Shown piece by piece: positions 1-64,000 of a DNA stretch of 64,000 bases; position 1 is the stretch's first letter, and each line of letters begins with the position of its first letter. Source of the stretch: Pseudobutyrivibrio ruminis CF1b (GTDB lineage Bacteria; Bacillota; Clostridia; Lachnospirales; Lachnospiraceae). Where the stretch lies: NCBI RefSeq assembly GCF_000424005.1, contig NZ_AUJB01000010.1, positions 186,001 through 250,000 on the forward strand, written 5' to 3'. The translations under genes and the position numbers were made by a program. Below the pieces are notes generated by a model. It ran no database searches and had not been told where the DNA came from. It saw nothing but the letters and a program-made list of their open reading frames with translations.

Positions 1-1
1 A

Positions 2-220
2 TATCAGGTACCTATCGAGGTAAGACCAGATCGTCGTCAGGCCCTTGGCCTTAGATGGCTCACAATGTTCTCACGTTCACGTACAGAGAAGACAATGGAA
101 GAGCGTCTTGCAAACGAGATCATGGATGCAGCTGGCAACACAGGTTCAGCTGTTAAGAGAAAAGAAGAAATGCATAGAATGGCAGAAGCTAATAAGGCAT
201 TTGCTCATTACAGATTCTAA
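2..220 (+). CDS. rpsG: 30S ribosomal protein S7, C-terminal part (5' end outside window)
   Basis: The reading frame is open from the window edge and encodes the last 72 residues of S7, including the conserved stretches [14 protein letters not shown] and [21 protein letters not shown]7 is a primary 16S rRNA-binding protein of the 30S head. It stands 15 bases before fusA, the usual str-operon order, and a TAGGAGGGA ribosome binding site for fusA directly follows its stop. Only the 3' part is visible. Confidence 0.97.
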
Positions 221-235
221 TAGGAGGGACGAACA

Positions 236-2353
236 GTGGCAGGAAGAGAATATCCACTTGAGCGTACCAGAAATATCGGTATTATGGCTCATATCGATGC
301 CGGAAAGACTACACTTACAGAGCGTATTCTTTACTATACTGGCGTAAATTACAAGATTGGTGATACTCACGAAGGTACTGCAACCATGGACTGGATGGAG
401 CAGGAAGCTGAGAGAGGTATCACAATCACTTCAGCTGCTACAACATGTCACTGGACTGAGCAGGAAAACTGCAAGCCTAAGAAGGGTGCTCTTGAGCACC
501 GTATCAATATCATTGATACACCAGGCCACGTAGATTTCACTGTTGAGGTTGAGCGTTCCCTTCGTGTACTTGATGGCGCCGTTGGTGTCTTCTGTGCAAA
601 GGGTGGCGTTGAGCCACAGTCAGAGAATGTTTGGAGACAGGCTGACACATATAACGTACCAAGAATGGCTTTCATCAATAAGATGGATATCCTTGGTGCA
701 AACTTCTACGGAGCTGTTGATCAGATCCGTGACAGACTTAAGAAGAACGCTATCGTTCTTCAGCTTCCAATCGGTAAGGAAGATGATTTCAAGGGAATCA
801 TCGATCTTTTCGAGATGAAGGCATACATCTATAACGATGATAAGGGTGATGATATTTCTATCACAGACATCCCAGCTGATATGGCAGAGGATGCTGAGCT
901 TTATCACACAGAGCTTGTTGAGAAGATCTGTGAGTTAGATGATGATCTTATGATGGAGTATCTTGAGGGCGAAGAGCCATCTGTAGATGCTCTTAAGGCA
1001 GCACTTCGTAAGGGTACTTGCGAGTGTAAGGCTATCCCAGTATGCTGTGGATCTGCTTATAGAAACAAGGGTGTTCAGAAGCTTCTTGATGCAATCCTTG
1101 AGTTCATGCCAGCTCCTACAGACGTACCAGCTATCCAGGGTGTAGATATGGATGGCAACCCAGTTGAGAAGCACTCATCAGATGATGAGCCATTCGCAGC
1201 TTTAGCTTTCAAGATTATGGCTGATCCATTCGTTGGAAAGCTCGCATTTATCCGTGTATATTCAGGTACATTGAACTCGGGTTCATACTGCCTTAATGCT
1301 ACAAAGGATAAGAAGGAGCGTGTAGGTCGTATTCTTCAGATGCACGCTAACAAGCGTACAGAGTTAGAGAAGGTTTACTCTGGTGATATCGCAGCTGTTG
1401 TAGGTCTTAAGGTTACAACAACTGGTGATACAATCTGCGACGAGCAGCACCCAGTAATCCTTGAGTCTATGGAATTCCCAGAGCCAGTTATCGAGCTTGC
1501 TATCGAGCCTAAGACTAAGGCTGGACAGCAGAAGATGGGTGAGGCTCTTGCAAAGCTTGCTGAAGAGGATCCTACATTCCGTCAGCATACTGACCAGGAG
1601 ACAGGTCAGACAATCATCGCTGGTATGGGTGAGCTTCACCTTGAGATTATTGTTGATCGTCTTCTTAGAGAGTTCAAGGTTGAGGCTAACGTTGGTGCAC
1701 CTCAGGTTGCATACAAGGAAACATTTACAAAGCCTGTTGACCAGGAATACAAGTATGCTAAGCAGTCAGGTGGTCGTGGACAGTACGGTCACTGTAAGGT
1801 TAGATTTACTCCAATGGATGCTAACGCTGAAGAGACATTCAGATTTAAGTCTTCAGTAGTTGGTGGTGCTATTCCTAAGGAATACATCCCATCTGTTGGT
1901 GAGGGTATCGAGGAAGCAGCTAAGGCTGGTATCCTTTGCGGATTCCCTGTTCTTGGTGTAGAAGCAGACGTTTACGATGGTTCTTACCATGAAGTCGATT
2001 CATCAGAAATGGCATTCCACATTGCTGGTTCAATGTGCTTCAAGGAAGCTATGGCAAAGGCAGCTCCAGTTCTTCTTGAGCCTATCATGAAGGTTGAAGT
2101 TACTATGCCAGAGGAGTACATGGGTGATGTAATCGGATCTCTTAACGCTAAGAGAGGTCAGATCCAGTCTATGGATGATCTTGGCGGCGGCAAGATCGTT
2201 AGAGCACTTGTTCCACTTGCAGAGATGTTCGGATACTCTACAGAGCTTCGTTCATCTACTCAGGGTCGTGGTAACTACTCAATGTTCTTCGAGAAGTATG
2301 AGGCAGTTCCAAAGAACGTTCAGGAGCAGATTATCTCTAATCACGCTAAATAA
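236..2353 (+). CDS. fusA: Elongation factor G
   Basis: This 705-residue translational GTPase has family-typical length and drives ribosomal translocation. Visible G motifs are AHIDAGKTT (G1), [11 protein letters not shown] (G2), DTPGH (G3) and NKMD (G4), followed by the EF-G domains II to V. The start is GTG at 236, placed well behind the TAGGAGGGA ribosome binding site; no better ATG lies upstream in frame. The frame is read directly after rpsG and ahead of tuf. Codon use is strongly biased (CTT, GGT, AAG), as expected for a highly expressed gene. Confidence 0.98.
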
Positions 2354-2381
2354 TTTAGAAAAATACTAGATAGTTGAAAAA

Positions 2382-2416
2382 TCTCGATATTTCCATTATA
2401 ATCGGAAATATCGAGA
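2382..2416 (+). terminator. Perfect 13-bp stem-loop between fusA and tuf
   Basis: TCTCGATATTTCC at 2382-2394 pairs perfectly with GGAAATATCGAGA at 2404-2416 across a 9-base loop. There is no clean T-tract after it (AGTTTAGAAC), so it may be a weak terminator, a processing signal or a 3'-end stabiliser that lets fusA and tuf be expressed differently. A small GCCC/GGGC hairpin (2432-2445) follows just before the tuf ribosome binding site. Confidence 0.5.
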
Positions 2417-2470
2417 GTTTAGAACTAAACAGCCCATTGAAGGGCATTATCTTAAGGAGGATTTTTAAAA

Positions 2471-3658
2471 ATGGCAAAAGAGCATTTTGACAGAACCAAA
2501 CCACATTGTAACATCGGTACTATCGGACACGTAGATCACGGTAAAACAACTCTTACAGCAGCTATCACAAAGGTACTTGCTGAGCGTGTTGCTGGTAATG
2601 CTAAGGTAGATTTCGAGAACATCGATAAGGCTCCAGAAGAGAGAGAAAGAGGTATCACAATCTCTACAGCTCACGTTGAGTACCAGACAGAGAAGAGACA
2701 CTATGCACACGTTGACTGCCCAGGCCATGCTGATTATGTAAAGAACATGATTACAGGTGCTGCTCAGATGGACGGCGCTATCCTTGTAGTTGCTGCAACT
2801 GACGGTGTTATGGCTCAGACAAAGGAGCACATCCTTCTTTCACGTCAGGTAGGTGTACCTTACATCGTTGTATTCCTTAACAAGTGTGATATGGTTGATG
2901 ATGAGGAGCTTATCGAGCTCGTAGAGATGGAAGTTACAGAGCAGCTTGAAGAGTATGACTTCAATGATTGTCCAATCATTAAGGGTTCAGCTCTTAAGGC
3001 TCTTGAGGATCCAAACGGCGAGTGGGGCGACAAGATCATGGAACTTATGGATACTGTAGATTCTTACATCCCAGATCCACAGCGTGAGACAGACAAGCCA
3101 TTCCTTATGCCAGTAGAGGACGTATTCACAATCACAGGTCGTGGTACTGTTGCTACAGGTAGAGTAGAGCGTGGTGTTCTTCACCTTAACGACGAGCTTG
3201 AGATCATCGGTATCAAGGAAGATACACAGAAGACTGTTGTAACTGGTATCGAGATGTTCCGTAAGCTTCTTGACGAGGCTCAGGCTGGTGATAACATCGG
3301 TGCACTTCTTCGTGGTGTTAACCGTGACCAGATCCAGCGTGGACAGGTACTTGCTAAGCCAGGTACTGTAACATGCCACACAAAGTTTACAGCTCAGGTT
3401 TACGTTCTTACAAAGGATGAAGGTGGTCGTCATACTCCATTCTTCAACAACTATCGTCCACAGTTCTACTTCAGAACAACAGACGTTACAGGTGTTTGCG
3501 AGCTTCCAGCAGGTACAGAGATGTGCATGCCTGGCGATAACGTAGAGATGACAATCGAGCTCATCCACCCAATCGCTATGGAGCAGGGTCTTACATTCGC
3601 TATCCGTGAGGGTGGTAGAACAGTAGGTTCTGGTCGTGTTGCTACAATCATCGAATAA
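2471..3658 (+). CDS. tuf: Elongation factor Tu
   Basis: This 395-residue GTPase delivers aminoacyl-tRNA to the ribosome. The G motifs [22 protein letters not shown] and NKCD are all intact, and the C-terminal beta-barrel domains ([28 protein letters not shown]) are complete. ATG 2471 follows AAGGAGG at 2454-2460. The gene ends in a strong intrinsic terminator, closing the translation operon. Codon use is extremely biased, as in fusA. Confidence 0.99.
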
Positions 3659-3696
3659 TCGAGAGCGAACAGCCCAACCCAAATTTTAAAAATTCA

Positions 3697-3728
3697 AAGG
3701 CTTCCGAGGTGACTCGGGAGCCTTTTTT
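3697..3728 (+). terminator. Intrinsic terminator after tuf
   Basis: AAGGCTTCCGAG (3697-3708) pairs with CTCGGGAGCCTT (3713-3724), one G-U pair, 4-base loop, then a run of six T. It ends the rpsG-fusA-tuf transcript. Confidence 0.9.
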
Positions 3729-3810
3729 GTGTACAAATTGAAATATGGTTGCTTTTTGAATTATTTTTAAATTATGATATCAAATAGATGTTTAAATAAG
3801 GGGGTATGAA

Positions 3811-4194
3811 ATGTTAATCGAACACATCGCTATGTATGTAAATGATTTAGAGAATGCCAGGGATTTCTTTGTGAAGTATCTTGGTGGGACTTCTAATGAT
3901 GGATATCATAATAAGAATACAGATTTTAGGTCATACTTCATTTCTTTCGATGATGGGGCAAGGCTTGAGGTGATGACTAAGCCTGAGATAGAAGAGGTGG
4001 AAAAGACACTTAACAGGACAGGTTATGCGCATATAGCTTTTTCAGTAGGTAGCAAGGAAAAGGTGGATGAGCTGACAGCCCGTCTGAAAGCTGATGGATT
4101 TGAAGTGGTAAGCGGCCCTAGAACCACAGGAGATGGCTATTATGAGTCATGTATTGTGGTGATTGAAGGAAATCAGATAGAGCTGACAGTATAG
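3811..4194 (+). CDS. Glyoxalase/bleomycin-resistance (VOC) family protein
   Basis: This 127-residue protein contains one VOC fold: the start [25 protein letters not shown] and the second half [21 protein letters not shown] each carry a beta-alpha-beta-beta-beta unit, with His4, and Glu residues late in each half, as likely metal ligands. Lactoylglutathione-lyase-like or another small-molecule function is possible; the substrate cannot be read from sequence. It has its own likely promoter (TTGCTT at 3749, 18-base spacer, TATGAT at 3773) and a GGGGG ribosome binding site. It is monocistronic or read together with the HAD gene 28 bases on. Confidence 0.85.
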
Positions 4195-4222
4195 TAATAA
4201 AAAGTATAGGTAGGATTTAAAT

Positions 4223-5056
4223 TTGGGAAATAAGGTTATTTTTATTGATGTAGATGGAACATTAGTTAACTATGAGAATGTGTTGCCGGATTCGGCTGTT
4301 GATGCCATTAGAAAGGCCAGAAGCAACGGTCATAAGGTTTATATTTGCACTGGCCGTTCAGAGGCTGAGGTATATCAGAATATTTGGGATATAGGCCTTG
4401 ATGGCATGATTGGTGGAAATGGCACATATATCAAAAGCGGAGACGAAGTAGTTTTCCATCAGGTGATTTCTAAGGAAGAAAGTAAACACATTGTAGACTG
4501 GCTTCATGCTAAGGGGCTTGAGTTCTACCTGGAAAGCAACAGTGGACTATATGCTTCAGAGCATTTCGAAGAGGTAGGTCTTCAGACTATTCAGGAATAT
4601 ACAAACAGAAAAGGCCGTGATGGAAGTCAGGTAACAGTGAGAACCATTTTCCCAGAGATGATTTTTGGGGCTGATTTATACAGAGATGATTTGAACAAAG
4701 TCTCTTTTATTTTAAAGTCATATAATGATTATCTTGAAGCTGTTAAAGAATTCCCTAATCTTAAAGTAGGCACCTGGGGTGGTGCAGGAGAGACTGCATT
4801 ATTCGGTGATGTGGGTGTAAAGTCCATAGACAAGGGTAAAGCAGTTGATATGCTTCTTGAACATATTGGAGCATCTATCGAGGATACATTTGCTTTTGGA
4901 GATGCAAAGATTGATATTCCTATGTTTGAAAAATGTGCAGTTGGCGTTGCAGTTGCCAGTGGTGGCGACGAGATAAAAGCAATGGCCGATTATGTGACAG
5001 ATGCTGTAGATGATGACGGTATATACAATGCTTTTAAGCATTTTGGACTTATATAG
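4223..5056 (+). CDS. HAD-superfamily Cof-type sugar phosphatase
   Basis: This 277-residue protein starts with the HAD motif I FIDVDGTLVNYENVLP, has ICTGRS (motif II) and late FGDAKIDIPMF (motif IV, GDxxxD-type), with a C2B cap between, as in Cof/YidA phosphatases that act on small phosphorylated metabolites. The start is TTG 4223, behind TAGGTAGGA; no ATG or GTG gives the full HAD motif at the amino terminus. The cap residues do not let me name the substrate. Confidence 0.88.
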   Translation: MGNKVIFIDVDGTLVNYENVLPDSAVDAIRKARSNGHKVYICTGRSEAEVYQNIWDIGLDGMIGGNGTYIKSGDEVVFHQVISKEESKHIVDWLHAKGLEFYLESNSGLYASEHFEEVGLQTIQEYTNRKGRDGSQVTVRTIFPEMIFGADLYRDDLNKVSFILKSYNDYLEAVKEFPNLKVGTWGGAGETALFGDVGVKSIDKGKAVDMLLEHIGASIEDTFAFGDAKIDIPMFEKCAVGVAVASGGDEIKAMADYVTDAVDDDGIYNAFKHFGLI

Positions 5057-5141
5057 ATAATGGTAATATTTACACAAATGCACTATAATGGGGAGTATTG
5101 AAATTCCAAAGGACAACTATGTAAAAAGGAGAATATTAAAA

Positions 5142-5564
5142 ATGGAAAAGAAAAATACTAAAAAAATAGTTATTGGTGCAGTCATTCTCGTAGCCTTGAT
5201 TGCCGTATTTGCACTTTGCTACAACAAGTTTGCTGCCAAGAGTACAGTTGGTGCAAAGGCTATCACAATTGAAGTTGTAGATTCAAAGGGCGACAGCACA
5301 AAGTACGAGATGAATACAGATGCTGAGTATCTTAAGGATGCAATGGATGAGTTGGCAGATGCTGATAGTTCCTTCTCATATAACGGTACAGAGTCTGATT
5401 ATGGAATCATGGTAGAGGAAGTAAACGGCGAGCAGGCAATCTTCACAGAGGATAATGCATACTGGGCTCTTTATGTAAATGGTGAATACGGTCAGTACGG
5501 TGCAGACCAGCAGCCAGTAGTAAACGAGGATACATATACCTGGACTTATGAAAAAGCTGAGTAA
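5142..5564 (+). CDS. Membrane-tethered DUF4430 (transcobalamin C-domain-like) protein
   Basis: I place the start at ATG 5142, behind AAAAAGGAGAA; an upstream ATG at 5088 overlaps a TATAAT element (5084-5089) and has no ribosome binding site. The 140-residue product has one N-terminal membrane segment (IVIGAVILVALIAVFALCY) and an extracytoplasmic DUF4430 domain ending in WALYVNGEYGQYGADQ and TYTWTYEKAE, the fold shared with the beta-domain of transcobalamin. Its 3' end overlaps the start of the ECF S component by 17 bases, so the pair is translated together. A surface ligand-presenting partner of the transporter is the likely role. Confidence 0.8.
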   Translation: MEKKNTKKIVIGAVILVALIAVFALCYNKFAAKSTVGAKAITIEVVDSKGDSTKYEMNTDAEYLKDAMDELADADSSFSYNGTESDYGIMVEEVNGEQAIFTEDNAYWALYVNGEYGQYGADQQPVVNEDTYTWTYEKAE

Positions 5565-6096
5565 TCCATTTAACAAAAAGATAAATATAACTACAAAGGA
5601 TGTAGCCACCATTGGAATGATGGTGGCTATTATTGAAGTATCCAAGTTTGCATTGAGTTTTATGCCAAATATTGAGTTGACCACCTTTTGGATTATAATG
5701 TTCACCCTTTATTTTGGTAGAAAAGCAGGACTTGCAATTCCTGCATTTATTCTTGTGGAGGGCGCAATATATGGAATGAATACCTGGTGGATTATGTATC
5801 TGTATATATGGCCTCTGTTAGTAATAATTACATGGATATTCAGGAAAACCGAGTCCATCCTATTCTGGTCCATATTGTCAGGCATTTTTGGGCTATGCTT
5901 TGGTTTCTTATGTTCCTTTGTTTACTTCTTTATTGGATTTAGCACAGGAGGAATTCGAGGTGGATTTGCTACAGCATTCCCGTGGTGGATTTCTGGTATC
6001 CCATGGGATTTCATTCACTGCGTAGGAAATTTCACCTTTATGATGGTTTTATATACTCCTATCCGTTCGGTAATGAAGCGTTTTGCTTACAACTAG
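5548..6096 (+). CDS. ECF transporter S component (vitamin-type substrate binder)
   Basis: This 182-residue integral membrane protein has about six hydrophobic segments and the S-component start TTKDVATIGMMVAIIEVSKF. S components bind a micronutrient and dock on a shared EcfAA'T module encoded elsewhere; no EcfA or EcfT gene is in the window. Overlap with the DUF4430 gene suggests one functional unit. The transcobalamin-like partner hints at a corrinoid-type ligand, but no cobalamin riboswitch is visible upstream, so the substrate remains open. Confidence 0.82.
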   Translation: MKKLSNPFNKKINITTKDVATIGMMVAIIEVSKFALSFMPNIELTTFWIIMFTLYFGRKAGLAIPAFILVEGAIYGMNTWWIMYLYIWPLLVIITWIFRKTESILFWSILSGIFGLCFGFLCSFVYFFIGFSTGGIRGGFATAFPWWISGIPWDFIHCVGNFTFMMVLYTPIRSVMKRFAYN

Positions 6097-6170
6097 AATC
6101 TTTTTTTATTGAATACAAAAGGTTAAAATAAAAGTAACATTAGTTGAAAAACTTAAGGGGGAAGATGCTT

Positions 6171-7706
6171 ATGGAAGCTTTATTGAGTTTTATTACTGCG
6201 GTCTGCGGTAGGATTCAGGTTGTATCAGATTTATTCTGGGATTTCCCAACAAACTTTGATTGGTATGCAAACATACCGATTCTTGGTAATTTTTCACTAG
6301 CTATAATACTTTTAATTGGATCAGGAATATACTTTTCTATTAGGCTGAGATTTATTCAGGTGCGCAAATTCAAGCGTGGAATAGAAGTTTTGAAGAACAG
6401 CAAGGCAAAGACTGGTATTTCGCCACTGGCTTCATTCTTCCTTTCTACAGCTATGCGAGTAGGCCCTGGAAATATCCTTGGTGTTACAGGTGCGGTATCT
6501 GTCGGTGGTCCTGGAGCGCTCCTTTGGATGTGGATTTCAGCTTTCTTTGGAATGGCCACAGCTTTTGTGGAGTCTACACTTTCACAGATTTTCAAAGAGA
6601 AAAAAGATGATGAATATATTGGTGGTATGGCTTTCTATGGAAGACGCCTTATCAAAAATTCTGCAATAGTAGGTGTTGTACTTTCGCTCATGTATATCAT
6701 CTATGCTCTGCTTTGTTTCCCAGCCCAAGGATTTAACACAGTATCTGCAATGGGACAGATTGCCAGCATTGTTAGCGGCACAGAGCTTCCTACAACACAT
6801 GCTGTATACTGGATTGGCTTTGTAATTGTCATCATCGCTACAATCGCTGTTTCATTTGGTGGAACAAAGAAGATTTCTCACGTAACAGATATTCTCGTAC
6901 CCGTAATGGCAATCGTATATGTGGTTACAGTACTTGTACTTATCGTTATCAACATCACAAGAATCCCTTGGTTCTTCTATGCTGTATTTACTGAGGCATT
7001 CAAGCCTGAGGCAGTATTCGGAGGAGCCTTTGGTATCGCATTGATGCAGGGCGTTAAGCGAGGCCTTATGTCTAATGAAGCAGGTCAAGGTACTATCACA
7101 ATGCCTGCAGCAGCTTCAGATGCAGAGCACCCTTGTGATCAGGGTTGTGTACAGGCTATCGGCGTTTTCCTTGATACAATAGTAATTTGTACCCTAACAG
7201 GTTTTGTAGTCATTATGGGCCGTGTATGGCTCACAGATAATGGTGCTGCATGGTTCGAGCTTGGAAAGCTTCCAAAGTATCTTGCATCTGCAGCAGAACT
7301 TACACCAGGAACAGCATTCAATAACGTTGTCACACTGCTGATTTCCCTCTGCTTTGGTCTGTTTGCATTCACATGTCTCCTTGGATTTATGTCCTTCTCA
7401 GAGATATGTGCCAACAGAATCAACCGCAGCAAGGCATTTATCAATGTAATCAGAGTGCTTGATATTCTGGTAATCTGTTTTGGTATGCTTACTTCTATTG
7501 TAGGAATGGATTTAGGGGCATTGTGGGATTTATCAGATTTTGCTAATATCTTGATTGCATACTGCAACATTCCACTTCTTTACATTGGATTTAAGTATGT
7601 TAAAAAAGCCCAGCTCCACTACGAGAAGGAAGACGGAACACCATTTACATCTGACGTTATCGGCATGGACGTAAGTGTCTGGGATGAAAGAGCTAGAAAG
7701 AATTAA
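6171..7706 (+). CDS. Sodium:alanine/glycine symporter (AGCS family), copy 1
   Basis: I prefer ATG 6171, 8 bases behind AAGGGGGA, over the in-frame TTG 6144 and ATG 6165. The product of about 511 residues has the AGCS signature VGPGNILGVTGAVSVGGPGA and the later GVKRGLMSNEAGQGT motif, with about ten membrane segments. It couples sodium entry to uptake of alanine or glycine. A paralogue lies at 24073. The stop TAA shares a base with the helicase ATG, so both genes are co-translated although functionally unrelated. Confidence 0.93.
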   Translation: MEALLSFITAVCGRIQVVSDLFWDFPTNFDWYANIPILGNFSLAIILLIGSGIYFSIRLRFIQVRKFKRGIEVLKNSKAKTGISPLASFFLSTAMRVGPGNILGVTGAVSVGGPGALLWMWISAFFGMATAFVESTLSQIFKEKKDDEYIGGMAFYGRRLIKNSAIVGVVLSLMYIIYALLCFPAQGFNTVSAMGQIASIVSGTELPTTHAVYWIGFVIVIIATIAVSFGGTKKISHVTDILVPVMAIVYVVTVLVLIVINITRIPWFFYAVFTEAFKPEAVFGGAFGIALMQGVKRGLMSNEAGQGTITMPAAASDAEHPCDQGCVQAIGVFLDTIVICTLTGFVVIMGRVWLTDNGAAWFELGKLPKYLASAAELTPGTAFNNVVTLLISLCFGLFAFTCLLGFMSFSEICANRINRSKAFINVIRVLDILVICFGMLTSIVGMDLGALWDLSDFANILIAYCNIPLLYIGFKYVKKAQLHYEKEDGTPFTSDVIGMDVSVWDERARKN

Positions 7707-9835
7707 TGTTAGAAAAAGATTTTATAGAGTTATACACATCACAATTAAATGAGCAACAAATGGAAGCAGTACGGACCGTCGAAGGGCCCGTGCTGCTTTT
7801 GGCTGTTCCGGGAAGTGGTAAGACCACAGTTTTGGTAAACCGCCTGGGCTATATGATTTACTGCAAGGCCATAGCACCAGAAAACATTTTGACCCTGACC
7901 TACACGGTAGCAGCCACAAAGGATATGGCAAACAGATTTGAGAAAATCTTTGGGCCAGATCTTTCGGACAGATTAGAGTTTAGAACCATCAATGGTATCT
8001 GTTCCAAGGTTATAGCCTACTACGGCAGAATGATTGGAAAGAATTCCTTTGAACTGCTTACAGATGAAAAGGAGATAATCAGGCTTCTATCAAATATCTA
8101 TCTGAACGTAGAGGGAGAATACCCAACAGAAAGCGATATAAAAAACATCAGAACTCTCATAACTTACTGTAAGAATATGTACCTTACAAGTGATGAGATA
8201 GAAAAACTTGGTAAGGATGAGGATATCAATCTTCGCAGGATTTACGAGGCATACAATAATGAGTTGAAGAATCACAGCCTGATGGATTACGATGACCAGA
8301 TGCTTTATGCCTACAGAATCCTGAAAGGTTCGCCAGTGGTTCTCAATTACTATAGAAACCTGTACAGATATATCTGCGTGGATGAGGCTCAGGATACCTC
8401 AAAGATTCAGCATATGATTATTTCCCTGCTTTCAGGAGAAAGTGGAAATATATTTATGGTTGGAGATGAGGATCAGAGTATATATGGATTTAGAGCTGCA
8501 TATCCAGAGGCACTTTTGAATTTTGAAAGAAATCATGTAGGTGCCAAGGTTCTTGTAATGGATAAGAATTACCGCTCCAATGCAAGGATTGTAGAGGCTG
8601 CAGATATCTTCATCCAGCACAATAAGGACAGACACAAGAAGCATATATGTGCTACAAAGGATGCCAAAAGCGAAATCAGTTTTGTAAAGATAGACAGGGA
8701 AAAGCAGTACAGCTATCTGGTGAAGGTAGCTGAAAACGTAAATACGAAGACAGCTGTTTTATATCGAGATAATGAAAGCGCACTTCCACTTGTAGATATG
8801 TTGGAAAGACAGTCAGTACCTTACAACATCAAGAGTGTTGATATGGCTTTCTTCACCAACAGGGTGGTTATAGACATAATCAACATGCTACAGTTTGCCT
8901 TTGTGCCAATGGATGCAGACTTGTTTATGAAGATATATTTCAAGTTCCAGCTATACCTTAGCAAGAAGGACGCTATAGAAATGTGTGAGCTGGCAGAGAG
9001 AAATCACTCAGGAGTCTTGGATGCCATCGAGCTTCTCAACCTTAATGGCCACGTACTGGGCAATTGCAAATCCCTGAGAACCCACTACAGAAACATGGTG
9101 GATGAGACTCCATATAAGGCCATTAATAGAATTGAGAATTTTATGGGATACGGTGATTACCTTAATTCCAATAACATAGATACAAACAAGATATTCATCC
9201 TGAAGATGCTTGCTAAAAAGGAAAAGGATATTCCAGCTTTCCTTAACAGGCTCACAGAGCTTAGAAGAATTCTTATGGAAAAGAAGAATGACAGCAGTGC
9301 AAAATTCATCCTTTCCACAATCCATTCCAGCAAAGGTCTGGAGTACGATGATGTTATCCTGATTGATGTAATAAACGGTGTATTTCCTAACAAGGTGCTT
9401 AGACCTCATACAAAGGCTACACCTCAGGAGAAGAGGGATTACGAGGAAGAGCGCAGAATCTTTTATGTAGGAATGACAAGAGCCAAGGAAAAGCTAACAA
9501 TTTTCAAATATGAAAACAGAAATTCCACCTTCATAAAGGAACTAAAGCCAGAGACTCAGAAAGCGGAAACAGAAGAGAAGAAGTCCTATGGAAATACAAA
9601 GGTTACATCATACCTAAAGCAACCTAAACCACAAAAGACAAATCAGTCTGCAGTGCCAGAGAGATTAATCATAGGTCAGAGAGTAACTCAGACAAAATAT
9701 GGAGCAGGAACAATAACCGATGTAATCCTTGATGATTATGGCACTCCAGAAACATTTTCTGTGGAATTTGAGTCAGGGGTAGAAAAGAGTTTTTCCTATC
9801 CAGTTGCTTTTTCATATGGTATGAAAGTACAATAA
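7706..9835 (+). CDS. UvrD/PcrA-type superfamily 1 DNA helicase
   Basis: This 709-residue ATPase has every SF1A motif: Q-motif region LNEQQMEAV, Walker A AVPGSGKTT, motif II CVDEAQDTS, motif III GDEDQSIYGFRAA, motif IV region NYRSN, motif V STIHSSKGLEYDDV and motif VI RIFYVGMTRAKEKL. A short C-terminal Tudor-like tail (IGQRVTQTKYGAGTITDV) resembles that of PcrA. At 709 residues it fits PcrA-like repair helicases; a separate canonical pcrA may exist elsewhere. It is coupled to the upstream symporter by TAATG. Confidence 0.92.
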   Translation: MLEKDFIELYTSQLNEQQMEAVRTVEGPVLLLAVPGSGKTTVLVNRLGYMIYCKAIAPENILTLTYTVAATKDMANRFEKIFGPDLSDRLEFRTINGICSKVIAYYGRMIGKNSFELLTDEKEIIRLLSNIYLNVEGEYPTESDIKNIRTLITYCKNMYLTSDEIEKLGKDEDINLRRIYEAYNNELKNHSLMDYDDQMLYAYRILKGSPVVLNYYRNLYRYICVDEAQDTSKIQHMIISLLSGESGNIFMVGDEDQSIYGFRAAYPEALLNFERNHVGAKVLVMDKNYRSNARIVEAADIFIQHNKDRHKKHICATKDAKSEISFVKIDREKQYSYLVKVAENVNTKTAVLYRDNESALPLVDMLERQSVPYNIKSVDMAFFTNRVVIDIINMLQFAFVPMDADLFMKIYFKFQLYLSKKDAIEMCELAERNHSGVLDAIELLNLNGHVLGNCKSLRTHYRNMVDETPYKAINRIENFMGYGDYLNSNNIDTNKIFILKMLAKKEKDIPAFLNRLTELRRILMEKKNDSSAKFILSTIHSSKGLEYDDVILIDVINGVFPNKVLRPHTKATPQEKRDYEEERRIFYVGMTRAKEKLTIFKYENRNSTFIKELKPETQKAETEEKKSYGNTKVTSYLKQPKPQKTNQSAVPERLIIGQRVTQTKYGAGTITDVILDDYGTPETFSVEFESGVEKSFSYPVAFSYGMKVQ

Positions 9836-9868
9836 ACATAATAATGTAACGAGAAGTGGAGAAAATGT

Positions 9869-10702
9869 ATGAAGGTTGGTTTGGCAGCATGCTCTAATGG
9901 ACATAGTGAACAGTGGGCAAGTCAGGTGGATGAGTTGTGCCAGGTTCTTAATGATATGAACATCGAGACTGTAAAAGCTGAGCATATAATGTGCATAACT
10001 GATGAATTTAGCGGCACAGATGTGGAAAGAGCGCAGGATTTAATGCAGTTCTATCAGGATGACACAATCCAGGCTATCTATGATATATCCGGGGGAGATT
10101 TGGCCAACGGGGTCCTAAAGTATCTGGATTTTGAGACGATAAAAAATTCTGATAAGACTTTTTGGGGCTACAGCGATTTGACCACAGTAATCAATGCCAT
10201 ATATTCTCAGACCGGAAAAGAGTCAGTACTTTTCCAGGTTAAAAATATGGTTTACTCAGCCGCTGAGTTGCAACAGAAGAGATTTGCTGATTATATAAAA
10301 GGGGCAAATAATGAGCTGTTTAACATTGATTACGATTTTCTTCAGGGACAGTCCATGGAGGGGATTTTAGTAGGTGGTAACATACGTTGCTTACTTAAGC
10401 TTGCAGGCACAAAATATTTCCCTGATGTGACAGGAAAAATTTTGATGCTGGAGGCATATGGTGGTGAGTCTGGACAGATTGCCACACTGTTTGCCCAGCT
10501 TGAGCTGATGGGAGTATTTGAAAAAGTGGCAGGTGTTATGCTTGGTACATTTACCGGGTATGAAAGAGCTAATCTTAAAATGTCAGTATTTGATTTGCTT
10601 AAGATGCACATCCCAGAGGGGTTACCAGTGGGCAAGACACATGATGTAGGTCATAGCCATGACGCCAAAGCTGTAGTGATAGGTCGGTATTATAGATTCT
10701 AA
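9869..10702 (+). CDS. LD-carboxypeptidase / MccF-like peptidase (family S66)
   Basis: This 277-residue protein shows the S66 nucleophile motif GYSDLTT (Ser102), the substrate loop LVGGNIRCLLKLAGT, an acidic segment MLEAYGGESGQ and the C-terminal VGHSHDAKAVVIG with the catalytic His. Family members trim the tetrapeptide D-Ala in the cytoplasm for peptidoglycan recycling, or hydrolyse microcin C-like conjugates. ATG 9869 lies behind GTGGAG. I cannot separate the two functions by sequence. Confidence 0.87.
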   Translation: MKVGLAACSNGHSEQWASQVDELCQVLNDMNIETVKAEHIMCITDEFSGTDVERAQDLMQFYQDDTIQAIYDISGGDLANGVLKYLDFETIKNSDKTFWGYSDLTTVINAIYSQTGKESVLFQVKNMVYSAAELQQKRFADYIKGANNELFNIDYDFLQGQSMEGILVGGNIRCLLKLAGTKYFPDVTGKILMLEAYGGESGQIATLFAQLELMGVFEKVAGVMLGTFTGYERANLKMSVFDLLKMHIPEGLPVGKTHDVGHSHDAKAVVIGRYYRF

Positions 10703-10726
10703 ACAGGAGGGGGTAGAAGCTAAAAT

Positions 10727-11005
10727 ATGGATAACGAATTAAGAGATTTGCACAAGAGAATGGAAGAAGTCCACGGTAGAGTGGATGTGCTGTTTAAGAC
10801 AGCCAAGATCCCAACTATGCTTATGAGCGAGTACAAAAATAAGGTGGATCAGTACGAGAACATGTTTGATACAGTGGAGACTATGAAAAAGATGGTGGAG
10901 ACTGATGAGGCAGTGGCTCAGCTGGTGGTTCAGCAAAAGGAAATCTTAAACAAGAGAATCAAGTGTGAATTGGAGCTAGCCAGAAAAGCTCAGAGCTGCA
11001 TATAA
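10727..11005 (+). CDS. Small helical protein of unknown function
   Basis: This 92-residue, highly charged protein is predicted to be almost all alpha-helix (ELRDLHKRMEEVHGRVDVL; heptad-like spacing) with no signal or membrane segment. It follows a GGAGGGGG ribosome binding site and sits 24 bases after the S66 gene and 16 bases before the ArsC-like gene, so it is probably in the same transcript. I do not recognise the family. Confidence 0.65.
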   Translation: MDNELRDLHKRMEEVHGRVDVLFKTAKIPTMLMSEYKNKVDQYENMFDTVETMKKMVETDEAVAQLVVQQKEILNKRIKCELELARKAQSCI

Positions 11006-11021
11006 AAAGGGAGGTTTTACT

Positions 11022-11375
11022 ATGATTAAAGTATATTGCTATTCACGTTGCACAACATGTAAGAAGGCCATTAAGTGGCTTGAAGATAACAAGATTAAGC
11101 ATGAGGTTATCGACATCAAGGAAAATCATCCTGATGAGAAGACTCTTAAGGATTTACATAAGAAGAGTGGATTACCTCTTAAGAAATTCTTCAACACAAG
11201 CGGTCAGCTTTACAGAGAAATGGAGCTTTCAAAGAAGCTTCCTGACATGACTGAAGCAGAGATGTACAAGATTCTTGCATCAGATGGAATGCTTGTAAAG
11301 CGCCCACTTCTTATTACAGATAAAGCTGTAATACCAGGATTCAAAGAGGAACAGTGGAAAGAAGCAACCAAATAA
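11022..11375 (+). CDS. ArsC/Spx/MgsR-family thioredoxin-fold protein
   Basis: This 117-residue protein opens with VYCYSRCTTCKKAIKWLEDN, a CxxC in the ArsC/Spx position, then the family core DIKENHPDEKTLKDLHKKSGLPLKKFFNTSG and KRPLLI near the C-terminus. Family members are either small thiol reductases or, as Spx and MgsR, RNA-polymerase-binding regulators. The GLPLKKFFNTSG stretch resembles the YffB/Spx-like reductase branch. Ribosome binding site GGGAGG precedes ATG 11022. Confidence 0.85.
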   Translation: MIKVYCYSRCTTCKKAIKWLEDNKIKHEVIDIKENHPDEKTLKDLHKKSGLPLKKFFNTSGQLYREMELSKKLPDMTEAEMYKILASDGMLVKRPLLITDKAVIPGFKEEQWKEATK

Positions 11376-11398
11376 ATAGGTGAGCAAAAAAAATAATC

Positions 11399-11920
11399 AT
11401 GTATTTGATTTCTGCATATTTTGATGAAACAACAACTAAAAAATTACAGGAATATATAAATCGTATATACGAAGCAACAGGAAATGGATTTATGGTGGAA
11501 AACCATGTGCCACCACATATGACTATCTCAGCTTTGGAGGCGAGAAATGTGGATGTGCTGGTGCCAGGCTTTGAAACCCTCGAAGGCAGCCTGACATCAC
11601 AGGAGATTCAGATAGTCTCACTAGGCCAGTTTCTGCCTTATGTTTTTTACGGTGCACCTATTCTTAATGATTATTTGCAGCAGATGTCACAGAAGGTATT
11701 TGATACCTTCAAAGATATCCCAGAGGTGACCGTCAGCAGATATTACAGGCCAGGTTCATGGCTGCCACACATTACCCTTGGCAAACAGCTTTCAAAGGAG
11801 CAGATGAGTAAGGCTCTTGAAGCCATGCAGGATTTCACACCAATCAAAGGAAAAATCGTGAGAATAGGGCTATCAACAGTAAATCCTCATAAGGATATAA
11901 GAATAATAACATTAGAATAG
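11399..11920 (+). CDS. 2'-5' RNA ligase-like 2H phosphoesterase
   Basis: This 173-residue protein has the two HxT motifs that define the 2H phosphoesterase fold, PPHMTISAL and LPHITLGKQL, about 80 residues apart. Bacterial members (LigT/ThpR-like) hydrolyse or form 2',5' or cyclic phosphodiester bonds in RNA. It is probably the last gene of the run that starts near 6171. No clear terminator follows. Confidence 0.85.
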   Translation: MYLISAYFDETTTKKLQEYINRIYEATGNGFMVENHVPPHMTISALEARNVDVLVPGFETLEGSLTSQEIQIVSLGQFLPYVFYGAPILNDYLQQMSQKVFDTFKDIPEVTVSRYYRPGSWLPHITLGKQLSKEQMSKALEAMQDFTPIKGKIVRIGLSTVNPHKDIRIITLE

Positions 11921-12002
11921 TAACATTTTTGTAATAAATCTCGTTTTTCCCTAGGAATTCCCCCAGTTTTACGCTATAATTGACGAATGCGGGGAGATGA
12001 GT

Positions 12003-12029
12003 ATGGACTACATACGATTGGGGGACTAA
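12003..12029 (+). CDS. Candidate 8-codon leader ORF (MDYIRLGD)
   Basis: ATG 12003 stands 6 bases after GGGGAG (11991-11996), a good ribosome binding site, and 23 bases after a TATAAT (11975-11980). Its stop TAA is 4 bases before the TTG start of the large YYY membrane protein, whose own GGGGGA site lies inside the leader codons. Translation of the leader could therefore couple to, or tune, the rare TTG start. No family evidence exists for so short an ORF. Confidence 0.35.
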   Translation: MDYIRLGD

Positions 12030-12033
12030 TGTT

Positions 12034-14346
12034 TTGAACAAGAAATTTAAATTAACAGACTACATGTCAGAGGGAATTATATTTGTAATTCTTATTGGCA
12101 TGATTGGTCTTCTTTTTAAAGAAGAAAGCGTATACATCTATAAGTGGTATTTTGCCCTTTTAATAGTTGGTATAGGCTTTTTTTCATTGACTAAAAAGGT
12201 CTTCAAAAACTTCACTGACAGAGGATACATTTTCTCAAAGGTAATAGGTGTCTCTATTTCCGGAATGGTGGTATTCTGGCTGTCGAATCTCAAACTGCTT
12301 AAATTTACACCTGTGAATTGCGCCTTTGTCACAGTGCTTTTAGCGGTAGTGGCTACAACTATTTCCACTATCCAGGACAAGAAAAAAGGCAATGCAGTTT
12401 CTATTGATAAGGAAAATCTGAAGTTCATGATTGCAGAGGAGCTGATGTTCCTGCTTCTTCTCACATGTCTTCTTTATATGAAATCCTTCAAACCAGATGC
12501 ATATGGTACAGAGAAATTCATGGATTATGGATTTATGAATACCATGACAAAGCTCACATATTTCCCTGTTGAGGATATCTGGTTTGCACATGAAAATCTC
12601 AACTACTATTATTTAGGTCAGTATTTTGCTGCTTTCATCAATCAGCTTTCATTTAACGATGTAAGATTCAGTTATAACATTATGTTCTACACAGTATGCT
12701 CTATGGCATTTGTGGAGGCATTCTCTTGCACATACAAACTTATCCAGACAAAGTTTGGCCCTAAGTTCAAGAAGGCACACGGAATTATCGGTGGTTTACT
12801 TGGTGGCGCCGGAGTATGCTTCGAGGGTAGCGCTCACTTTATCGTTTTTGGAATCGTATTAAAAATCTACAACGCTATTATCGGAAATGCAGAGTACTCT
12901 TACTGGTTCCCAGAGAGTACCAGATACGTTGGTTATGTTCCAGAGAGAATGGATAAGACCATCACTGAGACTCCTTCATATTCATTTGTAATTGGAGATT
13001 TGCACGCACACGTTATCAACATCATGTTCGTGCTTACTATAATTGGAATTATCATTGCCTTTGCTACTCAGATGGCAGACAAGAAGGGTAGCAGCCAGAA
13101 GCTTGAGCTTGATTTCACACCCAAGGATTTCATCCTTAAGGCTCTTACTCCTACAGTGCTTCTCTGTGGTTTCTTCACAGGATTTTTCCAGGGAAACAAC
13201 TACTGGGATTATGCAATCTACATGATGATTTCAGCACTTACAGTTTTATTTGTGGATTTTAAAGTATATGGATTTACAAAGAAGAGCACACTGTTCTCTG
13301 CAATCCAAATCATATTTATGATGGTTATTGCAAATGTTGTTATCCTTCCATTTAAGCTGAATTTCACAAAGATGGAGGGTGGTATTTTCCTTTGCGAGAA
13401 CCACACATTATTCCATCAGCTACTTGTCCTTTGGCTTTTACCAGTGGCGACTGCAGTAGTTTGCCTTGTATTTGCTATTAAGGATTATTTAAATGATGAG
13501 GACAAGGCTCAGGATAAGAAGGTAAATGTTCTTGGAAGAATTATCGTAAATGCGAATATTGCAGACCTTATGGTTATGCTTTTTACATGCTGTTCAATTG
13601 GATTGATTATTATCCCAGAGGTCATCTATGTAAAAGATATCTACAACATCGATTACGCCAGAGCAAATACAACATTCAAGCTTACATATCAGTCTTGCAT
13701 TATGTTTGGTATAATCACAGGCTATGCAATGATTTCCCTTTTTGCCTTCAAAAAGACAAAGGTTAAAAAGGTGTTGGCTTGCATTCTTCTGGTTCCAACA
13801 CTTGTCTGCATGTCTTACTATTTCGTAAGCTGTCATAGCTGGTTCGGAAATATTTTTGACAGCTCACGAACCAGAACTTTAAATGCCACAGCATTTATGG
13901 AGACAAATCCTCAGTTTGCAGAGGATCTTCAGGTTGTAAACTATCTAAACAGTCTTGATTATGATAAGCCACCTGTAGTTCTTGAAAACTATGGAGACGC
14001 ATACACTGATGCAGGCAGAATGTCAGTAGCTTCAGGATGTCCTACAGTTTTAGGCTGGTATGCCCATGAGTGGCTTTGGAGATTCAGCCAGGAGGCTGTA
14101 GAGAGCAGAGCTACAGATATCAGAGAAATCTATACAGGTTATGATTTAGAGACAACAAAGGAACTTATTAAGAAATACAATATCCAGTACATTTATATTG
14201 GTCAATTTGAGTACCAGAGTTATGATTTTGCCGGAACACCTATCAATCTCTACAAGCTTTTACAGCTTGGTGATGTGGAGTTACAGCTTGAGTCAAGCTA
14301 CTATGGCGGCTATCACAACTACCTAATTAGAGTGAATGCAGATTAG
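12034..14346 (+). CDS. Large polytopic membrane protein, YYY/DUF2298 family
   Basis: This 770-residue protein has about 14 hydrophobic segments and the family hallmark NLNYYYLGQYFAAF (the YYY motif) and VIGDLHAHV. It ends in a roughly 130-residue soluble domain (FAEDLQVVNYLNS to the end). Relatives resemble GT-C-type lipid-linked sugar transferases, so a surface-glycan role is plausible but not shown. The start is TTG 12034, 8 bases behind GGGGGA; the nearby ATG 12029 runs into TGA after two codons. A terminator follows. Confidence 0.82.
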   Translation: MNKKFKLTDYMSEGIIFVILIGMIGLLFKEESVYIYKWYFALLIVGIGFFSLTKKVFKNFTDRGYIFSKVIGVSISGMVVFWLSNLKLLKFTPVNCAFVTVLLAVVATTISTIQDKKKGNAVSIDKENLKFMIAEELMFLLLLTCLLYMKSFKPDAYGTEKFMDYGFMNTMTKLTYFPVEDIWFAHENLNYYYLGQYFAAFINQLSFNDVRFSYNIMFYTVCSMAFVEAFSCTYKLIQTKFGPKFKKAHGIIGGLLGGAGVCFEGSAHFIVFGIVLKIYNAIIGNAEYSYWFPESTRYVGYVPERMDKTITETPSYSFVIGDLHAHVINIMFVLTIIGIIIAFATQMADKKGSSQKLELDFTPKDFILKALTPTVLLCGFFTGFFQGNNYWDYAIYMMISALTVLFVDFKVYGFTKKSTLFSAIQIIFMMVIANVVILPFKLNFTKMEGGIFLCENHTLFHQLLVLWLLPVATAVVCLVFAIKDYLNDEDKAQDKKVNVLGRIIVNANIADLMVMLFTCCSIGLIIIPEVIYVKDIYNIDYARANTTFKLTYQSCIMFGIITGYAMISLFAFKKTKVKKVLACILLVPTLVCMSYYFVSCHSWFGNIFDSSRTRTLNATAFMETNPQFAEDLQVVNYLNSLDYDKPPVVLENYGDAYTDAGRMSVASGCPTVLGWYAHEWLWRFSQEAVESRATDIREIYTGYDLETTKELIKKYNIQYIYIGQFEYQSYDFAGTPINLYKLLQLGDVELQLESSYYGGYHNYLIRVNAD

Positions 14347-14352
14347 TAACAG

Positions 14353-14382
14353 AGGAACAGTCACATGGTGGCTGTTCCTTTT
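14353..14382 (+). terminator. Intrinsic terminator after the YYY gene
   Basis: AGGAACAG (14353-14360) pairs with CTGTTCCT (14372-14379), with an inner CAC/GTG extension, followed by TTTTG. Confidence 0.8.
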
Positions 14383-14393
14383 GTAGATGCAAA

Positions 14394-14422
14394 ATTTACC
14401 TTTGACCTTCAAATAATTACCT
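14394..14422 (+). promoter_or_regulatory. Candidate LytTR direct-repeat site
   Basis: ATTTACCT (14394-14401) and AATTACCT (14415-14422) are near-identical direct repeats with a 21-base period, the two-helical-turn spacing typical of LytTR-domain binding sites. They lie about 70-95 bases before a LytTR regulator gene and may serve autoregulation. The -35/-10 boxes nearby are not clear. Confidence 0.4.
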
Positions 14423-14489
14423 CTTATCCCAAATTGTTGTTTGTGGGGATTAAATATGTAAAATGATAATCAAGGAGGCGCCAATAGTT

Positions 14490-14951
14490 ATGAAGATAAA
14501 TATTGACGTAGATGATTCTTTACAGCAGGACATGATAACCATTCACTGCCGAGAGATAACAGATGAGATATTGGAGCTGCAGCGACTGTTGTCGAGTAAG
14601 CAGATGGGGGCACAAAGAATATCGGCCTACATTGATGACACGGAATATTACGTGGAAGTGAAATCAATCCTATTTATGGAGGCTGATGGAAATTACATAT
14701 CAATCCACACTGGAAAATCCATCTACAGGATAAGACAAAAATTATATGAGCTTGAAGAACTGCTACCGAGAGATTTCCTGAGGGTATCAAAATCAACTAT
14801 CGTAAATACGGAACTGATTTCCTCGATAAAGAAAAATATCACGGGAGCAAGTGAGATTTCATTTAGAAATTCTGCAAAGAAAGCTTATGCATCACGCAAC
14901 TACATTAAAGCACTTATTGAAATAATGGATGAAAAGAGGATAAAGAGATGA
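14490..14951 (+). CDS. LytTR-domain DNA-binding protein without receiver domain
   Basis: ATG 14490 follows AAGGAGG (14472-14478); the frame extends 9 codons upstream without a better site. The 153-residue product has an N-terminal helical half and a C-terminal LytTR domain (YVEVKSILFMEADGNYISI; DFLRVSKSTIVN; SRNYIKAL). It lacks a receiver domain, so it is not a classical response regulator. Its stop overlaps the start of the LiaF-like gene (ATGA), the common LytTR plus membrane-partner pairing in Firmicutes in which the membrane protein is thought to restrain the regulator. Confidence 0.88.
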   Translation: MKINIDVDDSLQQDMITIHCREITDEILELQRLLSSKQMGAQRISAYIDDTEYYVEVKSILFMEADGNYISIHTGKSIYRIRQKLYELEELLPRDFLRVSKSTIVNTELISSIKKNITGASEISFRNSAKKAYASRNYIKALIEIMDEKRIKR

Positions 14952-15667
14952 GAAAAGGAAAAATTAGAAACGCAATTAGAGGTTTAGCAATTATCGCATT
15001 TGCGGTATGTTTATTACTTAGCAGATCAACATTTTTTACAGATATGCCAATGGCAAAGATTGCTGTATGTATCATTATGGCACTGTTCTTTGGTGAGCAG
15101 CTTCTTGAGAAGAGCTTTGTGGGAATGGCAATTCCTGTAGGTGTTGTAACCTGTTTATTTAGAGACGAGCTTATGTTAGGTGATGTTCACTATGCTCTTA
15201 TTATGATTGCTGTAATCCTTATCGGTATTGGACTTTCTACAATCTTCGGACATAAGCCAAAGGTTGTATTTGACCATAAGGGAAAGGAGTATATCATGGG
15301 TGAGAATCACACATCAGAATACTGGGAAGAAGATGGTAATTTTACATTGGATAACGGCCTTGGCTCAAGAACACAGTATGTATCTGTAAAGAATATGCGC
15401 AAGGGTTCAATCGACAATGGACTGGGAACTTTGACTGCTTATTTTGATGGTTCTACAGTTGCAGAGGAAGGTGCTTTCCTTGATATTGACAATGGACTTG
15501 GTGCAATGTCATTATATTTCCCAAAGGAATTTAGAATGTCATTCAACTTTGACAATGGTCTGGGGAAAATTAATGTTCACGGCGAGTGCTCACAGGATGA
15601 GGCACAGCCACTTGTTAAGACACAGATTGATAACGGATTAGGACAGGTAGATATTTACTTCGTGTAA
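14948..15667 (+). CDS. LiaF-like membrane protein with DNGLG repeats
   Basis: The 239-residue product has four N-terminal hydrophobic segments (to about residue 100) and a C-terminal beta-rich domain. That domain carries five DNGLG motifs (LDNGLGSRT, IDNGLGTLT, IDNGLGAMS, FDNGLGKIN, IDNGLGQVD) about 20-35 residues apart, suggesting a right-handed beta-ladder as in LiaF/DUF2154 tails. LiaF-type proteins inhibit cell-envelope stress regulators. Overlap with the LytTR gene supports a membrane-sensor/regulator pair. A terminator follows. Confidence 0.85.
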   Translation: MRKGKIRNAIRGLAIIAFAVCLLLSRSTFFTDMPMAKIAVCIIMALFFGEQLLEKSFVGMAIPVGVVTCLFRDELMLGDVHYALIMIAVILIGIGLSTIFGHKPKVVFDHKGKEYIMGENHTSEYWEEDGNFTLDNGLGSRTQYVSVKNMRKGSIDNGLGTLTAYFDGSTVAEEGAFLDIDNGLGAMSLYFPKEFRMSFNFDNGLGKINVHGECSQDEAQPLVKTQIDNGLGQVDIYFV

Positions 15668-15682
15668 GGCAAATGAATTGAT

Positions 15683-15708
15683 GAGGGACCCGACAGGTCC
15701 CTCTTTTT
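15683..15708 (+). terminator. Intrinsic terminator abutting next ribosome binding site
   Basis: GAGGGACC (15683-15690) pairs perfectly with GGTCCCTC (15696-15703), 5-base loop, then TTTTT. The GGAGG site of the patatin gene begins at the next base, so the patatin needs readthrough or a promoter inside the upstream gene. Confidence 0.9.
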
Positions 15709-15718
15709 GGAGGTTAAG

Positions 15719-16576
15719 ATGAAAAAGGGACTTGTTATGGAAGGTGGAGCAATGCGCGGAATCTTCACCTGCGGTGTTATTGATGTATTGTTGGAAAATG
15801 GAATTGAGTTTGACAGTGCGGTAGGTGTATCTGCCGGAGCTACATTTGGCTTGAATTTCAAGTCAAAACAGATAGGCCGTCCGCTTAGATACAATAAGAT
15901 TTATTGTAATGACAAGAGATACTGCAGCATAAATTCCTGGGTTAAGACAGGTGATCTGTACAATGTACCATTCTGCTATGGCACACTTCCATATGAGCTT
16001 GATGTGTGGGATGGAGAGACCTTCTATGACAACCCAATGGACTTTTTCGTTGTGGCCACAGATATCAATACAGGTGCAGCAGTTTATCACAAGTGTGACA
16101 ACAGGGACTACACAAGGGATGGAATTGACATCAGATGGATTAGAGCATCTGCATCAATGCCTATGTTCTCACGCCCTGTAGAAATCGATAATAAGCTGTA
16201 TTTAGATGGGGGAATGGCAGATTCTATACCTTTGAGGTTTATGGAAAGTGAAAAATGTGATAGAATCCTTGTGATTGAAACACAGCCAGCAGATTTTGTT
16301 AAGAAGCCTCAGAAGTATATGGGCATTGTAAAGATGTTCCTTGGCAAGTTTCCAAACATGGTAAAGGTCATGAGGGACAGACATCTTATGTACAACGAGG
16401 AAAAGGCATACGTGCGACAGAAGGAGCAGGCAGGTGAGGTCTTTGTTATCAGGCCATCGGTAGCACCTAATATTAATCCTACCGAGAAAAATCCTGATGA
16501 ACTTCAGCGCGTCTATGAAATGGGCCGCGCCGAGGCAATCAGATCCCTGGAGGGATTAAAGCAGTATTTGGCATAG
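15719..16576 (+). CDS. Patatin-like phospholipase family protein
   Basis: The 285-residue protein has the patatin oxyanion loop GGAMRGIFTCG, nucleophile elbow GVSAG (Ser38) and the catalytic Asp in YLDGGMADSIP (Asp163), so the Ser-Asp dyad is intact. It is cytoplasmic with no signal peptide and probably acts on lipid acyl esters. ATG 15719 follows TGGAGG; the in-frame TTG 15707 lies within the terminator T-tract and is rejected. About 34 bases separate it from the ABC-F gene. Confidence 0.9.
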   Translation: MKKGLVMEGGAMRGIFTCGVIDVLLENGIEFDSAVGVSAGATFGLNFKSKQIGRPLRYNKIYCNDKRYCSINSWVKTGDLYNVPFCYGTLPYELDVWDGETFYDNPMDFFVVATDINTGAAVYHKCDNRDYTRDGIDIRWIRASASMPMFSRPVEIDNKLYLDGGMADSIPLRFMESEKCDRILVIETQPADFVKKPQKYMGIVKMFLGKFPNMVKVMRDRHLMYNEEKAYVRQKEQAGEVFVIRPSVAPNINPTEKNPDELQRVYEMGRAEAIRSLEGLKQYLA

Positions 16577-16609
16577 GAGACTGTGCCCCGGTTTTGAAAG
16601 GTAGTAAGA

Positions 16610-18175
16610 ATGAGTATTTTAAACGTAGAACATTTATCCCACGGTTTTGGTGACCGCGCCATCTTTGAGGACGTGTCATTCAGACTGTTGAAGGGTGAGC
16701 ATATCGGACTTGTTGGAGCCAACGGCGAAGGCAAGTCTACTTTTATGAATATCATCACAGGCAAGCTTCAGCCAGATGAGGGAAAGATTGAGTGGTCAAA
16801 GAAGGTTCGTGTTGGTTATCTCGATCAGCACACAGCTCTTGAGAAGGGTATGACAATTGGCAGCGTCCTTCACTCAGCTTTTGATTTCCTCTATGACATG
16901 GAGCAGGAGATGAACGACATCTATGCCAGCTTAGGCGATGTCACCGACGATGACGAGATGAATAAGCGCATGGAGGAAGCAGGAACTATAGCTGACCTTC
17001 TCACTATGCACGACTTTTATATGATAGATGCCAAGGTGGAGGAAGTAGCCAGAGCTCTCGGCGTACTTGACCTAGGACTTGATAAGGATGTTACAGAGCT
17101 TTCCGGTGGACAGCGTACAAAGGTACTTATGGCAAAGCTTTTATTGGAGAAGCCAGACATCCTTCTTTTGGACGAGCCTACAAACTACCTTGATGTGGAG
17201 CACATCGAATGGCTTAAGAGATATCTGAACGATTATGAGAATGCATTTATCCTTATTTCCCATGACGTTCCATTCCTGAATTCAGTTATCAATCTCATTT
17301 ACCACATGGATAACAAGCAGCTTAACCGCTATGTGGGAGATTATGACAAGTTCCAGGAAGTATATGCAATGAAGCAGAGTCAGCTTCAGGCTGCCTACAA
17401 TAGACAGCAGAAGGAGATTGCTGAGCTTAAGGATTTCGTTGCCCGCAATAAGGCAAACGTTGCCACAAGAAACATGGCTATGTCACGTCAGAAGAAGCTT
17501 GATAAGATGGATGTAATCGAGCTTGCAGCAGAGAAGCCAAAGCCAGAGTTTTACTTCAAGGAGGCACGTACTCCTAGCCGTGTAATCTTCTCTACAAAGG
17601 AGCTTGTTATCGGCTACGACAAGAACGAGCCACTTTCAATTCCTTTGAATCTGGAGATGCAGCGCAAGCAGAAGATTGTACTTACTGGTGCAAACGGTAT
17701 TGGAAAGACTACTCTCTTAAAGAGTATTTTAGGTCTCATTCCACCACTTTCAGGTACAGTATATCAGGGAGAGTTCCTTGAGATTGGATACTTTGAGCAG
17801 GAGATGGATCAGCATATTTCCACTACATGTATCGAGGAAATCTGGAACGAGTTCCCTTCATATAATCAGAATGAGGTTCGTGCAGCCCTTGCTAAGTGCG
17901 GACTTACAACAAAGCATATTGAAAGCTTATGCCGAGTTCTTTCCGGTGGTGAGCAGGCAAAGGTTCGTCTTTGCAAGCTTTTGAACCGCGAGACAAACCT
18001 TCTTCTTTTAGATGAGCCTACAAACCATCTTGATGTGGATGCAAAGGATGAGCTTAAGCGTGCACTTAAGGAATACAACGGAAGCATCCTTATGGTATGC
18101 CATGAGCCTGAGTTCTACGAGGGTCTCGCGACGGATGTATGGGATTGCAGTAAATGGACAACTAAGACAATATAG
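16610..18175 (+). CDS. ABC-F family ATPase (ribosome-associated, tandem ABC)
   Basis: The 521-residue protein has two ABC domains without membrane segments: Walker A GANGEGKST and GANGIGKTT, signatures LSGGQ and LSGGEQ, Walker B LLLDEPTN in both, with the charged linker (about 240-310) typical of ABC-F factors. ABC-F proteins bind the ribosomal E site and relieve stalling or confer antibiotic tolerance. Length and linker fit the housekeeping YkpA/Uup-like groups rather than a drug-resistance type, but this is inference. Confidence 0.92.
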   Translation: MSILNVEHLSHGFGDRAIFEDVSFRLLKGEHIGLVGANGEGKSTFMNIITGKLQPDEGKIEWSKKVRVGYLDQHTALEKGMTIGSVLHSAFDFLYDMEQEMNDIYASLGDVTDDDEMNKRMEEAGTIADLLTMHDFYMIDAKVEEVARALGVLDLGLDKDVTELSGGQRTKVLMAKLLLEKPDILLLDEPTNYLDVEHIEWLKRYLNDYENAFILISHDVPFLNSVINLIYHMDNKQLNRYVGDYDKFQEVYAMKQSQLQAAYNRQQKEIAELKDFVARNKANVATRNMAMSRQKKLDKMDVIELAAEKPKPEFYFKEARTPSRVIFSTKELVIGYDKNEPLSIPLNLEMQRKQKIVLTGANGIGKTTLLKSILGLIPPLSGTVYQGEFLEIGYFEQEMDQHISTTCIEEIWNEFPSYNQNEVRAALAKCGLTTKHIESLCRVLSGGEQAKVRLCKLLNRETNLLLLDEPTNHLDVDAKDELKRALKEYNGSILMVCHEPEFYEGLATDVWDCSKWTTKTI

Positions 18176-18216
18176 ATTTTTCACACCACATAATGACAAA
18201 TGTCACTTAACAAAAT

Positions 18217-18247
18217 GACAGCCTTCACTACAGAGGGCTGTCTTTTT
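18217..18247 (+). terminator. Intrinsic terminator after ABC-F gene
   Basis: GACAGCC (18217-18223) pairs with GGCTGTC (18236-18242), followed by TTTTT. A small TGACA/TGTCA palindrome (18194-18205) precedes it. Confidence 0.85.
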
Positions 18248-18297
18248 CATTTATATTATCATCAGAAACGAAAAACAAAGCCGTAAAGGAGAAGGAT

Positions 18298-19239
18298 ATG
18301 AGTCAGTGCGTAGTAGAAATCGAAAACTTGGTAAAAAGATATGGAGATAAGGTGGCTGTAGATCACTTTTCATTAAATGTAAACGAAGGGGAAATTCTTG
18401 GACTTCTTGGACCTAACGGTTCAGGTAAGACAACAACAATTAACTGCCTGCTTTCACTTCTTAAATACGATAAAGGAATAGTGACAATCTTTGATAAGGA
18501 GATGAAGCCAGAGGCCTACGATATCAAGTCACAGATTGGTGTGGTAATGCAGAATGTGGCAGTGGTTGAAACCCTTACAGTTTATGAAAACGTGGATTTC
18601 TTCTGTGGCCTCTACATCAAGGACAAGGCAACAAGAAAGAAATATGTTGAGGATGCACTGGAGTTCACAGGACTTACAGAATATAAAAAGTATCTTCCAA
18701 AGAAGCTCTCAGGTGGTCTTCTTAGAAGATTAAACATCGCCTGCGGAATCGCTCACAAGCCAAAGCTTATTATCTTTGATGAGCCAACAGTTGCAGTTGA
18801 CCCACAGAGCCGAAACGCAATCCTTGAGGGAATTAGAAAGATGAACAGAGATGGTGCAACAATCATTTACACATCTCATTACATGGAAGAGGTTGAGGAG
18901 CTTTGCACACGAGTTGTAATTATGGACCATGGAAAGAACGTTGCAAACGGAACATCTCAGGAGCTTAAATCTTCCCTCATCAACAGAGAAACAATCCGTG
19001 TTGGTCTTCCTGATAAGTCGGACAAGATTATCGCAGGAATCAAGGAAATCAACCATGTTTATAAGGTTAAGGAGGACGGAGATGATCTGGTTATTAAATG
19101 TGATGGTGGAGATCATAACCTGGTACATATCCTCAGTTATTTAAATGATAACAATGTGCCATTTGGACACGTATCAACAGAACTTCCTACATTAAATGAT
19201 GTATTCCTTGAAATCACAGGAAAGGAGCTTAGAGATTAA
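18298..19239 (+). CDS. ABC exporter ATP-binding protein (Lnr-like)
   Basis: The 313-residue ATPase carries Walker A GPNGSGKTT, signature LSGGLLRRL, Walker B LIIFDEPTVAVDP and the H-loop TSHYMEE, then a C-terminal extension typical of ABC-2 drug or peptide exporters. It opens a five-gene operon: its stop TAA shares a base with the next ATG. The order ATPase, permease, permease, kinase, regulator mirrors the B. subtilis linearmycin-resistance genes lnrLMN with lnrJK. Confidence 0.93.
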   Translation: MSQCVVEIENLVKRYGDKVAVDHFSLNVNEGEILGLLGPNGSGKTTTINCLLSLLKYDKGIVTIFDKEMKPEAYDIKSQIGVVMQNVAVVETLTVYENVDFFCGLYIKDKATRKKYVEDALEFTGLTEYKKYLPKKLSGGLLRRLNIACGIAHKPKLIIFDEPTVAVDPQSRNAILEGIRKMNRDGATIIYTSHYMEEVEELCTRVVIMDHGKNVANGTSQELKSSLINRETIRVGLPDKSDKIIAGIKEINHVYKVKEDGDDLVIKCDGGDHNLVHILSYLNDNNVPFGHVSTELPTLNDVFLEITGKELRD

Positions 19240-20384
19240 TGTTTGGTCGAATCTATGTATATAAATTAAAAGAGATGCTTCGCAACAAGTACGTTGTGGG
19301 CTGGAATATTTTCTTCCCACTTGTCCTTGCTACAGTATTTTATTTTGGATTTGGAAATCTTATAAGTGATGATCCTGATAATTTCAAAACCATAAATGTA
19401 GGATACGTAAATACGAATCAGGAAGAAACAAATTTTGGAATGCTCTTAGAGGAAATGTCAAAAGTAAGTGATAACCGTACAAAGATTGTAGAGGTTCATG
19501 AGTATTCTTCAAAAGAAGAAGCTGCAGAGGCTATGAATTCCGAAATGATTTCTGGATTCTATGTTGAGGATGGAGATGATATTTCCACATACGTGCTAAC
19601 AAATGGCTACAAGGCCACCACATTAAATGAAATCGTTCGAGAATATAAAAATATGTATTCAGTCATTGAAAAAGTGGCCCAGGAACATCCTGAAAATCTT
19701 CAGAAAGCCATCGATATGGTTTCCAATCAAATGGAGATTATGAAGGAGCATGATTTTGGTACTAACACTTCACCATACCTGCAGTATTTCTTCGCTTTGA
19801 TTGCCATGTCATCACTTTTCAGCTCATGGATTAGTACAGCAATGCTTGAAGGCATGTGCGCAAATATGACTGAGACAGGAAAGAGATTTGAGGTGGCACC
19901 TACCAACAAGCTCCTTGCAATTGCAGGCTGTGTTATGGCAGGACTTACAATTCAGTCAGTATCAAATGCAGTACTTGTTGTATATGTTCAGTACATACTT
20001 AAAATCAACATGGGCGCGCCATTTATCAACCTTGTTTTGATTACTACACTGGGAAGTGCCCTGGGAATCTCAGCAGGAGTTTTGATTGGTTCCTTTATCA
20101 AAAACGAAAGATTATTGGTTGCAGTACCACTTGTATTTACAATGGGATGCTCATTCTGCAGTGGTCTCATGTGGCATCAGATTAGACAGATTATTGAAAG
20201 TAACTGTCCTATTTTAAATAGAATCAACCCAGCGGCACTTTTGGTTGATTGTCTTTATACAAGAGCTACCTACGGCAAAACAGATATGTATTATCAGGAC
20301 ATTTTGATTATGGGCTGCATGGTTGTTGGAGGTCTTTTTGTAAGCTCATTATTCTTGAGGAGGAGAAAATATGCCAGTATTTAA
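19239..20384 (+). CDS. ABC-2 type permease, first
   Basis: The 381-residue protein has the ABC-2 plan: one N-terminal membrane helix, a roughly 150-residue extracytoplasmic domain (about 45-190) and five C-terminal helices. It begins within the upstream stop (TAATG) and its end overlaps the second permease by 14 bases. Together the two permeases would form a heterodimeric exporter for an envelope-active lipophilic compound; the substrate is inferred only from operon layout. Confidence 0.88.
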   Translation: MFGRIYVYKLKEMLRNKYVVGWNIFFPLVLATVFYFGFGNLISDDPDNFKTINVGYVNTNQEETNFGMLLEEMSKVSDNRTKIVEVHEYSSKEEAAEAMNSEMISGFYVEDGDDISTYVLTNGYKATTLNEIVREYKNMYSVIEKVAQEHPENLQKAIDMVSNQMEIMKEHDFGTNTSPYLQYFFALIAMSSLFSSWISTAMLEGMCANMTETGKRFEVAPTNKLLAIAGCVMAGLTIQSVSNAVLVVYVQYILKINMGAPFINLVLITTLGSALGISAGVLIGSFIKNERLLVAVPLVFTMGCSFCSGLMWHQIRQIIESNCPILNRINPAALLVDCLYTRATYGKTDMYYQDILIMGCMVVGGLFVSSLFLRRRKYASI

Positions 20385-21534
20385 TGCAATTATAAAATCA
20401 CTTAGAGCGAATATAGTGAACATCATCGTTTATTTTGCAATCTTCGCTGTATTCGGAAATATGCAGGCCAAGGCTACTGTCTCTACTCAGGAAGATATGT
20501 TTGAAGATATGCAGGTGACGGTTGCTGTTACAGATAACGATAATTCTGTTCTCAGCCATGCACTGGTGGATTATCTTAAAGAGACACAGATTGTTGTGGA
20601 TCCAAAGACAGATGACCCTCAGGAAATGAATGATAACGTAAGATTTTTAATCTATGAATATGCACTTATTATTCCTGAAGATTTTGAGGAAAAGGTTTTA
20701 TCAGGTGAGACAGAAAATGTCCTTGAGTATATTGCGCCTGGAACTACTGCATCTCAGTTTCTTCTCACACAGAAGCTTGGTGACTATTTACAGGATGTTG
20801 TGATATATTTAAATAGTGGTTTTAGCGAGGAAGAGGCTATCAGCCTGACCCACGACCAGATGGTAAAGCTTAGCGAAACAAAAGCTACTGTTATGGATTC
20901 TGCTGAGGAAAATCATCGTTCATTCTATACAGGAATGTTCACCTTCAATGGTTATACACACATGATTATCCTTTGTATCTGCTGTGCATGCACACTTACA
21001 TTTATGAAGGACAAGGATGTTAAAAATCGAATATCCGTTAGTGGAATGCATTTCTTCACAAGAAGCGCAGCTACAATCGGTGGTGTGTTTGCAGTAGGAG
21101 TGGTTTTGACAACATTAATGATTGGTGTTATCCAGATTATGAGTCTACAGTATGCAAACAATAAGCTTATCTACTACATGATTGACAGCTACAGTCTGAT
21201 GTTGGTAGGACTTGGAATGGCATATTTCATATGCTCACTTACATCAAATGAAAACCTTATTAACATGATTGGAAACATGATGGTGCTTTCTATGAGCTTC
21301 CTTTGTGGAGTATTCGTAGATACAGAATTCCTGTCAGACAAGATTGTTCAGATAGCACATTTCATGCCATTGTACTGGTACACCACAGCTATTAAATTTA
21401 TAAATGATACTCCAGTGAATGATATTTGGAGTCGCAAGTTTGGTATTTATATATTTATTGAAATCCTCTTTGCATTAGTGTTCATATTTGCAGGAATGAT
21501 TATTTCAAGGAAAAAGGAACAGTATGCTATTTGA
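20371..21534 (+). CDS. ABC-2 type permease, second
   Basis: The 387-residue protein has the same architecture as its upstream neighbour: N-terminal helix, extracytoplasmic domain, then membrane helices ending in ILFALVFIFAGMIISRKK. ATG 20371 follows GAGGAGGAGA inside the upstream gene. The histidine-kinase gene starts 11 bases before its stop. Sequence divergence from the first permease fits a heterodimer. Confidence 0.88.
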   Translation: MPVFNAIIKSLRANIVNIIVYFAIFAVFGNMQAKATVSTQEDMFEDMQVTVAVTDNDNSVLSHALVDYLKETQIVVDPKTDDPQEMNDNVRFLIYEYALIIPEDFEEKVLSGETENVLEYIAPGTTASQFLLTQKLGDYLQDVVIYLNSGFSEEEAISLTHDQMVKLSETKATVMDSAEENHRSFYTGMFTFNGYTHMIILCICCACTLTFMKDKDVKNRISVSGMHFFTRSAATIGGVFAVGVVLTTLMIGVIQIMSLQYANNKLIYYMIDSYSLMLVGLGMAYFICSLTSNENLINMIGNMMVLSMSFLCGVFVDTEFLSDKIVQIAHFMPLYWYTTAIKFINDTPVNDIWSRKFGIYIFIEILFALVFIFAGMIISRKKEQYAI

Positions 21535-22543
21535 TGTGATTATCCGCTTTTTAGCGGCATTAGGATTAACCGTACTTATTAACGCAAGTGGCATTACAAC
21601 CCTCTCGGTTGTAATGTCTATTTGCGTTTTTTTGATATTAGAAATAAGCCTTTTAGTTGATAAGAAACGTATATACGGAGTGCTGACCGCCATACCATTT
21701 GTAGCCACTCTGATATATATGATACGTGAGGATACCACTGCTTTTGGTTATTTGGCCATATTTGCAATCCTTGCGTCATTTACGCTGGTGTCTACTATAT
21801 TATATGAGCAGGTAATGACCTATAAGAGACTTCTGCATCGCACACGAGACGACAGTAAGGAGCTGGAGGAAATTTTAGAGGAAAAGAACCGAAGGCTTTT
21901 ATCAGAGCAGGATCAGCAGGTGCATCTGGCTACCCTTGCAGAGCGAAACAGAATAGCCAGAGAGATTCATGATAATGTGGGACACCTGCTATCAAGAGCC
22001 ATCCTTCTGCTGGGAGCTATCTCTACTGTAAATAAGGACGAAAATCTGGAGCCTCAGTTAAAAATGCTTGCCAGTACATTAGACGAATCTATGGCAAAGA
22101 TGAGAGCATCAGTACATGATTTACATGATGATTCAATCGATTTGAAAAAGAACTTTGATGACATTATCGGAGAGCTGAAAAGCTTTACCGTAAATACGGA
22201 TTTAGATTTGGATGAATCTATCCCGACAAATATAAAACTGTCACTGATAGGAATTTTAAAAGAGGCAGTTACAAATATCCTGAAGCATTCCAATGGCGAT
22301 GAGGTATCAATTATCCTGCAGAGAAACTACAGCTTTTGTACCATTTCTATTACTGATAACGGAACAGTGTCTCAGGAGATGAAGGAAAAGATTGCTTTAG
22401 ATGATTATGAAGGCATAGGCCTTACAAATATAAGAAACAGAGCAAATGCTCTTGGGGGAGATGCATACATTTATACCAACGATGGCTTTACGGTATTCGC
22501 AAGGCTTCCCTTTGTAGTAAAGGCTGCTGAAGAGGTGTTATAA
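21524..22543 (+). CDS. NarL/DesK-type sensor histidine kinase
   Basis: The 339-residue kinase has about four N-terminal membrane helices with no large sensor domain, a coiled segment, the HisKA_3 phospho-acceptor motif ERNRIAREIHDNVGHLL and an HATPase with ILKEAVTNILKHS and GIGLTNIRNRA. Intramembrane-sensing kinases of this shape usually detect envelope stress with the neighbouring ABC exporter. The response-regulator ATG follows its stop with no gap. Confidence 0.92.
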   Translation: MLFDVIIRFLAALGLTVLINASGITTLSVVMSICVFLILEISLLVDKKRIYGVLTAIPFVATLIYMIREDTTAFGYLAIFAILASFTLVSTILYEQVMTYKRLLHRTRDDSKELEEILEEKNRRLLSEQDQQVHLATLAERNRIAREIHDNVGHLLSRAILLLGAISTVNKDENLEPQLKMLASTLDESMAKMRASVHDLHDDSIDLKKNFDDIIGELKSFTVNTDLDLDESIPTNIKLSLIGILKEAVTNILKHSNGDEVSIILQRNYSFCTISITDNGTVSQEMKEKIALDDYEGIGLTNIRNRANALGGDAYIYTNDGFTVFARLPFVVKAAEEVL

Positions 22544-23179
22544 ATGGACGACAAGAAAATTTTATTAATCGACGACGATGAACTAATCACAATGTCCCTT
22601 GAAATGATAATCAACGCAGAAGAGGGGTTTTCAGTAATTGGAAAAGGAAACAGTGGAAGAGAAGGAGTGCAGCTTTTTGACGAGCTAAATCCTGATCTGC
22701 TTCTCATGGATATTCGTATGGCTGATATGAATGGTCTGGAGGCAGCAGAAAAAATTCTGGCAAAGCATAAGGATGCTGTCATACTGTTCCTTACAACCTT
22801 CTCGGACGACGAGTATATCGTAAAGGCTTTAAAGCTGGGGGTTCGTGGTTATCTTTTAAAGCAGGACTACAAGTCACTTCCTGCAGCTCTTCATGCTGCC
22901 ATGGATGGACAGAGTGTCTTTGGAGGCGCCATTGTTGATAAACTTCCTGCACTTATGAGTACCGCAGAAGAGGATAGTGGATTTGATTATGAGTCAAAGG
23001 ATATTTCTGAGAAAGAATATGAAGTTATCCAGCTGGTAGCAGAGGGATTTTCCAATAAAGAGATTGCACAGAAGCTCTTCTTATCAGAGGGCACTGTGAG
23101 AAATTATCTTTCCACCATTTTGGAAAAGCTGGAGCTTAGAGACCGCACCCAGCTTGCAATATTTTACCTTAAGAACTAA
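22544..23179 (+). CDS. NarL/LuxR-family response regulator
   Basis: The 211-residue protein has a receiver domain (LIDDDELI; phospho-acceptor Asp in LLMDIRMADMNG; LLKQDYK) and a C-terminal LuxR helix-turn-helix (GFSNKEIAQKLFLSEGTVRNYLSTILEKL). It is the partner of the kinase directly upstream and probably controls the whole operon from 18298. It is the last gene of the unit, ending at the shared terminator. Confidence 0.93.
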   Translation: MDDKKILLIDDDELITMSLEMIINAEEGFSVIGKGNSGREGVQLFDELNPDLLLMDIRMADMNGLEAAEKILAKHKDAVILFLTTFSDDEYIVKALKLGVRGYLLKQDYKSLPAALHAAMDGQSVFGGAIVDKLPALMSTAEEDSGFDYESKDISEKEYEVIQLVAEGFSNKEIAQKLFLSEGTVRNYLSTILEKLELRDRTQLAIFYLKN

Positions 23180-23182
23180 AAA

Positions 23183-23215
23183 AGAGCTAAGGCCTATTTT
23201 ACAGGTCTTAGCTCT
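23183..23215 (-). terminator. Terminator between convergent genes, overlapping the phosphatase stop
   Basis: A 13-bp stem, 23183-23195 against 23203-23215 with one G-T pair, spans the last codons of the minus-strand PHP gene. Six A at 23178-23183 give the U-tract for the minus transcript. It lies just after the + strand regulator stop and may also stall that transcript. Confidence 0.75.
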
Positions 23216-23967
23216 ATTACATTGTCACCGTATTCAATATTGTTTTTTTCAAGGAAGGCTTCAAAATCCTGCATTTGCCAAGGCTGCATTGCATCCTCAG
23301 GATGATGTGCATCACATCCGATTACAAACTTGGCTCCCATGGCAGAAGCCATTGAGAAGAAGCGGTCGCTAGGGTAATTTCTATTTAAGAAGAATCCCTG
23401 CATATTGATTTCCAAAGGAATGTCCAAATCAATGGAAGCCTTAACAATACGCTTCATGTGGTGCTGATAAACCATATCAGGGCCTGCATAGTACATCAGA
23501 TCCGGATGGGCCAGGTAGCTGAACAGTCCTGTTTTCATTCCTTCTACTGTATAATCAACATATTCTTTCAGCTTAGACTCATCAGTGGTTTCAAATCCGG
23601 CATAGAATCCATCGATTTCATTAGGAACATGATGCTGCCCCTGAATAATATAATCAATAGGATACTGGCGAATGTGCTCCATCAAAGTACCGAAATACTT
23701 ATCAGAGTACTCTACCTCCAGTCCAATATAAATCTGGATATCCTTCTTATACTCATCTCTAAGTTTTACTAGAGTGTCTGTATAGTTTTCCAGCTCATCC
23801 ATTCCCATTCGAATGTGTGAGTAAAAATCCTTTGGGTATGGCTGAGGGGTATGGTCTGAAAAGCCCAATATTTTAAATCCGTTTTTAATTGCTGTTTCAA
23901 TATATTCTCTTTCGGTACCTTCGGCGTGATTACATCTTGTTGTGTGTGTATGGTAATTAGCTAGCAT
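23194..23967 (-). CDS. PHP-domain phosphatase, histidinol-phosphatase (HisJ/HisK) type
   Basis: The 257-residue protein starts MLANYHTHTTRCNHAEGT, the PHP motif I, and holds GFSDHTP, GLEVEY, QGQHHV, AHPDLMYY and GCDAHHPEDA, the metal-binding set of the family. ATG (plus-strand 23965-23967) lies behind GGAGGA; a longer frame upstream has no site. Family members dephosphorylate L-histidinol phosphate. No other his gene is nearby, so another phosphoester is possible. Confidence 0.88.
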   Translation of the reverse strand: MLANYHTHTTRCNHAEGTEREYIETAIKNGFKILGFSDHTPQPYPKDFYSHIRMGMDELENYTDTLVKLRDEYKKDIQIYIGLEVEYSDKYFGTLMEHIRQYPIDYIIQGQHHVPNEIDGFYAGFETTDESKLKEYVDYTVEGMKTGLFSYLAHPDLMYYAGPDMVYQHHMKRIVKASIDLDIPLEINMQGFFLNRNYPSDRFFSMASAMGAKFVIGCDAHHPEDAMQPWQMQDFEAFLEKNNIEYGDNVIELRPVK

Positions 23968-24072
23968 GATAATCCTCCATTCCCATAAACTATACCCACA
24001 AACGCCACAAATTTGCAATATAAAGATTTTACATATATAATGTCCCAATAAAAAAATTAAAGGAAGAAATGT

Positions 24073-25482
24073 ATGATATTAGACCTATTAACAAAAATTG
24101 ATGATGTGATGTACTATCCGATTTTGATAATCGTAATGGGCATCGCTGGATTATATTTTACTTTTAGAACACGCTTCGTTCAGATTAGACTTTTGAAGGA
24201 AGCATGCAGACTTGTTATGGAGAAGCCAGAGGACAAGGCTCACGTATCTTCATTCCAGGCTCTTATGGTATCCACAGCTTCACGTGTAGGTACAGGAAAT
24301 ATTGTAGGTGTATCCACAGCACTTTGCATCGGTGGACCTGGTGCAATGTTTTGGATGTGGCTCATGTGTATCATCGGTGCAGCTTCTGCATTCGTAGAAA
24401 GTACACTGGCTCAGGTTTACAAGCAGAAGGAAAAGGATGGCAGCTGTTACGGTGGTCCTGCCTATTATATTGAGCAGGCTCTTAAAGCTCCTTGGCTTTC
24501 AGTTATTTTTTGCGTATGCCTTATAGCAACTTATGCAGTAGGTTTCAACTTACTTTGTTCTTACAACCTTCAGTCAACATTTGCTACTTACAGCTTTTAT
24601 AATGAAGCAATCACACCAGCTATCATTGGCGCAGTTATCGCTCTTCTTGTTGGCTTTTGCGTAATGGGCGGAGGAAAGAAGATTGTCAAGCTTACAGAGG
24701 TATTGGTTCCTTTCATGGGAATCTGCTATGTAATCGTAGCTTTGATTGTAATCCTTGTTAACATTACAAATGTTCCAGCTATGTTTGCTGCCATCTTTAA
24801 GGATGCATTTGATTTCAAGTCAATCTTTGGTGGCGTTTCTGGTTCATGCTTGATTTATGGTATTAAGCGAGGCCTTTATTCAAATGAGGCAGGTGTTGGT
24901 TCTGCACCAAACGCATCTGCATCAGCTAATGTTAGTCATCCTGTTAAGCAGGGACTTGTTCAGACAGTTTCTGTTTATATTGATACAATGCTTCTTTGCA
25001 CAGCTACTGGTCTTATGTGTCTTAGCTCAGGTGTACAGGCAGGCGAGGATGTAAGCGGTATTCCTTATGTGCAGCAGGCTATTGCTTCAGTATTTGGAAG
25101 TTTCGGTCCGTTGTTCATTACAGGGGCAATGTTATTATTTGCCTTTACAACACTCCTTGGAAATCTTTATTATGTAGATAACGCATTAATTTATCTCAAT
25201 GGAAAGAAAAAGCCAGGAGCAGTATTTATGACAGCCTTCAGAATTCTTTGCGTGGCAGTTATCTTTGTGGGAGCAATTATCTCTATGGATACTGCATGGG
25301 CAGCTGCTGATATTACCATGGGACTTATGACAATTATCAACCTTCCATGCTGTGCGCTGTTGTTTGGAACAGTTGATAAGGTTCTTAAGGATTATGAAAA
25401 GCAGAAGAAAGAAGGAAAGAATCCTGTATTCATAGGGGGAGAAGTTGGGCTTGATGAGAAAGAGTTAAGTTTCTGGAAGTAA
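24073..25482 (+). CDS. Sodium:alanine/glycine symporter (AGCS family), copy 2
   Basis: The 469-residue protein has the signature VGTGNIVGVSTALCIGGPGA and GIKRGLYSNEAGVGS, and about ten membrane helices. It is about 50 residues shorter than the copy at 6171 and clearly diverged, so the two likely differ in substrate (alanine, glycine, or another small amino acid) or regulation. It stands alone behind AGGAAG, divergent from the PHP gene. Confidence 0.93.
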   Translation: MILDLLTKIDDVMYYPILIIVMGIAGLYFTFRTRFVQIRLLKEACRLVMEKPEDKAHVSSFQALMVSTASRVGTGNIVGVSTALCIGGPGAMFWMWLMCIIGAASAFVESTLAQVYKQKEKDGSCYGGPAYYIEQALKAPWLSVIFCVCLIATYAVGFNLLCSYNLQSTFATYSFYNEAITPAIIGAVIALLVGFCVMGGGKKIVKLTEVLVPFMGICYVIVALIVILVNITNVPAMFAAIFKDAFDFKSIFGGVSGSCLIYGIKRGLYSNEAGVGSAPNASASANVSHPVKQGLVQTVSVYIDTMLLCTATGLMCLSSGVQAGEDVSGIPYVQQAIASVFGSFGPLFITGAMLLFAFTTLLGNLYYVDNALIYLNGKKKPGAVFMTAFRILCVAVIFVGAIISMDTAWAAADITMGLMTIINLPCCALLFGTVDKVLKDYEKQKKEGKNPVFIGGEVGLDEKELSFWK

Positions 25483-25561
25483 TTCACAAAATCTTCACAT
25501 ATCGATATTATAATGCATGAAGTTTTTTGTGGTTTTGTGTTTTCAAATAATGGTAAAGAAA

Positions 25562-26326
25562 ATGAAGATGAGTAGAAGATATTTAAGATGTGTAGCAGTA
25601 GGATTGTTATTTACTCTTTGTGCCGTTCCTTCAATGAACAGTAAGGCCGAGGAAATAACACAGCCGGTAGAGACACCAGTTCAGGAAGTACCTGTACAGG
25701 AAGCGCCAGTTCAGCCTCTTACTGAGGAGCAGCAGGCAGAGCTTATTATGCAGGAGCAGTTGGCTCAGGTTACAGCAGAGCAGTCTACACGCCAGCTTGT
25801 AATCATCGGAGATTCAAGAACTGTTGGAATGAAGAGCGCAGTTGGAAAGAACGCCAATATCTGGTCTGCTAAGGTAGGAATGGGTCTTGCATGGATGAAG
25901 AATGTAGGAGTTCCTTCTGTAGAGGCCAGCATTAATGAGAACACTGATGTGGTTATTCTCATGGGTGTAAATGACGTTCGCAGCTTATCCTACACAGATA
26001 AATACGTTTCTTACATAAATGAAAAAGCAGCTGCATGGACTACACTTGGCGCAAATGTTTATTATGTGTCAGTGAATCCAATGGCATTTGAGACAAAGTC
26101 TTATCCTGGTATTACAAACTCTCTTATCGAGAAATGGAATACAAAGATGCAGGACGGTCTTAGTGAGAATGTTCACTACATTGATACATACTCAACCATG
26201 CTTGGAAATGTAAGTTCAAAAGATGGTATTCACTATAGCAAGAATACTTACAAGACAATTTATACCCTTATCAATCAGGGGATAATAATAGACAAATTAG
26301 AGCAGAAGATGGCTAATCTCTGTTAA
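25562..26326 (+). CDS. Secreted SGNH-type hydrolase
   Basis: The protein has a signal peptide (MKMSRRYLRCVAVGLLFTLC), a Pro/Glu/Gln-rich linker with repeated PVQE units, then SGNH blocks: IIGDSRTVGM (block I), LMGVNDVRS (block III) and DGIHYS (block V with catalytic His). It resembles surface esterases that deacetylate wall or capsule sugars. The frame is open from ATG 25517, but a TATAAT at 25509-25514 would put the transcript start after that codon. ATG 25550, 25562 or 25568 are therefore likelier starts; none has a strong ribosome binding site. Confidence 0.8.
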   Translation: MKMSRRYLRCVAVGLLFTLCAVPSMNSKAEEITQPVETPVQEVPVQEAPVQPLTEEQQAELIMQEQLAQVTAEQSTRQLVIIGDSRTVGMKSAVGKNANIWSAKVGMGLAWMKNVGVPSVEASINENTDVVILMGVNDVRSLSYTDKYVSYINEKAAAWTTLGANVYYVSVNPMAFETKSYPGITNSLIEKWNTKMQDGLSENVHYIDTYSTMLGNVSSKDGIHYSKNTYKTIYTLINQGIIIDKLEQKMANLC

Positions 26327-26330
26327 TGAT

Positions 26331-26370
26331 AAAGGTCTACTGATAACATTTATCAGTAGACCTTTTATTT
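26331..26370 (+). terminator. Intrinsic terminator, perfect 15-bp stem
   Basis: AAAGGTCTACTGATA (26331-26345) pairs perfectly with TATCAGTAGACCTTT (26351-26365), 5-base loop, ending in a T-rich run. Confidence 0.93.
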
Positions 26371-26382
26371 TGAAAAAAAGCT

Positions 26383-26410
26383 TAGACAAATTAAAGTTTC
26401 ATGGTATTAT
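26383..26410 (+). promoter_or_regulatory. Promoter of the suf operon
   Basis: TAGACA (26383-26388), a 16-base spacer and TATTAT (26405-26410) form a good sigma-A promoter about 90 bases before sufC. Confidence 0.6.
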
Positions 26411-26427
26411 AGTTTGGCGTAAATTTA

Positions 26428-26450
26428 TTGACCTAATATTTGTAGGGTAA
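26428..26450 (+). promoter_or_regulatory. Candidate operator in the suf leader
   Basis: TTGACCTA, a 7-base centre and TAGGGTAA form an imperfect dyad with six of eight positions symmetric, just after the predicted transcript start. A further hairpin, GGTAATT (26446-26452) with AATTACC (26467-26473), overlaps its right half. An Rrf2/IscR-type repressor site is one possibility; no such regulator is in the window. Confidence 0.35.
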
Positions 26451-26506
26451 TTGTCTCTGGCAGGATAATTACCAGTAATAGTTGATATAGTTAGAGGAGT
26501 ACTAAA

Positions 26507-27247
26507 ATGTTAGAAATCAAAAACCTTACCTACAGGGTTGATGATGAGGGTGATTCTACAAAGGAAATCATCGATGGTCTTGACCTTACTGTAGAAGATG
26601 GCAAATTCATCGTTATTACAGGCCCAAACGGTGGTGGTAAGTCTACACTTGCAAAGCTTATCATGGGCGTTAACCAGCTTACATCAGGACAGATTATTCT
26701 TGATGGAGTTGATATCTCAGAGAAAAATATTACTGAGCGTGCAAAAATGGGAATCAGTTTTGCTTTCCAGGCACCAGTTCATTTCAAGGGAATCAGAGTA
26801 ATTGATTTACTTCGTCTCGCAGCAGGAGAGCACATCTCTGTTGCAGCAGCATGCGAGTACCTTTCAAAGGTAGGCCTTTGCGCTAAGGATTATGTTGAGC
26901 GTGAAGTAAATGCATCACTTTCAGGTGGAGAGCTTAAGCGTATCGAGATCGCTACAGTTCTTGCACGTGGAACAAAGCTTTCAATCTTCGACGAGCCAGA
27001 GGCTGGTATCGATCTTTGGAGCTTCCAGAACCTTATCAAGGTTTTCGAGAACATGAGAAAGACAATCAATGGTACTATCATCGTCATCTCACATCAGGAG
27101 CGTATTCTTAACATTGCCGACGAAATCGTTGTTATTGAAAACGGCAAGGTAAAGAAGAAGGGACCTAAGGATGAAATCCTCCCAGAGCTTCTTGGTACAT
27201 CATCTGCAGCCAACATGGCATGCGAGAAGTTAGGAGGTGACCAGTAA
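26507..27247 (+). CDS. sufC: Fe-S cluster assembly ATPase SufC
   Basis: The 246-residue ABC ATPase has Walker A GPNGGGKST, signature LSGGELKRIEIATVLARG, Walker B LSIFDEPEAGIDLWS and H-loop VISHQERIL. The DEPEAGIDLW stretch is diagnostic of SufC. It powers the SufB/D scaffold that assembles iron-sulfur clusters. TAATG couples it to the next gene. Confidence 0.95.
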   Translation: MLEIKNLTYRVDDEGDSTKEIIDGLDLTVEDGKFIVITGPNGGGKSTLAKLIMGVNQLTSGQIILDGVDISEKNITERAKMGISFAFQAPVHFKGIRVIDLLRLAAGEHISVAAACEYLSKVGLCAKDYVEREVNASLSGGELKRIEIATVLARGTKLSIFDEPEAGIDLWSFQNLIKVFENMRKTINGTIIVISHQERILNIADEIVVIENGKVKKKGPKDEILPELLGTSSAANMACEKLGGDQ

Positions 27248-28170
27248 TGACTCTTGATGCAATTCAGAAGAACATACTTCACGAGGTTGCTGACTTAGAC
27301 AGCATTCCACAGGGTGCTTACAATATCCGCGCCAACGGAACTAGTGCTGGTCGCAACACTACAGCAAACATTGACATTGTTACAAAGGAAGATAAGCCAG
27401 GTATTGATATTATCGTAAAGGCTGGCACAAAGGGCGAAAGCGTTCATATCCCAGTAGTTCTTTCAGAGAGCGGACTTAAGGATATGGTTTACAATGATTT
27501 TTACATTGGCGATGACGCTGATGTTACTATCGTAGCTGGTTGTGGTATTCACAACTGTGGTGATCAGGATTCACAGCATGATGGTATTCACACATTCCAC
27601 GTTGGAAAGAATGCCAGAGTTAAATATGTTGAGAAGCACTACGGAGAGGGTGACGGTAAGGGCGCTCGCATCCTTAATCCTGTTACAGAGGTTTACCAGG
27701 AGGAAGGCAGCTACGTAGAGATGGAGATGGTACAGATTAAGGGTGTTGATTCTACACTTCGTACTAATCTTGCAGAGCTTAAGGATAACGCTACACTTCT
27801 TATCCACGAAGCTCTTATGACTCATGGTACACAGACAGCTACTTCAGATTACAAGGTAGTTCTTAACGGTGAAGGTTCCAGCGCTGACGTAGTTTCTCGT
27901 TCAGTAGCAAAGGATGAGTCAGAGCAGATCTTCGAGGTATCTATCGAAGGTAACACAGCTTGTAACGGACACGCTGCATGTGATGCTATCATCATGGGCA
28001 ACGCGCACGTTGTAGCTATTCCAAAGCTTGATGCTAAGAATGTAGATGCAGCTCTTATCCACGAGGCAGCTATCGGAAAGATTGCTGGAGATCAGCTTAT
28101 TAAGCTTATGTCTCTTGGTCTTACAGAGGAAGAGGCTGAGGAGCAGATTGTAGCTGGGTTCCTTAGATAA
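27247..28170 (+). CDS. SufB/SufD-family Fe-S scaffold protein
   Basis: The 307-residue protein matches the SufB/SufD beta-helix core (GCGIHNCGDQDSQHDGIHTF; VYQEEGSYVEMEMVQIKGV; HAACDAIIMGNAHVVAIPKL; HEAAIGKIAGDQL). It is shorter than E. coli SufB (495 residues) and, with SufC alone and no SufS, SufU or second scaffold gene, fits the minimal SufBC (SMS-type) arrangement of strict anaerobes. Confidence 0.9.
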   Translation: MTLDAIQKNILHEVADLDSIPQGAYNIRANGTSAGRNTTANIDIVTKEDKPGIDIIVKAGTKGESVHIPVVLSESGLKDMVYNDFYIGDDADVTIVAGCGIHNCGDQDSQHDGIHTFHVGKNARVKYVEKHYGEGDGKGARILNPVTEVYQEEGSYVEMEMVQIKGVDSTLRTNLAELKDNATLLIHEALMTHGTQTATSDYKVVLNGEGSSADVVSRSVAKDESEQIFEVSIEGNTACNGHAACDAIIMGNAHVVAIPKLDAKNVDAALIHEAAIGKIAGDQLIKLMSLGLTEEEAEEQIVAGFLR

Positions 28171-28175
28171 TATGT

Positions 28176-28230
28176 TGGGAATCTGTCACCGAAGGTGACC
28201 GATGAGGGGTAAAAACCTCATACTGTCCCA
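28176..28230 (+). other. Structured 3' region after sufB/D (three-way-junction-like)
   Basis: TGGGA (28176-28180) can pair with TCCCA (28226-28230), enclosing GTCACC/GGTGAC with a GAA loop (28185-28199) and ATGAGG/CCTCAT (28202-28221). No T-tract follows. It matches no riboswitch class that I can recall and may be a transcript-end structure. Confidence 0.4.
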
Positions 28231-28281
28231 TAGTGAACAATCTAAGAATTTAATATCTATTCTTTGTGTATTTTAGTTTTT

Positions 28282-28332
28282 AACCCTCCAAAGGTGTTAG
28301 TATAAGAGTGCTCACCTATGGAGGGTTTTTAT
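28282..28332 (+). promoter_or_regulatory. Terminator-like hairpin that sequesters the next ribosome binding site
   Basis: Bases 28282-28296 pair with 28313-28327 (14 Watson-Crick pairs, one A-A mismatch). The right arm contains GGAGGG, the ribosome binding site for ATG 28333, and is followed by a T-run. The 16-base loop contains TAGTATAA, a possible -10 box. Readthrough RNA would be terminated or translationally masked, while RNA started in the loop would have a free site. Confidence 0.5.
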
Positions 28333-28695
28333 ATGGCTATTTCACCTATTCGTGGAGTAAATTCATATATGTCTACCGCAAGTATTCAGCCTATGAGTTA
28401 TGCAGTAGAGAATGAAGCAGAGGTTTCAGATGTATTTGCTGCTGAGGTAACAAAAAACACTGCTGGTGTAAATGGAGCTAATCCTGTTCAATATCCTAAT
28501 GCCAATGTAAAGACAGAGTCTATTGAAAAGGAGCAGCTCATTGATCCTACAGCTATGCTGGAGCAGAGAAGGAGAACTGCAAGTGCATTCAATGAGATTG
28601 CATCTCAGTTCAGAACAGCCAACACAGGATATAGCAAGGCAGGTATCGGAAATTCCTACGGACTTGCAGGAAATAGATTTGATGCTTTTGCTTAA
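28333..28695 (+). CDS. Small protein of unknown function
   Basis: ATG 28333 follows GGAGGG by 7 bases; the frame reaches an earlier ATG (28318) with no site. The 120-residue product (MAISPIRGVNSYMSTASIQP...) has no signal or membrane segment, is rich in Ala, Asn and Ser, and ends AGIGNSYGLAGNRFDAFA. I do not recognise a family. It has a strong terminator of its own and a hairpin over its ribosome binding site, so it is a separately controlled unit. Confidence 0.75.
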   Translation: MAISPIRGVNSYMSTASIQPMSYAVENEAEVSDVFAAEVTKNTAGVNGANPVQYPNANVKTESIEKEQLIDPTAMLEQRRRTASAFNEIASQFRTANTGYSKAGIGNSYGLAGNRFDAFA

Positions 28696-28715
28696 TTAAA
28701 TAATGAATGGCATCT

Positions 28716-28745
28716 GAGGCAAGAGCAAAGGCTCTTGCCTCTTTT
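28716..28745 (+). terminator. Intrinsic terminator, perfect 11-bp stem
   Basis: GAGGCAAGAGC (28716-28726) pairs with GCTCTTGCCTC (28731-28741), 4-base loop, then TTTT. Confidence 0.93.
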
Positions 28746-28777
28746 ATGTATTTATTGTGAAATTTTAACCAGCTTTG

Positions 28778-28806
28778 TTGAACTGTGAATTTACGAGAAC
28801 TATAAT
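28778..28806 (+). promoter_or_regulatory. Promoter of the cstA-type gene
   Basis: TTGAAC (28778-28783), a 17-base spacer and TATAAT (28801-28806), 55 bases before the start codon. Confidence 0.65.
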
Positions 28807-28861
28807 CAAGCTGAAAAGGGTCCAATTTGGACGTTAACAATGAATGGGGGTGAATTTTTTT

Positions 28862-30322
28862 ATGATCAGCTTTCTAGTTTGTTTAGCAGTACTCATCGGT
28901 GGCTACTTTGTTTATGGCAGAATTGTCGAGGGTATTTATGGCCCTGACGACAGAGAAACTCCTGCGGTACGAATCAACGATGGTGTTGATTTTGTAGTAA
29001 TGCCTAAATGGAAGCTGTTCCTTATCCAGCTTTTAAATATCGCTGGACTTGGACCTATCTATGGTGCATTAGCAGGTGCTCAGTGGGGTACATCAGTATT
29101 TTTATGGATTACACTTGGTACTATTCTTGCAGGTGGTGTTCATGATTTTTCTGTAGGATTTATGAGCATGCGTCATGATGGTGCAAGTGTTTCTGAGCTT
29201 ACAGGAATTTATCTTGGAAACATAATGAAGACTATTATGCGAATTTTCAGCGTTGTCCTTCTTGTTATGGTAGGTACAGTTTTTGCAGTTGGACCAGCTG
29301 GTTTGATTTCACTTTTGATTGGTAATCACGGAGGCACTGGTCTTCTTACTAATACATATTTCTGGCTTGCAATTATATTGATTTATTACTTCATAGCAAC
29401 ATTTATTCCAATCGATAAGATTATTGGAAAGCTTTATCCAGTATTTGGTATTTGTCTTTTAGTAATGGCTGTTGGTGTTGGAATTGGTATCGTTACTCAT
29501 GGCTATACAATTCCTGAGATTCAGTTATCAAATCTTCACCCAGCCAATACACCTATATGGCCAATGATGTTTGTATCAGTCGCCTGCGGCGCTATTTCAG
29601 GCTTCCATGCAACACAGTCTCCACTTATGGCACGTTGCTGTAAGACAGAGAAGGAAAGTCATATGGTATTCTATGGCGCTATGGTATGTGAAGGTGTAAT
29701 CGCTCTTATTTGGGCAGCAGCAGGTAGTGCAGTTTATGCTAGAACTGGCGGATTGACAGTAGGATTAACAGAGATGCTTGCAAATGGTCAGGCAACCTGT
29801 GTATATGATATTTGCACAAAGACAATGGGCGGAGTAGGAATCATTCTTGCTATGCTTGGTGTTATTGCATGTCCTATTACTTCAGGCGATACAGCATTCC
29901 GTTCAGCTAGACTTGTTATTGCAGATTGGTTCAAGATTGAGCAGAAGCAGTATCGTAATCGTTTATACATCTGCGTACCTCTTCTTGCAGCAGGCGCATT
30001 AATCAGCCAGTTAAATTATGGTGTAATTTGGAGATACTTCAGCTGGTCTAATCAGACACTTGCTATGATAGCTCTTTGGACAGCTTCAATGTATTTATAT
30101 AAGAATGCAAAGAATTATTGGATTACAGTTGTACCTGCAACCTTTATGTCAGCGGTATCAGTAACTTATTTCTTCTGTGCACCAGAGTGCTTACATTTAT
30201 CGACAGCGATAGCTTATCCAATCGGACTGGTAGCAGCACTTGTATTCTTAGGATTATTCTTCCATGCAACTGTTGAACATCATGAGTTCTTTAAGCATTT
30301 TCATTTGTTCCATCATACCTAA
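28862..30322 (+). CDS. cstA: CstA-family carbon starvation/peptide transporter
   Basis: I place the start at ATG 28862 behind GGGGGTGA; ATG 28844 contains that site within its own codons. The 486-residue protein has about 13 membrane helices and the CstA core NIAGLGPIYGALAGAQWG and SGFHATQSPLMARCCK, CPITSGDTAFRSARL. Family members take up peptides or pyruvate. The short form lacking the long C-terminal region is common in Clostridia. Confidence 0.92.
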   Translation: MISFLVCLAVLIGGYFVYGRIVEGIYGPDDRETPAVRINDGVDFVVMPKWKLFLIQLLNIAGLGPIYGALAGAQWGTSVFLWITLGTILAGGVHDFSVGFMSMRHDGASVSELTGIYLGNIMKTIMRIFSVVLLVMVGTVFAVGPAGLISLLIGNHGGTGLLTNTYFWLAIILIYYFIATFIPIDKIIGKLYPVFGICLLVMAVGVGIGIVTHGYTIPEIQLSNLHPANTPIWPMMFVSVACGAISGFHATQSPLMARCCKTEKESHMVFYGAMVCEGVIALIWAAAGSAVYARTGGLTVGLTEMLANGQATCVYDICTKTMGGVGIILAMLGVIACPITSGDTAFRSARLVIADWFKIEQKQYRNRLYICVPLLAAGALISQLNYGVIWRYFSWSNQTLAMIALWTASMYLYKNAKNYWITVVPATFMSAVSVTYFFCAPECLHLSTAIAYPIGLVAALVFLGLFFHATVEHHEFFKHFHLFHHT

Positions 30323-30369
30323 AGGACAGGTGATGTAGATAAACAGAACTAAATAGTTTGTTAGAAAGG

Positions 30370-30397
30370 GGCCATAGAGATATGGCCTCTTTTTTTT
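30370..30397 (+). terminator. Intrinsic terminator after cstA
   Basis: GGCCATA (30370-30376) pairs with TATGGCC (30381-30387), 4-base loop, followed by TCTTTTTTTTT. Confidence 0.92.
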
Positions 30398-30430
30398 ACG
30401 AAAATAATAAATCTTGCAAAATATCAATAG

Positions 30431-30462
30431 CACTTTAAAGTGATAAATCAATATGGTACAAT
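30431..30462 (+). promoter_or_regulatory. Promoter with palindromic operator before the MFS gene
   Basis: CACTTTAAAGTG (30431-30442) is a perfect 12-base palindrome covering the expected -35 position of TACAAT (30457-30462). ATCAATA is repeated on both sides (30422 and 30447). Repressor binding here would block the polymerase. Confidence 0.45.
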
Positions 30463-30533
30463 CCAAATATTATGTGGATGAAAATGTTGCTGTGAATAGT
30501 AATATGTATATCTGCGATATTTGGAGGAGAATA

Positions 30534-31859
30534 ATGGACAACAAGAAGATTGGCTACAAGGACGTATTCACTCAGACTGAATATGTCAAAATGATGTTTG
30601 CAGCACTTATTAACAGATTTGGTGATTCTATTGATGCAATTGCCAGCACATGGATTGTTTATCAGCTTACCAGCTCTGCAGCATGGTCTGCTTTGATTTT
30701 CGGTATAAATAATCTTCCTACAGTAGTAGTGACTCCACTTGCAGGCGCATGGGTAGAGGGACGAAACAAAAAGAGAATAATGATAGTGACAGATTTAATT
30801 CGAGCAGTAGTTGTGGCTACTGTCGCTTCGCTGTTTTTACTTAATCTTTTGCAGCCATGGATGTTACTTATTTCTACAATTACTATCTCAACGGCTGAAG
30901 CTTTTAGAGGCCCAGCAAATACTGCTATAACCCCGAACATACTTGACGAAGAAATGTATGAATTTGGGATGTCATTAAAGGATTCATTATCCCAGATTGT
31001 TCAGCTTATTGGTTTGGGCTGTGCTGCCGGAATTATAGCGCTTATTGGCATCTCAGGTGCATTATATATTGATATGGCTACATTTATCATGTCAGCTGCA
31101 ATAATAATATTCGTGAATACGAAGGAGGCAGTTACTGAAAAAGTAGCGTTTAATGCAAAGAACTATGTGACTGACCTTGTAGAAGGTGTTAAGTATGTTT
31201 CAAAGGAAGCAGTTATTGTGTTCTTCTTGTGGTTCTCAGTATTCATTAATGCAGTGTTAGTACCACTTAATGGTTTACAAGCACCAATGGTAGAAGAAAT
31301 TCTTCATAGTGGGGTAGAGGCATTATCAGTTTTCTCAATTGCATTTACTGTAGGTATGCTTTTGGGAGCAGTGGTATTTCCATATGTATCAAGGATATTG
31401 GGAAATGTTGCAATATTTTGGGGAATGGGAATTATGATTAGTGGATATTATATACTTTTGGTAGTATTACAGCCATTGTATGTAAATCAGTGGGTGACAT
31501 ATGCGATATTATCGGTATTATCAGTTCTTACAGGTATGATAATAGCCATAGCTAATTCAATGACTAGTGTAGTATTTATGAAAAAAGTTAAGAAGGAATA
31601 TATCGCCAGAGCAGCAGCTATCGCTACATCGGTTTGTGTTGCAGCTATGCCAATAACATCATTCTTAGTTAGTGCTGTTGTTACAGTAGTATCAGTCAAG
31701 ACAATCTTTATTGTCAGTGGTGTTTTGGCATTTCTTGTAACAGCGCTTATGTCTAGAAAAGCATATCTTCTTAGTGATGATGAACCAGCTTCAGCTATAT
31801 CATGTGAAGAGTCAGTTGAAACTGATTTAGAAGTTAATTCAATTGAGGAAGCCATATAA
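30534..31859 (+). CDS. MFS exporter (MefA/EntS-like, MFS_3)
   Basis: ATG 30534 follows TTGGAGGAGA; a longer frame to 30453 runs through the promoter and is rejected. The 441-residue protein has about 12 membrane helices, an early FAALINRFGDSIDAIASTWIVYQL and AGAWVEGRNKKRIMIVTDLIRA (loop 2-3 motif), typical of MFS drug and siderophore exporters related to macrolide efflux MefA. The substrate is unknown. A bidirectional terminator separates it from the convergent esterase gene. Confidence 0.88.
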   Translation: MDNKKIGYKDVFTQTEYVKMMFAALINRFGDSIDAIASTWIVYQLTSSAAWSALIFGINNLPTVVVTPLAGAWVEGRNKKRIMIVTDLIRAVVVATVASLFLLNLLQPWMLLISTITISTAEAFRGPANTAITPNILDEEMYEFGMSLKDSLSQIVQLIGLGCAAGIIALIGISGALYIDMATFIMSAAIIIFVNTKEAVTEKVAFNAKNYVTDLVEGVKYVSKEAVIVFFLWFSVFINAVLVPLNGLQAPMVEEILHSGVEALSVFSIAFTVGMLLGAVVFPYVSRILGNVAIFWGMGIMISGYYILLVVLQPLYVNQWVTYAILSVLSVLTGMIIAIANSMTSVVFMKKVKKEYIARAAAIATSVCVAAMPITSFLVSAVVTVVSVKTIFIVSGVLAFLVTALMSRKAYLLSDDEPASAISCEESVETDLEVNSIEEAI

Positions 31860-31864
31860 ACTAT

Positions 31865-31896
31865 AAAGGGGCGGTACATTATGTGCCACCCCTTTT
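31865..31896. terminator. Bidirectional terminator between MFS and esterase genes
   Basis: AAAGGGG (31865-31871) pairs with CCCCTTT (31889-31895) with inner GG/CC pairing; A-rich left and T-rich right flanks serve both strands. Confidence 0.8.
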
Positions 31897-31902
31897 AAAT
31901 GA

Positions 31903-33600
31903 TTATTTATTCTTATAGTAGTTGTCTAATGTAGACGAGAACCATCTTCCATTAAGAACGTTTTTACCCATAAGGTCCTTTACATCATCTGAAACAATAT
32001 TGTCTGAGTTCATCTGACCAATAATCTTTCCATATGATGAAGAGACATTTTCAAGAGAAACAATAGCGTTATTAGCATCAGCATCAAGGACTAGTGATAC
32101 AGGATTAGAGCTTGTCCAATTGCTCCACTTATCTAAGCCAGCGCCATTTGGATTGCCAGTAGCAATAAAATTTGTAAGATACTGATCAAATACATGCGCC
32201 ATATTCTGGTAGCCTGTAGCACTAAAATCAGCAAAGCTTCCGTAAGAATGATTATCTGTAAGCATAGGTACAAATATTCCATGGAAGGAACCCATTAATG
32301 GTATTCTGGTTGCACTGTTATTGCTACCGTATCTTACCTGACAGAGGTACATGTTGTTTTTATATTTGCCATACATTTCTTCAGCAGAGCACTGTGCATT
32401 GAAGATTCTGTACATTTCTGAACCGTACTCAATAGAATATGATTTAGCAAGATCCTGAGTTTTTGCATCAAAAGCCTTCATATCAGCTCCTGAGAAATAT
32501 CCATCATACGCAGAGAATAAACTGAATTCTGTCTCACCTGTAAGCATTAATACAGGAACATTGTTGAACTTAGTTGTCTTGAAGCCTTCTGAAGGAATGA
32601 CAACATCATCAGCATATAAATGAGGGAACACGCTCATTCTGATGCCTGCGTTTGACATAAGCTGGCAGAGACGGTCAGCACCGATTCCTTTCATGTATGT
32701 AACTACAGCTGGGTCATTAGATAATAACCATGTTTTAGCTGTTTCTATATCAGCAAATAAGCCATCCTCTACTGCTAAAGGAGCAACAGCTTTAGCCATG
32801 ATTTCTGCACTTTCGTCCTTGTCAGCGACTGTCATACCACCTGAGTAAACTACAGCCTTATCAAATTTGCCTTCGAAAAGTGGGCTGATAAGCATAGCCA
32901 TTACATCACGACCACCTGCAGAGAATCCTGACACCGTGATGTTATTAGGATTTCCACCGAACTGTGCAATGTTATTTTTCACCCAGTCGAGAGCCATTGC
33001 GATATCCAACATAGCATAGTTGCCAGTAGAGCCTTCTGTTGTATGGAAAGCTGGGAGTGCATTAAATCCAAGAATTCCAAGACGATAGTTAAGAGAAACA
33101 TAGATGCAATTTTCATCTACAGTAATTTGAGTACCGTCAATCTCTGTTGAGCTTCCAGTCTGATTGTTTCCTCCGTGGATATAAACCATAACTGGAAGAT
33201 TTTCTGCATTGGCTGGAGCATAGACATCAAGGTTTAGACAGTCTTCAGAACCAGAGACTACTGTCTTTCCAGTTGCATAATCCTTTCCGCTTTGGATAGC
33301 CTTATTGCCAAGCTTTGAGCAATCTAATGGTGTAGCCCAGCTTGTAGGAGCAGTAGGAGCAGCCCATCTTAAATCACCAGTAGGTGCAGCAGCGTATGGG
33401 ATAGAATACCATACATTACATGTGTCGGTGCTGGTTCCTTTAACAGCACCATATTGTGTCTGTTTTACAAGTGATGTAGCAGCTACGTCTTTTTCAACGC
33501 TAATGGTTGCTTCTGGAGCAGCCAATACTGTTAGACTCGAGCTGCTAACCATTGCAATGGCAAGTGATAATGCCATAATTCTTGATAACCTCTTTTTCAT
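31903..33600 (-). CDS. Secreted type-B carboxylesterase
   Basis: The 565-residue protein begins MKKRLSRIMALSLAIAMVSS, a signal peptide probably cut after VLAA; ATG (plus 33598-33600) follows AAAGGAGAAG, which lies inside the 7-codon longer frame. The mature part is a carboxylesterase/para-nitrobenzyl-esterase fold: SEDCLNLDVYAP, MVYIHGGN (oxyanion hole), nucleophile elbow SGFSAGG and a late SFHGIFVPM His. It may deesterify plant-wall substrates such as feruloyl or acetyl groups. Its promoter has a MerR-type 19-base spacer. Confidence 0.9.
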   Translation of the reverse strand: MKKRLSRIMALSLAIAMVSSSSLTVLAAPEATISVEKDVAATSLVKQTQYGAVKGTSTDTCNVWYSIPYAAAPTGDLRWAAPTAPTSWATPLDCSKLGNKAIQSGKDYATGKTVVSGSEDCLNLDVYAPANAENLPVMVYIHGGNNQTGSSTEIDGTQITVDENCIYVSLNYRLGILGFNALPAFHTTEGSTGNYAMLDIAMALDWVKNNIAQFGGNPNNITVSGFSAGGRDVMAMLISPLFEGKFDKAVVYSGGMTVADKDESAEIMAKAVAPLAVEDGLFADIETAKTWLLSNDPAVVTYMKGIGADRLCQLMSNAGIRMSVFPHLYADDVVIPSEGFKTTKFNNVPVLMLTGETEFSLFSAYDGYFSGADMKAFDAKTQDLAKSYSIEYGSEMYRIFNAQCSAEEMYGKYKNNMYLCQVRYGSNNSATRIPLMGSFHGIFVPMLTDNHSYGSFADFSATGYQNMAHVFDQYLTNFIATGNPNGAGLDKWSNWTSSNPVSLVLDADANNAIVSLENVSSSYGKIIGQMNSDNIVSDDVKDLMGKNVLNGRWFSSTLDNYYKNK

Positions 33601-33643
33601 TTTCTTCTTCTCCTTTTTCATCCCAAAAAGTTTTTATGAGATG

Positions 33644-33674
33644 AGTATAGGGGGTGGTAGTAACTACCATGCAA
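33644..33674 (-). promoter_or_regulatory. MerR-type promoter of the esterase gene
   Basis: On the minus strand, TTGCAT (plus 33669-33674) and TATACT (plus 33644-33649) are separated by exactly 19 bases. The spacer begins with the dyad GGTAGTTACTACC. A 19-base spacer with a central dyad is the classic MerR-regulated design, in which the activator untwists the DNA. Confidence 0.75.
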
Positions 33675-33689
33675 CTAAAAATACGCTAA

Positions 33690-33718
33690 TTGAATTTTAG
33701 TAAAATTGCCGATATAAT
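33690..33718 (+). promoter_or_regulatory. Promoter of the merR-type gene
   Basis: TTGAAT (33690-33695), 17-base spacer and TATAAT (33713-33718) give a strong constitutive-looking promoter back-to-back with the esterase promoter. Confidence 0.7.
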
Positions 33719-33746
33719 TGTGAATCATCATTTTAGAGGAAAAGAA

Positions 33747-34577
33747 ATGAAAAAAAGATTCTTATCAATCGGAGATTATTCCAAAAAAGTGGGAGTCTCT
33801 CCTGAATTTCTCAAGTTTTATGAAAAGAAGGGATTAGTATCACCGGCTTGGAAGGACGACAGGTCCTACAGATACTATGCTGACTATCAGGTGACCCATT
33901 TTATGGAATACCAGCAGCTAAGCAGGATGGGGGTATCCTTAGAGGATGCTAAGGGAATCCAAGAGCATGCCAGTCTCGAAGAAAGACTTAATATCTATAA
34001 AAAAGCCTGCGAGGAAAAGAGACAAGAACTGGAGCAGATGGAATTATTCCTAGAGCAAATAGAGGATACATCATTTGCTATCGAAAACATCGCAAACAAT
34101 AGAGGCTGGAGAATTGCAGAAGTACCGGTATCCTATTTTGTATATCCAAAATCCTTCGAGCATAAAGAATCTGTTAAGAATCCTGTATGGAAAGACAATT
34201 TCAGTATGAATATCACACAGTATGTGAAATTGAAGGACCGTAATTGCGATAGGCTAGAGGAAGGAAATTTCGAGCGCCTTTGGGGCGCTGTGCAGCCTTT
34301 TTCAAACATCATTTACAAAGAAGCCAGTAATAACCCTAATAATGAAATAATGGTTGTGGGCGGAGTAAAGTGTTTTGTATATGAACATGCCATTCCAACA
34401 GACTATGATGAGTCAGGGAAGCTGAGTGATAAGGTATGGGATTTATCTGAGCCACTCAAAATCCTGAAAGACAATGGAATGAAAAATAAGGGAGTTGTAT
34501 GGCAGAAACGACTATGTGTTAGCCATGAGGCAGATGGCGAGTTTTTGCAGGTGCAGACTACAATACCAATAGAATAA
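33747..34577 (+). CDS. MerR-family transcriptional regulator
   Basis: ATG 33747 follows AGAGGAAAAG. The 276-residue protein has the N-terminal MerR winged helix (SIGDYSKKVGVSPEFLKFYEKKGLV; SYRYYADYQV), a dimerisation coiled coil (about 85-115) and a roughly 150-residue C-terminal effector domain with PVSYFVYPKSFEH, possibly GyrI-like. It most likely activates the divergent esterase through the 19-base-spacer promoter between them. Confidence 0.88.
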   Translation: MKKRFLSIGDYSKKVGVSPEFLKFYEKKGLVSPAWKDDRSYRYYADYQVTHFMEYQQLSRMGVSLEDAKGIQEHASLEERLNIYKKACEEKRQELEQMELFLEQIEDTSFAIENIANNRGWRIAEVPVSYFVYPKSFEHKESVKNPVWKDNFSMNITQYVKLKDRNCDRLEEGNFERLWGAVQPFSNIIYKEASNNPNNEIMVVGGVKCFVYEHAIPTDYDESGKLSDKVWDLSEPLKILKDNGMKNKGVVWQKRLCVSHEADGEFLQVQTTIPIE

Positions 34578-34630
34578 ATGGTATTATAAAGATACTGTGG
34601 ATATATTTTGAGAATAAATGGGAGGTAAGC

Positions 34631-35182
34631 ATGAGCAAAGTATTATTATTTATGGCAGAGGGGCACGAGGAAATCGAAGCCCTCACAGTAGTAGATTTAC
34701 TTAGACGTGCAGGAATCGAGATAGAGACAGTTTCAGTTACCAGCAACAGAATGGTTCCAGGAAGTCATGGAATAGTAACTGTCTGCGATCAGCTTATTGA
34801 AGAGGTGGATTTCAGCACAGCAGACATGCTTGTGCTTCCAGGCGGTATGCCAGGTACACTTAACCTGGAGCTTTGCCAGCCTCTTATGGAGCAGGTTCAT
34901 AAATTTAATAACGCAGGAAAGAACATTGCAGCTATATGTGCAGCTCCAACAGTATTTGGTAAGGCAGGACTTTTAAAGGGAAAGAAAGCTACCTGCTACC
35001 CAGGTATGGAAGGCGATTTGGATGGCGCTAATGTTTCAACTGACGAGGTTTGTCATGATGGAAACATCATCACCAGCCGTGGACTTGGAACAGCTATCCC
35101 ATTTGCGCTTGAGATAGTTAGAACCTTCCAGGGTGATGCAGCAGCTGATAAATTAGCAAAAGCAATTGTTTATAAAGGATAG
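34631..35182 (+). CDS. DJ-1/PfpI-family protein
   Basis: The 183-residue protein shows AEGHEEIEALTVVDLLRRAG (conserved Glu14), LPGGMPGT and the nucleophile elbow AAICAAPTVFG with Cys103, like E. coli YajL and human DJ-1. Proposed activities are glyoxalase, deglycase or oxidative-stress chaperone; none can be assigned here. It lies 13 bases before luxS and is likely co-transcribed. Confidence 0.9.
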   Translation: MSKVLLFMAEGHEEIEALTVVDLLRRAGIEIETVSVTSNRMVPGSHGIVTVCDQLIEEVDFSTADMLVLPGGMPGTLNLELCQPLMEQVHKFNNAGKNIAAICAAPTVFGKAGLLKGKKATCYPGMEGDLDGANVSTDEVCHDGNIITSRGLGTAIPFALEIVRTFQGDAAADKLAKAIVYKG

Positions 35183-35195
35183 GAAGAGGAAAGAA

Positions 35196-35657
35196 ATGGA
35201 AAGAATAAAGAGTTTCACAATCAATCACAACATTCTTACACCAGGATTTTACATCTCACGTGTAGATGATGGTGATATCATCACTTACGATTTACGTACA
35301 CGTAAGCCAAATGCAGGCGACTACATGGACAATGCTACAATGCATTCAGTTGAGCATATGATTGCTACGTATATACGTAATTCAGAAATCGCAGACCACG
35401 TAATCTACTTTGGACCAATGGGATGCCAGACAGGATTTTACCTTGTAGTAAAGGGCGTAGATTCAAAGAAGACCTTCGAGGTTGTTAAGAAGGTATTTGA
35501 GCAGACTGTAAACCATGATGGAGATGTATTCGGAAAGTCTGCAATCGAATGTGGTCACTACGAGAACTTGGATATTTCGTTAGCCAAGACAGAGTGTGCA
35601 CGTTATCTGGAAGTTCTCAATTCTTGGGATAATATGGAGTTTAGTTACCCAGAGTAA
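35196..35657 (+). CDS. luxS: S-ribosylhomocysteine lyase LuxS
   Basis: The 153-residue enzyme has the zinc motif HSVEHM (His50, His54), FGPMGCQTGFY with the catalytic Cys, and AIECGHY with the third zinc ligand. It cleaves S-ribosylhomocysteine to homocysteine and DPD, the AI-2 precursor. ATG 35196 follows AGGAAGAGGAAAG; the frame 10 codons upstream lies within the DJ-1 gene. mtnN, which makes its substrate, follows after a structured spacer. Confidence 0.97.
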   Translation: MERIKSFTINHNILTPGFYISRVDDGDIITYDLRTRKPNAGDYMDNATMHSVEHMIATYIRNSEIADHVIYFGPMGCQTGFYLVVKGVDSKKTFEVVKKVFEQTVNHDGDVFGKSAIECGHYENLDISLAKTECARYLEVLNSWDNMEFSYPE

Positions 35658-35667
35658 ACTATAAATA

Positions 35668-35752
35668 GCTGGTAATTCACAAGCTCTTAGGTTTCCTTAG
35701 CGAATCGTGTTAGATGAGCGGGGAAACACTAAGGCTTGTGAATGTAACCAGC
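35668..35752 (+). other. Long imperfect stem-loop between luxS and mtnN
   Basis: Left blocks GCTGGT, ATTCACAAGC, CTTAG, GTTTCC (35668-35696) pair in order with GGAAAC, CTAAG, GCTTGTGAAT, ACCAGC (35722-35752), 27 base pairs with small bulges, closing on a 25-base loop. No T-tract follows and a ribosome binding site lies 7 bases on, so it is not a simple terminator. It may be an RNA-processing element or a degenerate palindromic repeat. Confidence 0.7.
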
Positions 35753-35769
35753 GAGAAAAGGAGTAGATT

Positions 35770-36456
35770 ATGACATTAGGTATTATTGGCGCAATGCAGA
35801 TGGAGATTGAGAACCTCAAACCATCTATTAAGAACCCTACATTAGAGACAATCAGCGGTGTCACTTTCATCAAAGGCCAGATTAATGGTATCGATGTAGT
35901 TGCAGCAGTCAGCGGAATCGGAAAGGTATTTGCAGCTGTTTGTACAGAGATTATGATTCTTCATTTTGGTGTTGATCACATCATCAACATTGGTGTTGCA
36001 GGTACACTTGTAAGAGACCTTAAAGTTCTCGATGTAGCTGTTGCAGAATCAGCTGTACAGCATGATATGAATACATCAGCTCTCGGAGATCCAGTTGGTC
36101 TTATCTCAGGAATCAACGTAGTAAACTTTGAAGCAGATAAAAGGCTTACTCAGATTGTTTGCGATGTTCTCAAGGATAAAGGAATTCCTTATCAGACAGG
36201 TGTAATCGCTTCAGGTGATATGTTTGTAGATACAGACAAGCAGAGAGACAGAATCCGTCAGAACTTCAAGGCTATTGCATGTGAGATGGAAGGTGGAAGT
36301 ATTGCTCACGTTTGCTATATCAATGATGTACCATTCACACTTATTCGTTCTATCTCTGATGGAGACGGCAGTGCAATGGATTACAACACATTTGCAGGCA
36401 AAGCTGCAGAGCAGTCTATAAATATTGTTTTAGATGTGATTGCAAGAATAAAATAA
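35770..36456 (+). CDS. mtnN: 5'-methylthioadenosine/S-adenosylhomocysteine nucleosidase
   Basis: The 228-residue enzyme has family-standard length. The start MTLGIIGAMQMEIE includes Glu12; NIGVAGTL, CEMEGGSIAHVCY (substrate-binding Glu) and SISDGDGSAM (catalytic Asp) are present. It cleaves adenine from SAH and MTA, feeding S-ribosylhomocysteine to LuxS. ATG 35770 follows AAAAGGAG. Confidence 0.96.
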   Translation: MTLGIIGAMQMEIENLKPSIKNPTLETISGVTFIKGQINGIDVVAAVSGIGKVFAAVCTEIMILHFGVDHIINIGVAGTLVRDLKVLDVAVAESAVQHDMNTSALGDPVGLISGINVVNFEADKRLTQIVCDVLKDKGIPYQTGVIASGDMFVDTDKQRDRIRQNFKAIACEMEGGSIAHVCYINDVPFTLIRSISDGDGSAMDYNTFAGKAAEQSINIVLDVIARIK

Positions 36457-36524
36457 TAACAATAAAAAATATGATAATAAACGCCGGTTAGATAAATTTT
36501 TAACATAATTCCATAAATGTATAT

Positions 36525-36560
36525 AAGCTCATTGCCTGTTGTGCAATGAGCTTATTTTTT
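36525..36560 (+). terminator. Intrinsic terminator after mtnN
   Basis: AAGCTCATTGC (36525-36535) pairs perfectly with GCAATGAGCTT (36543-36553), then ATTTTTT. A TATGAT (36562) directly after may be the -10 of the kinase gene, with TTGTGC (36539) inside the hairpin as -35. Confidence 0.92.
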
Positions 36561-36591
36561 GTATGATGACTGTATTGGGTGGGTGAATGTT

Positions 36592-38391
36592 ATGCATAGC
36601 ATTATTAGAAGATACAATGATCTTAAAATAGGCAAAAAGCTTATTATTATATTTTTACTAATATCTATAATACCTATTATTCTATTACAGGTATTTCATT
36701 TTACTAGTGTCAGGAAAACTATGACCTCTCAGGTGGATGAAATCATCCAAAGTGATTTAATTCAGATTTCAGAGAGAACCAATCTCAGCTTAGAAAACTA
36801 TACCAATTTAATGTATCAGATATATGTGGATGAGAATGTTATCGACCAGGTAATGATACTGATGAACGGTACCCCTACAAGACGGGCGGCGGCTAAAAGC
36901 GATATTAGAGAGTTGCTCCATAGATACACAAGTGTGGTAGAAGGAGTGCGTTCTATCAGCCTGGTGTGTAAGAATGGGGAGTCGGTAACATACGATTTTG
37001 CTACAGATTCATCTATGTATAATATATGGAATCGATTTAAAGATATGAGAATAGCGCCACCATATCTGGATGCGGAAAGCAAATCAGGGATGGTTATTAC
37101 TCCTAGTATGAAGTTTGATGAAAATGGAGTAAAAAAATATTATTTTCATATATCAAAACGCTTGTACAACTTTGACCAGTTGGAGAAGGGCAGCATAGCA
37201 ACTGTCATAATGACTGTTGATGAAGAGGTTCTAAATACAATATGTAATTCATCTAAGGAGAGCAAAACAGGAATTAACTTCATCTTAGATGACGCTGGCA
37301 AGGTAATCTCATATCCTAGTGAAGCTTATGTAGCAATGAGCACTGGGGAAAACTTAGAAGCTTTCGTACGAGAAAGTGGATATTTACAAAGTAGCCATAA
37401 TATAGGAATCAATAAATACAAGGATGAATCCACAGGGTGGACATTCGTAAATGCTTATGACACAGATGAGATGCTAAAGGATGTTAGAAGGATTCAAATA
37501 ATAACAGTGTTAATAAGCTCTGTTATTATTATGGTAGTGGGATTGATTATTTTTTACACCACAAGGACCTTCAACAAATCCGTAAATACGATAGTGAAGG
37601 GAATGCAGACTGTTCAGGCAGGTGATTTGGACAAACGCATATCAGTAAAAAGTAAGGATGAATTCGGAACAATCGCAGCTAACTTCAACATAATGACAGC
37701 CAGGGTAAAGGAGCTATTGCAACAAATATCATCTGCTAAGGATAGGCAGCGCCATGCGGAACTAAAGGCATTAGAAGCCCAGATAAATCCACATTTTTTG
37801 TATAACACACTGGATACAATTAATTGGATGGCAATTGAGCATGGGGAAAATGAAATCAGTAAAGCACTTAGTAACCTGGGGCTAATATTAAGGCATTCAG
37901 TGAGCAAGGTGGAGGAAAAGACGCCTATAATTGCAGAATGTGATTTCCTTCAAAGATATTTGGATTTGCAGCAGATTAGATATGAGGGGGCATTTAAATA
38001 TGAGATTAACATGCAGCCGGAAATAAAGAATTTTCATATTCACAAGCTGCTTATCCAACCATTTGTAGAGAATGCTATATTACATGGATTTGAAGGAATA
38101 GAAGAAGGTGGAATGCTTTCTATAAATATGGACATATCAGAAGATAATAGGTTCCTTCAAATAAGTATTGCAGATAATGGGAATGGAATTGAGGAAGAGC
38201 TTGTTAACAAAATGAATAATCGAGATGCAGTTATCAATGATGACAACATAGATAAAGCGGGGTTAGGCCTGAAAAATGCATTTTCAAGGCTAGTAATGTA
38301 TTACGGAGGTATGGCTCATTGGAATATTAATAGTGTGGAGAAAATCGGAACGGAGATAACATTGTATATTCCTAAAAGTGAGTGTGAGTAG
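36592..38391 (+). CDS. YesM-type sensor histidine kinase
   Basis: ATG 36592 follows GGGTGGGTGA. The 599-residue protein has a membrane helix (about 15-37), a large extracytoplasmic Cache-type sensor region to about 295, a second helix, HAMP, then the His_kinase domain with LKALEAQINPHFLYNTLDTINWMA (phospho-acceptor His in NPHFLYN) and HATPase (FVENAILHG; ADNGNGI; GLGLKNA). YesM kinases usually control sugar importers. It is followed by the yesN-type gene 2 bases on. Confidence 0.94.
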   Translation: MHSIIRRYNDLKIGKKLIIIFLLISIIPIILLQVFHFTSVRKTMTSQVDEIIQSDLIQISERTNLSLENYTNLMYQIYVDENVIDQVMILMNGTPTRRAAAKSDIRELLHRYTSVVEGVRSISLVCKNGESVTYDFATDSSMYNIWNRFKDMRIAPPYLDAESKSGMVITPSMKFDENGVKKYYFHISKRLYNFDQLEKGSIATVIMTVDEEVLNTICNSSKESKTGINFILDDAGKVISYPSEAYVAMSTGENLEAFVRESGYLQSSHNIGINKYKDESTGWTFVNAYDTDEMLKDVRRIQIITVLISSVIIMVVGLIIFYTTRTFNKSVNTIVKGMQTVQAGDLDKRISVKSKDEFGTIAANFNIMTARVKELLQQISSAKDRQRHAELKALEAQINPHFLYNTLDTINWMAIEHGENEISKALSNLGLILRHSVSKVEEKTPIIAECDFLQRYLDLQQIRYEGAFKYEINMQPEIKNFHIHKLLIQPFVENAILHGFEGIEEGGMLSINMDISEDNRFLQISIADNGNGIEEELVNKMNNRDAVINDDNIDKAGLGLKNAFSRLVMYYGGMAHWNINSVEKIGTEITLYIPKSECE

Positions 38392-38393
38392 GT

Positions 38394-39878
38394 ATGAATA
38401 TAGTTATAGTTGAAGATGAAATCAAAATAAGAAATGGGTTATCCAGATTATTATCTAGCTATGGGGAACATGAAGTAATTGCCAAGGCGAAAAACGGTAG
38501 AGAGGGATTGGAAACCATAGAAAGCCTTCATCCTGATTTGGTATTCACTGATATTAAAATGCCAGAGATGGATGGACTACAGATGTTAGAAGAAATAAAA
38601 AATCGCCAGATAAAATGCCATAGCGTAATACTTACAGGCTATGCAGAATTCGATTATGCCAAGCGTGCTATCACCTGCGGAGCTGATGATTATTTGCTTA
38701 AGCCGATTACCGTGGATGCGGTAGACGGGGTGCTAAAATCCATCTCTGCCAAGATTAGTGCCGAAGCCACAAGAATAGATGCAGACCCAGCATCTTACAT
38801 TAGAGCAATAGTTTCTGGAGCTCTTGAAAACAATGATGAAAACATAGGTAAGGCTGAGCGGATTTTTGAATTATCAAAAGGATATGAATTATGCTTTTTA
38901 AGAGGATATAGCACAAGCGGATGCTTAGACAAGACTACCGTTATGGAAAAGTTTAAGGAATATAAGGGCTTGTATGTATCTGAAGATAATAAGGATTTGT
39001 TCATGCTTTATGATAAGTCTACCGGAAAGTATTCATCTGACGAGGAAATAGTAGCCATGCTTGACCGCAGAATAGATGTTGTTGATTGCCTAAAGGATTC
39101 TGTGTGGTATGTGGCAAGCTTGTCCAGCTTGAAGGAGCTAAAGGATATTGCTCTTCAATCTGATAAGAAATTTTTGGATGGAGAAATGGCAGGAACTAGA
39201 ATTGTAGAAGACGGTAATAATATCGTATATACGGATTATAAATATAGTAAAGATACTGAAAAAGAAATAGAAAAAATACTTGTGAATAATGATGAGGAAG
39301 GCTGGCAAAAATGGAGTGATGGCTTTGCCAAAGGATTCATAGGAAAAGCCTACGATCCATATTCTGTAAGAAGTGCATATCAAAGCCTTGCAGGGTTTAT
39401 TTTGCAGCTTGCCATTAAAATATGGCCTGATAAAGGCAGACAGATTAGGGAGTTAGATACAGTAGAAAAGATATCAAGGGCAAAGCTGTTATCTGAAATA
39501 AAGGAATGCTTGGACGAGTCGGCAGCAGTAGTGTTTGCTGGTGAAGCTACCCGTGATGATATTCACAATTATACTATACTAAAGGCAATAGCCTACATCA
39601 GAGAAAACTATGCTAACAAGATTTCCCAGGAGGAAGTAGCAAATTATTTGTCTATAACCCCAGAATATCTAAGCACTCTTTTCCATAGAGAAATGAATAA
39701 GAATTTCTCTTCATTTGTTAATGAGTTTAGAGTAAGTCATGCTAAGCGCCTGCTTACAGGCAGCAATCTGAAGATATACGAGATTGCAGAACAGGTAGGT
39801 TTTACAGATACCAAATACTTTAATAGAGTATTTAAGGATATAGAGGGAGTATCACCTAAGGAGTTTAGAGAAAGATGA
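38394..39878 (+). CDS. YesN-type response regulator with AraC domain
   Basis: The 494-residue protein has an N-terminal receiver (VIVEDEIKIRNGLS; phospho-acceptor Asp in VFTDIKMPEMDG; TGYAEFDYAKRA; LLKP), a long linker of unknown fold (about 125-385) and a C-terminal AraC pair of helix-turn-helices (EEVANYLSITPEYLSTLFHRE; IYEIAEQVGFTDTKYFNRVF). It is the output of the YesM kinase. Its stop overlaps the start of the solute-binding protein gene (ATGA). Confidence 0.94.
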   Translation: MNIVIVEDEIKIRNGLSRLLSSYGEHEVIAKAKNGREGLETIESLHPDLVFTDIKMPEMDGLQMLEEIKNRQIKCHSVILTGYAEFDYAKRAITCGADDYLLKPITVDAVDGVLKSISAKISAEATRIDADPASYIRAIVSGALENNDENIGKAERIFELSKGYELCFLRGYSTSGCLDKTTVMEKFKEYKGLYVSEDNKDLFMLYDKSTGKYSSDEEIVAMLDRRIDVVDCLKDSVWYVASLSSLKELKDIALQSDKKFLDGEMAGTRIVEDGNNIVYTDYKYSKDTEKEIEKILVNNDEEGWQKWSDGFAKGFIGKAYDPYSVRSAYQSLAGFILQLAIKIWPDKGRQIRELDTVEKISRAKLLSEIKECLDESAAVVFAGEATRDDIHNYTILKAIAYIRENYANKISQEEVANYLSITPEYLSTLFHREMNKNFSSFVNEFRVSHAKRLLTGSNLKIYEIAEQVGFTDTKYFNRVFKDIEGVSPKEFRER

Positions 39879-41077
39879 AAAAAGGTCTGAAACTAATAAC
39901 ACTGGCTATGTGCATGGCAATTACAAATACAGCCTGTGGAAGAAGTACTTCTGATGTGGAAAACACACCTGATGAAAAAGAACAATTGTTGATATGGTCT
40001 TACTATGAAACAGAAGCACAGGCTAATGGGCTGGATAAGTTAACAGCCAGCTTTAACAAAAGCCAGGACAAATATCAGGTGTCATGGGAGTATGTTCCAA
40101 TGACAGAATTTGACAAGAAAATCTCCAGGGCATATACAGAACAAGAGCTTCCAGATGTGGTAATTATTGATAATCCTGATATGAAAAAATTCATTCAGCT
40201 GGATATGTTTGAAGATATATCTGAGTATGCCAGTACCCTTAATCTAGATACAGATTATTATGAGGCATCTGTAGATACTATCAAATACAATGATAAATAC
40301 TACGGAGTTCCGTTTAACAGCAACAATGTTTGTTTGATATATCGAAGTGATTTGTTAAAGGCGGCAGGTGTTACATCACCTAAAACCTGGGATGAGCTTA
40401 GTGAAACAGCAAAGCTATTATCAAAAGATGGCTCCTACGGATTCTTGATGAGTGCCATGGATTCTGAGCAAGGCTCATTTCAGTTATTGTCATGGGTGAT
40501 GGCTGCCTCTGATTCTGATACACAGCTTACCAGGGAAGCAATCAGTGAATCCTATGATTATTTAGCAGGACTTATAAAAGATGGCTGTATGCCGGCGGAT
40601 TGTCTTAACTACAGCCAAACAGATATTGCAAGAAGATTTATAGAAGGGGATATAGCTATGATGGAAAACGGACCATGGGTTTTTCCTATGCTAGATGAAG
40701 CAGGAATTAGCTATGGCCTTTCATCTATGCCTATGAATAAAAGAAATGCAGTAATACTAGGTGGAGAAAACTTAGGAATAATCAAAGGTAAAAATGTAGA
40801 AGGCTCCATTGAGTTTATAAAATATTGCATGGAACAGGGCGGAACGGAAAGATTCTGCAGCGATGCAAATCTACTCCCATCCAGAATAAAATCAGCAAAT
40901 AAAATAATAGTGGATAATCCTAAGCTGGAAATTATTAGTCAGCAAATGAATTATGCAATTCCTCGCACAGGAATAGAGGGATATTCCAGAATATCCAAGC
41001 AATTACCTAAGAGCTTTGCAGATGTAGTGACTGGAGAGTTAACACCAGATGAAGCGGCAGGTAAAACCTTGAACTAA
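39875..41077 (+). CDS. Solute-binding lipoprotein coupled to the two-component system
   Basis: The 400-residue family-1 binding protein has a lipoprotein signal with the lipobox TNTACG (Cys at about residue 21). It aligns end to end with the transporter's binding protein at 41210 (shared ELPDVV, YYGVPF, MMENGPW, LGGENLG). Its start overlaps the response-regulator stop, so it is translated with the sensors rather than the permeases. I infer a ligand-presenting co-receptor for the YesM kinase; a transporter back-up role is the alternative. Confidence 0.88.
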   Translation: MKKGLKLITLAMCMAITNTACGRSTSDVENTPDEKEQLLIWSYYETEAQANGLDKLTASFNKSQDKYQVSWEYVPMTEFDKKISRAYTEQELPDVVIIDNPDMKKFIQLDMFEDISEYASTLNLDTDYYEASVDTIKYNDKYYGVPFNSNNVCLIYRSDLLKAAGVTSPKTWDELSETAKLLSKDGSYGFLMSAMDSEQGSFQLLSWVMAASDSDTQLTREAISESYDYLAGLIKDGCMPADCLNYSQTDIARRFIEGDIAMMENGPWVFPMLDEAGISYGLSSMPMNKRNAVILGGENLGIIKGKNVEGSIEFIKYCMEQGGTERFCSDANLLPSRIKSANKIIVDNPKLEIISQQMNYAIPRTGIEGYSRISKQLPKSFADVVTGELTPDEAAGKTLN

Positions 41078-41132
41078 AATTAGGATGAATTTTTTCCACC
41101 TTTTTTAATTTATTAGAATTTTTTAAAATCAA

Positions 41133-41209
41133 AACCTCTCTTAGAATACTTATATAAACAAAGGAGATACAAAGTATCTCGGGGGTAAGTATTCGAAGGG
41201 AGGTTTTTT
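41133..41209 (+). promoter_or_regulatory. 19-bp stem with T-run, masking the binding-protein ribosome binding site
   Basis: Bases 41133-41151 pair with 41187-41205 (17 Watson-Crick pairs, one G-U, one mismatch). Six T end directly at the start codon. The right arm contains GAAGGGAGG, the ribosome binding site of ATG 41210. The loop holds an inner hairpin, GAGATAC/GTATCTC (41164-41180), and a TATATA (41151). It may terminate or silence readthrough from the sensor operon while permitting transcripts begun in the loop. Confidence 0.65.
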
Positions 41210-42487
41210 ATGAGATTTAAGAAAGCCGTATCAATGGCATTAGCAGGTGCAATGGCAGCGTCACTTATGGTAGGCTGCGGTAGCTCAGGAAGTGGAACAA
41301 CACCAGATGCTTCTAATTCAGGGGAAGGAACACAGACAGCACAGGCAGGAGACAAGCAAGAGGTAGTTATTTGGGATTACTTTGAGACAGATGCTCAGAA
41401 GAAAATGATGGAATCCCTGATTAATGGATTTAACTCATCACAGGATGAATATGTAGCAAGTCATACTTATGTACCATTTGCTGATTATGAGAAGCAGTTA
41501 ACACTTGGTATTGCATCTGGCGAGCTTCCAGACGTAGTTATTCTTGATGGTTGCGATATGTCATCATTCATTGCTATGGATTTGTTCGGTGATATTTCAG
41601 ATGCCAACATAGATTGGTCAGAATACCTTGAAGGTCCAATGAATTCTACAATGATGGATGGCAAGCATTATGGTCTTCCTTTTGCAACAAACTGTACAGC
41701 TCTTTTCTACAATAAGGATATTCTTGATGATGCAGGAGTTCCTTATCCAGATGAGAACACTACATGGGACGAATTCCATGAGATGGCTAAGAAGCTTACA
41801 GATTATGGCGTAACAGGCTTTGGTAATGCAGCAATCGGAACAGATGAAGGTACATTCCAGTGCCTACAGTGGTTATACACAGCAGGAGGTTCTTACACAG
41901 ATATCGAAGCTGGTAAGGATGCATATCAGCTTATGCAGGATATGATTAACGACGGCTCTTGGTCTAAAGAGTGTGTAAACTGGGCTCAGACAGATGTATG
42001 TAATAACTGGAAAGCAGGAAACATTGCCATGATGCAAAATGGTCCATGGCAGATTCCTGGTATCGAAGCAGATGCTCCTGATATGAACTATGGTGTAACT
42101 GTCCTTCCTAAGAAGGATGCTTCAAGCGGCCAGGCTACATCTATTCTTGGTGGTGAAAACATGGGCGCTGTTAAGAAAGACAACATGGAAGGCGCCAAGG
42201 CATTCCTTGAGTACTACAATCAGACAGATGTTATGGTAGATGCAATGAAGCAGTATGGTTCATTCCCACCTAAGACAGAGGCAGCTAAGGATAGCTATTG
42301 GACAGATGATCCTATTCAGGCAGAGTTCATTACACAGCTTGAAACTTCTATTCCAAGAGGACCTTCACCAATTTGGCCTTCATATTCAAATGCAATTCAG
42401 ACTGGTTTCCAGGAAGTACTTACACTTGCTAAGTCGCCAGAACAGGCGGCAAAGGATACACAGGCAGCAGTTGATGCCGTTAAGTAA
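41210..42487 (+). CDS. Sugar ABC transporter solute-binding lipoprotein
   Basis: The 425-residue protein starts MRFKKAVSMALAGAMAASLM with lipobox MVGCG (Cys about 24), followed by a Ser/Gly/Thr linker and a family-1 extracellular sugar-binding domain (VIWDYFETDAQKKMM; ELPDVVILDG; GLPFATNCTALFYNKDIL; NIAMMQNGPW; ILGGENMGAV). It precedes two MalF/MalG-type permeases and a GH127 enzyme, so an arabinose-containing oligosaccharide is the probable ligand. Confidence 0.94.
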   Translation: MRFKKAVSMALAGAMAASLMVGCGSSGSGTTPDASNSGEGTQTAQAGDKQEVVIWDYFETDAQKKMMESLINGFNSSQDEYVASHTYVPFADYEKQLTLGIASGELPDVVILDGCDMSSFIAMDLFGDISDANIDWSEYLEGPMNSTMMDGKHYGLPFATNCTALFYNKDILDDAGVPYPDENTTWDEFHEMAKKLTDYGVTGFGNAAIGTDEGTFQCLQWLYTAGGSYTDIEAGKDAYQLMQDMINDGSWSKECVNWAQTDVCNNWKAGNIAMMQNGPWQIPGIEADAPDMNYGVTVLPKKDASSGQATSILGGENMGAVKKDNMEGAKAFLEYYNQTDVMVDAMKQYGSFPPKTEAAKDSYWTDDPIQAEFITQLETSIPRGPSPIWPSYSNAIQTGFQEVLTLAKSPEQAAKDTQAAVDAVK

Positions 42488-42499
42488 GAAGTAACATTT

Positions 42500-42527
42500 G
42501 GCGGGGAAGTAATTCCCCGCCATTTTT
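42500..42527 (+). terminator. Stem-loop between binding protein and permeases
   Basis: GGCGGGGAA (42500-42508) pairs perfectly with TTCCCCGCC (42513-42521), then ATTTTT. Such partial terminators keep binding protein in excess over permeases. Confidence 0.88.
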
Positions 42528-42553
42528 AGAAATAGTTATTTTGGAGGGATGTT

Positions 42554-43468
42554 ATGATTTCTAGAAAAAAGAAGTTGAATGGACCAGGGAAAATGGGATT
42601 TTTGTTTTCTCTTCCAGCAGTAATCTATATGCTTATCTTTGTTGGATATCCCACAATTTCAAATATCATTCTTAGTTTAAAGAATGTTAATGTCTTTAAT
42701 TTTTCAAGACCAGAGGCCCAGGAATTTATTGGTCTTTCAAATTATGTAGAGTTATTTACAGACGCTAATTCTGTAATGAGCCGTGCTATTTTGAATACTT
42801 TAATATTTACTGTAGCTTCAATCTTTTTCCAGTTTATTATTGGATTTATACTTGCATTATTATTTAGTAAGAAGTTTCCAGCATCAGCATTTTTCAGAGG
42901 TGCAACAATGATATCCTGGTTGCTTCCAGTTACTGTAGCAGGTCTTTTATTTAAGTTTATTTTTGCAAGCTCAGGTGGTATAGCAAACCAGCTATTAATG
43001 CAATTGCATATTATTAAAACACCTGTTGATTGGCTATTGAATGGCCCAACTGCTATGGTGGCTATTGTAGTTGCGAATATTTGGATTGGAATTCCTTTTA
43101 ATATGATGTTACTGCTTACAGGTCTAACAACTGTACCAGCAGATATTTATGAAAGTGCAAAAATCGATGGGGCCAATAAGCTTCAGACTTTGTTTAAGAT
43201 AACAATTCCAGTGATTAAACCAGCAATCATGTCTGTTTTAACACTTGGCTTCGTATATACCTTTAAAGTATTTGACTTAGTTTGGGTTATGACTAAGGGT
43301 GGACCAATCAATGCAACAGAATTGGCTTCAACATACGCTTACAAGCTGTCATTTGAACAGTTTGAATTTAGTAAAGGCGCAGCTTCTGCAAACATTCTAT
43401 TTTTAATTCTATTTGTAGTAGGAATGTTCTACATCAAGCTAATAAATGCAGAAGAGGAGGTAATGTAG
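42554..43468 (+). CDS. Sugar ABC transporter permease (MalF type)
   Basis: The 304-residue protein has six membrane helices and the permease EAA loop DIYESAKIDGANKLQTLFKITIPVIKP. It is probably one half of the channel with the next gene, energised by a shared MsmK-like ATPase encoded elsewhere, since no ATPase gene is present. ATG follows GGAGGG. Confidence 0.94.
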   Translation: MISRKKKLNGPGKMGFLFSLPAVIYMLIFVGYPTISNIILSLKNVNVFNFSRPEAQEFIGLSNYVELFTDANSVMSRAILNTLIFTVASIFFQFIIGFILALLFSKKFPASAFFRGATMISWLLPVTVAGLLFKFIFASSGGIANQLLMQLHIIKTPVDWLLNGPTAMVAIVVANIWIGIPFNMMLLLTGLTTVPADIYESAKIDGANKLQTLFKITIPVIKPAIMSVLTLGFVYTFKVFDLVWVMTKGGPINATELASTYAYKLSFEQFEFSKGAASANILFLILFVVGMFYIKLINAEEEVM

Positions 43469-43469
43469 G

Positions 43470-44303
43470 ATGAAAAGAGAAAGAAAAGAAAACACCATAA
43501 GCTTTATCATTGGAGTGGTGATATTCGTTATTCTTATGTTTCCTCTATATTGGATGATTGTTACAGCACTTAAAACGCAGGTGGAAATCTTCCAGGTTCC
43601 TACTCCACTGTGGCCTAAAAACCTTACACTAGAAGCTTTCCAAAGCCAGTTTTCTGAATCATCAGCAACAATGAAGGGCTTTAAGAATAGCTTTCTTATA
43701 GCGTTTTCTTCAATGGTAATATCAACAGTATTATCTATTCCAGCAGCATACGGTCTTGCAAGATTTAGATTTAATGCCAAAAAGCTGCTGATACTGTTTT
43801 TTTTAATGATGCAAATGTTGCCATCTACACTTATTTTGACACCACTGTACATTATGTTTTCAAAAGTGGGATTATTAAATAATTACTTAGCGCCAATCCT
43901 TGCAGATGCGACTTTGGGAATTCCCTTCTCAATCATCATTCTTCGTACTTATTTCCTTTCTATACCAAAGGAGCTAGACGAGGCAGCGGCAATAGATGGC
44001 TGCAATCCGGTAACATCATTTTTTAAAATAATGTTGCCGATTGCAAAGCCAGGTGTGATTGTAGCAGCGGTGTTCTCATTTGTTTATGCATGGGGCGATT
44101 TGATTTATGGAATCACATTTATGACAGATCCAAATATGAGACCAATCACATCAAATATTTATAATTATGTTCAGCAATATCAGACACTTTGGAATGCGAC
44201 TATGGCATTTGGACTTGTAGCAATCTTCCCAATTGTGTTGATATTCATATTTATGCAGAAATACATTGTTAGTGGACTTACAAACGGAGCAGTAAAGGCA
44301 TAG
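43470..44303 (+). CDS. Sugar ABC transporter permease (MalG type)
   Basis: The 277-residue protein has six membrane helices and the EAA loop ELDEAAAIDGCNPVTSFFKIMLPIAKP. It starts 1 base after the upstream stop. It completes the heterodimeric importer of the locus; the GH127 gene starts 9 bases later. Confidence 0.95.
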   Translation: MKRERKENTISFIIGVVIFVILMFPLYWMIVTALKTQVEIFQVPTPLWPKNLTLEAFQSQFSESSATMKGFKNSFLIAFSSMVISTVLSIPAAYGLARFRFNAKKLLILFFLMMQMLPSTLILTPLYIMFSKVGLLNNYLAPILADATLGIPFSIIILRTYFLSIPKELDEAAAIDGCNPVTSFFKIMLPIAKPGVIVAAVFSFVYAWGDLIYGITFMTDPNMRPITSNIYNYVQQYQTLWNATMAFGLVAIFPIVLIFIFMQKYIVSGLTNGAVKA

Positions 44304-44312
44304 GGGGAATAA

Positions 44313-46265
44313 ATGAAATATAATGCAAATTCATCAATTCCAATCAGCGACATAAAAATCACTGATGAGTTTTGGAATAAGTACAGAGATTTAGTAGGAA
44401 AAGTAATCATTCCATATCAGTGGGATGTTTTAAATGACAGGTTAGAGGATGTTGAAACCAGTCATTGCATTGAAAATTTTAAGATAGCGGCAGGTTTATC
44501 AAATGGGAAATTTGAGGGAGCAGTTTTCCAAGATACGGACCTTGCAAAATGGTTAGAGGCTGTTGGATTTTATCTGGCAGCCTATGGCTGTGATGAAAAG
44601 CTGGAAGCTATGGCAGACGAAGCTATAGATTTAATCGCAAAGGCGCAGCAGCCTGATGGATATTTAGATACATTCTTTATCATCAATGCGCCGGATAAAA
44701 AATGGAAGAATCTATGTGAAGGCCATGAATTATATACTGCAGGCCATTTTATGGAAGCCGCAGTTGCTTATTATGAAGCTACAGGCAAAAGAAAAATTAT
44801 AGACGTAGTATGCCGCTTGGCGGACTTGCTATGTGATGTTTTTGGTAAGGAAGAAGGTAAATGCCACGGATACCCTGGACACCCAGAAGTAGAAGTAGGC
44901 CTTGTAAAACTTTACAGAGTGACGGGGGAGAAAAAATATCTGGATTTGGCAAAGCACTTTATTGATATAAGAGGTGTAGGAGATAACTATTTTCTTGAAG
45001 AAGAAAAGCAGGAAGATTATGAGAGAATCTTTCCAGAATTCATAAATTATGATCCTAGCTACAGTCAGTCCCATCTTCCAGTAAGACAGCAAAAAACTGC
45101 AGAGGGACATGCTGTTAGAGCAGCTTATTTGTATAGTGCTATGGCAGATGTAGCTGTAGAAACAGATGATAAGGAACTGTTAGATGCCTGCAAGGTGCTT
45201 TGGGATGATATAGTTCACAGAAGAATGTATGTCACAGGAAGCATAGGCTCATCAGGTTGGTTGGAAAGATTTACAACCGATTATGATCTGCCAAATGATT
45301 GTAATTATTCTGAGAGCTGCGCATCCATCGGACTGGCTATGTTTGGAAAAAGAATGGGTGAAATCACAGGGGAAGCTACATATTTTGATGAGGTAGAAAG
45401 AGCATTATATAACACAGTATTGTCGGGAATTGCTATGGATGGAAAAGGCTTTTTCTATGTAAATCCTTTGGAAGTTTGGCCAGCTGCATGTATGGACCAC
45501 ACTTCAAGACTTCATGTAAAGAGCAAGAGACAGAAATGGTTTGGCGTGGCCTGCTGCCCACCTAATATAGCTAGAACACTTGCATCTTTGGGACAGTATA
45601 TAGCATATAAATCAAAGAATAAGCTTTATTTGAATATGTATGTTTCATCTAAGATAAAGGCAGAGGTTTCAGGCAAGGAAGTCAGACTTGATATTAAAAG
45701 CGAAATACCTTGGAATGGCAAAGTATCAGTTCATGTAGAATCAGATGAACAAATGAAAGGAACGCTTGCACTAAGGATTCCATATTATGCAAAGAATCCA
45801 AAAATCAGCGTTAGCGGAGCAGGGCTTGATATGAAACAGGATAAAGGCTACATCAACATAACCTTGTCTAGTACAAGTATGGATGTAAGCTTTGAGTTTG
45901 ATATGCCTGCAAGATTTGTACATTCAAATCCAAAGGTTAGAGCAGATGTAGGCAAGCTTGCAATCATGAAAGGACCATTAGTGTATGCCTTAGAACAGGT
46001 AGATAATGGGGATAATCTAGCCAACATTTTTGTGTCCGGTAAAACAAAGCTGCAGGAAGAATTTGACAATAACATCTTAGGGGGAACAACTAGAATAACA
46101 TTCAACGCTCAAAGGATAAAAGAAGAAGGATGGGATTCTGGTAAATTATATGGTGAAGTGGAAAGTGATTTTGAGGAGGTGAAATTAACAGCCATCCCTT
46201 ATTGTTATTGGGGAAACAGACAGAAGAATGAAGAGATGTTAGTTTGGATGAAGGAGAAGTTTTAA
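44313..46265 (+). CDS. GH127 beta-L-arabinofuranosidase (DUF1680)
   Basis: The 650-residue cytoplasmic protein has the (alpha/alpha)6 barrel family features TDLAKWLEAVGFYL, PDGYLDTFF, TGSIGSSG and FGVACCPPNIART. The zinc and catalytic residues of B. longum HypBA1 (Glu338, Cys340, Cys417 nucleophile, Cys418) correspond to Glu334, Cys336, Cys414 and Cys415 here, all kept. It has no signal peptide, so it acts on imported beta-L-arabinooligosaccharides. It lies between the importer and the giant surface protein in one operon. Confidence 0.93.
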   Translation: MKYNANSSIPISDIKITDEFWNKYRDLVGKVIIPYQWDVLNDRLEDVETSHCIENFKIAAGLSNGKFEGAVFQDTDLAKWLEAVGFYLAAYGCDEKLEAMADEAIDLIAKAQQPDGYLDTFFIINAPDKKWKNLCEGHELYTAGHFMEAAVAYYEATGKRKIIDVVCRLADLLCDVFGKEEGKCHGYPGHPEVEVGLVKLYRVTGEKKYLDLAKHFIDIRGVGDNYFLEEEKQEDYERIFPEFINYDPSYSQSHLPVRQQKTAEGHAVRAAYLYSAMADVAVETDDKELLDACKVLWDDIVHRRMYVTGSIGSSGWLERFTTDYDLPNDCNYSESCASIGLAMFGKRMGEITGEATYFDEVERALYNTVLSGIAMDGKGFFYVNPLEVWPAACMDHTSRLHVKSKRQKWFGVACCPPNIARTLASLGQYIAYKSKNKLYLNMYVSSKIKAEVSGKEVRLDIKSEIPWNGKVSVHVESDEQMKGTLALRIPYYAKNPKISVSGAGLDMKQDKGYINITLSSTSMDVSFEFDMPARFVHSNPKVRADVGKLAIMKGPLVYALEQVDNGDNLANIFVSGKTKLQEEFDNNILGGTTRITFNAQRIKEEGWDSGKLYGEVESDFEEVKLTAIPYCYWGNRQKNEEMLVWMKEKF

Positions 46266-46295
46266 TGTAGTAGAAAGGAGAATTAAGGGGGACAA

Positions 46296-49200
46296 ATGTC
46301 AAACACGAGAATGAAGAAAAAGGTTCTGTCACTTGCACTGGCTACGATTACAGCATTTACAACTTTGCCAGGGAGTATGGGGACAATCGATGTGCTGGCT
46401 AAGGAAGATAAGGCAACAAGTCAAACAAAGGCGACAGAGGAAGCAGATGGAAGCTACACATTATCCAATGATTATTTCTCTGTAAACATAGGTAAATACG
46501 GCCAGATTAGGAAGCTGTATATTGTGGGAGATAAATATCCTACAAACTATGTGATGAACGAAGAAAATGCTCCTGCTCAGGGGGCTAGCAGCACCCACCA
46601 ATGGATGGGTGAGCTGATGCTTGCAACTAAATTTGGTGATGGTGAATATAAAGAAGGATACACAAGCCAGTCCGACTCTGATAGAACCATCACGCTTAAT
46701 GATAACAAGGTAATAGTTACATACAGCGGAAAGGCAACTGAAGCTAAAGGAATAAACGGTTATCAGGTAGAGGAAACCTATACTCTTGTTAATGACAGGA
46801 TAAAGTGGGATATCGAAATAGAAAACAAGAGCGATGAAGTTCTTACAGTAGGAGATTTAGGACTTCCTATTACATTTAACGAATACTGGTCTGGTGGAGA
46901 TGAAATCTACGAAACAAGAGTAGTAGACCACAGCTTTGTGGGAAAGAATTCTTCATACATATATGCTATACGCCCTAGTGGACAGGGACAGTATGTATTA
47001 CTTACTCCAGATGACGCAACGGATGCCAGTTTTGAATATCAGGATCACTGGAGAGTAGAGGAAAGAGCAGCTAACGAAAAATCATGGTGTCAGGACCAGG
47101 ATGGATGGGCCAGTGGCCTGAATGTTTTCTATATTCATTCAGATGTTATAAAGAAAACTAATCGTGGTTACCTTGATAACACATCATTAAAGTTAAAGAA
47201 AGGCGAGTCAAAGAAGTATTCTTTTGATTTTAGTCCAGTTGATAATGAAGAGGATATGAAGTCTACCCTTTATGAAGAGGGAATTATAGATGCAGTAGCT
47301 GTTCCAGGTATGACCTTTGCCAAGAATATGCCAGCCAAAATGTATCTTCATACAAAATATGCTGCTAAGGATTTGAAGGTAAATATCAAATGTCCTCATG
47401 AGTTGAATCTATTTGATGATAATAAGAATAGTGTCAGCAACAATCTTCCATGTGAAAAAAGCGAAGCTGGCACTTATGCAAAGTACGAATCTACAAAGCT
47501 AATCGATGGAGAACAGTATCATATATACGATATTTCCTTTGATGATTTAGGTCAGAATGATGTAGTGGTTTACTATGACAATGGAACAAAGGAAACTGAG
47601 CTGCAGTTCTATATCATGGATGATGTAAGCGAGGCTTTGAACACTCACTCTCAGTTTATGATAGACAAAACCCAGTGGGATGCCGAAGGAGAGCTTTATG
47701 ATAAGGTATTTGACGATTGGATGATGGACACCAAATCAAAGCGCGGTGTTTTCAATGGCTATTGGGGTTGGGGCGATGATTGGGGATTGACCCACGGTGA
47801 ATATATCGCAGAAAAGAATGTTTACATCCCAGTAGAAAAGGAAATAACTGCAATTGATGAATACCTGGATACTGCTATATGGCATGGACTTATGCAGGAG
47901 CATCAGGAGGATTACCTTATCCACGATTTCCAAATGAAGGAACCCAATGATACTCCTACATACCGTGGCTATGCATATCCTCACATCTACAACACCTACT
48001 ATTCAATGTACAAGATTGCCAGCAAATATCCTGACATTGTAGAGTACATTGAAGATAAAGATACCTATCTACTTAGAGCATACAACATAATGAAGGCTCT
48101 TTATACAGACGGGGTGTATTACAACTGGTCAACAGGTGTAATGGGAGAGCTTACTACCCCTGACATTATCGGTTCATTAAAAGCAGAAGGATATACCGAT
48201 GAGGCTGCTGAGATTGAAGATATTATGGTAAGAAAATATAAGAATTTCTCTAGCACAAAATATCCATACGGCTCAGAGTATTCATACGATAATACAGGTG
48301 AGGAAGCTGTTTATACGCTGGCAAAGCTTAATCTGGGAACAGATGAGGCAAATGCCCTTAGCATGATGCAGAAAATTGATTTGAAGACTAGAGCATGTAG
48401 AGGTCTTCAGCCTGTATGGTATCACTACGCTAATCCTACCACTATCTGTGGCGAAAGCTGGTGGAACTTCCAGTATACAGCAGCACTTGCAGGATATTGC
48501 ATGGATGATTATTTGCGACTTGAAAATAATGGATTAAATTCAGTAGATTCTGCCAAGGCAGAAAGAGTTAATTATGCTGCAAAGCTTGCAAATCTTACAT
48601 GCATCAATTCAGGTCAGATAGATGCTGACCCAGAAAATATAGGTACCGTTGCCTGGACTTATCAAAGTGAAATGGGAAATCTAGGCGGACAGGGAACTGG
48701 CGGTGGAAAGATTCACAACGGCTGGAGACAGATGGCTGGTGAAGCAGATTTGGGACTTTTTGGAGCGCTTCAAATTCTTTCCGCAGATGTAGCAACAGAC
48801 CCAGTATTTGGTTTATTTGGTTACGGCTGTAATGTGGCTGATAATGGAGATAGCTATTCTATAAAGCCGCTTGACGGATTGAACACCAGATTAAACCTGA
48901 TAGATGATGGTTGCTATGTAGAGCTTGATAGAGACAGATACGTAAATGCGATAATTACTAAGGATTGCAGTGATGTAAAGCTTACTGTAACAAATTTAGA
49001 AAAGACAGAGCATAATACAGATATTAACTTAACAGGATTTGCAGATGGTTGCTACACCATTCTTGTTGATGGTAAAGAGCGCGGAACATTTAAGGCAGCA
49101 AAGAATCAGACTGTGACAGTGTCAGTTCCTCTTGGAAAGAAAGATACATCAGAGGTTGAATTTAAGATTGGAGCAGCTGCAAAGAACACAGCTCCAATTG

Positions 49201-52200
49201 TAGATGCAGGTAATGATATTGAAACATATCTTCCAGAAGTAGATGGAATAGATGAGGCTACAATAGTCATTGACTTCAATCTTTCTGCAAATCAGGAGAA
49301 TGGAACAAGACTTATCGAATTTGGTGATTTAGATGAAAACTACTTGTATGTGAGCTTCAAAGGAAATAATCAGTTAAGCATCGCTGCTACTGATATGAAG
49401 TCAAAGAAGCTGAAAACAGTGGATACCGTATATGCGATAGCACCAGAATATGATAAGAAATTAGTATTAACAAATGATAATGGAAATATTGCTGCTTACC
49501 TTGATGGAGATAAGATTGCTACATTAGATTCAGGCTTTGTATTTTCAGATTTAGGAGATGCTCAAAGAAACTATCTGGGACGCTCTCACGAGGAATCTAT
49601 TAGCTTCCTAAATGGAAAAATCAAAGGCTTTAGTATGTATTCAAAAGCATTTGATGAAGAAGAGATTTCAAAGCTTTTTGGAGATTTGAAGGATAGAGAA
49701 ATTGTATCTATAAAGGATGCAGCAGTTGTAACTAAGATAAACGAAGCACCTAAACTTCCGAAAGAAGTTAGCGCCCTGTATTCAGATGGCGTATATAGAA
49801 ATGTGGAAGTGAAATGGGATGAAGTATCTGCAGAATCTTATGGTGCTAAGGGCGTGTTTACTGTAGAAGGTTCAGTAGATAAATCTACAGTTAAGGCCAA
49901 AGCTAATGTTGTTGTAGTTGATGGAAAAGAGGTAAATCTTGCAGCGTATGCAACACCTAGTGCTATCGTAAACACTCCACAGGATTTAGGTGGTGTAGCT
50001 GGTTTAAATGATGGTTATGACCCATCGGCATCAAACGATACTTCACATGGTGTATGGCACAACTGGTTAGGAGGCGCTCAGGGCGCACCAGCATGGGTAA
50101 CATACACATGGGATGATGAGGTTATCATCACAGGTCAGGACGCATATTACTTCAAGGATAATGGTGGTAATTTCTCACCAGCAGCTGTAAAGCTGGAGTA
50201 TCTTGAGGGTGATGAGTGGAAGGAATGCGATATAGTAGAAGGTCTTGGAACAGAACTTGATAAATACAACACTACAACAATCAAACCTATTCAAACAACA
50301 GCACTTAGAATGACTCTTAATCCTAAGACATTAGGCTGTGGTGTAATTGAGTGGAAAGTATACGGATTTAAGGAAGGCGCTGTTGATAAGTCTGGATTAA
50401 ATAGTGCTATTTCAAGAGCTGAAAAGATTGATCCATTCTTTGTTAAATCAGGATATGCTGATATGAAGTCTATTTTGGCAGAGGCTAAGGAATTGGTTGC
50501 AAAGATGGGTGTGTCTCAAAAAGAATTAGATGAGATTGCCGACAGACTTAATAGTGCAGTTAATTCCCTGGATATGGATACTAATCTGGCTTTAGATGCT
50601 TCAGTTTCAACAAGCTATGTTTCTAGCTGGGAAACATTAGGTGCAGTAAATGATGGCGTTTCATCATCTGCATCAATGGAAAAACCAGCTACTGGTGCCT
50701 ATGGTTCGTGGGGTAACACATCAGAATACGAGACCATTACATACACCTGGGATAAAAAGATAAGCATTAGCAAATCAGCTATTTACTTCTGGAAGGATAA
50801 TGATTCTGAGGAAGTAGTGGGAATTCAATTCCCTAAGAATTATACCATTAGTTACAAGGACGGTGATGATTGGAAAGAAGTAAAGGATGCATCAGGCTAT
50901 GGCCTTGAAGCTGATAAATATAATGTTACATCCTTCAAACCTGTTATGACTGATGGATTGAGGATTCAGTTAAATAAGAAGGAAGCTAATAACTCTGGTG
51001 TAGGTGTAATTGAATGGGCTGTCCTAGGTGGTGAGCCAGTGGAAGAAGAGCTTGAAGAGCTAGAAAAGGAAGATGTGGAAGAATTGCTAGAAAAGGATGT
51101 GGAGTCAGAAGAAAAGAAAGAAGAGAAAGACTCTGATATCGAAGAAGCTAGTAAAGTACCTACCGAAGAAGCTACTGAAAAAGATGCTGAAACAACAGAG
51201 GAAAACACAGATGAAGTTGAATCTGTCACAGCAGAGGATTCTAAGCTGAAAGTTACAACAGATGAAGTAGTGCCAGAGGAAAAGCTGACAGAATTAGAAG
51301 TAGCTACAGGAACAAACTTACTTTTAGGAGCTGTTGCAACTACAAGACTAAGAGCATCTGCTATTGATGATGGATATCCTAATTCTTCATTAGAATACAA
51401 GTGGACAGTAAAGAGCAAGCCAAACAATGCAGCAGTAGCTATAGACAAGGATAATCAGGCAATCACTGATGTAAGCTTTAATCAAGCTGGTAACTATGTA
51501 CTTACACTTACAGTCTCAGATGGAGAACTTTCATCATCTGATGATATTAAGATTAAGGTTGCAAAAGGTGATAAGCTACCTGAAAAGCTTTGCGAATATG
51601 ATTTTGGGGAAAAGTCATTAGATAAGAAAGCTAGATTAGTTAAGGATATCAATGATACTGGATATGATTCAAGCTATAGCTACAATCCAAATCCTGTATT
51701 TGCAGCAGTGGATGGAGTAAGCTTTATTGACATGGCAGGAGGCTTCTGCGGATATGTTAAACTTACAGATGAATTAACAAAGGGCAAGATAAAAGAAGAC
51801 AAAACAAAGGAGCCTATCATTAATCCAGTTAATCCTTTCAAGCCATCGCAAGGTGGAAGCACTGGTACCACACCAGTTAATCATGAGGTAAACAAAGCTG
51901 TAAGCCCAGCAAAGGACATCACAGTAGTTGATACTCCTAAGGTGCCTGCTGCTGGAAACAATAAAGTTGCTAAAACAACTGATAAGGTAAAGGCAGCTAA
52001 TAGCTCTAAGCAAAAGCCCGAAGCTGAAAGCAGCGTAGATGAGAAATTAGAAAATAGTAAAGATTCTACATTGGAAGATTCGGCTGAGAGCACATTAGAC
52101 GAGAATAATGAGCAATCAGAAGAAATCATATCTGATGAAGAAACACCTACTACAGGCGAGAAAAAAGATAGTAATGCAATTCTGATATTAATACTCGTTG

Positions 52201-52271
52201 CACTGGCACTAATTCTTGTAAGTGGCGGATATGTAGTATTCGCAAAGATATTGAAAAAGGGCAATAAGTAA
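46296..52271 (+). CDS. Giant sortase-anchored surface protein, DUF5695-like catalytic region
   Basis: The 1991-residue protein has a signal peptide (to about VLA, residue 35). Residues about 50-950 carry a beta-domain and helical barrel (NDYFSVNIGKYGQIRKLYI; GYWGWGDDWGLTHGEYI) that I recall as DUF5695-like. A PKD start (NTAPIVDAGNDIETYLP) ends at 980; then a LamG-like half (985-1105), a Big_4-type module (1110-1200), two discoidin-like modules (1214-1360, 1430-1579) around a FIVAR-like helix (1364-1428), an acidic linker, a PKD interior (1669-1755), a LamG front half (1757-1830), a stalk, the sorting signal TPTTGEKK (1950-1957), a membrane helix and a Lys-rich tail. A surface glycosidase for arabinofuranosyl glycans is inferred, possibly GH121-like. 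Confidence 0.8.
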   Translation: MSNTRMKKKVLSLALATITAFTTLPGSMGTIDVLAKEDKATSQTKATEEADGSYTLSNDYFSVNIGKYGQIRKLYIVGDKYPTNYVMNEENAPAQGASSTHQWMGELMLATKFGDGEYKEGYTSQSDSDRTITLNDNKVIVTYSGKATEAKGINGYQVEETYTLVNDRIKWDIEIENKSDEVLTVGDLGLPITFNEYWSGGDEIYETRVVDHSFVGKNSSYIYAIRPSGQGQYVLLTPDDATDASFEYQDHWRVEERAANEKSWCQDQDGWASGLNVFYIHSDVIKKTNRGYLDNTSLKLKKGESKKYSFDFSPVDNEEDMKSTLYEEGIIDAVAVPGMTFAKNMPAKMYLHTKYAAKDLKVNIKCPHELNLFDDNKNSVSNNLPCEKSEAGTYAKYESTKLIDGEQYHIYDISFDDLGQNDVVVYYDNGTKETELQFYIMDDVSEALNTHSQFMIDKTQWDAEGELYDKVFDDWMMDTKSKRGVFNGYWGWGDDWGLTHGEYIAEKNVYIPVEKEITAIDEYLDTAIWHGLMQEHQEDYLIHDFQMKEPNDTPTYRGYAYPHIYNTYYSMYKIASKYPDIVEYIEDKDTYLLRAYNIMKALYTDGVYYNWSTGVMGELTTPDIIGSLKAEGYTDEAAEIEDIMVRKYKNFSSTKYPYGSEYSYDNTGEEAVYTLAKLNLGTDEANALSMMQKIDLKTRACRGLQPVWYHYANPTTICGESWWNFQYTAALAGYCMDDYLRLENNGLNSVDSAKAERVNYAAKLANLTCINSGQIDADPENIGTVAWTYQSEMGNLGGQGTGGGKIHNGWRQMAGEADLGLFGALQILSADVATDPVFGLFGYGCNVADNGDSYSIKPLDGLNTRLNLIDDGCYVELDRDRYVNAIITKDCSDVKLTVTNLEKTEHNTDINLTGFADGCYTILVDGKERGTFKAAKNQTVTVSVPLGKKDTSEVEFKIGAAAKNTAPIVDAGNDIETYLPEVDGIDEATIVIDFNLSANQENGTRLIEFGDLDENYLYVSFKGNNQLSIAATDMKSKKLKTVDTVYAIAPEYDKKLVLTNDNGNIAAYLDGDKIATLDSGFVFSDLGDAQRNYLGRSHEESISFLNGKIKGFSMYSKAFDEEEISKLFGDLKDREIVSIKDAAVVTKINEAPKLPKEVSALYSDGVYRNVEVKWDEVSAESYGAKGVFTVEGSVDKSTVKAKANVVVVDGKEVNLAAYATPSAIVNTPQDLGGVAGLNDGYDPSASNDTSHGVWHNWLGGAQGAPAWVTYTWDDEVIITGQDAYYFKDNGGNFSPAAVKLEYLEGDEWKECDIVEGLGTELDKYNTTTIKPIQTTALRMTLNPKTLGCGVIEWKVYGFKEGAVDKSGLNSAISRAEKIDPFFVKSGYADMKSILAEAKELVAKMGVSQKELDEIADRLNSAVNSLDMDTNLALDASVSTSYVSSWETLGAVNDGVSSSASMEKPATGAYGSWGNTSEYETITYTWDKKISISKSAIYFWKDNDSEEVVGIQFPKNYTISYKDGDDWKEVKDASGYGLEADKYNVTSFKPVMTDGLRIQLNKKEANNSGVGVIEWAVLGGEPVEEELEELEKEDVEELLEKDVESEEKKEEKDSDIEEASKVPTEEATEKDAETTEENTDEVESVTAEDSKLKVTTDEVVPEEKLTELEVATGTNLLLGAVATTRLRASAIDDGYPNSSLEYKWTVKSKPNNAAVAIDKDNQAITDVSFNQAGNYVLTLTVSDGELSSSDDIKIKVAKGDKLPEKLCEYDFGEKSLDKKARLVKDINDTGYDSSYSYNPNPVFAAVDGVSFIDMAGGFCGYVKLTDELTKGKIKEDKTKEPIINPVNPFKPSQGGSTGTTPVNHEVNKAVSPAKDITVVDTPKVPAAGNNKVAKTTDKVKAANSSKQKPEAESSVDEKLENSKDSTLEDSAESTLDENNEQSEEIISDEETPTTGEKKDSNAILILILVALALILVSGGYVVFAKILKKGNK

Positions 52272-52276
52272 TATAG

Positions 52277-52315
52277 AAAGACCTATTTGGTGATAAATGC
52301 CAAATAGGTCTTTTT
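52277..52315 (+). terminator. Intrinsic terminator after the arabinose-type locus
   Basis: AAAGACCTATTTGG (52277-52290) pairs perfectly with the start of CCAAATAGGTCTTTTT (52300-52315). Confidence 0.94.
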
Positions 52316-52394
52316 CAGATTGCAGGTTCACTATATCTAATATCTCAAATAAGTAATGAATAAAAAGCCTATACAAAAAATAATTAACATTACT

Positions 52395-52427
52395 TAGGTT
52401 GACATGCCTAACCGGAAAACTTAAAAT
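52395..52427 (+). promoter_or_regulatory. Consensus promoter of the phosphosugar mutase, with dyad over -35
   Basis: TTGACA (52399-52404), exactly 17 bases and TAAAAT (52422-52427). TTAGG-N8-CCTAA (52395-52412) encloses the -35 box and could bind a repressor. The ribosome binding site follows 29 bases later. Confidence 0.65.
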
Positions 52428-52470
52428 TAAAGGAGTTTTTTAAGTAGAAGAAAACGAGGAGATGAAGATT

Positions 52471-54153
52471 ATGTATATGAAAGATTATGAGCGTTGGCTT
52501 GCCGCAGACCTTGAGGACTGTGATCTTAAGCCTGAGCTTGCAAAAATCAAAGGAAATGAAGAAGAAATCAAAGACAGATTTGCTGTAGCACTTGCTTTTG
52601 GTACAGCTGGCCTTCGTGGTGTTCTTGGCGCTGGTACAAACAGAATGAACATTTATGTTGTTCGTCAGGCTACACAGGGACTTGCTAACTGGGTTAAGAC
52701 TCAGGGTGGCAATCAGACAGTTGCAATCAGCTATGACTCACGTCTTAAGAGCGATGTATTTGCTAAGACAGCAGCAGGTGTACTTGCAGCTAATGGTATT
52801 AATGTTCGTATTTACGATGCACTTATGCCAGTTCCAGCACTTTCATTTGCAACACGTTATTATAAGTGCAATGCAGGTATCATGGTGACAGCTTCACACA
52901 ACCCTGCAAAATACAATGGTTATAAGGCATACGGTCCAGATGGCTGCCAGATGACAGATGATGCAGCTGCTATCGTTTATGCTGAGATTCAGAAGACAGA
53001 TGTCCTTACAGGCGCAAAGGTTATGTCATTTGCTGAGGGCGTTGAGAAGGGACTTATCAAGTTCGTTGGTGATGATTGCAAGGATGCATTCTATGCAGCA
53101 ATCGAGGAGAGACAGGTTCGTCCAGGTCTTTGCAAGACAGCTGGTCTTAAGCTTGTTTACAGCCCACTTAACGGTTCAGGTTTAGTTCCTGTTACACGTG
53201 TTCTTAACGATATCGGTATCACAGATATCACTATCGTTCCAGAGCAGGAGTATCCAAACGGCTACTTCACAACATGTAGCTATCCAAACCCTGAAATCTT
53301 TGACGCTCTTAAGCTTGGTCTTGAGCTTGCAAAGGCAGAGGGCGCAGATCTTATGCTTGCTACAGATCCTGACGCAGACCGTGTTGGTATCGCTATGAAG
53401 TGTCCAGATGGAAGCTATGAGCTTGTTTCTGGTAACGAGGTTGGTGTTCTTCTTCTTGATTACATCGCAGCAGGTCGTATCGAGAAGGGCACAATGCCAA
53501 AGAACCCAGTTGCAGTTAAGTCAATCGTTTCTACACCACTTGCTGATGCAGTTGCAGAGCACTATGGGGTAGAGCTTCGTTCAGTTCTTACAGGTTTCAA
53601 GTGGATTGGTGATCAGATTGCCGGTCTTGAGGCTGATGGAGAAGTTGATAGATTTATCTTCGGATTCGAAGAGTCATACGGATACCTTGCAGGTCCTTAC
53701 GTTCGTGATAAGGATGCTGTTATTGGTTCTATGCTTATCTGCGAGATGGCAGCTTACTACCGCAGCATCGGAAGCTCACTTAAGCAGCGTCTTGAGGAGA
53801 TTTATGCTGAGTACGGCCGTTACCTCAACAAGGTAGACTCATTCGAGTTCCCAGGCCTTTCAGGTATGGATACAATGGCTGGTATCATGAGCTCACTTCG
53901 TGAGAACCCACCAGCTGATTTTGCAGGTATCGCAGTTTCTAAGGTTACAGATTACAAGAACACAGCTGAGACAGGACTTCCTTCAGCAAACGTTCTTATC
54001 TATGGCCTTGAGAATGGAAGTACAGTAGTTGTTCGCCCTTCTGGTACAGAGCCAAAGATCAAAGCTTACTTCACTACAAAGGGTAAGGATCTTGCTGAGG
54101 CAGAGGCTATGAAGGACAAGCTTGCTGACGCTTTAAAGCCTATATTCAAATAA
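52471..54153 (+). CDS. Phosphoglucomutase/phosphomannomutase family
   Basis: The roughly 560-residue protein has the phosphoserine motif TASHNPAKYNGYK, the metal loop LATDPDADRVGI, the sugar-binding GFEESYGY and the phosphate-binding RPSGTEPKIKAY, all intact. Length fits the bacterial alpha-phosphoglucomutase PgcA group. I prefer ATG 52471 over 52462 because GAGGAGA abuts the latter. It interconverts glucose-1- and glucose-6-phosphate. Heavy codon bias suggests high expression. Confidence 0.95.
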   Translation: MYMKDYERWLAADLEDCDLKPELAKIKGNEEEIKDRFAVALAFGTAGLRGVLGAGTNRMNIYVVRQATQGLANWVKTQGGNQTVAISYDSRLKSDVFAKTAAGVLAANGINVRIYDALMPVPALSFATRYYKCNAGIMVTASHNPAKYNGYKAYGPDGCQMTDDAAAIVYAEIQKTDVLTGAKVMSFAEGVEKGLIKFVGDDCKDAFYAAIEERQVRPGLCKTAGLKLVYSPLNGSGLVPVTRVLNDIGITDITIVPEQEYPNGYFTTCSYPNPEIFDALKLGLELAKAEGADLMLATDPDADRVGIAMKCPDGSYELVSGNEVGVLLLDYIAAGRIEKGTMPKNPVAVKSIVSTPLADAVAEHYGVELRSVLTGFKWIGDQIAGLEADGEVDRFIFGFEESYGYLAGPYVRDKDAVIGSMLICEMAAYYRSIGSSLKQRLEEIYAEYGRYLNKVDSFEFPGLSGMDTMAGIMSSLRENPPADFAGIAVSKVTDYKNTAETGLPSANVLIYGLENGSTVVVRPSGTEPKIKAYFTTKGKDLAEAEAMKDKLADALKPIFK

Positions 54154-54160
54154 AAAAATG

Positions 54161-54201
54161 ACCACCCAGTTACGGCAACAAGCCTAATGGGTGGTTTTTT
54201 T
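54161..54201 (+). terminator. Intrinsic terminator after the mutase
   Basis: ACCACCCA (54161-54168) pairs with TGGGTGGT (54188-54195), followed by T7; the loop is long (19 bases) with possible TTA/TAA pairing. Confidence 0.88.
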
Positions 54202-54232
54202 GTATCAGCAATTGCACGTAAGGGAGAAAGTT

Positions 54233-54808
54233 ATGAACGAATTAGATGAGCGCTACACTACCTCTGAAGAGGCAATAATAGATTCTTTCTTTATACTTAG
54301 CAGTGAAAAGGAATTTGAAAAAATCACTGTTTCTGATGTGGTGAAAAAATCAGGTGTTGTTCGAAGCACATTTTATAATCATTATGAGAATGTTCCGGCA
54401 CTTTTATCGGCGGCTGAGGACAAGACAATTGATGATATATTTCAGCTTATGGAAAGCTTTCATCCAAAGGATGACCACCAGCTTTGCCATTCTTACTTTC
54501 TTGCAATCTGTAATTATACAAAGGAAAACAAGTTTCTGGCCAGTGTTCTTCACAGCCCAAGAGGTGACCGCTTTTTGGAAAAAGCCATGATGATGTTTCA
54601 CAAGTATGTAGCTAATGTAAGTCAGAGTGAAACAGTGCGCACTGGCAACCAACAGCACTTTTCTTATATGATAGCTGCCACAATCGGCTCAACGTTGGGT
54701 GTGCTACACAAATGGACAGCGGAAGCCTGTGAGACTCCCGCTGAAGAAATAGCTGATATTCTGACCTCAGTTTTCCTAAACGGCGTTTTGCCCTTCATGG
54801 AGAATTGA
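54233..54808 (+). CDS. TetR-family transcriptional regulator
   Basis: ATG 54233 follows AAGGGAGAAAG; an upstream in-frame start lies in the terminator. The 191-residue protein has the TetR helix-turn-helix (KITVSDVVKKSGVVRSTFYNHY) and an all-helical ligand domain. It overlaps the end of the convergent AMP-ligase gene by 33 bases. Whether it controls that operon is unknown. Confidence 0.88.
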   Translation: MNELDERYTTSEEAIIDSFFILSSEKEFEKITVSDVVKKSGVVRSTFYNHYENVPALLSAAEDKTIDDIFQLMESFHPKDDHQLCHSYFLAICNYTKENKFLASVLHSPRGDRFLEKAMMMFHKYVANVSQSETVRTGNQQHFSYMIAATIGSTLGVLHKWTAEACETPAEEIADILTSVFLNGVLPFMEN

Positions 54809-56332
54809 TGGATCATTTCTTTTAATTTTGCCAGTAGTGTTTCTAATGAATGGCTCAGTCCTGACTACCAGATTAGTGATATGTCGGTAGCTTGGCTGGC
54901 CATTATTATATTTATCAATATAATCCTGAAGCTCTTTGTTGATATCTATTGGATTCAGACACTGTCGTTGTGCATAATCCTCATCTGGATAGATGTTTGC
55001 TGTAAGACCAGTGTTGTTTCCAGTTACAATAACTTCTGCGATAAGCGGACTCAGAGCCAGCTTATTTTCAATTTCCTCAGGAGATATGTTTTCTCCATTG
55101 GACATGATGATTAGATTCTTTACACGACCGTTGATAAAAAGATAGCCATCCTTATCAAGGTAGCCTTTATCGCCAGTGTGAAGCCAGCCATCTTCAAGAG
55201 TAGCAGCAGTTTCTTCAGGCATTTTGTAATAGCCCTTCATGACACTTGTGCCTTTTACAAGAATTTCCCCATCCACAAATTTTATTTCAACATTAGGAAG
55301 GGGCTTTCCAATTGAGCCGGCCTTATGATTATCGACAGTGTTAGTGGTGATTACAGGGGAACACTCGGACATACCGTAGCCTTCGTAAATGTCTATACCA
55401 TATCTCTTAAACTCATCAATGTAAAACGGATCCAGATGAGCTCCGCCAGTAAAAATTATTTTGAGATTTCCACCAAATACTGTTTCATAAATCATTTCTG
55501 GAGAAAGGTCTTCAATGGCTGAAAGTCTTTTGTAGATAGATTCAATCATAAGGGGAACCATGAGGATTACCTTTGGTTTGAAAATACTTATATTTCTGAC
55601 CATGTGCATGAAGGAGTCATTGATACATACGATAGCCCCCAACGAAAAGCCCTTTAGCCAGTCCATAACAAGGCAGTAGGCGTGATGGATTGGAAGAACA
55701 CTCATCATGACACAGCCAGGAGACTCTTCATAATCCACGTTTTTTACATTGTCAAAAAGATTTCGCTGGGTGAGCATAACCCCTTTACTTTTTCCGGTGG
55801 TACCTGAAGTGAAGATGATGGTGGCTATAGAATCAGGGCTGGCTCCATTTACATCCGGCTTACCTTTGCCAAGGTCAATAAGCTCAGAGAGAACACCGAT
55901 TTTAGCATTAGGAATATTCTGCTCATAGGAATCCTGAAGGAGCCACATCTGACTAATCTTAGGGCATGACTGCAGGATAGGTTCAGCAAGGGAGATAAGC
56001 TTGGGGCTAAGGAAAAGAACCTGACAGTCAGCCCGATTAATCAGATCAATCAAGTCTTCCTGTGGAAGTAATGCATCTAAAGGAACTGCTATATTAGTAC
56101 CAGTGACAATACCAAGATAGCTGGCAATCCACTGGAGGCTGCTTTCACCAATGATAGCGATGTGGGCTTCTGAAAATCCTGTTGCGGCAAGGCCTGCGCG
56201 GATATTTCTAATTCGCTCATCGAGCTTACCATAGGTAGTGTCACAGACAGCTTTTTTATCAAGCCATCTTACAGCAGTCAGGTCCTGAAAGTTGGAAGCA
56301 GTATTGTCCCAGAGAGTTCTAAGATTTTCCAT
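54776..56332 (-). CDS. AMP-dependent acyl/aminoacyl ligase (adenylation enzyme)
   Basis: The 518-residue ANL enzyme has A3 motif FTSGTTGKSKG (174-184), A5-like YEGYGMSECSP, A7 LHTGDKGYLDKDGY, A8 FINGRVKNLIIMSNGENISPEEIE and the A10 lysine in TGKIKRND. The A8 form resembles fatty-acyl ligases more than amino-acid A domains. It sits last in an operon with a carrier protein and a condensation-type protein, so it probably loads an acyl (or amino acyl) group on the carrier Ser. Its ATG shares a base with the stop of a 26-codon ORF. Confidence 0.9.
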   Translation of the reverse strand: MENLRTLWDNTASNFQDLTAVRWLDKKAVCDTTYGKLDERIRNIRAGLAATGFSEAHIAIIGESSLQWIASYLGIVTGTNIAVPLDALLPQEDLIDLINRADCQVLFLSPKLISLAEPILQSCPKISQMWLLQDSYEQNIPNAKIGVLSELIDLGKGKPDVNGASPDSIATIIFTSGTTGKSKGVMLTQRNLFDNVKNVDYEESPGCVMMSVLPIHHAYCLVMDWLKGFSLGAIVCINDSFMHMVRNISIFKPKVILMVPLMIESIYKRLSAIEDLSPEMIYETVFGGNLKIIFTGGAHLDPFYIDEFKRYGIDIYEGYGMSECSPVITTNTVDNHKAGSIGKPLPNVEIKFVDGEILVKGTSVMKGYYKMPEETAATLEDGWLHTGDKGYLDKDGYLFINGRVKNLIIMSNGENISPEEIENKLALSPLIAEVIVTGNNTGLTANIYPDEDYAQRQCLNPIDINKELQDYIDKYNNGQPSYRHITNLVVRTEPFIRNTTGKIKRNDPSILHEGQNAV

Positions 56333-56412
56333 TATGAAACCTCCATCAAATTAGAGAATGCTTTTCCGGTCTTATCAAAAAATCTATACCAAATCCATTT
56401 AAGTAGCTTCAT
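56332..56412 (-). CDS. 26-codon ORF between carrier protein and ligase, coupled at both ends
   Basis: ATG (plus 56410-56412) overlaps the carrier-protein stop as TAATG and is served by AGGAGGTGG inside the carrier gene. Its stop (plus 56332-56334) overlaps the ligase ATG as TAATG, with GGAGGT inside its last codons. The product begins MKLLKWIWYRFFDKTGKAF and ends NLMEVS: an amphipathic, aromatic, basic helix. Exact double coupling argues that it is translated. It may be a peptide partner, like DltX in dlt operons, or a substrate; no homology is known to me. Confidence 0.65.
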   Translation of the reverse strand: MKLLKWIWYRFFDKTGKAFSNLMEVS

Positions 56413-56651
56413 TAGCCCACCTCCTGTAACTCCTGAATCATAGAAAGTGCTTCATCAATAGTACGAATCTGTATGATTTTATCCTGCTCCAGTTCCACAT
56501 CGAATTCATCTTCCAGTTCGCCGAGAAAGGACATGAAATCAAGGGAAGAGAAATCCAGGTCTTCTCGGAATCTGGCATTTCCACTAAGTTGATCAAGTGA
56601 TGTTTTGCTATATTGTGATACCAATTTCAAAAATTTTGCTTTTGTACTCAT
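56412..56651 (-). CDS. Stand-alone acyl/peptidyl carrier protein
   Basis: ATG (plus 56649-56651) follows AAAGGAGGA. The 79-residue protein has the carrier-protein core REDLDFSSLDFMSFLGELED, with Ser36 in the phosphopantetheine position (SSLD instead of the usual DSLD), and an acidic helix II. It would carry the acyl or aminoacyl group from the downstream ligase to the upstream condensation-type enzyme. The stop is 1 base within the next ORF start. Confidence 0.9.
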   Translation of the reverse strand: MSTKAKFLKLVSQYSKTSLDQLSGNARFREDLDFSSLDFMSFLGELEDEFDVELEQDKIIQIRTIDEALSMIQELQEVG

Positions 56652-56664
56652 ATTTAATCCTCCT

Positions 56665-58047
56665 TTACACTGCTGCCATAATTTCACCTACTGTGAGATT
56701 TGGTTGCTCAACACCTCTGAATATGATTCTCATAAGATAGTAGTTGAATAATTCCACGTGTTTCTCATTTAAGTCCGCTGTCTGATAGTGATATGAGAAA
56801 TTCATTCCACCATCCTCGGTATGTGAAACGGTAAGATACATCTTCTTTGTGGCAGCCCCATTGGCGAACCACTTTGAATGCATTGGAATGTCCTTCAGAT
56901 AAGGATTATCCATTTTGGCAGTCAGGGGCTGATATGTAAGGTAACAGCTTTCATAGGTGGTATTATCTGGTGTGTGATAGCGCTTCTTGATCTCGTCGTA
57001 TATCAGCTGTGGGTCATAGTTGGAATGAAGATATATCTGGTTTTGCATATCCTGTATTTCCTGAGCTGCCGAAAGAAAATCTGTGTTAGGACTGATTTTT
57101 GTTCGGCAAGGAAACATGATGGTGCGGCTACCACCGGAGGTCCACTCATCCTGAGTAGAACGTCTGGAAATAAAGTTTTGTATGGAAATATCTGTCTGCC
57201 CATTATTTACTTTTGAAAGATATGTACGCATCCCCAGAAGCAAAAGATTTGTCATGGAAATCTGATTGTTCTGGCAGAAATTATACAAAGTTTGCGAAGA
57301 GTCAGGGTCTAACTTGTAGTCTTCAACAGCCACAAATAAATCTTTAAGCTCAATATCAGCAGCTCTAAGATTTGGATTATTGTGCTTCCTGCGGGCTCTG
57401 TCCAAGGTGAGAGGTCCCTGAATATCGGAATAAATTGGTTCCCCCAGCTTATCTAAAATGTTGTCCCAGAAATTTTTATCACGTTGGAATCGTTTCTCAT
57501 TTTTGGTCTTAGACAAATCTTTTAACAGAACCTCTTCAAAATCTGCTAAATCCTCCGGCATTTCTGATCCAAATTTAAAATGGGTGTAGAGTGACATGAT
57601 GTCATTAGTCATGACCACCACTCCGCAGGAATCTATGAGCCTGTGATCCATATGAAGGAAGAAACCACGGTAACCTTCTGGAAGCTTTACCATAAAGATT
57701 TCAAACATAGGGATGTCATCACCGTCTATTGTTTTATAAGCCCATGACTGCATGGTCTTATCTGCTTCTTCCATTGTCATGTCTGATAAATCTTTCAGTG
57801 GAATTTCATAGGTTCCGGCCGAAGAGATATATTGTTTTATGTGTCCGTTGGAATCAGGCTTTGTAAATTGAACACGCATACAACTGTAGCGCTTGATTTC
57901 CATGCGAATGCATTTTTCTAAAAGAGTAAAATCAAGGTCAGCCTGTAATGATGCCACTATGCTTAGACCAGAGACCTGCTGTGTACCGTATTTACGAATC
58001 CACTGGTAATGCATATTTTGTGCAGCAGTTAATGGATATTTTTTCAT
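56665..58047 (-). CDS. Condensation-domain-like acyltransferase
   Basis: The 460-residue protein starts MKKYPLTAAQNMHYQW, the N-terminal core of NRPS condensation domains (LTxAQ). The catalytic motif HHxxxDG reads DHRLIDS (His135, Asp139): the catalytic second His and the Asp are kept, the first His and the Gly are lost. It may form an amide or ester between the carrier-bound acyl group and a free acceptor. ATG follows GGAGGGGAG. It opens the minus-strand operon, divergent from the LytTR regulator. Confidence 0.85.
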   Translation of the reverse strand: MKKYPLTAAQNMHYQWIRKYGTQQVSGLSIVASLQADLDFTLLEKCIRMEIKRYSCMRVQFTKPDSNGHIKQYISSAGTYEIPLKDLSDMTMEEADKTMQSWAYKTIDGDDIPMFEIFMVKLPEGYRGFFLHMDHRLIDSCGVVVMTNDIMSLYTHFKFGSEMPEDLADFEEVLLKDLSKTKNEKRFQRDKNFWDNILDKLGEPIYSDIQGPLTLDRARRKHNNPNLRAADIELKDLFVAVEDYKLDPDSSQTLYNFCQNNQISMTNLLLLGMRTYLSKVNNGQTDISIQNFISRRSTQDEWTSGGSRTIMFPCRTKISPNTDFLSAAQEIQDMQNQIYLHSNYDPQLIYDEIKKRYHTPDNTTYESCYLTYQPLTAKMDNPYLKDIPMHSKWFANGAATKKMYLTVSHTEDGGMNFSYHYQTADLNEKHVELFNYYLMRIIFRGVEQPNLTVGEIMAAV

Positions 58048-58208
58048 AAGCTCCCCTCCACATCAATTCTTTTCACAGTAAAATAGCACAGCATTTTTGT
58101 ATGTACCATAGGGGGAAGTAGTTAACGGACAGATTGGAATAAATTGTACAAGAGATATCAGACACTTTATTGAAATATGTTTGATATTGGCTAAGTAATG
58201 AATGTCGT

Positions 58209-58238
58209 TTGTCACATAAAATTGCAACTTGTCACATA
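58209..58238 (+). promoter_or_regulatory. LytTR operator, perfect 10-bp direct repeat
   Basis: TTGTCACATA occurs at 58209-58218 and 58229-58238, a 20-base period, ending 4 bases before the -35 box of the response-regulator promoter. Tandem half-sites two helical turns apart are the mode of LytTR/AgrA regulators. A related site with the same promoter offsets occurs at 60551. It may also act on the divergent operon. Confidence 0.75.
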
Positions 58239-58242
58239 GATA

Positions 58243-58271
58243 TTGAAGAGTGGTAAGTGGTGATTTAGTAT
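58243..58271 (+). promoter_or_regulatory. Promoter of the LytTR regulator and peptide gene
   Basis: TTGAAG (58243-58248), 17-base spacer, TAGTAT (58266-58271). The weak -35 directly behind the LytTR repeats fits an activated promoter. The rest of the 296-base gap down to 58048 shows no ORF with a ribosome binding site; the minus-strand promoter is not clear. Confidence 0.6.
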
Positions 58272-58343
58272 TAAAATTGCAGATAAGCATTAAAATGGTT
58301 AATATTAAATTGATTACTTGAATTATGTGGTGGAGGAATATTA

Positions 58344-59063
58344 ATGTTTACTATAGCCATTTGCGATGATAGTCAAATGATACAGAGTGGTTTGTCTCAG
58401 TTCATAGATAGGGCCTTAGAAAATAAAAATACTGAATATGAGACTCTTACTTTTTCAAATGGTGATGAGTTATTTAGTTGGATTGATAATAACGACAGAG
58501 TAATAGAGCTATTGTTTTTAGATGTAGAAATGCCAGGAATGTCAGGTGTTGAAATCAAGTCTCAGCTGGAAAAAAATGACAAGGTTAAGCGAGTTGTTTT
58601 TGAAACCAGCCATTATGAAAATATGCAGGAAGCCTTTGGCGCAAAGGTAATTGGATTTATGTTGAAGCCTCTTAAATATGAGGATGTAAAAAAAAGAGTA
58701 GAAAATGCATTTGATGAATATACAGATGACATTCTTATTGAAATTTCTAAAGATATTTTTGTCAAAAAATCAGATATTAGCTTTATCAAAGCTGAAGGCA
58801 ATTATTGCGATTTTTATTGCGTTGATGGAAAAACTATAAAAGCAATCAGAAGCTCCTTATCATATTTTAAGAAGCTGTTAGGAGATACATTCATACGGGT
58901 TCACAAATCATATATTGTAAATGCCTATGACATAAAAAAGTGTGACAGATCCTTAGTAGCAATGTCGAATAATGTACAGATTTCAATTGGAAGAAGTTAT
59001 TTGAATTCATTTAAATCAGAATATAGGGCCATTGCTTTAAGTGTTGCCCAAGCAAGGTTTTAA
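58344..59063 (+). CDS. AgrA-like LytTR response regulator
   Basis: The 239-residue protein has a receiver (IAICDDSQMIQSGL; phospho-acceptor Asp60 in LLFLDVEMPGMSG; MLKPLKYEDV) and a C-terminal LytTR domain (KSDISFIKAEGNYCDFYCV; FIRVHKSYIVNAYDIKKCD; IGRSYLNSFKSEY). The LytTR domain should read the direct repeats in its own promoter. ATG follows GGTGGAGGAA. A peptide gene follows 39 bases on, then the AgrC-like kinase. Confidence 0.95.
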   Translation: MFTIAICDDSQMIQSGLSQFIDRALENKNTEYETLTFSNGDELFSWIDNNDRVIELLFLDVEMPGMSGVEIKSQLEKNDKVKRVVFETSHYENMQEAFGAKVIGFMLKPLKYEDVKKRVENAFDEYTDDILIEISKDIFVKKSDISFIKAEGNYCDFYCVDGKTIKAIRSSLSYFKKLLGDTFIRVHKSYIVNAYDIKKCDRSLVAMSNNVQISIGRSYLNSFKSEYRAIALSVAQARF

Positions 59064-59102
59064 TTTTATAATAATATATATTTTAAAGAGGAGGATAATG
59101 AA

Positions 59103-59159
59103 ATGGCAACATTAATGTACATCAATTGGGGCGGTATTTTCGACATTTTATTTGGCTAA
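59103..59159 (+). CDS. 18-residue hydrophobic peptide (candidate pheromone)
   Basis: ATG 59103 follows GAGGAGGA by about 8 bases and encodes MATLMYINWGGIFDILFG, ended by TAA and then a strong terminator. The whole unit (promoter region, regulator, peptide, terminator) lies directly before an AgrC-like kinase gene. The peptide has an internal Gly-Gly, no Cys, one Asp and hydrophobic ends; it is too short for a leader plus long core. A secreted or membrane-active signal that the kinase senses is the natural reading. It is absent from known families that I can recall. Confidence 0.65.
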   Translation: MATLMYINWGGIFDILFG

Positions 59160-59168
59160 AAAAGAAAG

Positions 59169-59202
59169 AGAGAAGACGAGGTGTTCGTCTTCTCTTTTTT
59201 TT
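59169..59202 (+). terminator. Terminator behind the peptide gene
   Basis: AGAGAAGACGA (59169-59179) pairs perfectly with TCGTCTTCTCT (59185-59195), 5-base loop, then T7. It makes the regulator-peptide RNA a separate, abundant unit with partial readthrough to the kinase. Confidence 0.93.
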
Positions 59203-59253
59203 ATATATTTGCTATCATGAAACGGAAATGGTAGTTTTATGGAGAGTAATGAA

Positions 59254-60528
59254 ATGGTATTAAATGAGCACTTTTGGGGACTTGCTTTGTTAATAGACTG
59301 TAGTTCCCTTTTGTTAACGTACATGATAGTGATGGGGGCCCGATTAAAATTCACTATTACAAGATCATTAATATATATTGCAGTATTTGTGACTAGTGTG
59401 ACCCTTATTGTTTTTCCTATTAATGATAATAATATAAGAGATATAATAGGAATTGTGTTTTTGATGCCAGTAGTTTTTCTTTTGGCAGGTAGTAAGAAAA
59501 AATGGATGGCTCTGTTTTTGCCCAACTTAGTTGCATTGTCAGTTGCTCAGACTATTTTTATCCCAACATTGAGCTTTGCCAAAGTAATTATGGGAAAAAA
59601 TGGATATAGTGCCTTTGTTAGTATAGTGGTTTTCATTCTCCTTTCGGTAGCATATTATTTCATACATCCAATTCAGGGTGCAGAACATGAATATTCTGTT
59701 GGACAGATAATTTTTTTGAATATTATTTCTGTATGTTTGTTTATTTTATTGGGAGAAATTCAGCGGTTTTTTAATACCAATACTACATATATTGGGATTG
59801 GAGCCAGTAAATTAATTCATAATGCAATGCTTGGCGCATGTGTTCTTCTTTGTATTCTTGCATTTTATTTGAGTGTTATAAAAGGAAGACTCGATGATGC
59901 AAAAAGAATAGCAGAAGAGAATGAGTTTTTGCTTAGAATGCAAAGTGAACAGATGGATACAGTCATTAAGAGTGAAGAGAAGCTTCATGCTTTTAAACAT
60001 GATTTAATTGCTCATTTAAATGCCTTATCAGGTTTTGCTGAGGAGGGAGATGTATCAAAGGTTAAAGATTATTGTGATAATCTTTTAACTGATACGGCTT
60101 CCTTTGCAAGAGTAGCATACACAGGAAATCCAGCTCTTGATGGGGTTCTCAATCAGCTTAAAGGCATGGCAAATGACAGCGATGTGGACCTGGATATTAG
60201 AATGACAGTTCCAAAGGAAAAGAAGATATCAGATTACGATCTTTGTATTATAACCTTCAATATCATCAAGAATGCTATTGAAGCAAATAGAGGTGGTGGA
60301 AAGGTAGAGATTAAGTCGTGGCCATTTAACGAGAATCTTTGTATCATTTCATCAAATACAACTACTCATTCATTGGAATATAAAAATGGTGTGCTGTTAT
60401 CCACAAAGCGGGAATATAAGGCTCCAGGATATGGTATGCGTAATATTCAGGCTGTAATTGATAAATATGATGGAGATTTCCAGATAAAAATGGACGGAGA
60501 TTTGGTAAAAGTAGAGGCGTTAGTATAA
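59254..60528 (+). CDS. AgrC-like GHKL sensor histidine kinase
   Basis: I prefer ATG 59254, 7 bases behind GGAGAG, over ATG 59239, which lacks a site. The protein of about 424 residues has six or seven membrane helices (to about residue 215), a coiled segment, the phospho-acceptor motif AFKHDLIAHLNAL (His249) and a GHKL ATPase (FNIIKNAIEANRGGG; GYGMRNIQAVIDKYDG). The polytopic sensor without a large external domain is typical of kinases for hydrophobic peptide pheromones. Confidence 0.92.
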   Translation: MVLNEHFWGLALLIDCSSLLLTYMIVMGARLKFTITRSLIYIAVFVTSVTLIVFPINDNNIRDIIGIVFLMPVVFLLAGSKKKWMALFLPNLVALSVAQTIFIPTLSFAKVIMGKNGYSAFVSIVVFILLSVAYYFIHPIQGAEHEYSVGQIIFLNIISVCLFILLGEIQRFFNTNTTYIGIGASKLIHNAMLGACVLLCILAFYLSVIKGRLDDAKRIAEENEFLLRMQSEQMDTVIKSEEKLHAFKHDLIAHLNALSGFAEEGDVSKVKDYCDNLLTDTASFARVAYTGNPALDGVLNQLKGMANDSDVDLDIRMTVPKEKKISDYDLCIITFNIIKNAIEANRGGGKVEIKSWPFNENLCIISSNTTTHSLEYKNGVLLSTKREYKAPGYGMRNIQAVIDKYDGDFQIKMDGDLVKVEALV

Positions 60529-60543
60529 ACCGCCTCTATTTTT
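60512..60543 (+). terminator. Terminator overlapping the kinase stop codon
   Basis: TAGAGGCG (60512-60519) pairs with CGCCTCTA (60531-60538), then TTTTT; the left arm is in the last codons. Confidence 0.85.
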
Positions 60544-60550
60544 GTGTCGT

Positions 60551-60613
60551 TTAACACATAAAAATGTTGTTGGTAACAGATTGATTGAGTTTTTATTTTG
60601 TGCACTGTACCAT
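60551..60613 (+). promoter_or_regulatory. LytTR-type promoter of the CPBP protease gene
   Basis: TTAACACATA (60551) and TGGTAACAGA (60571) match the 58209/58229 repeats at 8 and 7 of 10 positions, with the same 20-base period. TTGAGT (60585) and TACCAT (60608) sit at exactly the same offsets as the -35 and -10 of the regulator promoter. The block 60545-60566 matches 58203-58224 at 19 of 22 bases. It links the protease to the regulator. Confidence 0.7.
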
Positions 60614-60648
60614 GTTTATAGTTAGTAAACAAGAAGGAGAAAATAAAG

Positions 60649-61470
60649 ATGGATAAAACAGAAAACAAATCAGAGTTGATAAAATTAATTATCGTATATG
60701 CGGTAGACTTGGCAATTATGATAGGGCTTTCATATGCTCTTCCTAATCTGGCGCCTAATATGCCAATTATTGCTAAGGCTGCTTTAATATACATTCTTTT
60801 ACTTGTACCAGTTATTGTATATGCGATAAAGAAGGGCGATTGTACAGCAGAAGCTTTTGGCTTTAGAAAAATTAAGGTAAGCACTTTCTTCTTTACAATT
60901 CTTTTATCAATTGTAAGTGCACCAATGTATATGTTTGCAAATGTGCTGTCTCAGCTTGTTGTTCCAAACGTACTTATCCAGAACATGGATAATTTAATGG
61001 GAGATTCTATGGGGGCATCATTTATTGCGATGGCTGTTTTTGCACCTATAGCAGAGGAAATAATCTGCCGAGGATTTTTCACAAATAGATTAAAGAAAAC
61101 AGTTCCATTCGCAGCAGCTGCAGTTATTTCTGCTGTAATGTTTGGATTACTTCACTTAAATATTAATCAGTTCTGCTACACACTTGTACTAGGCATCATT
61201 TTTGCATATGTTAACAAAGCCAGCGGAAGTATTTTCACTTCAATTATCATGCATTTTCTTGTTAATGCTTCTAATATTGGAATCGTGCTTTTGGCTCAGA
61301 AGACACTACAGAATATGGGAATGGATTTGGCAGAGACAGCTGAAACTAGCCGTCAGAACGCCGGAGCAATGATTTTCGCAGTCGTATTCTACGGAATTTT
61401 GGCTATAATCTCATTTTTCCTTAGCCGTAAGGTAATAAGAGCTATCGCAAAACGCGAAGGAAATGAATAA
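60649..61470 (+). CDS. CPBP-family intramembrane metalloprotease
   Basis: The 273-residue protein has about eight membrane helices and the glutamic-protease motifs AEEIICRGFF (EExxxR), FGLLH (FxxxH) and HFLVN (HxxxN) of the CPBP (CaaX/Abi) family. Bacterial members process peptide signals or bacteriocins, or give immunity. The ribosome binding site is AAGAAGGAG. The LytTR-type promoter upstream suggests that it matures or degrades the 18-residue peptide. Confidence 0.92.
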   Translation: MDKTENKSELIKLIIVYAVDLAIMIGLSYALPNLAPNMPIIAKAALIYILLLVPVIVYAIKKGDCTAEAFGFRKIKVSTFFFTILLSIVSAPMYMFANVLSQLVVPNVLIQNMDNLMGDSMGASFIAMAVFAPIAEEIICRGFFTNRLKKTVPFAAAAVISAVMFGLLHLNINQFCYTLVLGIIFAYVNKASGSIFTSIIMHFLVNASNIGIVLLAQKTLQNMGMDLAETAETSRQNAGAMIFAVVFYGILAIISFFLSRKVIRAIAKREGNE

Positions 61471-61485
61471 AAGATAAGGTATCCG

Positions 61486-61517
61486 GACCTTCCCTGATAT
61501 GGGAGGGTCTTTTTTTA
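61486..61517 (+). terminator. Intrinsic terminator after the CPBP gene
   Basis: GACC-T-TCCC (61486-61494) pairs with GGGA-G-GGTC (61501-61509), then T7. Confidence 0.9.
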
Positions 61518-61569
61518 TTTTGATAAGAATTTAGAATATTCTTTAAATATACATTTTGGGAGAATAGTG

Positions 61570-61575
61570 TATAAT
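61570..61575 (+). promoter_or_regulatory. -10 element of the moxR operon
   Basis: TATAAT in GTGTATAATACTATAAT, 41 bases before the ATG; the -35 is weak. The 145-base gap otherwise holds only the preceding terminator. Confidence 0.5.
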
Positions 61576-61615
61576 ACTATAATAAAAGTATTAAATTACC
61601 AGGGGGATTAGAATA

Positions 61616-62554
61616 ATGAATGAGAAAGTTGCTGCTCTCAAAGAGAGTATGGAACAGCGTATCGTCGGAAAAGGTGAAGTAATAGACAAGTTGATTGCCG
61701 CCTTTCTAGCTGAAGGACATGTGCTGCTAGAGGATGTTCCAGGTGTGGGAAAGACATCACTTGCAAAGGCGCTTGCGGATTCTGTTTCTTTATCATTTGC
61801 GCGAATTCAGTGTACTCCGGATACAATGCCATCGGATATTACCGGTGTTTCTATTTTCAATTCTAAAGACCAGAGCTTTCAAGTTATGCCAGGTCCAGTT
61901 GTCAGCAACATAGTTCTTGTTGATGAGCTCAATCGAACATCCCCAAAAACTCAGTCTGCCCTACTTCAGGTAATGGAGGAACAGCAGGTTACAATAGATG
62001 GAAACGACATTCCAGTTCCATCGCCATTTATGGTAATTGGTACTCAGAATCCTGTGGAAATGGCAGGAACATATCCACTTCCAGAGGCTCAGCTCGACCG
62101 CTTTATGATTAAACTTAGCGTAGGCTATCCAAATCAGGATGCCTCTGAAGATATGGTCAAAAGGTTCCTTGAGGGACAGCTCCACGATGAAACTAAGCCT
62201 GTTCTTACAGGGGAAGATATAAATGAGATGCGTAAGCAGGTAAACGCCGTATCTATCAAGGATAATCTCAGACGATATGCCGTAGAGATTGTGGAGGCCA
62301 CAAGAACTAATCCTGAAATTGCCTGCGGTGCTTCGCCAAGAGCTCTGCTTTCACTTCTTAGATGTGCACAGGCTTTGGCTTTCATGGCAGACCGTGATTA
62401 TTGCGTACCTGAGGATATTGCGGAGGCAGCCACACTCACATTGACTCACAGAATTATTCTTACAAGCGAGGCAAGACTTAGCCGCACTACTAAGGAGTAT
62501 TTGGTAAGGAAGATTCTTGAGCAGGTGAGATGTAATGAGAGTTCGAATTCATAA
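61616..62554 (+). CDS. MoxR-family AAA+ ATPase
   Basis: The 312-residue protein has Walker A EDVPGVGKTSLAKAL, Walker B IVLVDELNRTSPKTQSALLQ, sensor I GTQNPVE and arginine finger region PEAQLDRFMIKL. MoxR ATPases act with DUF58 and von Willebrand-type proteins in metalloprotein or envelope-complex assembly. ATG follows AGGGGGAT. It overlaps the DUF58 gene by 20 bases. Confidence 0.95.
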   Translation: MNEKVAALKESMEQRIVGKGEVIDKLIAAFLAEGHVLLEDVPGVGKTSLAKALADSVSLSFARIQCTPDTMPSDITGVSIFNSKDQSFQVMPGPVVSNIVLVDELNRTSPKTQSALLQVMEEQQVTIDGNDIPVPSPFMVIGTQNPVEMAGTYPLPEAQLDRFMIKLSVGYPNQDASEDMVKRFLEGQLHDETKPVLTGEDINEMRKQVNAVSIKDNLRRYAVEIVEATRTNPEIACGASPRALLSLLRCAQALAFMADRDYCVPEDIAEAATLTLTHRIILTSEARLSRTTKEYLVRKILEQVRCNESSNS

Positions 62555-63605
62555 ACGGGGAGTAATTGCATATCTTTTAGGACTGGTATTAAGCATTGTC
62601 TTTGCCAGCTATTATGGAGGGCCTGTTTCTTTTGCATGGCTCTATGGAATGCTGCTTGTAATTCCGGTTTCTATTTTGTACACCATATTAAATTATAGAT
62701 TTCTAAATATATTTCAGGAGATAGAGGTTTATAAGGTTACCAAAGGTGAGGAGCACAGGTACCGTGTACTTTTTGAAAATTCGGGGATTCTTCCGGTTCA
62801 TCGTATGGGAATGTATACCCTGGATGATAGATGCAGTCTGTATGAGATTGAAAATGGTCAGCAGATATCTCTTGATAATCATCAAAAGAAGGAGCTACTG
62901 TCTGGGATTACCTGTAAATATGCAGGTGCCTATGACATTGGAATAGACAGAATTTCCCTGTCAGATCCCTTTTATATGTATACCGTGGAACTTGATGTTC
63001 AGTACAATTTCAGGGCTATTGTTAGGCCGCAGATAACTGACGTAGCCACAAAGGTTCTGGATATTGAGAACCTTATTAACAATACAGGACTAAAGAGTAA
63101 CCGGCTTTACGAGGATATTCCTGGAAGCGATATGAGGGCATATCAAAGTGGAGATTCTTTAAAATCAATAAACTGGAAAGTATCAGCAAAGCATAATGAG
63201 CTGATGGTTCGTCTCCCTGAGAAGATGGAAAAGAGGACGGTAACAATTTTGATGGATGCAGCCAATCCTCCAGAGAGCAGAGAGGATTTGGAGTATCTGA
63301 AAAAGCGTGATATCTTCCTGGAGTTTGTGGTGTCGGCAGCATGGCACTTCGGAGAACAGGGAGTACCTGTTAGATTGATTTATCCATCTGGCGATGTTAA
63401 GGAGTCTACAGTAGATTCCCGCGAAAGCTTTATGGATTTTTACAGTATAGTAGCAGATGGTATTTTTTACGGCTCGGACAAAGCCTTTAATGAGATTCAG
63501 AGGCTGGTGGCAGAGCGGAGGAACAATGTCAATGACAACGATACCTGGATTATCATCAGAGAAGATCCTGGTGAAGGAGAAAGTAGCTGCCTTATTTGCG
63601 GCTGA
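62535..63605 (+). CDS. DUF58-domain membrane protein
   Basis: The 356-residue protein has two N-terminal membrane helices (GVIAYLLGLVLSIVFA; LYGMLLVIPVSILYTIL) and the DUF58 signature LYEDIPGSDMRAYQSGDSLKSINWKVSAK (abbreviated: YEDIPGSDMR, INWK). It forms the standard partner of the upstream MoxR ATPase. The following gene starts inside it. Confidence 0.93.
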   Translation: MRVRIHKRGVIAYLLGLVLSIVFASYYGGPVSFAWLYGMLLVIPVSILYTILNYRFLNIFQEIEVYKVTKGEEHRYRVLFENSGILPVHRMGMYTLDDRCSLYEIENGQQISLDNHQKKELLSGITCKYAGAYDIGIDRISLSDPFYMYTVELDVQYNFRAIVRPQITDVATKVLDIENLINNTGLKSNRLYEDIPGSDMRAYQSGDSLKSINWKVSAKHNELMVRLPEKMEKRTVTILMDAANPPESREDLEYLKKRDIFLEFVVSAAWHFGEQGVPVRLIYPSGDVKESTVDSRESFMDFYSIVADGIFYGSDKAFNEIQRLVAERRNNVNDNDTWIIIREDPGEGESSCLICG

Positions 63606-64000
63606 GAAAAAAGTTCATCTGTTTGTATTTGCATTAATCACCATATGTCTGGAGATTTTTTTGCTTACTAAGGGCGAGGGCTACGACCTAAACAGGAGTA
63701 GCTTTGTTTTTGCGTTCATATTTTTCTTTTTCTGTTTTGCCGTTCTTGAATTTGTTTTTTATGAACTTCTTGAGAGCAGGGCGATTCCATTGTTTTCACT
63801 GGTCCCTGCTACTCTTATGTTTTTCCTTTTGAAAGTAAATGAAAAATGGAGCAATATAGCCGTTGCTGTGATTGTGGCGGTGGTTATAAGAATCATTTTT
63901 GATTATATGCCAGCCAGAGAAAAAGTTCTGTTGTTTGGAAGTTTTGTCCTTGATGGTGCAGCTTTGTATATACGTATCTTTTGGACATCTTTCTGGGGCG
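63526..64000 (+). CDS. Polytopic membrane protein, 5' part (probable transglutaminase-type partner)
   Basis: ATG 63526 (or 63532) lies behind GCGGAGGA and overlaps the DUF58 gene by 80 bases in another frame; the frame stays open to the window end. The visible 158 residues hold a basic start (VKEKVAALFAAEKKV) and about five membrane helices (LFVFALITICLEIFLL; SFVFAFIFFFFCFAVLEFVF and more). In MoxR-DUF58 operons the third gene is commonly a membrane transglutaminase-like protein, but that domain would lie outside the window. Confidence 0.75.
   Translation, partial: MSMTTIPGLSSEKILVKEKVAALFAAEKKVHLFVFALITICLEIFLLTKGEGYDLNRSSFVFAFIFFFFCFAVLEFVFYELLESRAIPLFSLVPATLMFFLLKVNEKWSNIAVAVIVAVVIRIIFDYMPAREKVLLFGSFVLDGAALYIRIFWTSFWG

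Follow-up and report, generated by a model that had tools for sequence, protein, structure and literature searches.

Which signal is perceived by the sensor kinase of this locus, and could it be encoded by the 18-codon ORF that lies between the kinase gene and the gene of a response regulator? To our knowledge, the signals of most such GHKL kinases are not known. The locus lies within a stretch of 64,000 nucleotides from Pseudobutyrivibrio ruminis CF1b, which was analyzed as a whole and is referred to as the window. A preceding sequence-only reading had described a LytTR regulator, an 18-codon ORF with a strong Shine-Dalgarno (SD) sequence and its own terminator, a GHKL kinase and a CPBP protease. 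This gene order was borne out by Pfam domains and by the sequence itself (Table 1).

Table 1. Features of the locus, with positions counted from the first nucleotide of the window.
Feature	Position	Strand	Evidence and remarks
LytTR-type operator TGTCGTTTGTCACAT...TTGTCACATAG	58203..58239	+	Candidate; direct repeat with 20-bp spacing, ahead of regulator-peptide unit
Response regulator with LytTR DNA-binding domain, 239 aa	58344..59063	+	Pfam Response_reg 7e-16, LytTR 4.5e-15
Ribosome-binding site AGAGGAGG	59087..59094	+	From sequence; 8 nt upstream of the 18-codon ORF
18-codon ORF MATLMYINWGGIFDILFG, proposed leaderless signal peptide	59103..59159	+	Same-slot ORFs in G008 and G022, related ORF in G004, family survey
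Predicted intrinsic terminator after peptide gene	59162..59202	+	Hairpin and T-run, -23.2 kcal/mol, z -4.9; same place in G008 and G022
Conserved TATTTGCTA(TCAT), extended -10-like	59206..59218	+	TATTTGCTA identical in three aligned genomes; possible kinase promoter, absent from consensus scan
Polytopic GHKL histidine kinase, 429 aa, proposed peptide receptor	59239..60528	+	Pfam HATPase_c_5 4.5e-12
Terminator-like hairpin after kinase gene	60506..60544	+	-17.2 kcal/mol, z -6.1; not picked up by consensus scan
Second operator copy TGTCGTTTAACACATAAAAATGTTGTTGGTAACAG	60545..60581	+	Candidate; upstream of CPBP gene
CPBP (Rce1-like) membrane protease, 273 aa	60649..61470	+	Pfam Rce1-like 4.8e-22; operator just upstream; probable regulator target

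The short ORF and its kinase in Pseudobutyrivibrio

ORFs of this size arise by chance at a low rate. Dinucleotide shuffling of the 175-nt gap in the window yielded an SD-preceded, ATG-initiated hydrophobic ORF of 12-24 codons in 44 of 3000 cases, and the orthologous gaps of the Pseudobutyrivibrio genomes G008 and G022 did so in 99 and 68 of 3000 shuffles. Both of these gaps hold an ORF of exactly 18 codons. A search of relatives for a short ORF in this slot had been suggested, and the recurrence of the coding frame there is supported. A fourth genome, Pseudobutyrivibrio G004, carries a 20-codon ORF just upstream of its regulator gene. Within two close pairs, 3, 0 and 9 changes fall on codon positions 1, 2 and 3, respectively. 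By these comparisons, the 18-residue peptide gene beside the sensor kinase looks real.

The peptide of the window has only 2-3 of 18 residues in common with those of G008 and G022, and the respective regulators are 63-64% identical. Between the same loci, the membrane half of the kinase is 27-30% and the kinase half 64-65% identical, and in a pair with peptides alike in 15 of 18 residues the two values are 79 and 94%. Judged by these identities, divergence of the membrane half of the kinase parallels that of the peptide. Outside the genus, the closest kinase detected (G369, 42-45%) has no short ORF passing the survey rule given below. An NRPS-like cluster upstream (54776-58047) was considered as a linked partner and rejected: it belongs to a backbone that three genomes have in common, and the regulator-peptide-kinase cassette is inserted at differing points of that backbone.

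The kinase had been called AgrC-like, which stands in a weak sense: the NCBIfam equivalog model of AgrC is matched with an E-value of 2e-6, but with 27 of 500 bits. The HATPase_c_5 match exceeds the Pfam cut-off, a sequence search of the PDB gave a single weak match (3d36, E 0.017), and a structure model built from three sequences reached a mean pLDDT of 40. Such kinases are frequent in the family, the profile being matched at 1e-25 in 315 of 397 sampled genomes. The LytTR domain of the regulator together with the 20-bp-spaced direct repeat is a feature of the AgrA type, the binding of this operator being putative.

Short ORFs beside GHKL kinases and their operators

For the survey, 151 distinct GHKL kinases of Lachnospiraceae and related bacteria were screened for an SD-preceded hydrophobic ORF of 12-24 codons at most 400 bp downstream of the kinase gene. 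Such an ORF was present at 25 kinases and absent at 126, compared with a mean of 3.5 and a maximum of 7 in 40 shuffles. The rule had been shaped on earlier loci; loci L147-L206 were first examined when it was applied. Among the loci of this set 9 of 44 passed, compared with none of the 44 when the reverse strand was read and 0 of 16 beside other genes (60 shuffles, mean 0.6, maximum 3). In this set, L147 has a kinase already present as that of L048, L181 shares 95% identity with L049, and the matches L165 and L177 are 84% identical to each other. A class-wide sample gave no rule-passing ORF in 19 regions (from 29 loci). Look-alikes at L129 (623 bp away), L160 (hydrophobicity 0.53) and L139 (28 aa) were not counted.

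Composition was determined for 26 peptides, for which L045 MVYLNYLPEYSI and L130 MRFMCIMKLYQK were left out as unlike and the peptides of the window, G008 and G022 were added. Trp accounts for 45 of 457 residues (9.8%), vs. 0.88% in the background and 2.3% in chance ORFs passing the same rule. Lengths range from 12 to 23 aa. Cys is absent from 24 of the 26, including the 18-mer of the window, which had been described as Cys-free. From its sequence and position, the peptide of the window appears to be one of a group of short peptides, rich in Trp and for the most part free of Cys, that occupy the AgrD slot of Lachnospiraceae GHKL/LytTR loci. In some loci, the group peptides precede lantibiotic, bacteriocin-like, other RiPP or secreted-protein genes; in four of them these are a lantibiotic gene (above the cut-off) and Clo7bot-, daptide- and class IIb-like genes (below it). 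Genes for a dedicated exporter or for processing do not recur among the loci, and the ABC transporters found near 8 of 24 loci are heterogeneous. PADLOC gave no matches, and such a peptide group is not described among the matches listed for the open-licence part of the PMC literature.

The first operator pattern was written with the site upstream of the CPBP gene in view, and the later tests were repeated without that site. Matrices built only from sites of other genomes (G008 and G022, or these and G004) were scanned across the window, and both ranked the site upstream of the regulator first and the CPBP site second, the latter scoring 19.2 with the three-genome matrix vs. 11.1 for the third-ranked site. 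With a matrix from G004 alone, the CPBP site came third. Throughout the genome, the plain TGTCACAT repeat has its only exact match at the site in the window, and looser matches number 45 vs. 24 for the reversed-pattern control. Among the survey loci, direct repeats of at least 9/10 between kinase and peptide show a spacing of 20 in 7 of 25 and of 21 in 4 of 25, which amounts to 11 distinct loci, compared with 5 in total for all 21 other spacings. Since kinases without such a peptide carry the same repeats, these do not single out the peptide. Additional operators elsewhere in 19 peptide loci are a weak signal (5 vs. about 1.6 expected by swapping). The autoregulatory-type operator and some two dozen similar loci strengthen the previously suggested signal-regulator logic at the level of sequence.

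The CPBP protease, in contrast, had been taken for a part of the cassette and did not prove to be a conserved one. Its gene does not adjoin the loci of G008 and G022 or the kinase of G004, and it is absent from every neighbor cluster common to at least three of 24 peptide loci. Because it shares its operator with the regulator-peptide unit, the CPBP gene is probably co-regulated as a target of the regulator, and the hairpin between kinase and CPBP indicates that it is probably a separate transcription unit.

Relation to Agr and other peptide systems

The locus resembles Agr (AgrBDCA) in its GHKL kinase and LytTR regulator, the peptide gene in the AgrD slot and the direct-repeat operator. AgrD or AgrD-like ORFs occupy the same slot in four sister loci, two of them matching AgrD of NCBIfam; they are 45-49 aa long, in contrast to the 12-23 aa of the family peptides, of which the seven with at least 20 aa gave no match in NCBIfam. 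The ring residue (Cys/Ser) and charged tail of AgrD do not describe the peptide of the window. As had been stated, no AgrB is encoded near the ORF, the genome containing a single marginal PF04647 match (23.8 bits) on another contig. In a PF04647 search of 23 carrier genomes (G004 left out), no peptide locus had an AgrB match less than 10 kb away on its contig, several of these contigs being so short that AgrB could lie beyond their end; the nearest was 12.9 kb away (G333:C23). In 11 of the 23 genomes AgrB was not found, three of these being less than 80% complete.

In ComCDE, Blp and related class II bacteriocin systems, a kinase/LytTR pair likewise controls bacteriocin genes by means of a peptide. 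Unlike ComC and BlpC, the family peptides are not composed of a double-glycine leader and a mature part. By eye, GG occurs at residues 10-11 of the window peptide, followed by seven residues, is missing in G008 and G022, and lies 1-4 residues from the C-terminus in L051, L126, L148 and L153 among the 26 peptides. A C39-type ABC exporter was noticed only at L237, together with double-glycine precursors of that locus itself. The streptococcal Rgg/SHP systems also use short hydrophobic linear peptides of about 20 codons, but these carry a lysine-rich leader and are received by the cytoplasmic Rgg, whereas the peptide proposed here lacks such a leader and its receptor would be a membrane kinase. 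In Staphylococcus aureus a CPBP protease of the MroQ type acts on AgrD, so that a protease of this family is tied to a peptide system there as well. The enzyme of the window, with 26 of 270 bits, is far below the cut-off for MroQ and looks like a regulated target.

Proposed mechanism and alternatives

We consider it fairly probable that the locus is a self-contained signaling cassette with a leaderless, AgrB-free peptide pheromone. The 18-residue peptide would be translated as is, without a leader, would presumably be mature in this form, and would leave the cell or enter the membrane by a general route. The membrane half of the kinase would serve as its sensor, and the GHKL kinase would then phosphorylate the LytTR regulator. 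The regulator, in turn, would bind the repeat at 58203-58239 and switch on its own gene and the peptide gene (positive feedback), and would also activate the CPBP gene via the copy at 60545; we infer activation rather than inhibition. The TATTTGCTA element possibly serves as a promoter of the kinase gene.

A peptide that is short, hydrophobic and leaderless, with no exporter common to the loci, could also be a small membrane protein that remains within its producer and adjusts the cell's own kinase through helix-helix contact. Coupling of the peptide and the membrane half of the kinase would be expected here, too. We regard this feedback modulator as unlikely, since a secreted precursor, AgrD, takes the same slot in sister loci, 6 of the 26 members have 12-16 aa, which is little for a helix crossing the membrane, and operons containing bacteriocin-type genes are in keeping with density sensing. 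The hydrophobic, Trp-rich composition and the placement of the peptide in some loci between the repeat and bacteriocin-type genes would likewise suit an effector under two-component control, such as a leaderless bacteriocin or a PSM-like surfactant peptide. In those loci, however, the bacteriocin/RiPP precursors are separate genes; the window has no obvious immunity gene, except possibly that of the CPBP protein, and the peptide diverges together with the membrane half of its receptor, which makes an effector improbable.

Slightly less credit still is given to a regulatory leader peptide that acts by attenuation or ribosome arrest, related to Trp, on the gene behind the terminator. This role fits the four Pseudobutyrivibrio loci as well, in all of which a terminator and, behind it, a kinase or regulator gene come after the ORF, and Trp codons occur in 24 of 26 loci checked. 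Unlike in Trp-type attenuators, though, only 6 of the 26 loci have a terminator in the 60 nt behind the ORF, and the Trp codons number 0-4, are tandem in 2 of 26 and are lacking in G004 and L090; Rfam gave no match. Length and hydrophobicity, together with a hairpin (59162-59202) that the consensus scan lists as a terminator for the minus strand, too, recall type I toxins with an antisense RNA, but the association with kinases and LytTR repeats renders this very improbable.

Beyond the single cassette with its leaderless pheromone, we lean, with a little less confidence, towards a widespread and undescribed pheromone class: leaderless, Trp-rich peptides, 12-23 residues long and mostly lacking Cys, used without AgrB or leader peptidase, at about one sixth of the sampled GHKL/LytTR receptor loci of Lachnospiraceae and relatives, and in part controlling bacteriocin-type operons. 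ORFs as short as 12-24 codons are usually omitted from gene annotation, and this would account for the group having gone unnoticed. If such peptides are the ligands, the signals of many kinases could be read from DNA, synthesized and tested, and synthetic peptides could switch on silent bacteriocin clusters. It would also raise the question by which route an unprocessed, leaderless peptide exits the cell. Trp-rich short peptides may serve as chemical signals between bacteria of the gut and rumen.

Anatomy and borders of the locus

All parts that the sequence-only reading had named, i.e., regulator, 18-codon ORF with its own terminator, GHKL kinase and CPBP (Rce1-like) membrane protease, are present in the window (see table). 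Shuffling the 175-nt gap 3000 times produced, in 44 cases, a hydrophobic ORF of 12-24 codons with an SD in front. Because the kinase and CPBP genes are separated by a hairpin resembling a terminator and by another copy of the operator, the locus, judged by its sequence, probably comprises two transcription units; there would be three if TATTTGCTA, which is conserved after the first terminator, belonged to a putative kinase promoter.

Coordinates of the features at the window locus and of additional ORFs
Feature	Sequence	Position	Strand
LytTR response regulator gene	window	58344-59063	
18-codon ORF	window	59103-59159	
Terminator of the 18-codon ORF	window	59162-59202	
GHKL kinase gene	window	59239-60528	
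CPBP protease gene	window	60649-61470	
Operator, regulator site	window	58203-58239	
Operator, CPBP site	window	60545-60581	
NRPS-like cluster	window	54776-58047	minus
26-codon ORF MKLLKWIWYRFFDKTGKAFSNLMEVS	window	56332-56412	minus
152/153-aa protein gene, G022	L033	10508-10966	
152/153-aa protein gene, G008	L032	6410-6871	
13-codon ORF MDIFWGIFAGGGH, window's genome	L035	5636-5677	
13-codon ORF MPVWLGGKGGGGH, G008	L084	5785-5826	

Kinase profile matches at 1e-40 were obtained in five of the 29 genomes searched within the genus, the window's own included. The proposed search for a short ORF in relatives of the kinase was successful in the Pseudobutyrivibrio genomes G008 and G022, where the order is regulator, ORF (MYYGLQGLDFSFIKWIFG and MYYGLQGIDFSFIKWFLG, respectively), terminator and kinase. 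In G004 the kinase is truncated by the contig end and the regulator, preceded by MFSPFVNLSVSFNSFFRLFF and a terminator, is located on a different contig; in the most distant genome, G012, the regulator-kinase junction leaves no gap for any ORF. The G008 and G022 ORFs differ by 2, 0 and 6 changes at codon positions 1, 2 and 3; summed with the pair L165/L177 of the surveyed kinase loci the changes are 3, 0 and 9 (six codons synonymous, four nonsynonymous). Between G008 and G022 the peptides share 15 of 18 residues, the membrane halves of the kinases 79% and the catalytic halves 94%, whereas the window shares with both only 2-3 of 18 residues, 27-30% and 64-65%, respectively. For these three sequences, peptide and kinase membrane half appear to diverge in the pattern expected of ligand and receptor.

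Window and G022 have a backbone of phosphoglucomutase, TetR, AMP-binding, carrier, condensation, MoxR, transglutaminase, 126-aa and 292-aa genes in common (names assigned partly by eye). In the window the condensation and MoxR genes flank the regulator-ORF-kinase block. In G022 its neighbours are the transglutaminase gene, together with a 152-aa gene, on one side and the 126-aa gene on the other; G008 resembles G022 as far as the kinase, beyond which two different genes lie. Of the cassette originally described, the regulator-peptide-kinase part is kept in relatives and, by sequence comparison, is the conserved unit, since the CPBP gene does not adjoin the kinase in G008 or G022 and thus drops out as a member.

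Before the regulator, G022 and G008 encode a 152/153-aa membrane-like protein, with the operator upstream of its gene; a family search gave no match above cut-off. Three Pseudobutyrivibrio genomes retain a compact NRPS-like cluster that consists of the condensation, carrier and AMP-binding genes. Between its carrier-protein and AMP-binding genes lies an SD-preceded ORF, which is identical in G008 and has one amino-acid change in G022, with few DNA changes, mostly synonymous.

Short ORFs beside GHKL kinases

Similar ORFs were found 66-333 bp 3' of the kinase in loci of related GHKL kinases. In a first set, a hydrophobic ORF of 13-24 aa followed 5 of 77 kinases, and eight such rows were obtained after 583 other genes: three are the window, G008 and G022 ORFs themselves, two (L035, L084) are located about 500-580 bp 5' of a different kinase-regulator pair, and the remaining three are L062, L098 and L099. 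Among the loci ranked nearest to known ones, 13 of 26 kinases had the ORF, four of them known already. The survey rule (SD-preceded, hydrophobic, 12-24 codons, within 400 bp downstream) then selected 9 of 44 kinases at loci first examined after it was written, two of the nine being orthologues of each other; controls gave 0/44 on reverse strands, 0/16 after other genes and a mean of 0.6 (maximum 3) in 60 shuffles. Over all distinct kinases the count was 25 of 151 (40 shuffles: mean 3.5, maximum 7). L071, from a different family within the same order, has such an ORF, and none was detected in 19 regions of a class-wide sample, all outside the order except L233. These counts are probably too low, because family look-alikes downstream of the kinase at L160 (MSTYSWEFWEWLKQFFK) and L139 (28 aa, MFNKFGKNFVLFEYDFWEWLCYILGINP) fall outside the rule.

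The composition was determined for 26 peptides (two poor survey matches dropped, three orthologues added) of 12-23 aa. Trp accounts for 45 of 457 residues and occurs in 25 peptides, against a background of 0.88% and 2.3% in chance ORFs that pass the rule. Two peptides contain Cys, and a loose pattern detects, close to the end of 19, a pair of hydrophobic residues together with Gly or Asn.

Genes after the peptide gene encode a lantibiotic precursor at L085 (Pfam Lantibiotic_a 1.2e-13, above cut-off) and, all under the NCBIfam cut-off, Clo7bot-type Cys-rich precursors at L090, a daptide-type metalloprotease at L051 (E 2e-38) and class IIb-like double-glycine precursors at L124; those at L126, L148, L153 and L165 look secreted by eye. 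The 13-codon ORFs of L035 and L084 both end in GGGH; at L035 the ORF stands between genes resembling an ATP synthase operon and a radical-SAM RiPP cluster (names by eye). Upstream of the L062 kinase, on the minus strand, the interval from ATP-synthase-like genes to the kinase-regulator pair contains a tandem array of three short ORFs, each preceded by an SD; two of the three are rich in Pro.

Putative operator sites

In the interval from the kinase stop codon to the peptide start, direct repeats matching at 9/10 bases or more have a spacing of 20 in seven and of 21 in four of the 25 loci, which makes 11 distinct loci, and the other 21 spacings in the range 13-35 total five. The two peaks recur among kinases without the peptide (13/126 and 18/126), which LytTR operators as a class would be expected to show. 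The best repeat reaches 10 or 11 of 11 bases in 12 of 19 peptide loci and starts 86-195 nt 5' of the peptide start; in the window it is located upstream of the regulator-peptide unit. On both strands of the window, a matrix built solely from the G008 and G022 sites gave its highest score (22.7) at the regulator site and its next highest (15.5) at the CPBP site, followed by 10.0 for the third-ranked position; with G004 added the scores were 27.1, 19.2 and, for the next site, 11.1. A stricter pattern with up to three mismatches hit these two sites alone (0.02 expected). A further pattern, composed with the CPBP site in view, matched exactly only at both sites in the whole genome; G008 and G022 gave a single exact match each, 5' of the regulator unit, and the G004 site was not matched.

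Relation to known systems and proposed mechanism

AgrD precursors occupy the peptide slot at L101, L061, L086 and L184; TIGR04223 confirmed two of them, and the other two were recognized by eye. In three of these loci AgrB lies no more than 1.3 kb away, and in the fourth the distance is 11.5 kb. Among 23 genomes with Trp-rich peptides AgrB was undetected in 11, three of which are less than 80% complete; in the window's genome the match is only marginal, and in the remaining carriers AgrB lies on a different contig or at least 12.9 kb off, a view bounded by contig ends in fragmented assemblies. The absence of AgrB from the locus, as first read, is consistent with this. The window system differs from Agr in both AgrB and AgrD features and was assigned neither to Agr nor to the double-glycine pheromones. 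The earlier impression that no system of this composition had been described agrees with the open-licence papers searched, where the matches listed contain no description.

Anatomy, recurrence, repeats and the lack of any AgrB detected nearby are supported by sequence, and the simplest account of them would be a pheromone loop without AgrB: the peptide would exit the cell, the kinase would sense it and the regulator would activate the regulator-peptide unit and further targets. Translation, export, binding, maturation and the sign of regulation are what we infer in this account. The strongest rival is a peptide acting as intracellular modulator. A leader peptide for attenuation agrees well with the Pseudobutyrivibrio loci alone; a terminator follows the ORF within 60 nt in only 6 of 26 loci and tandem Trp occurs in only two of 26. 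If the CPBP protease is indeed co-regulated, its role may be processing of the peptide, protection of the cell or an action on different substrates. The system would be a two-component peptide system of known kind, with an apparently new type of signal.
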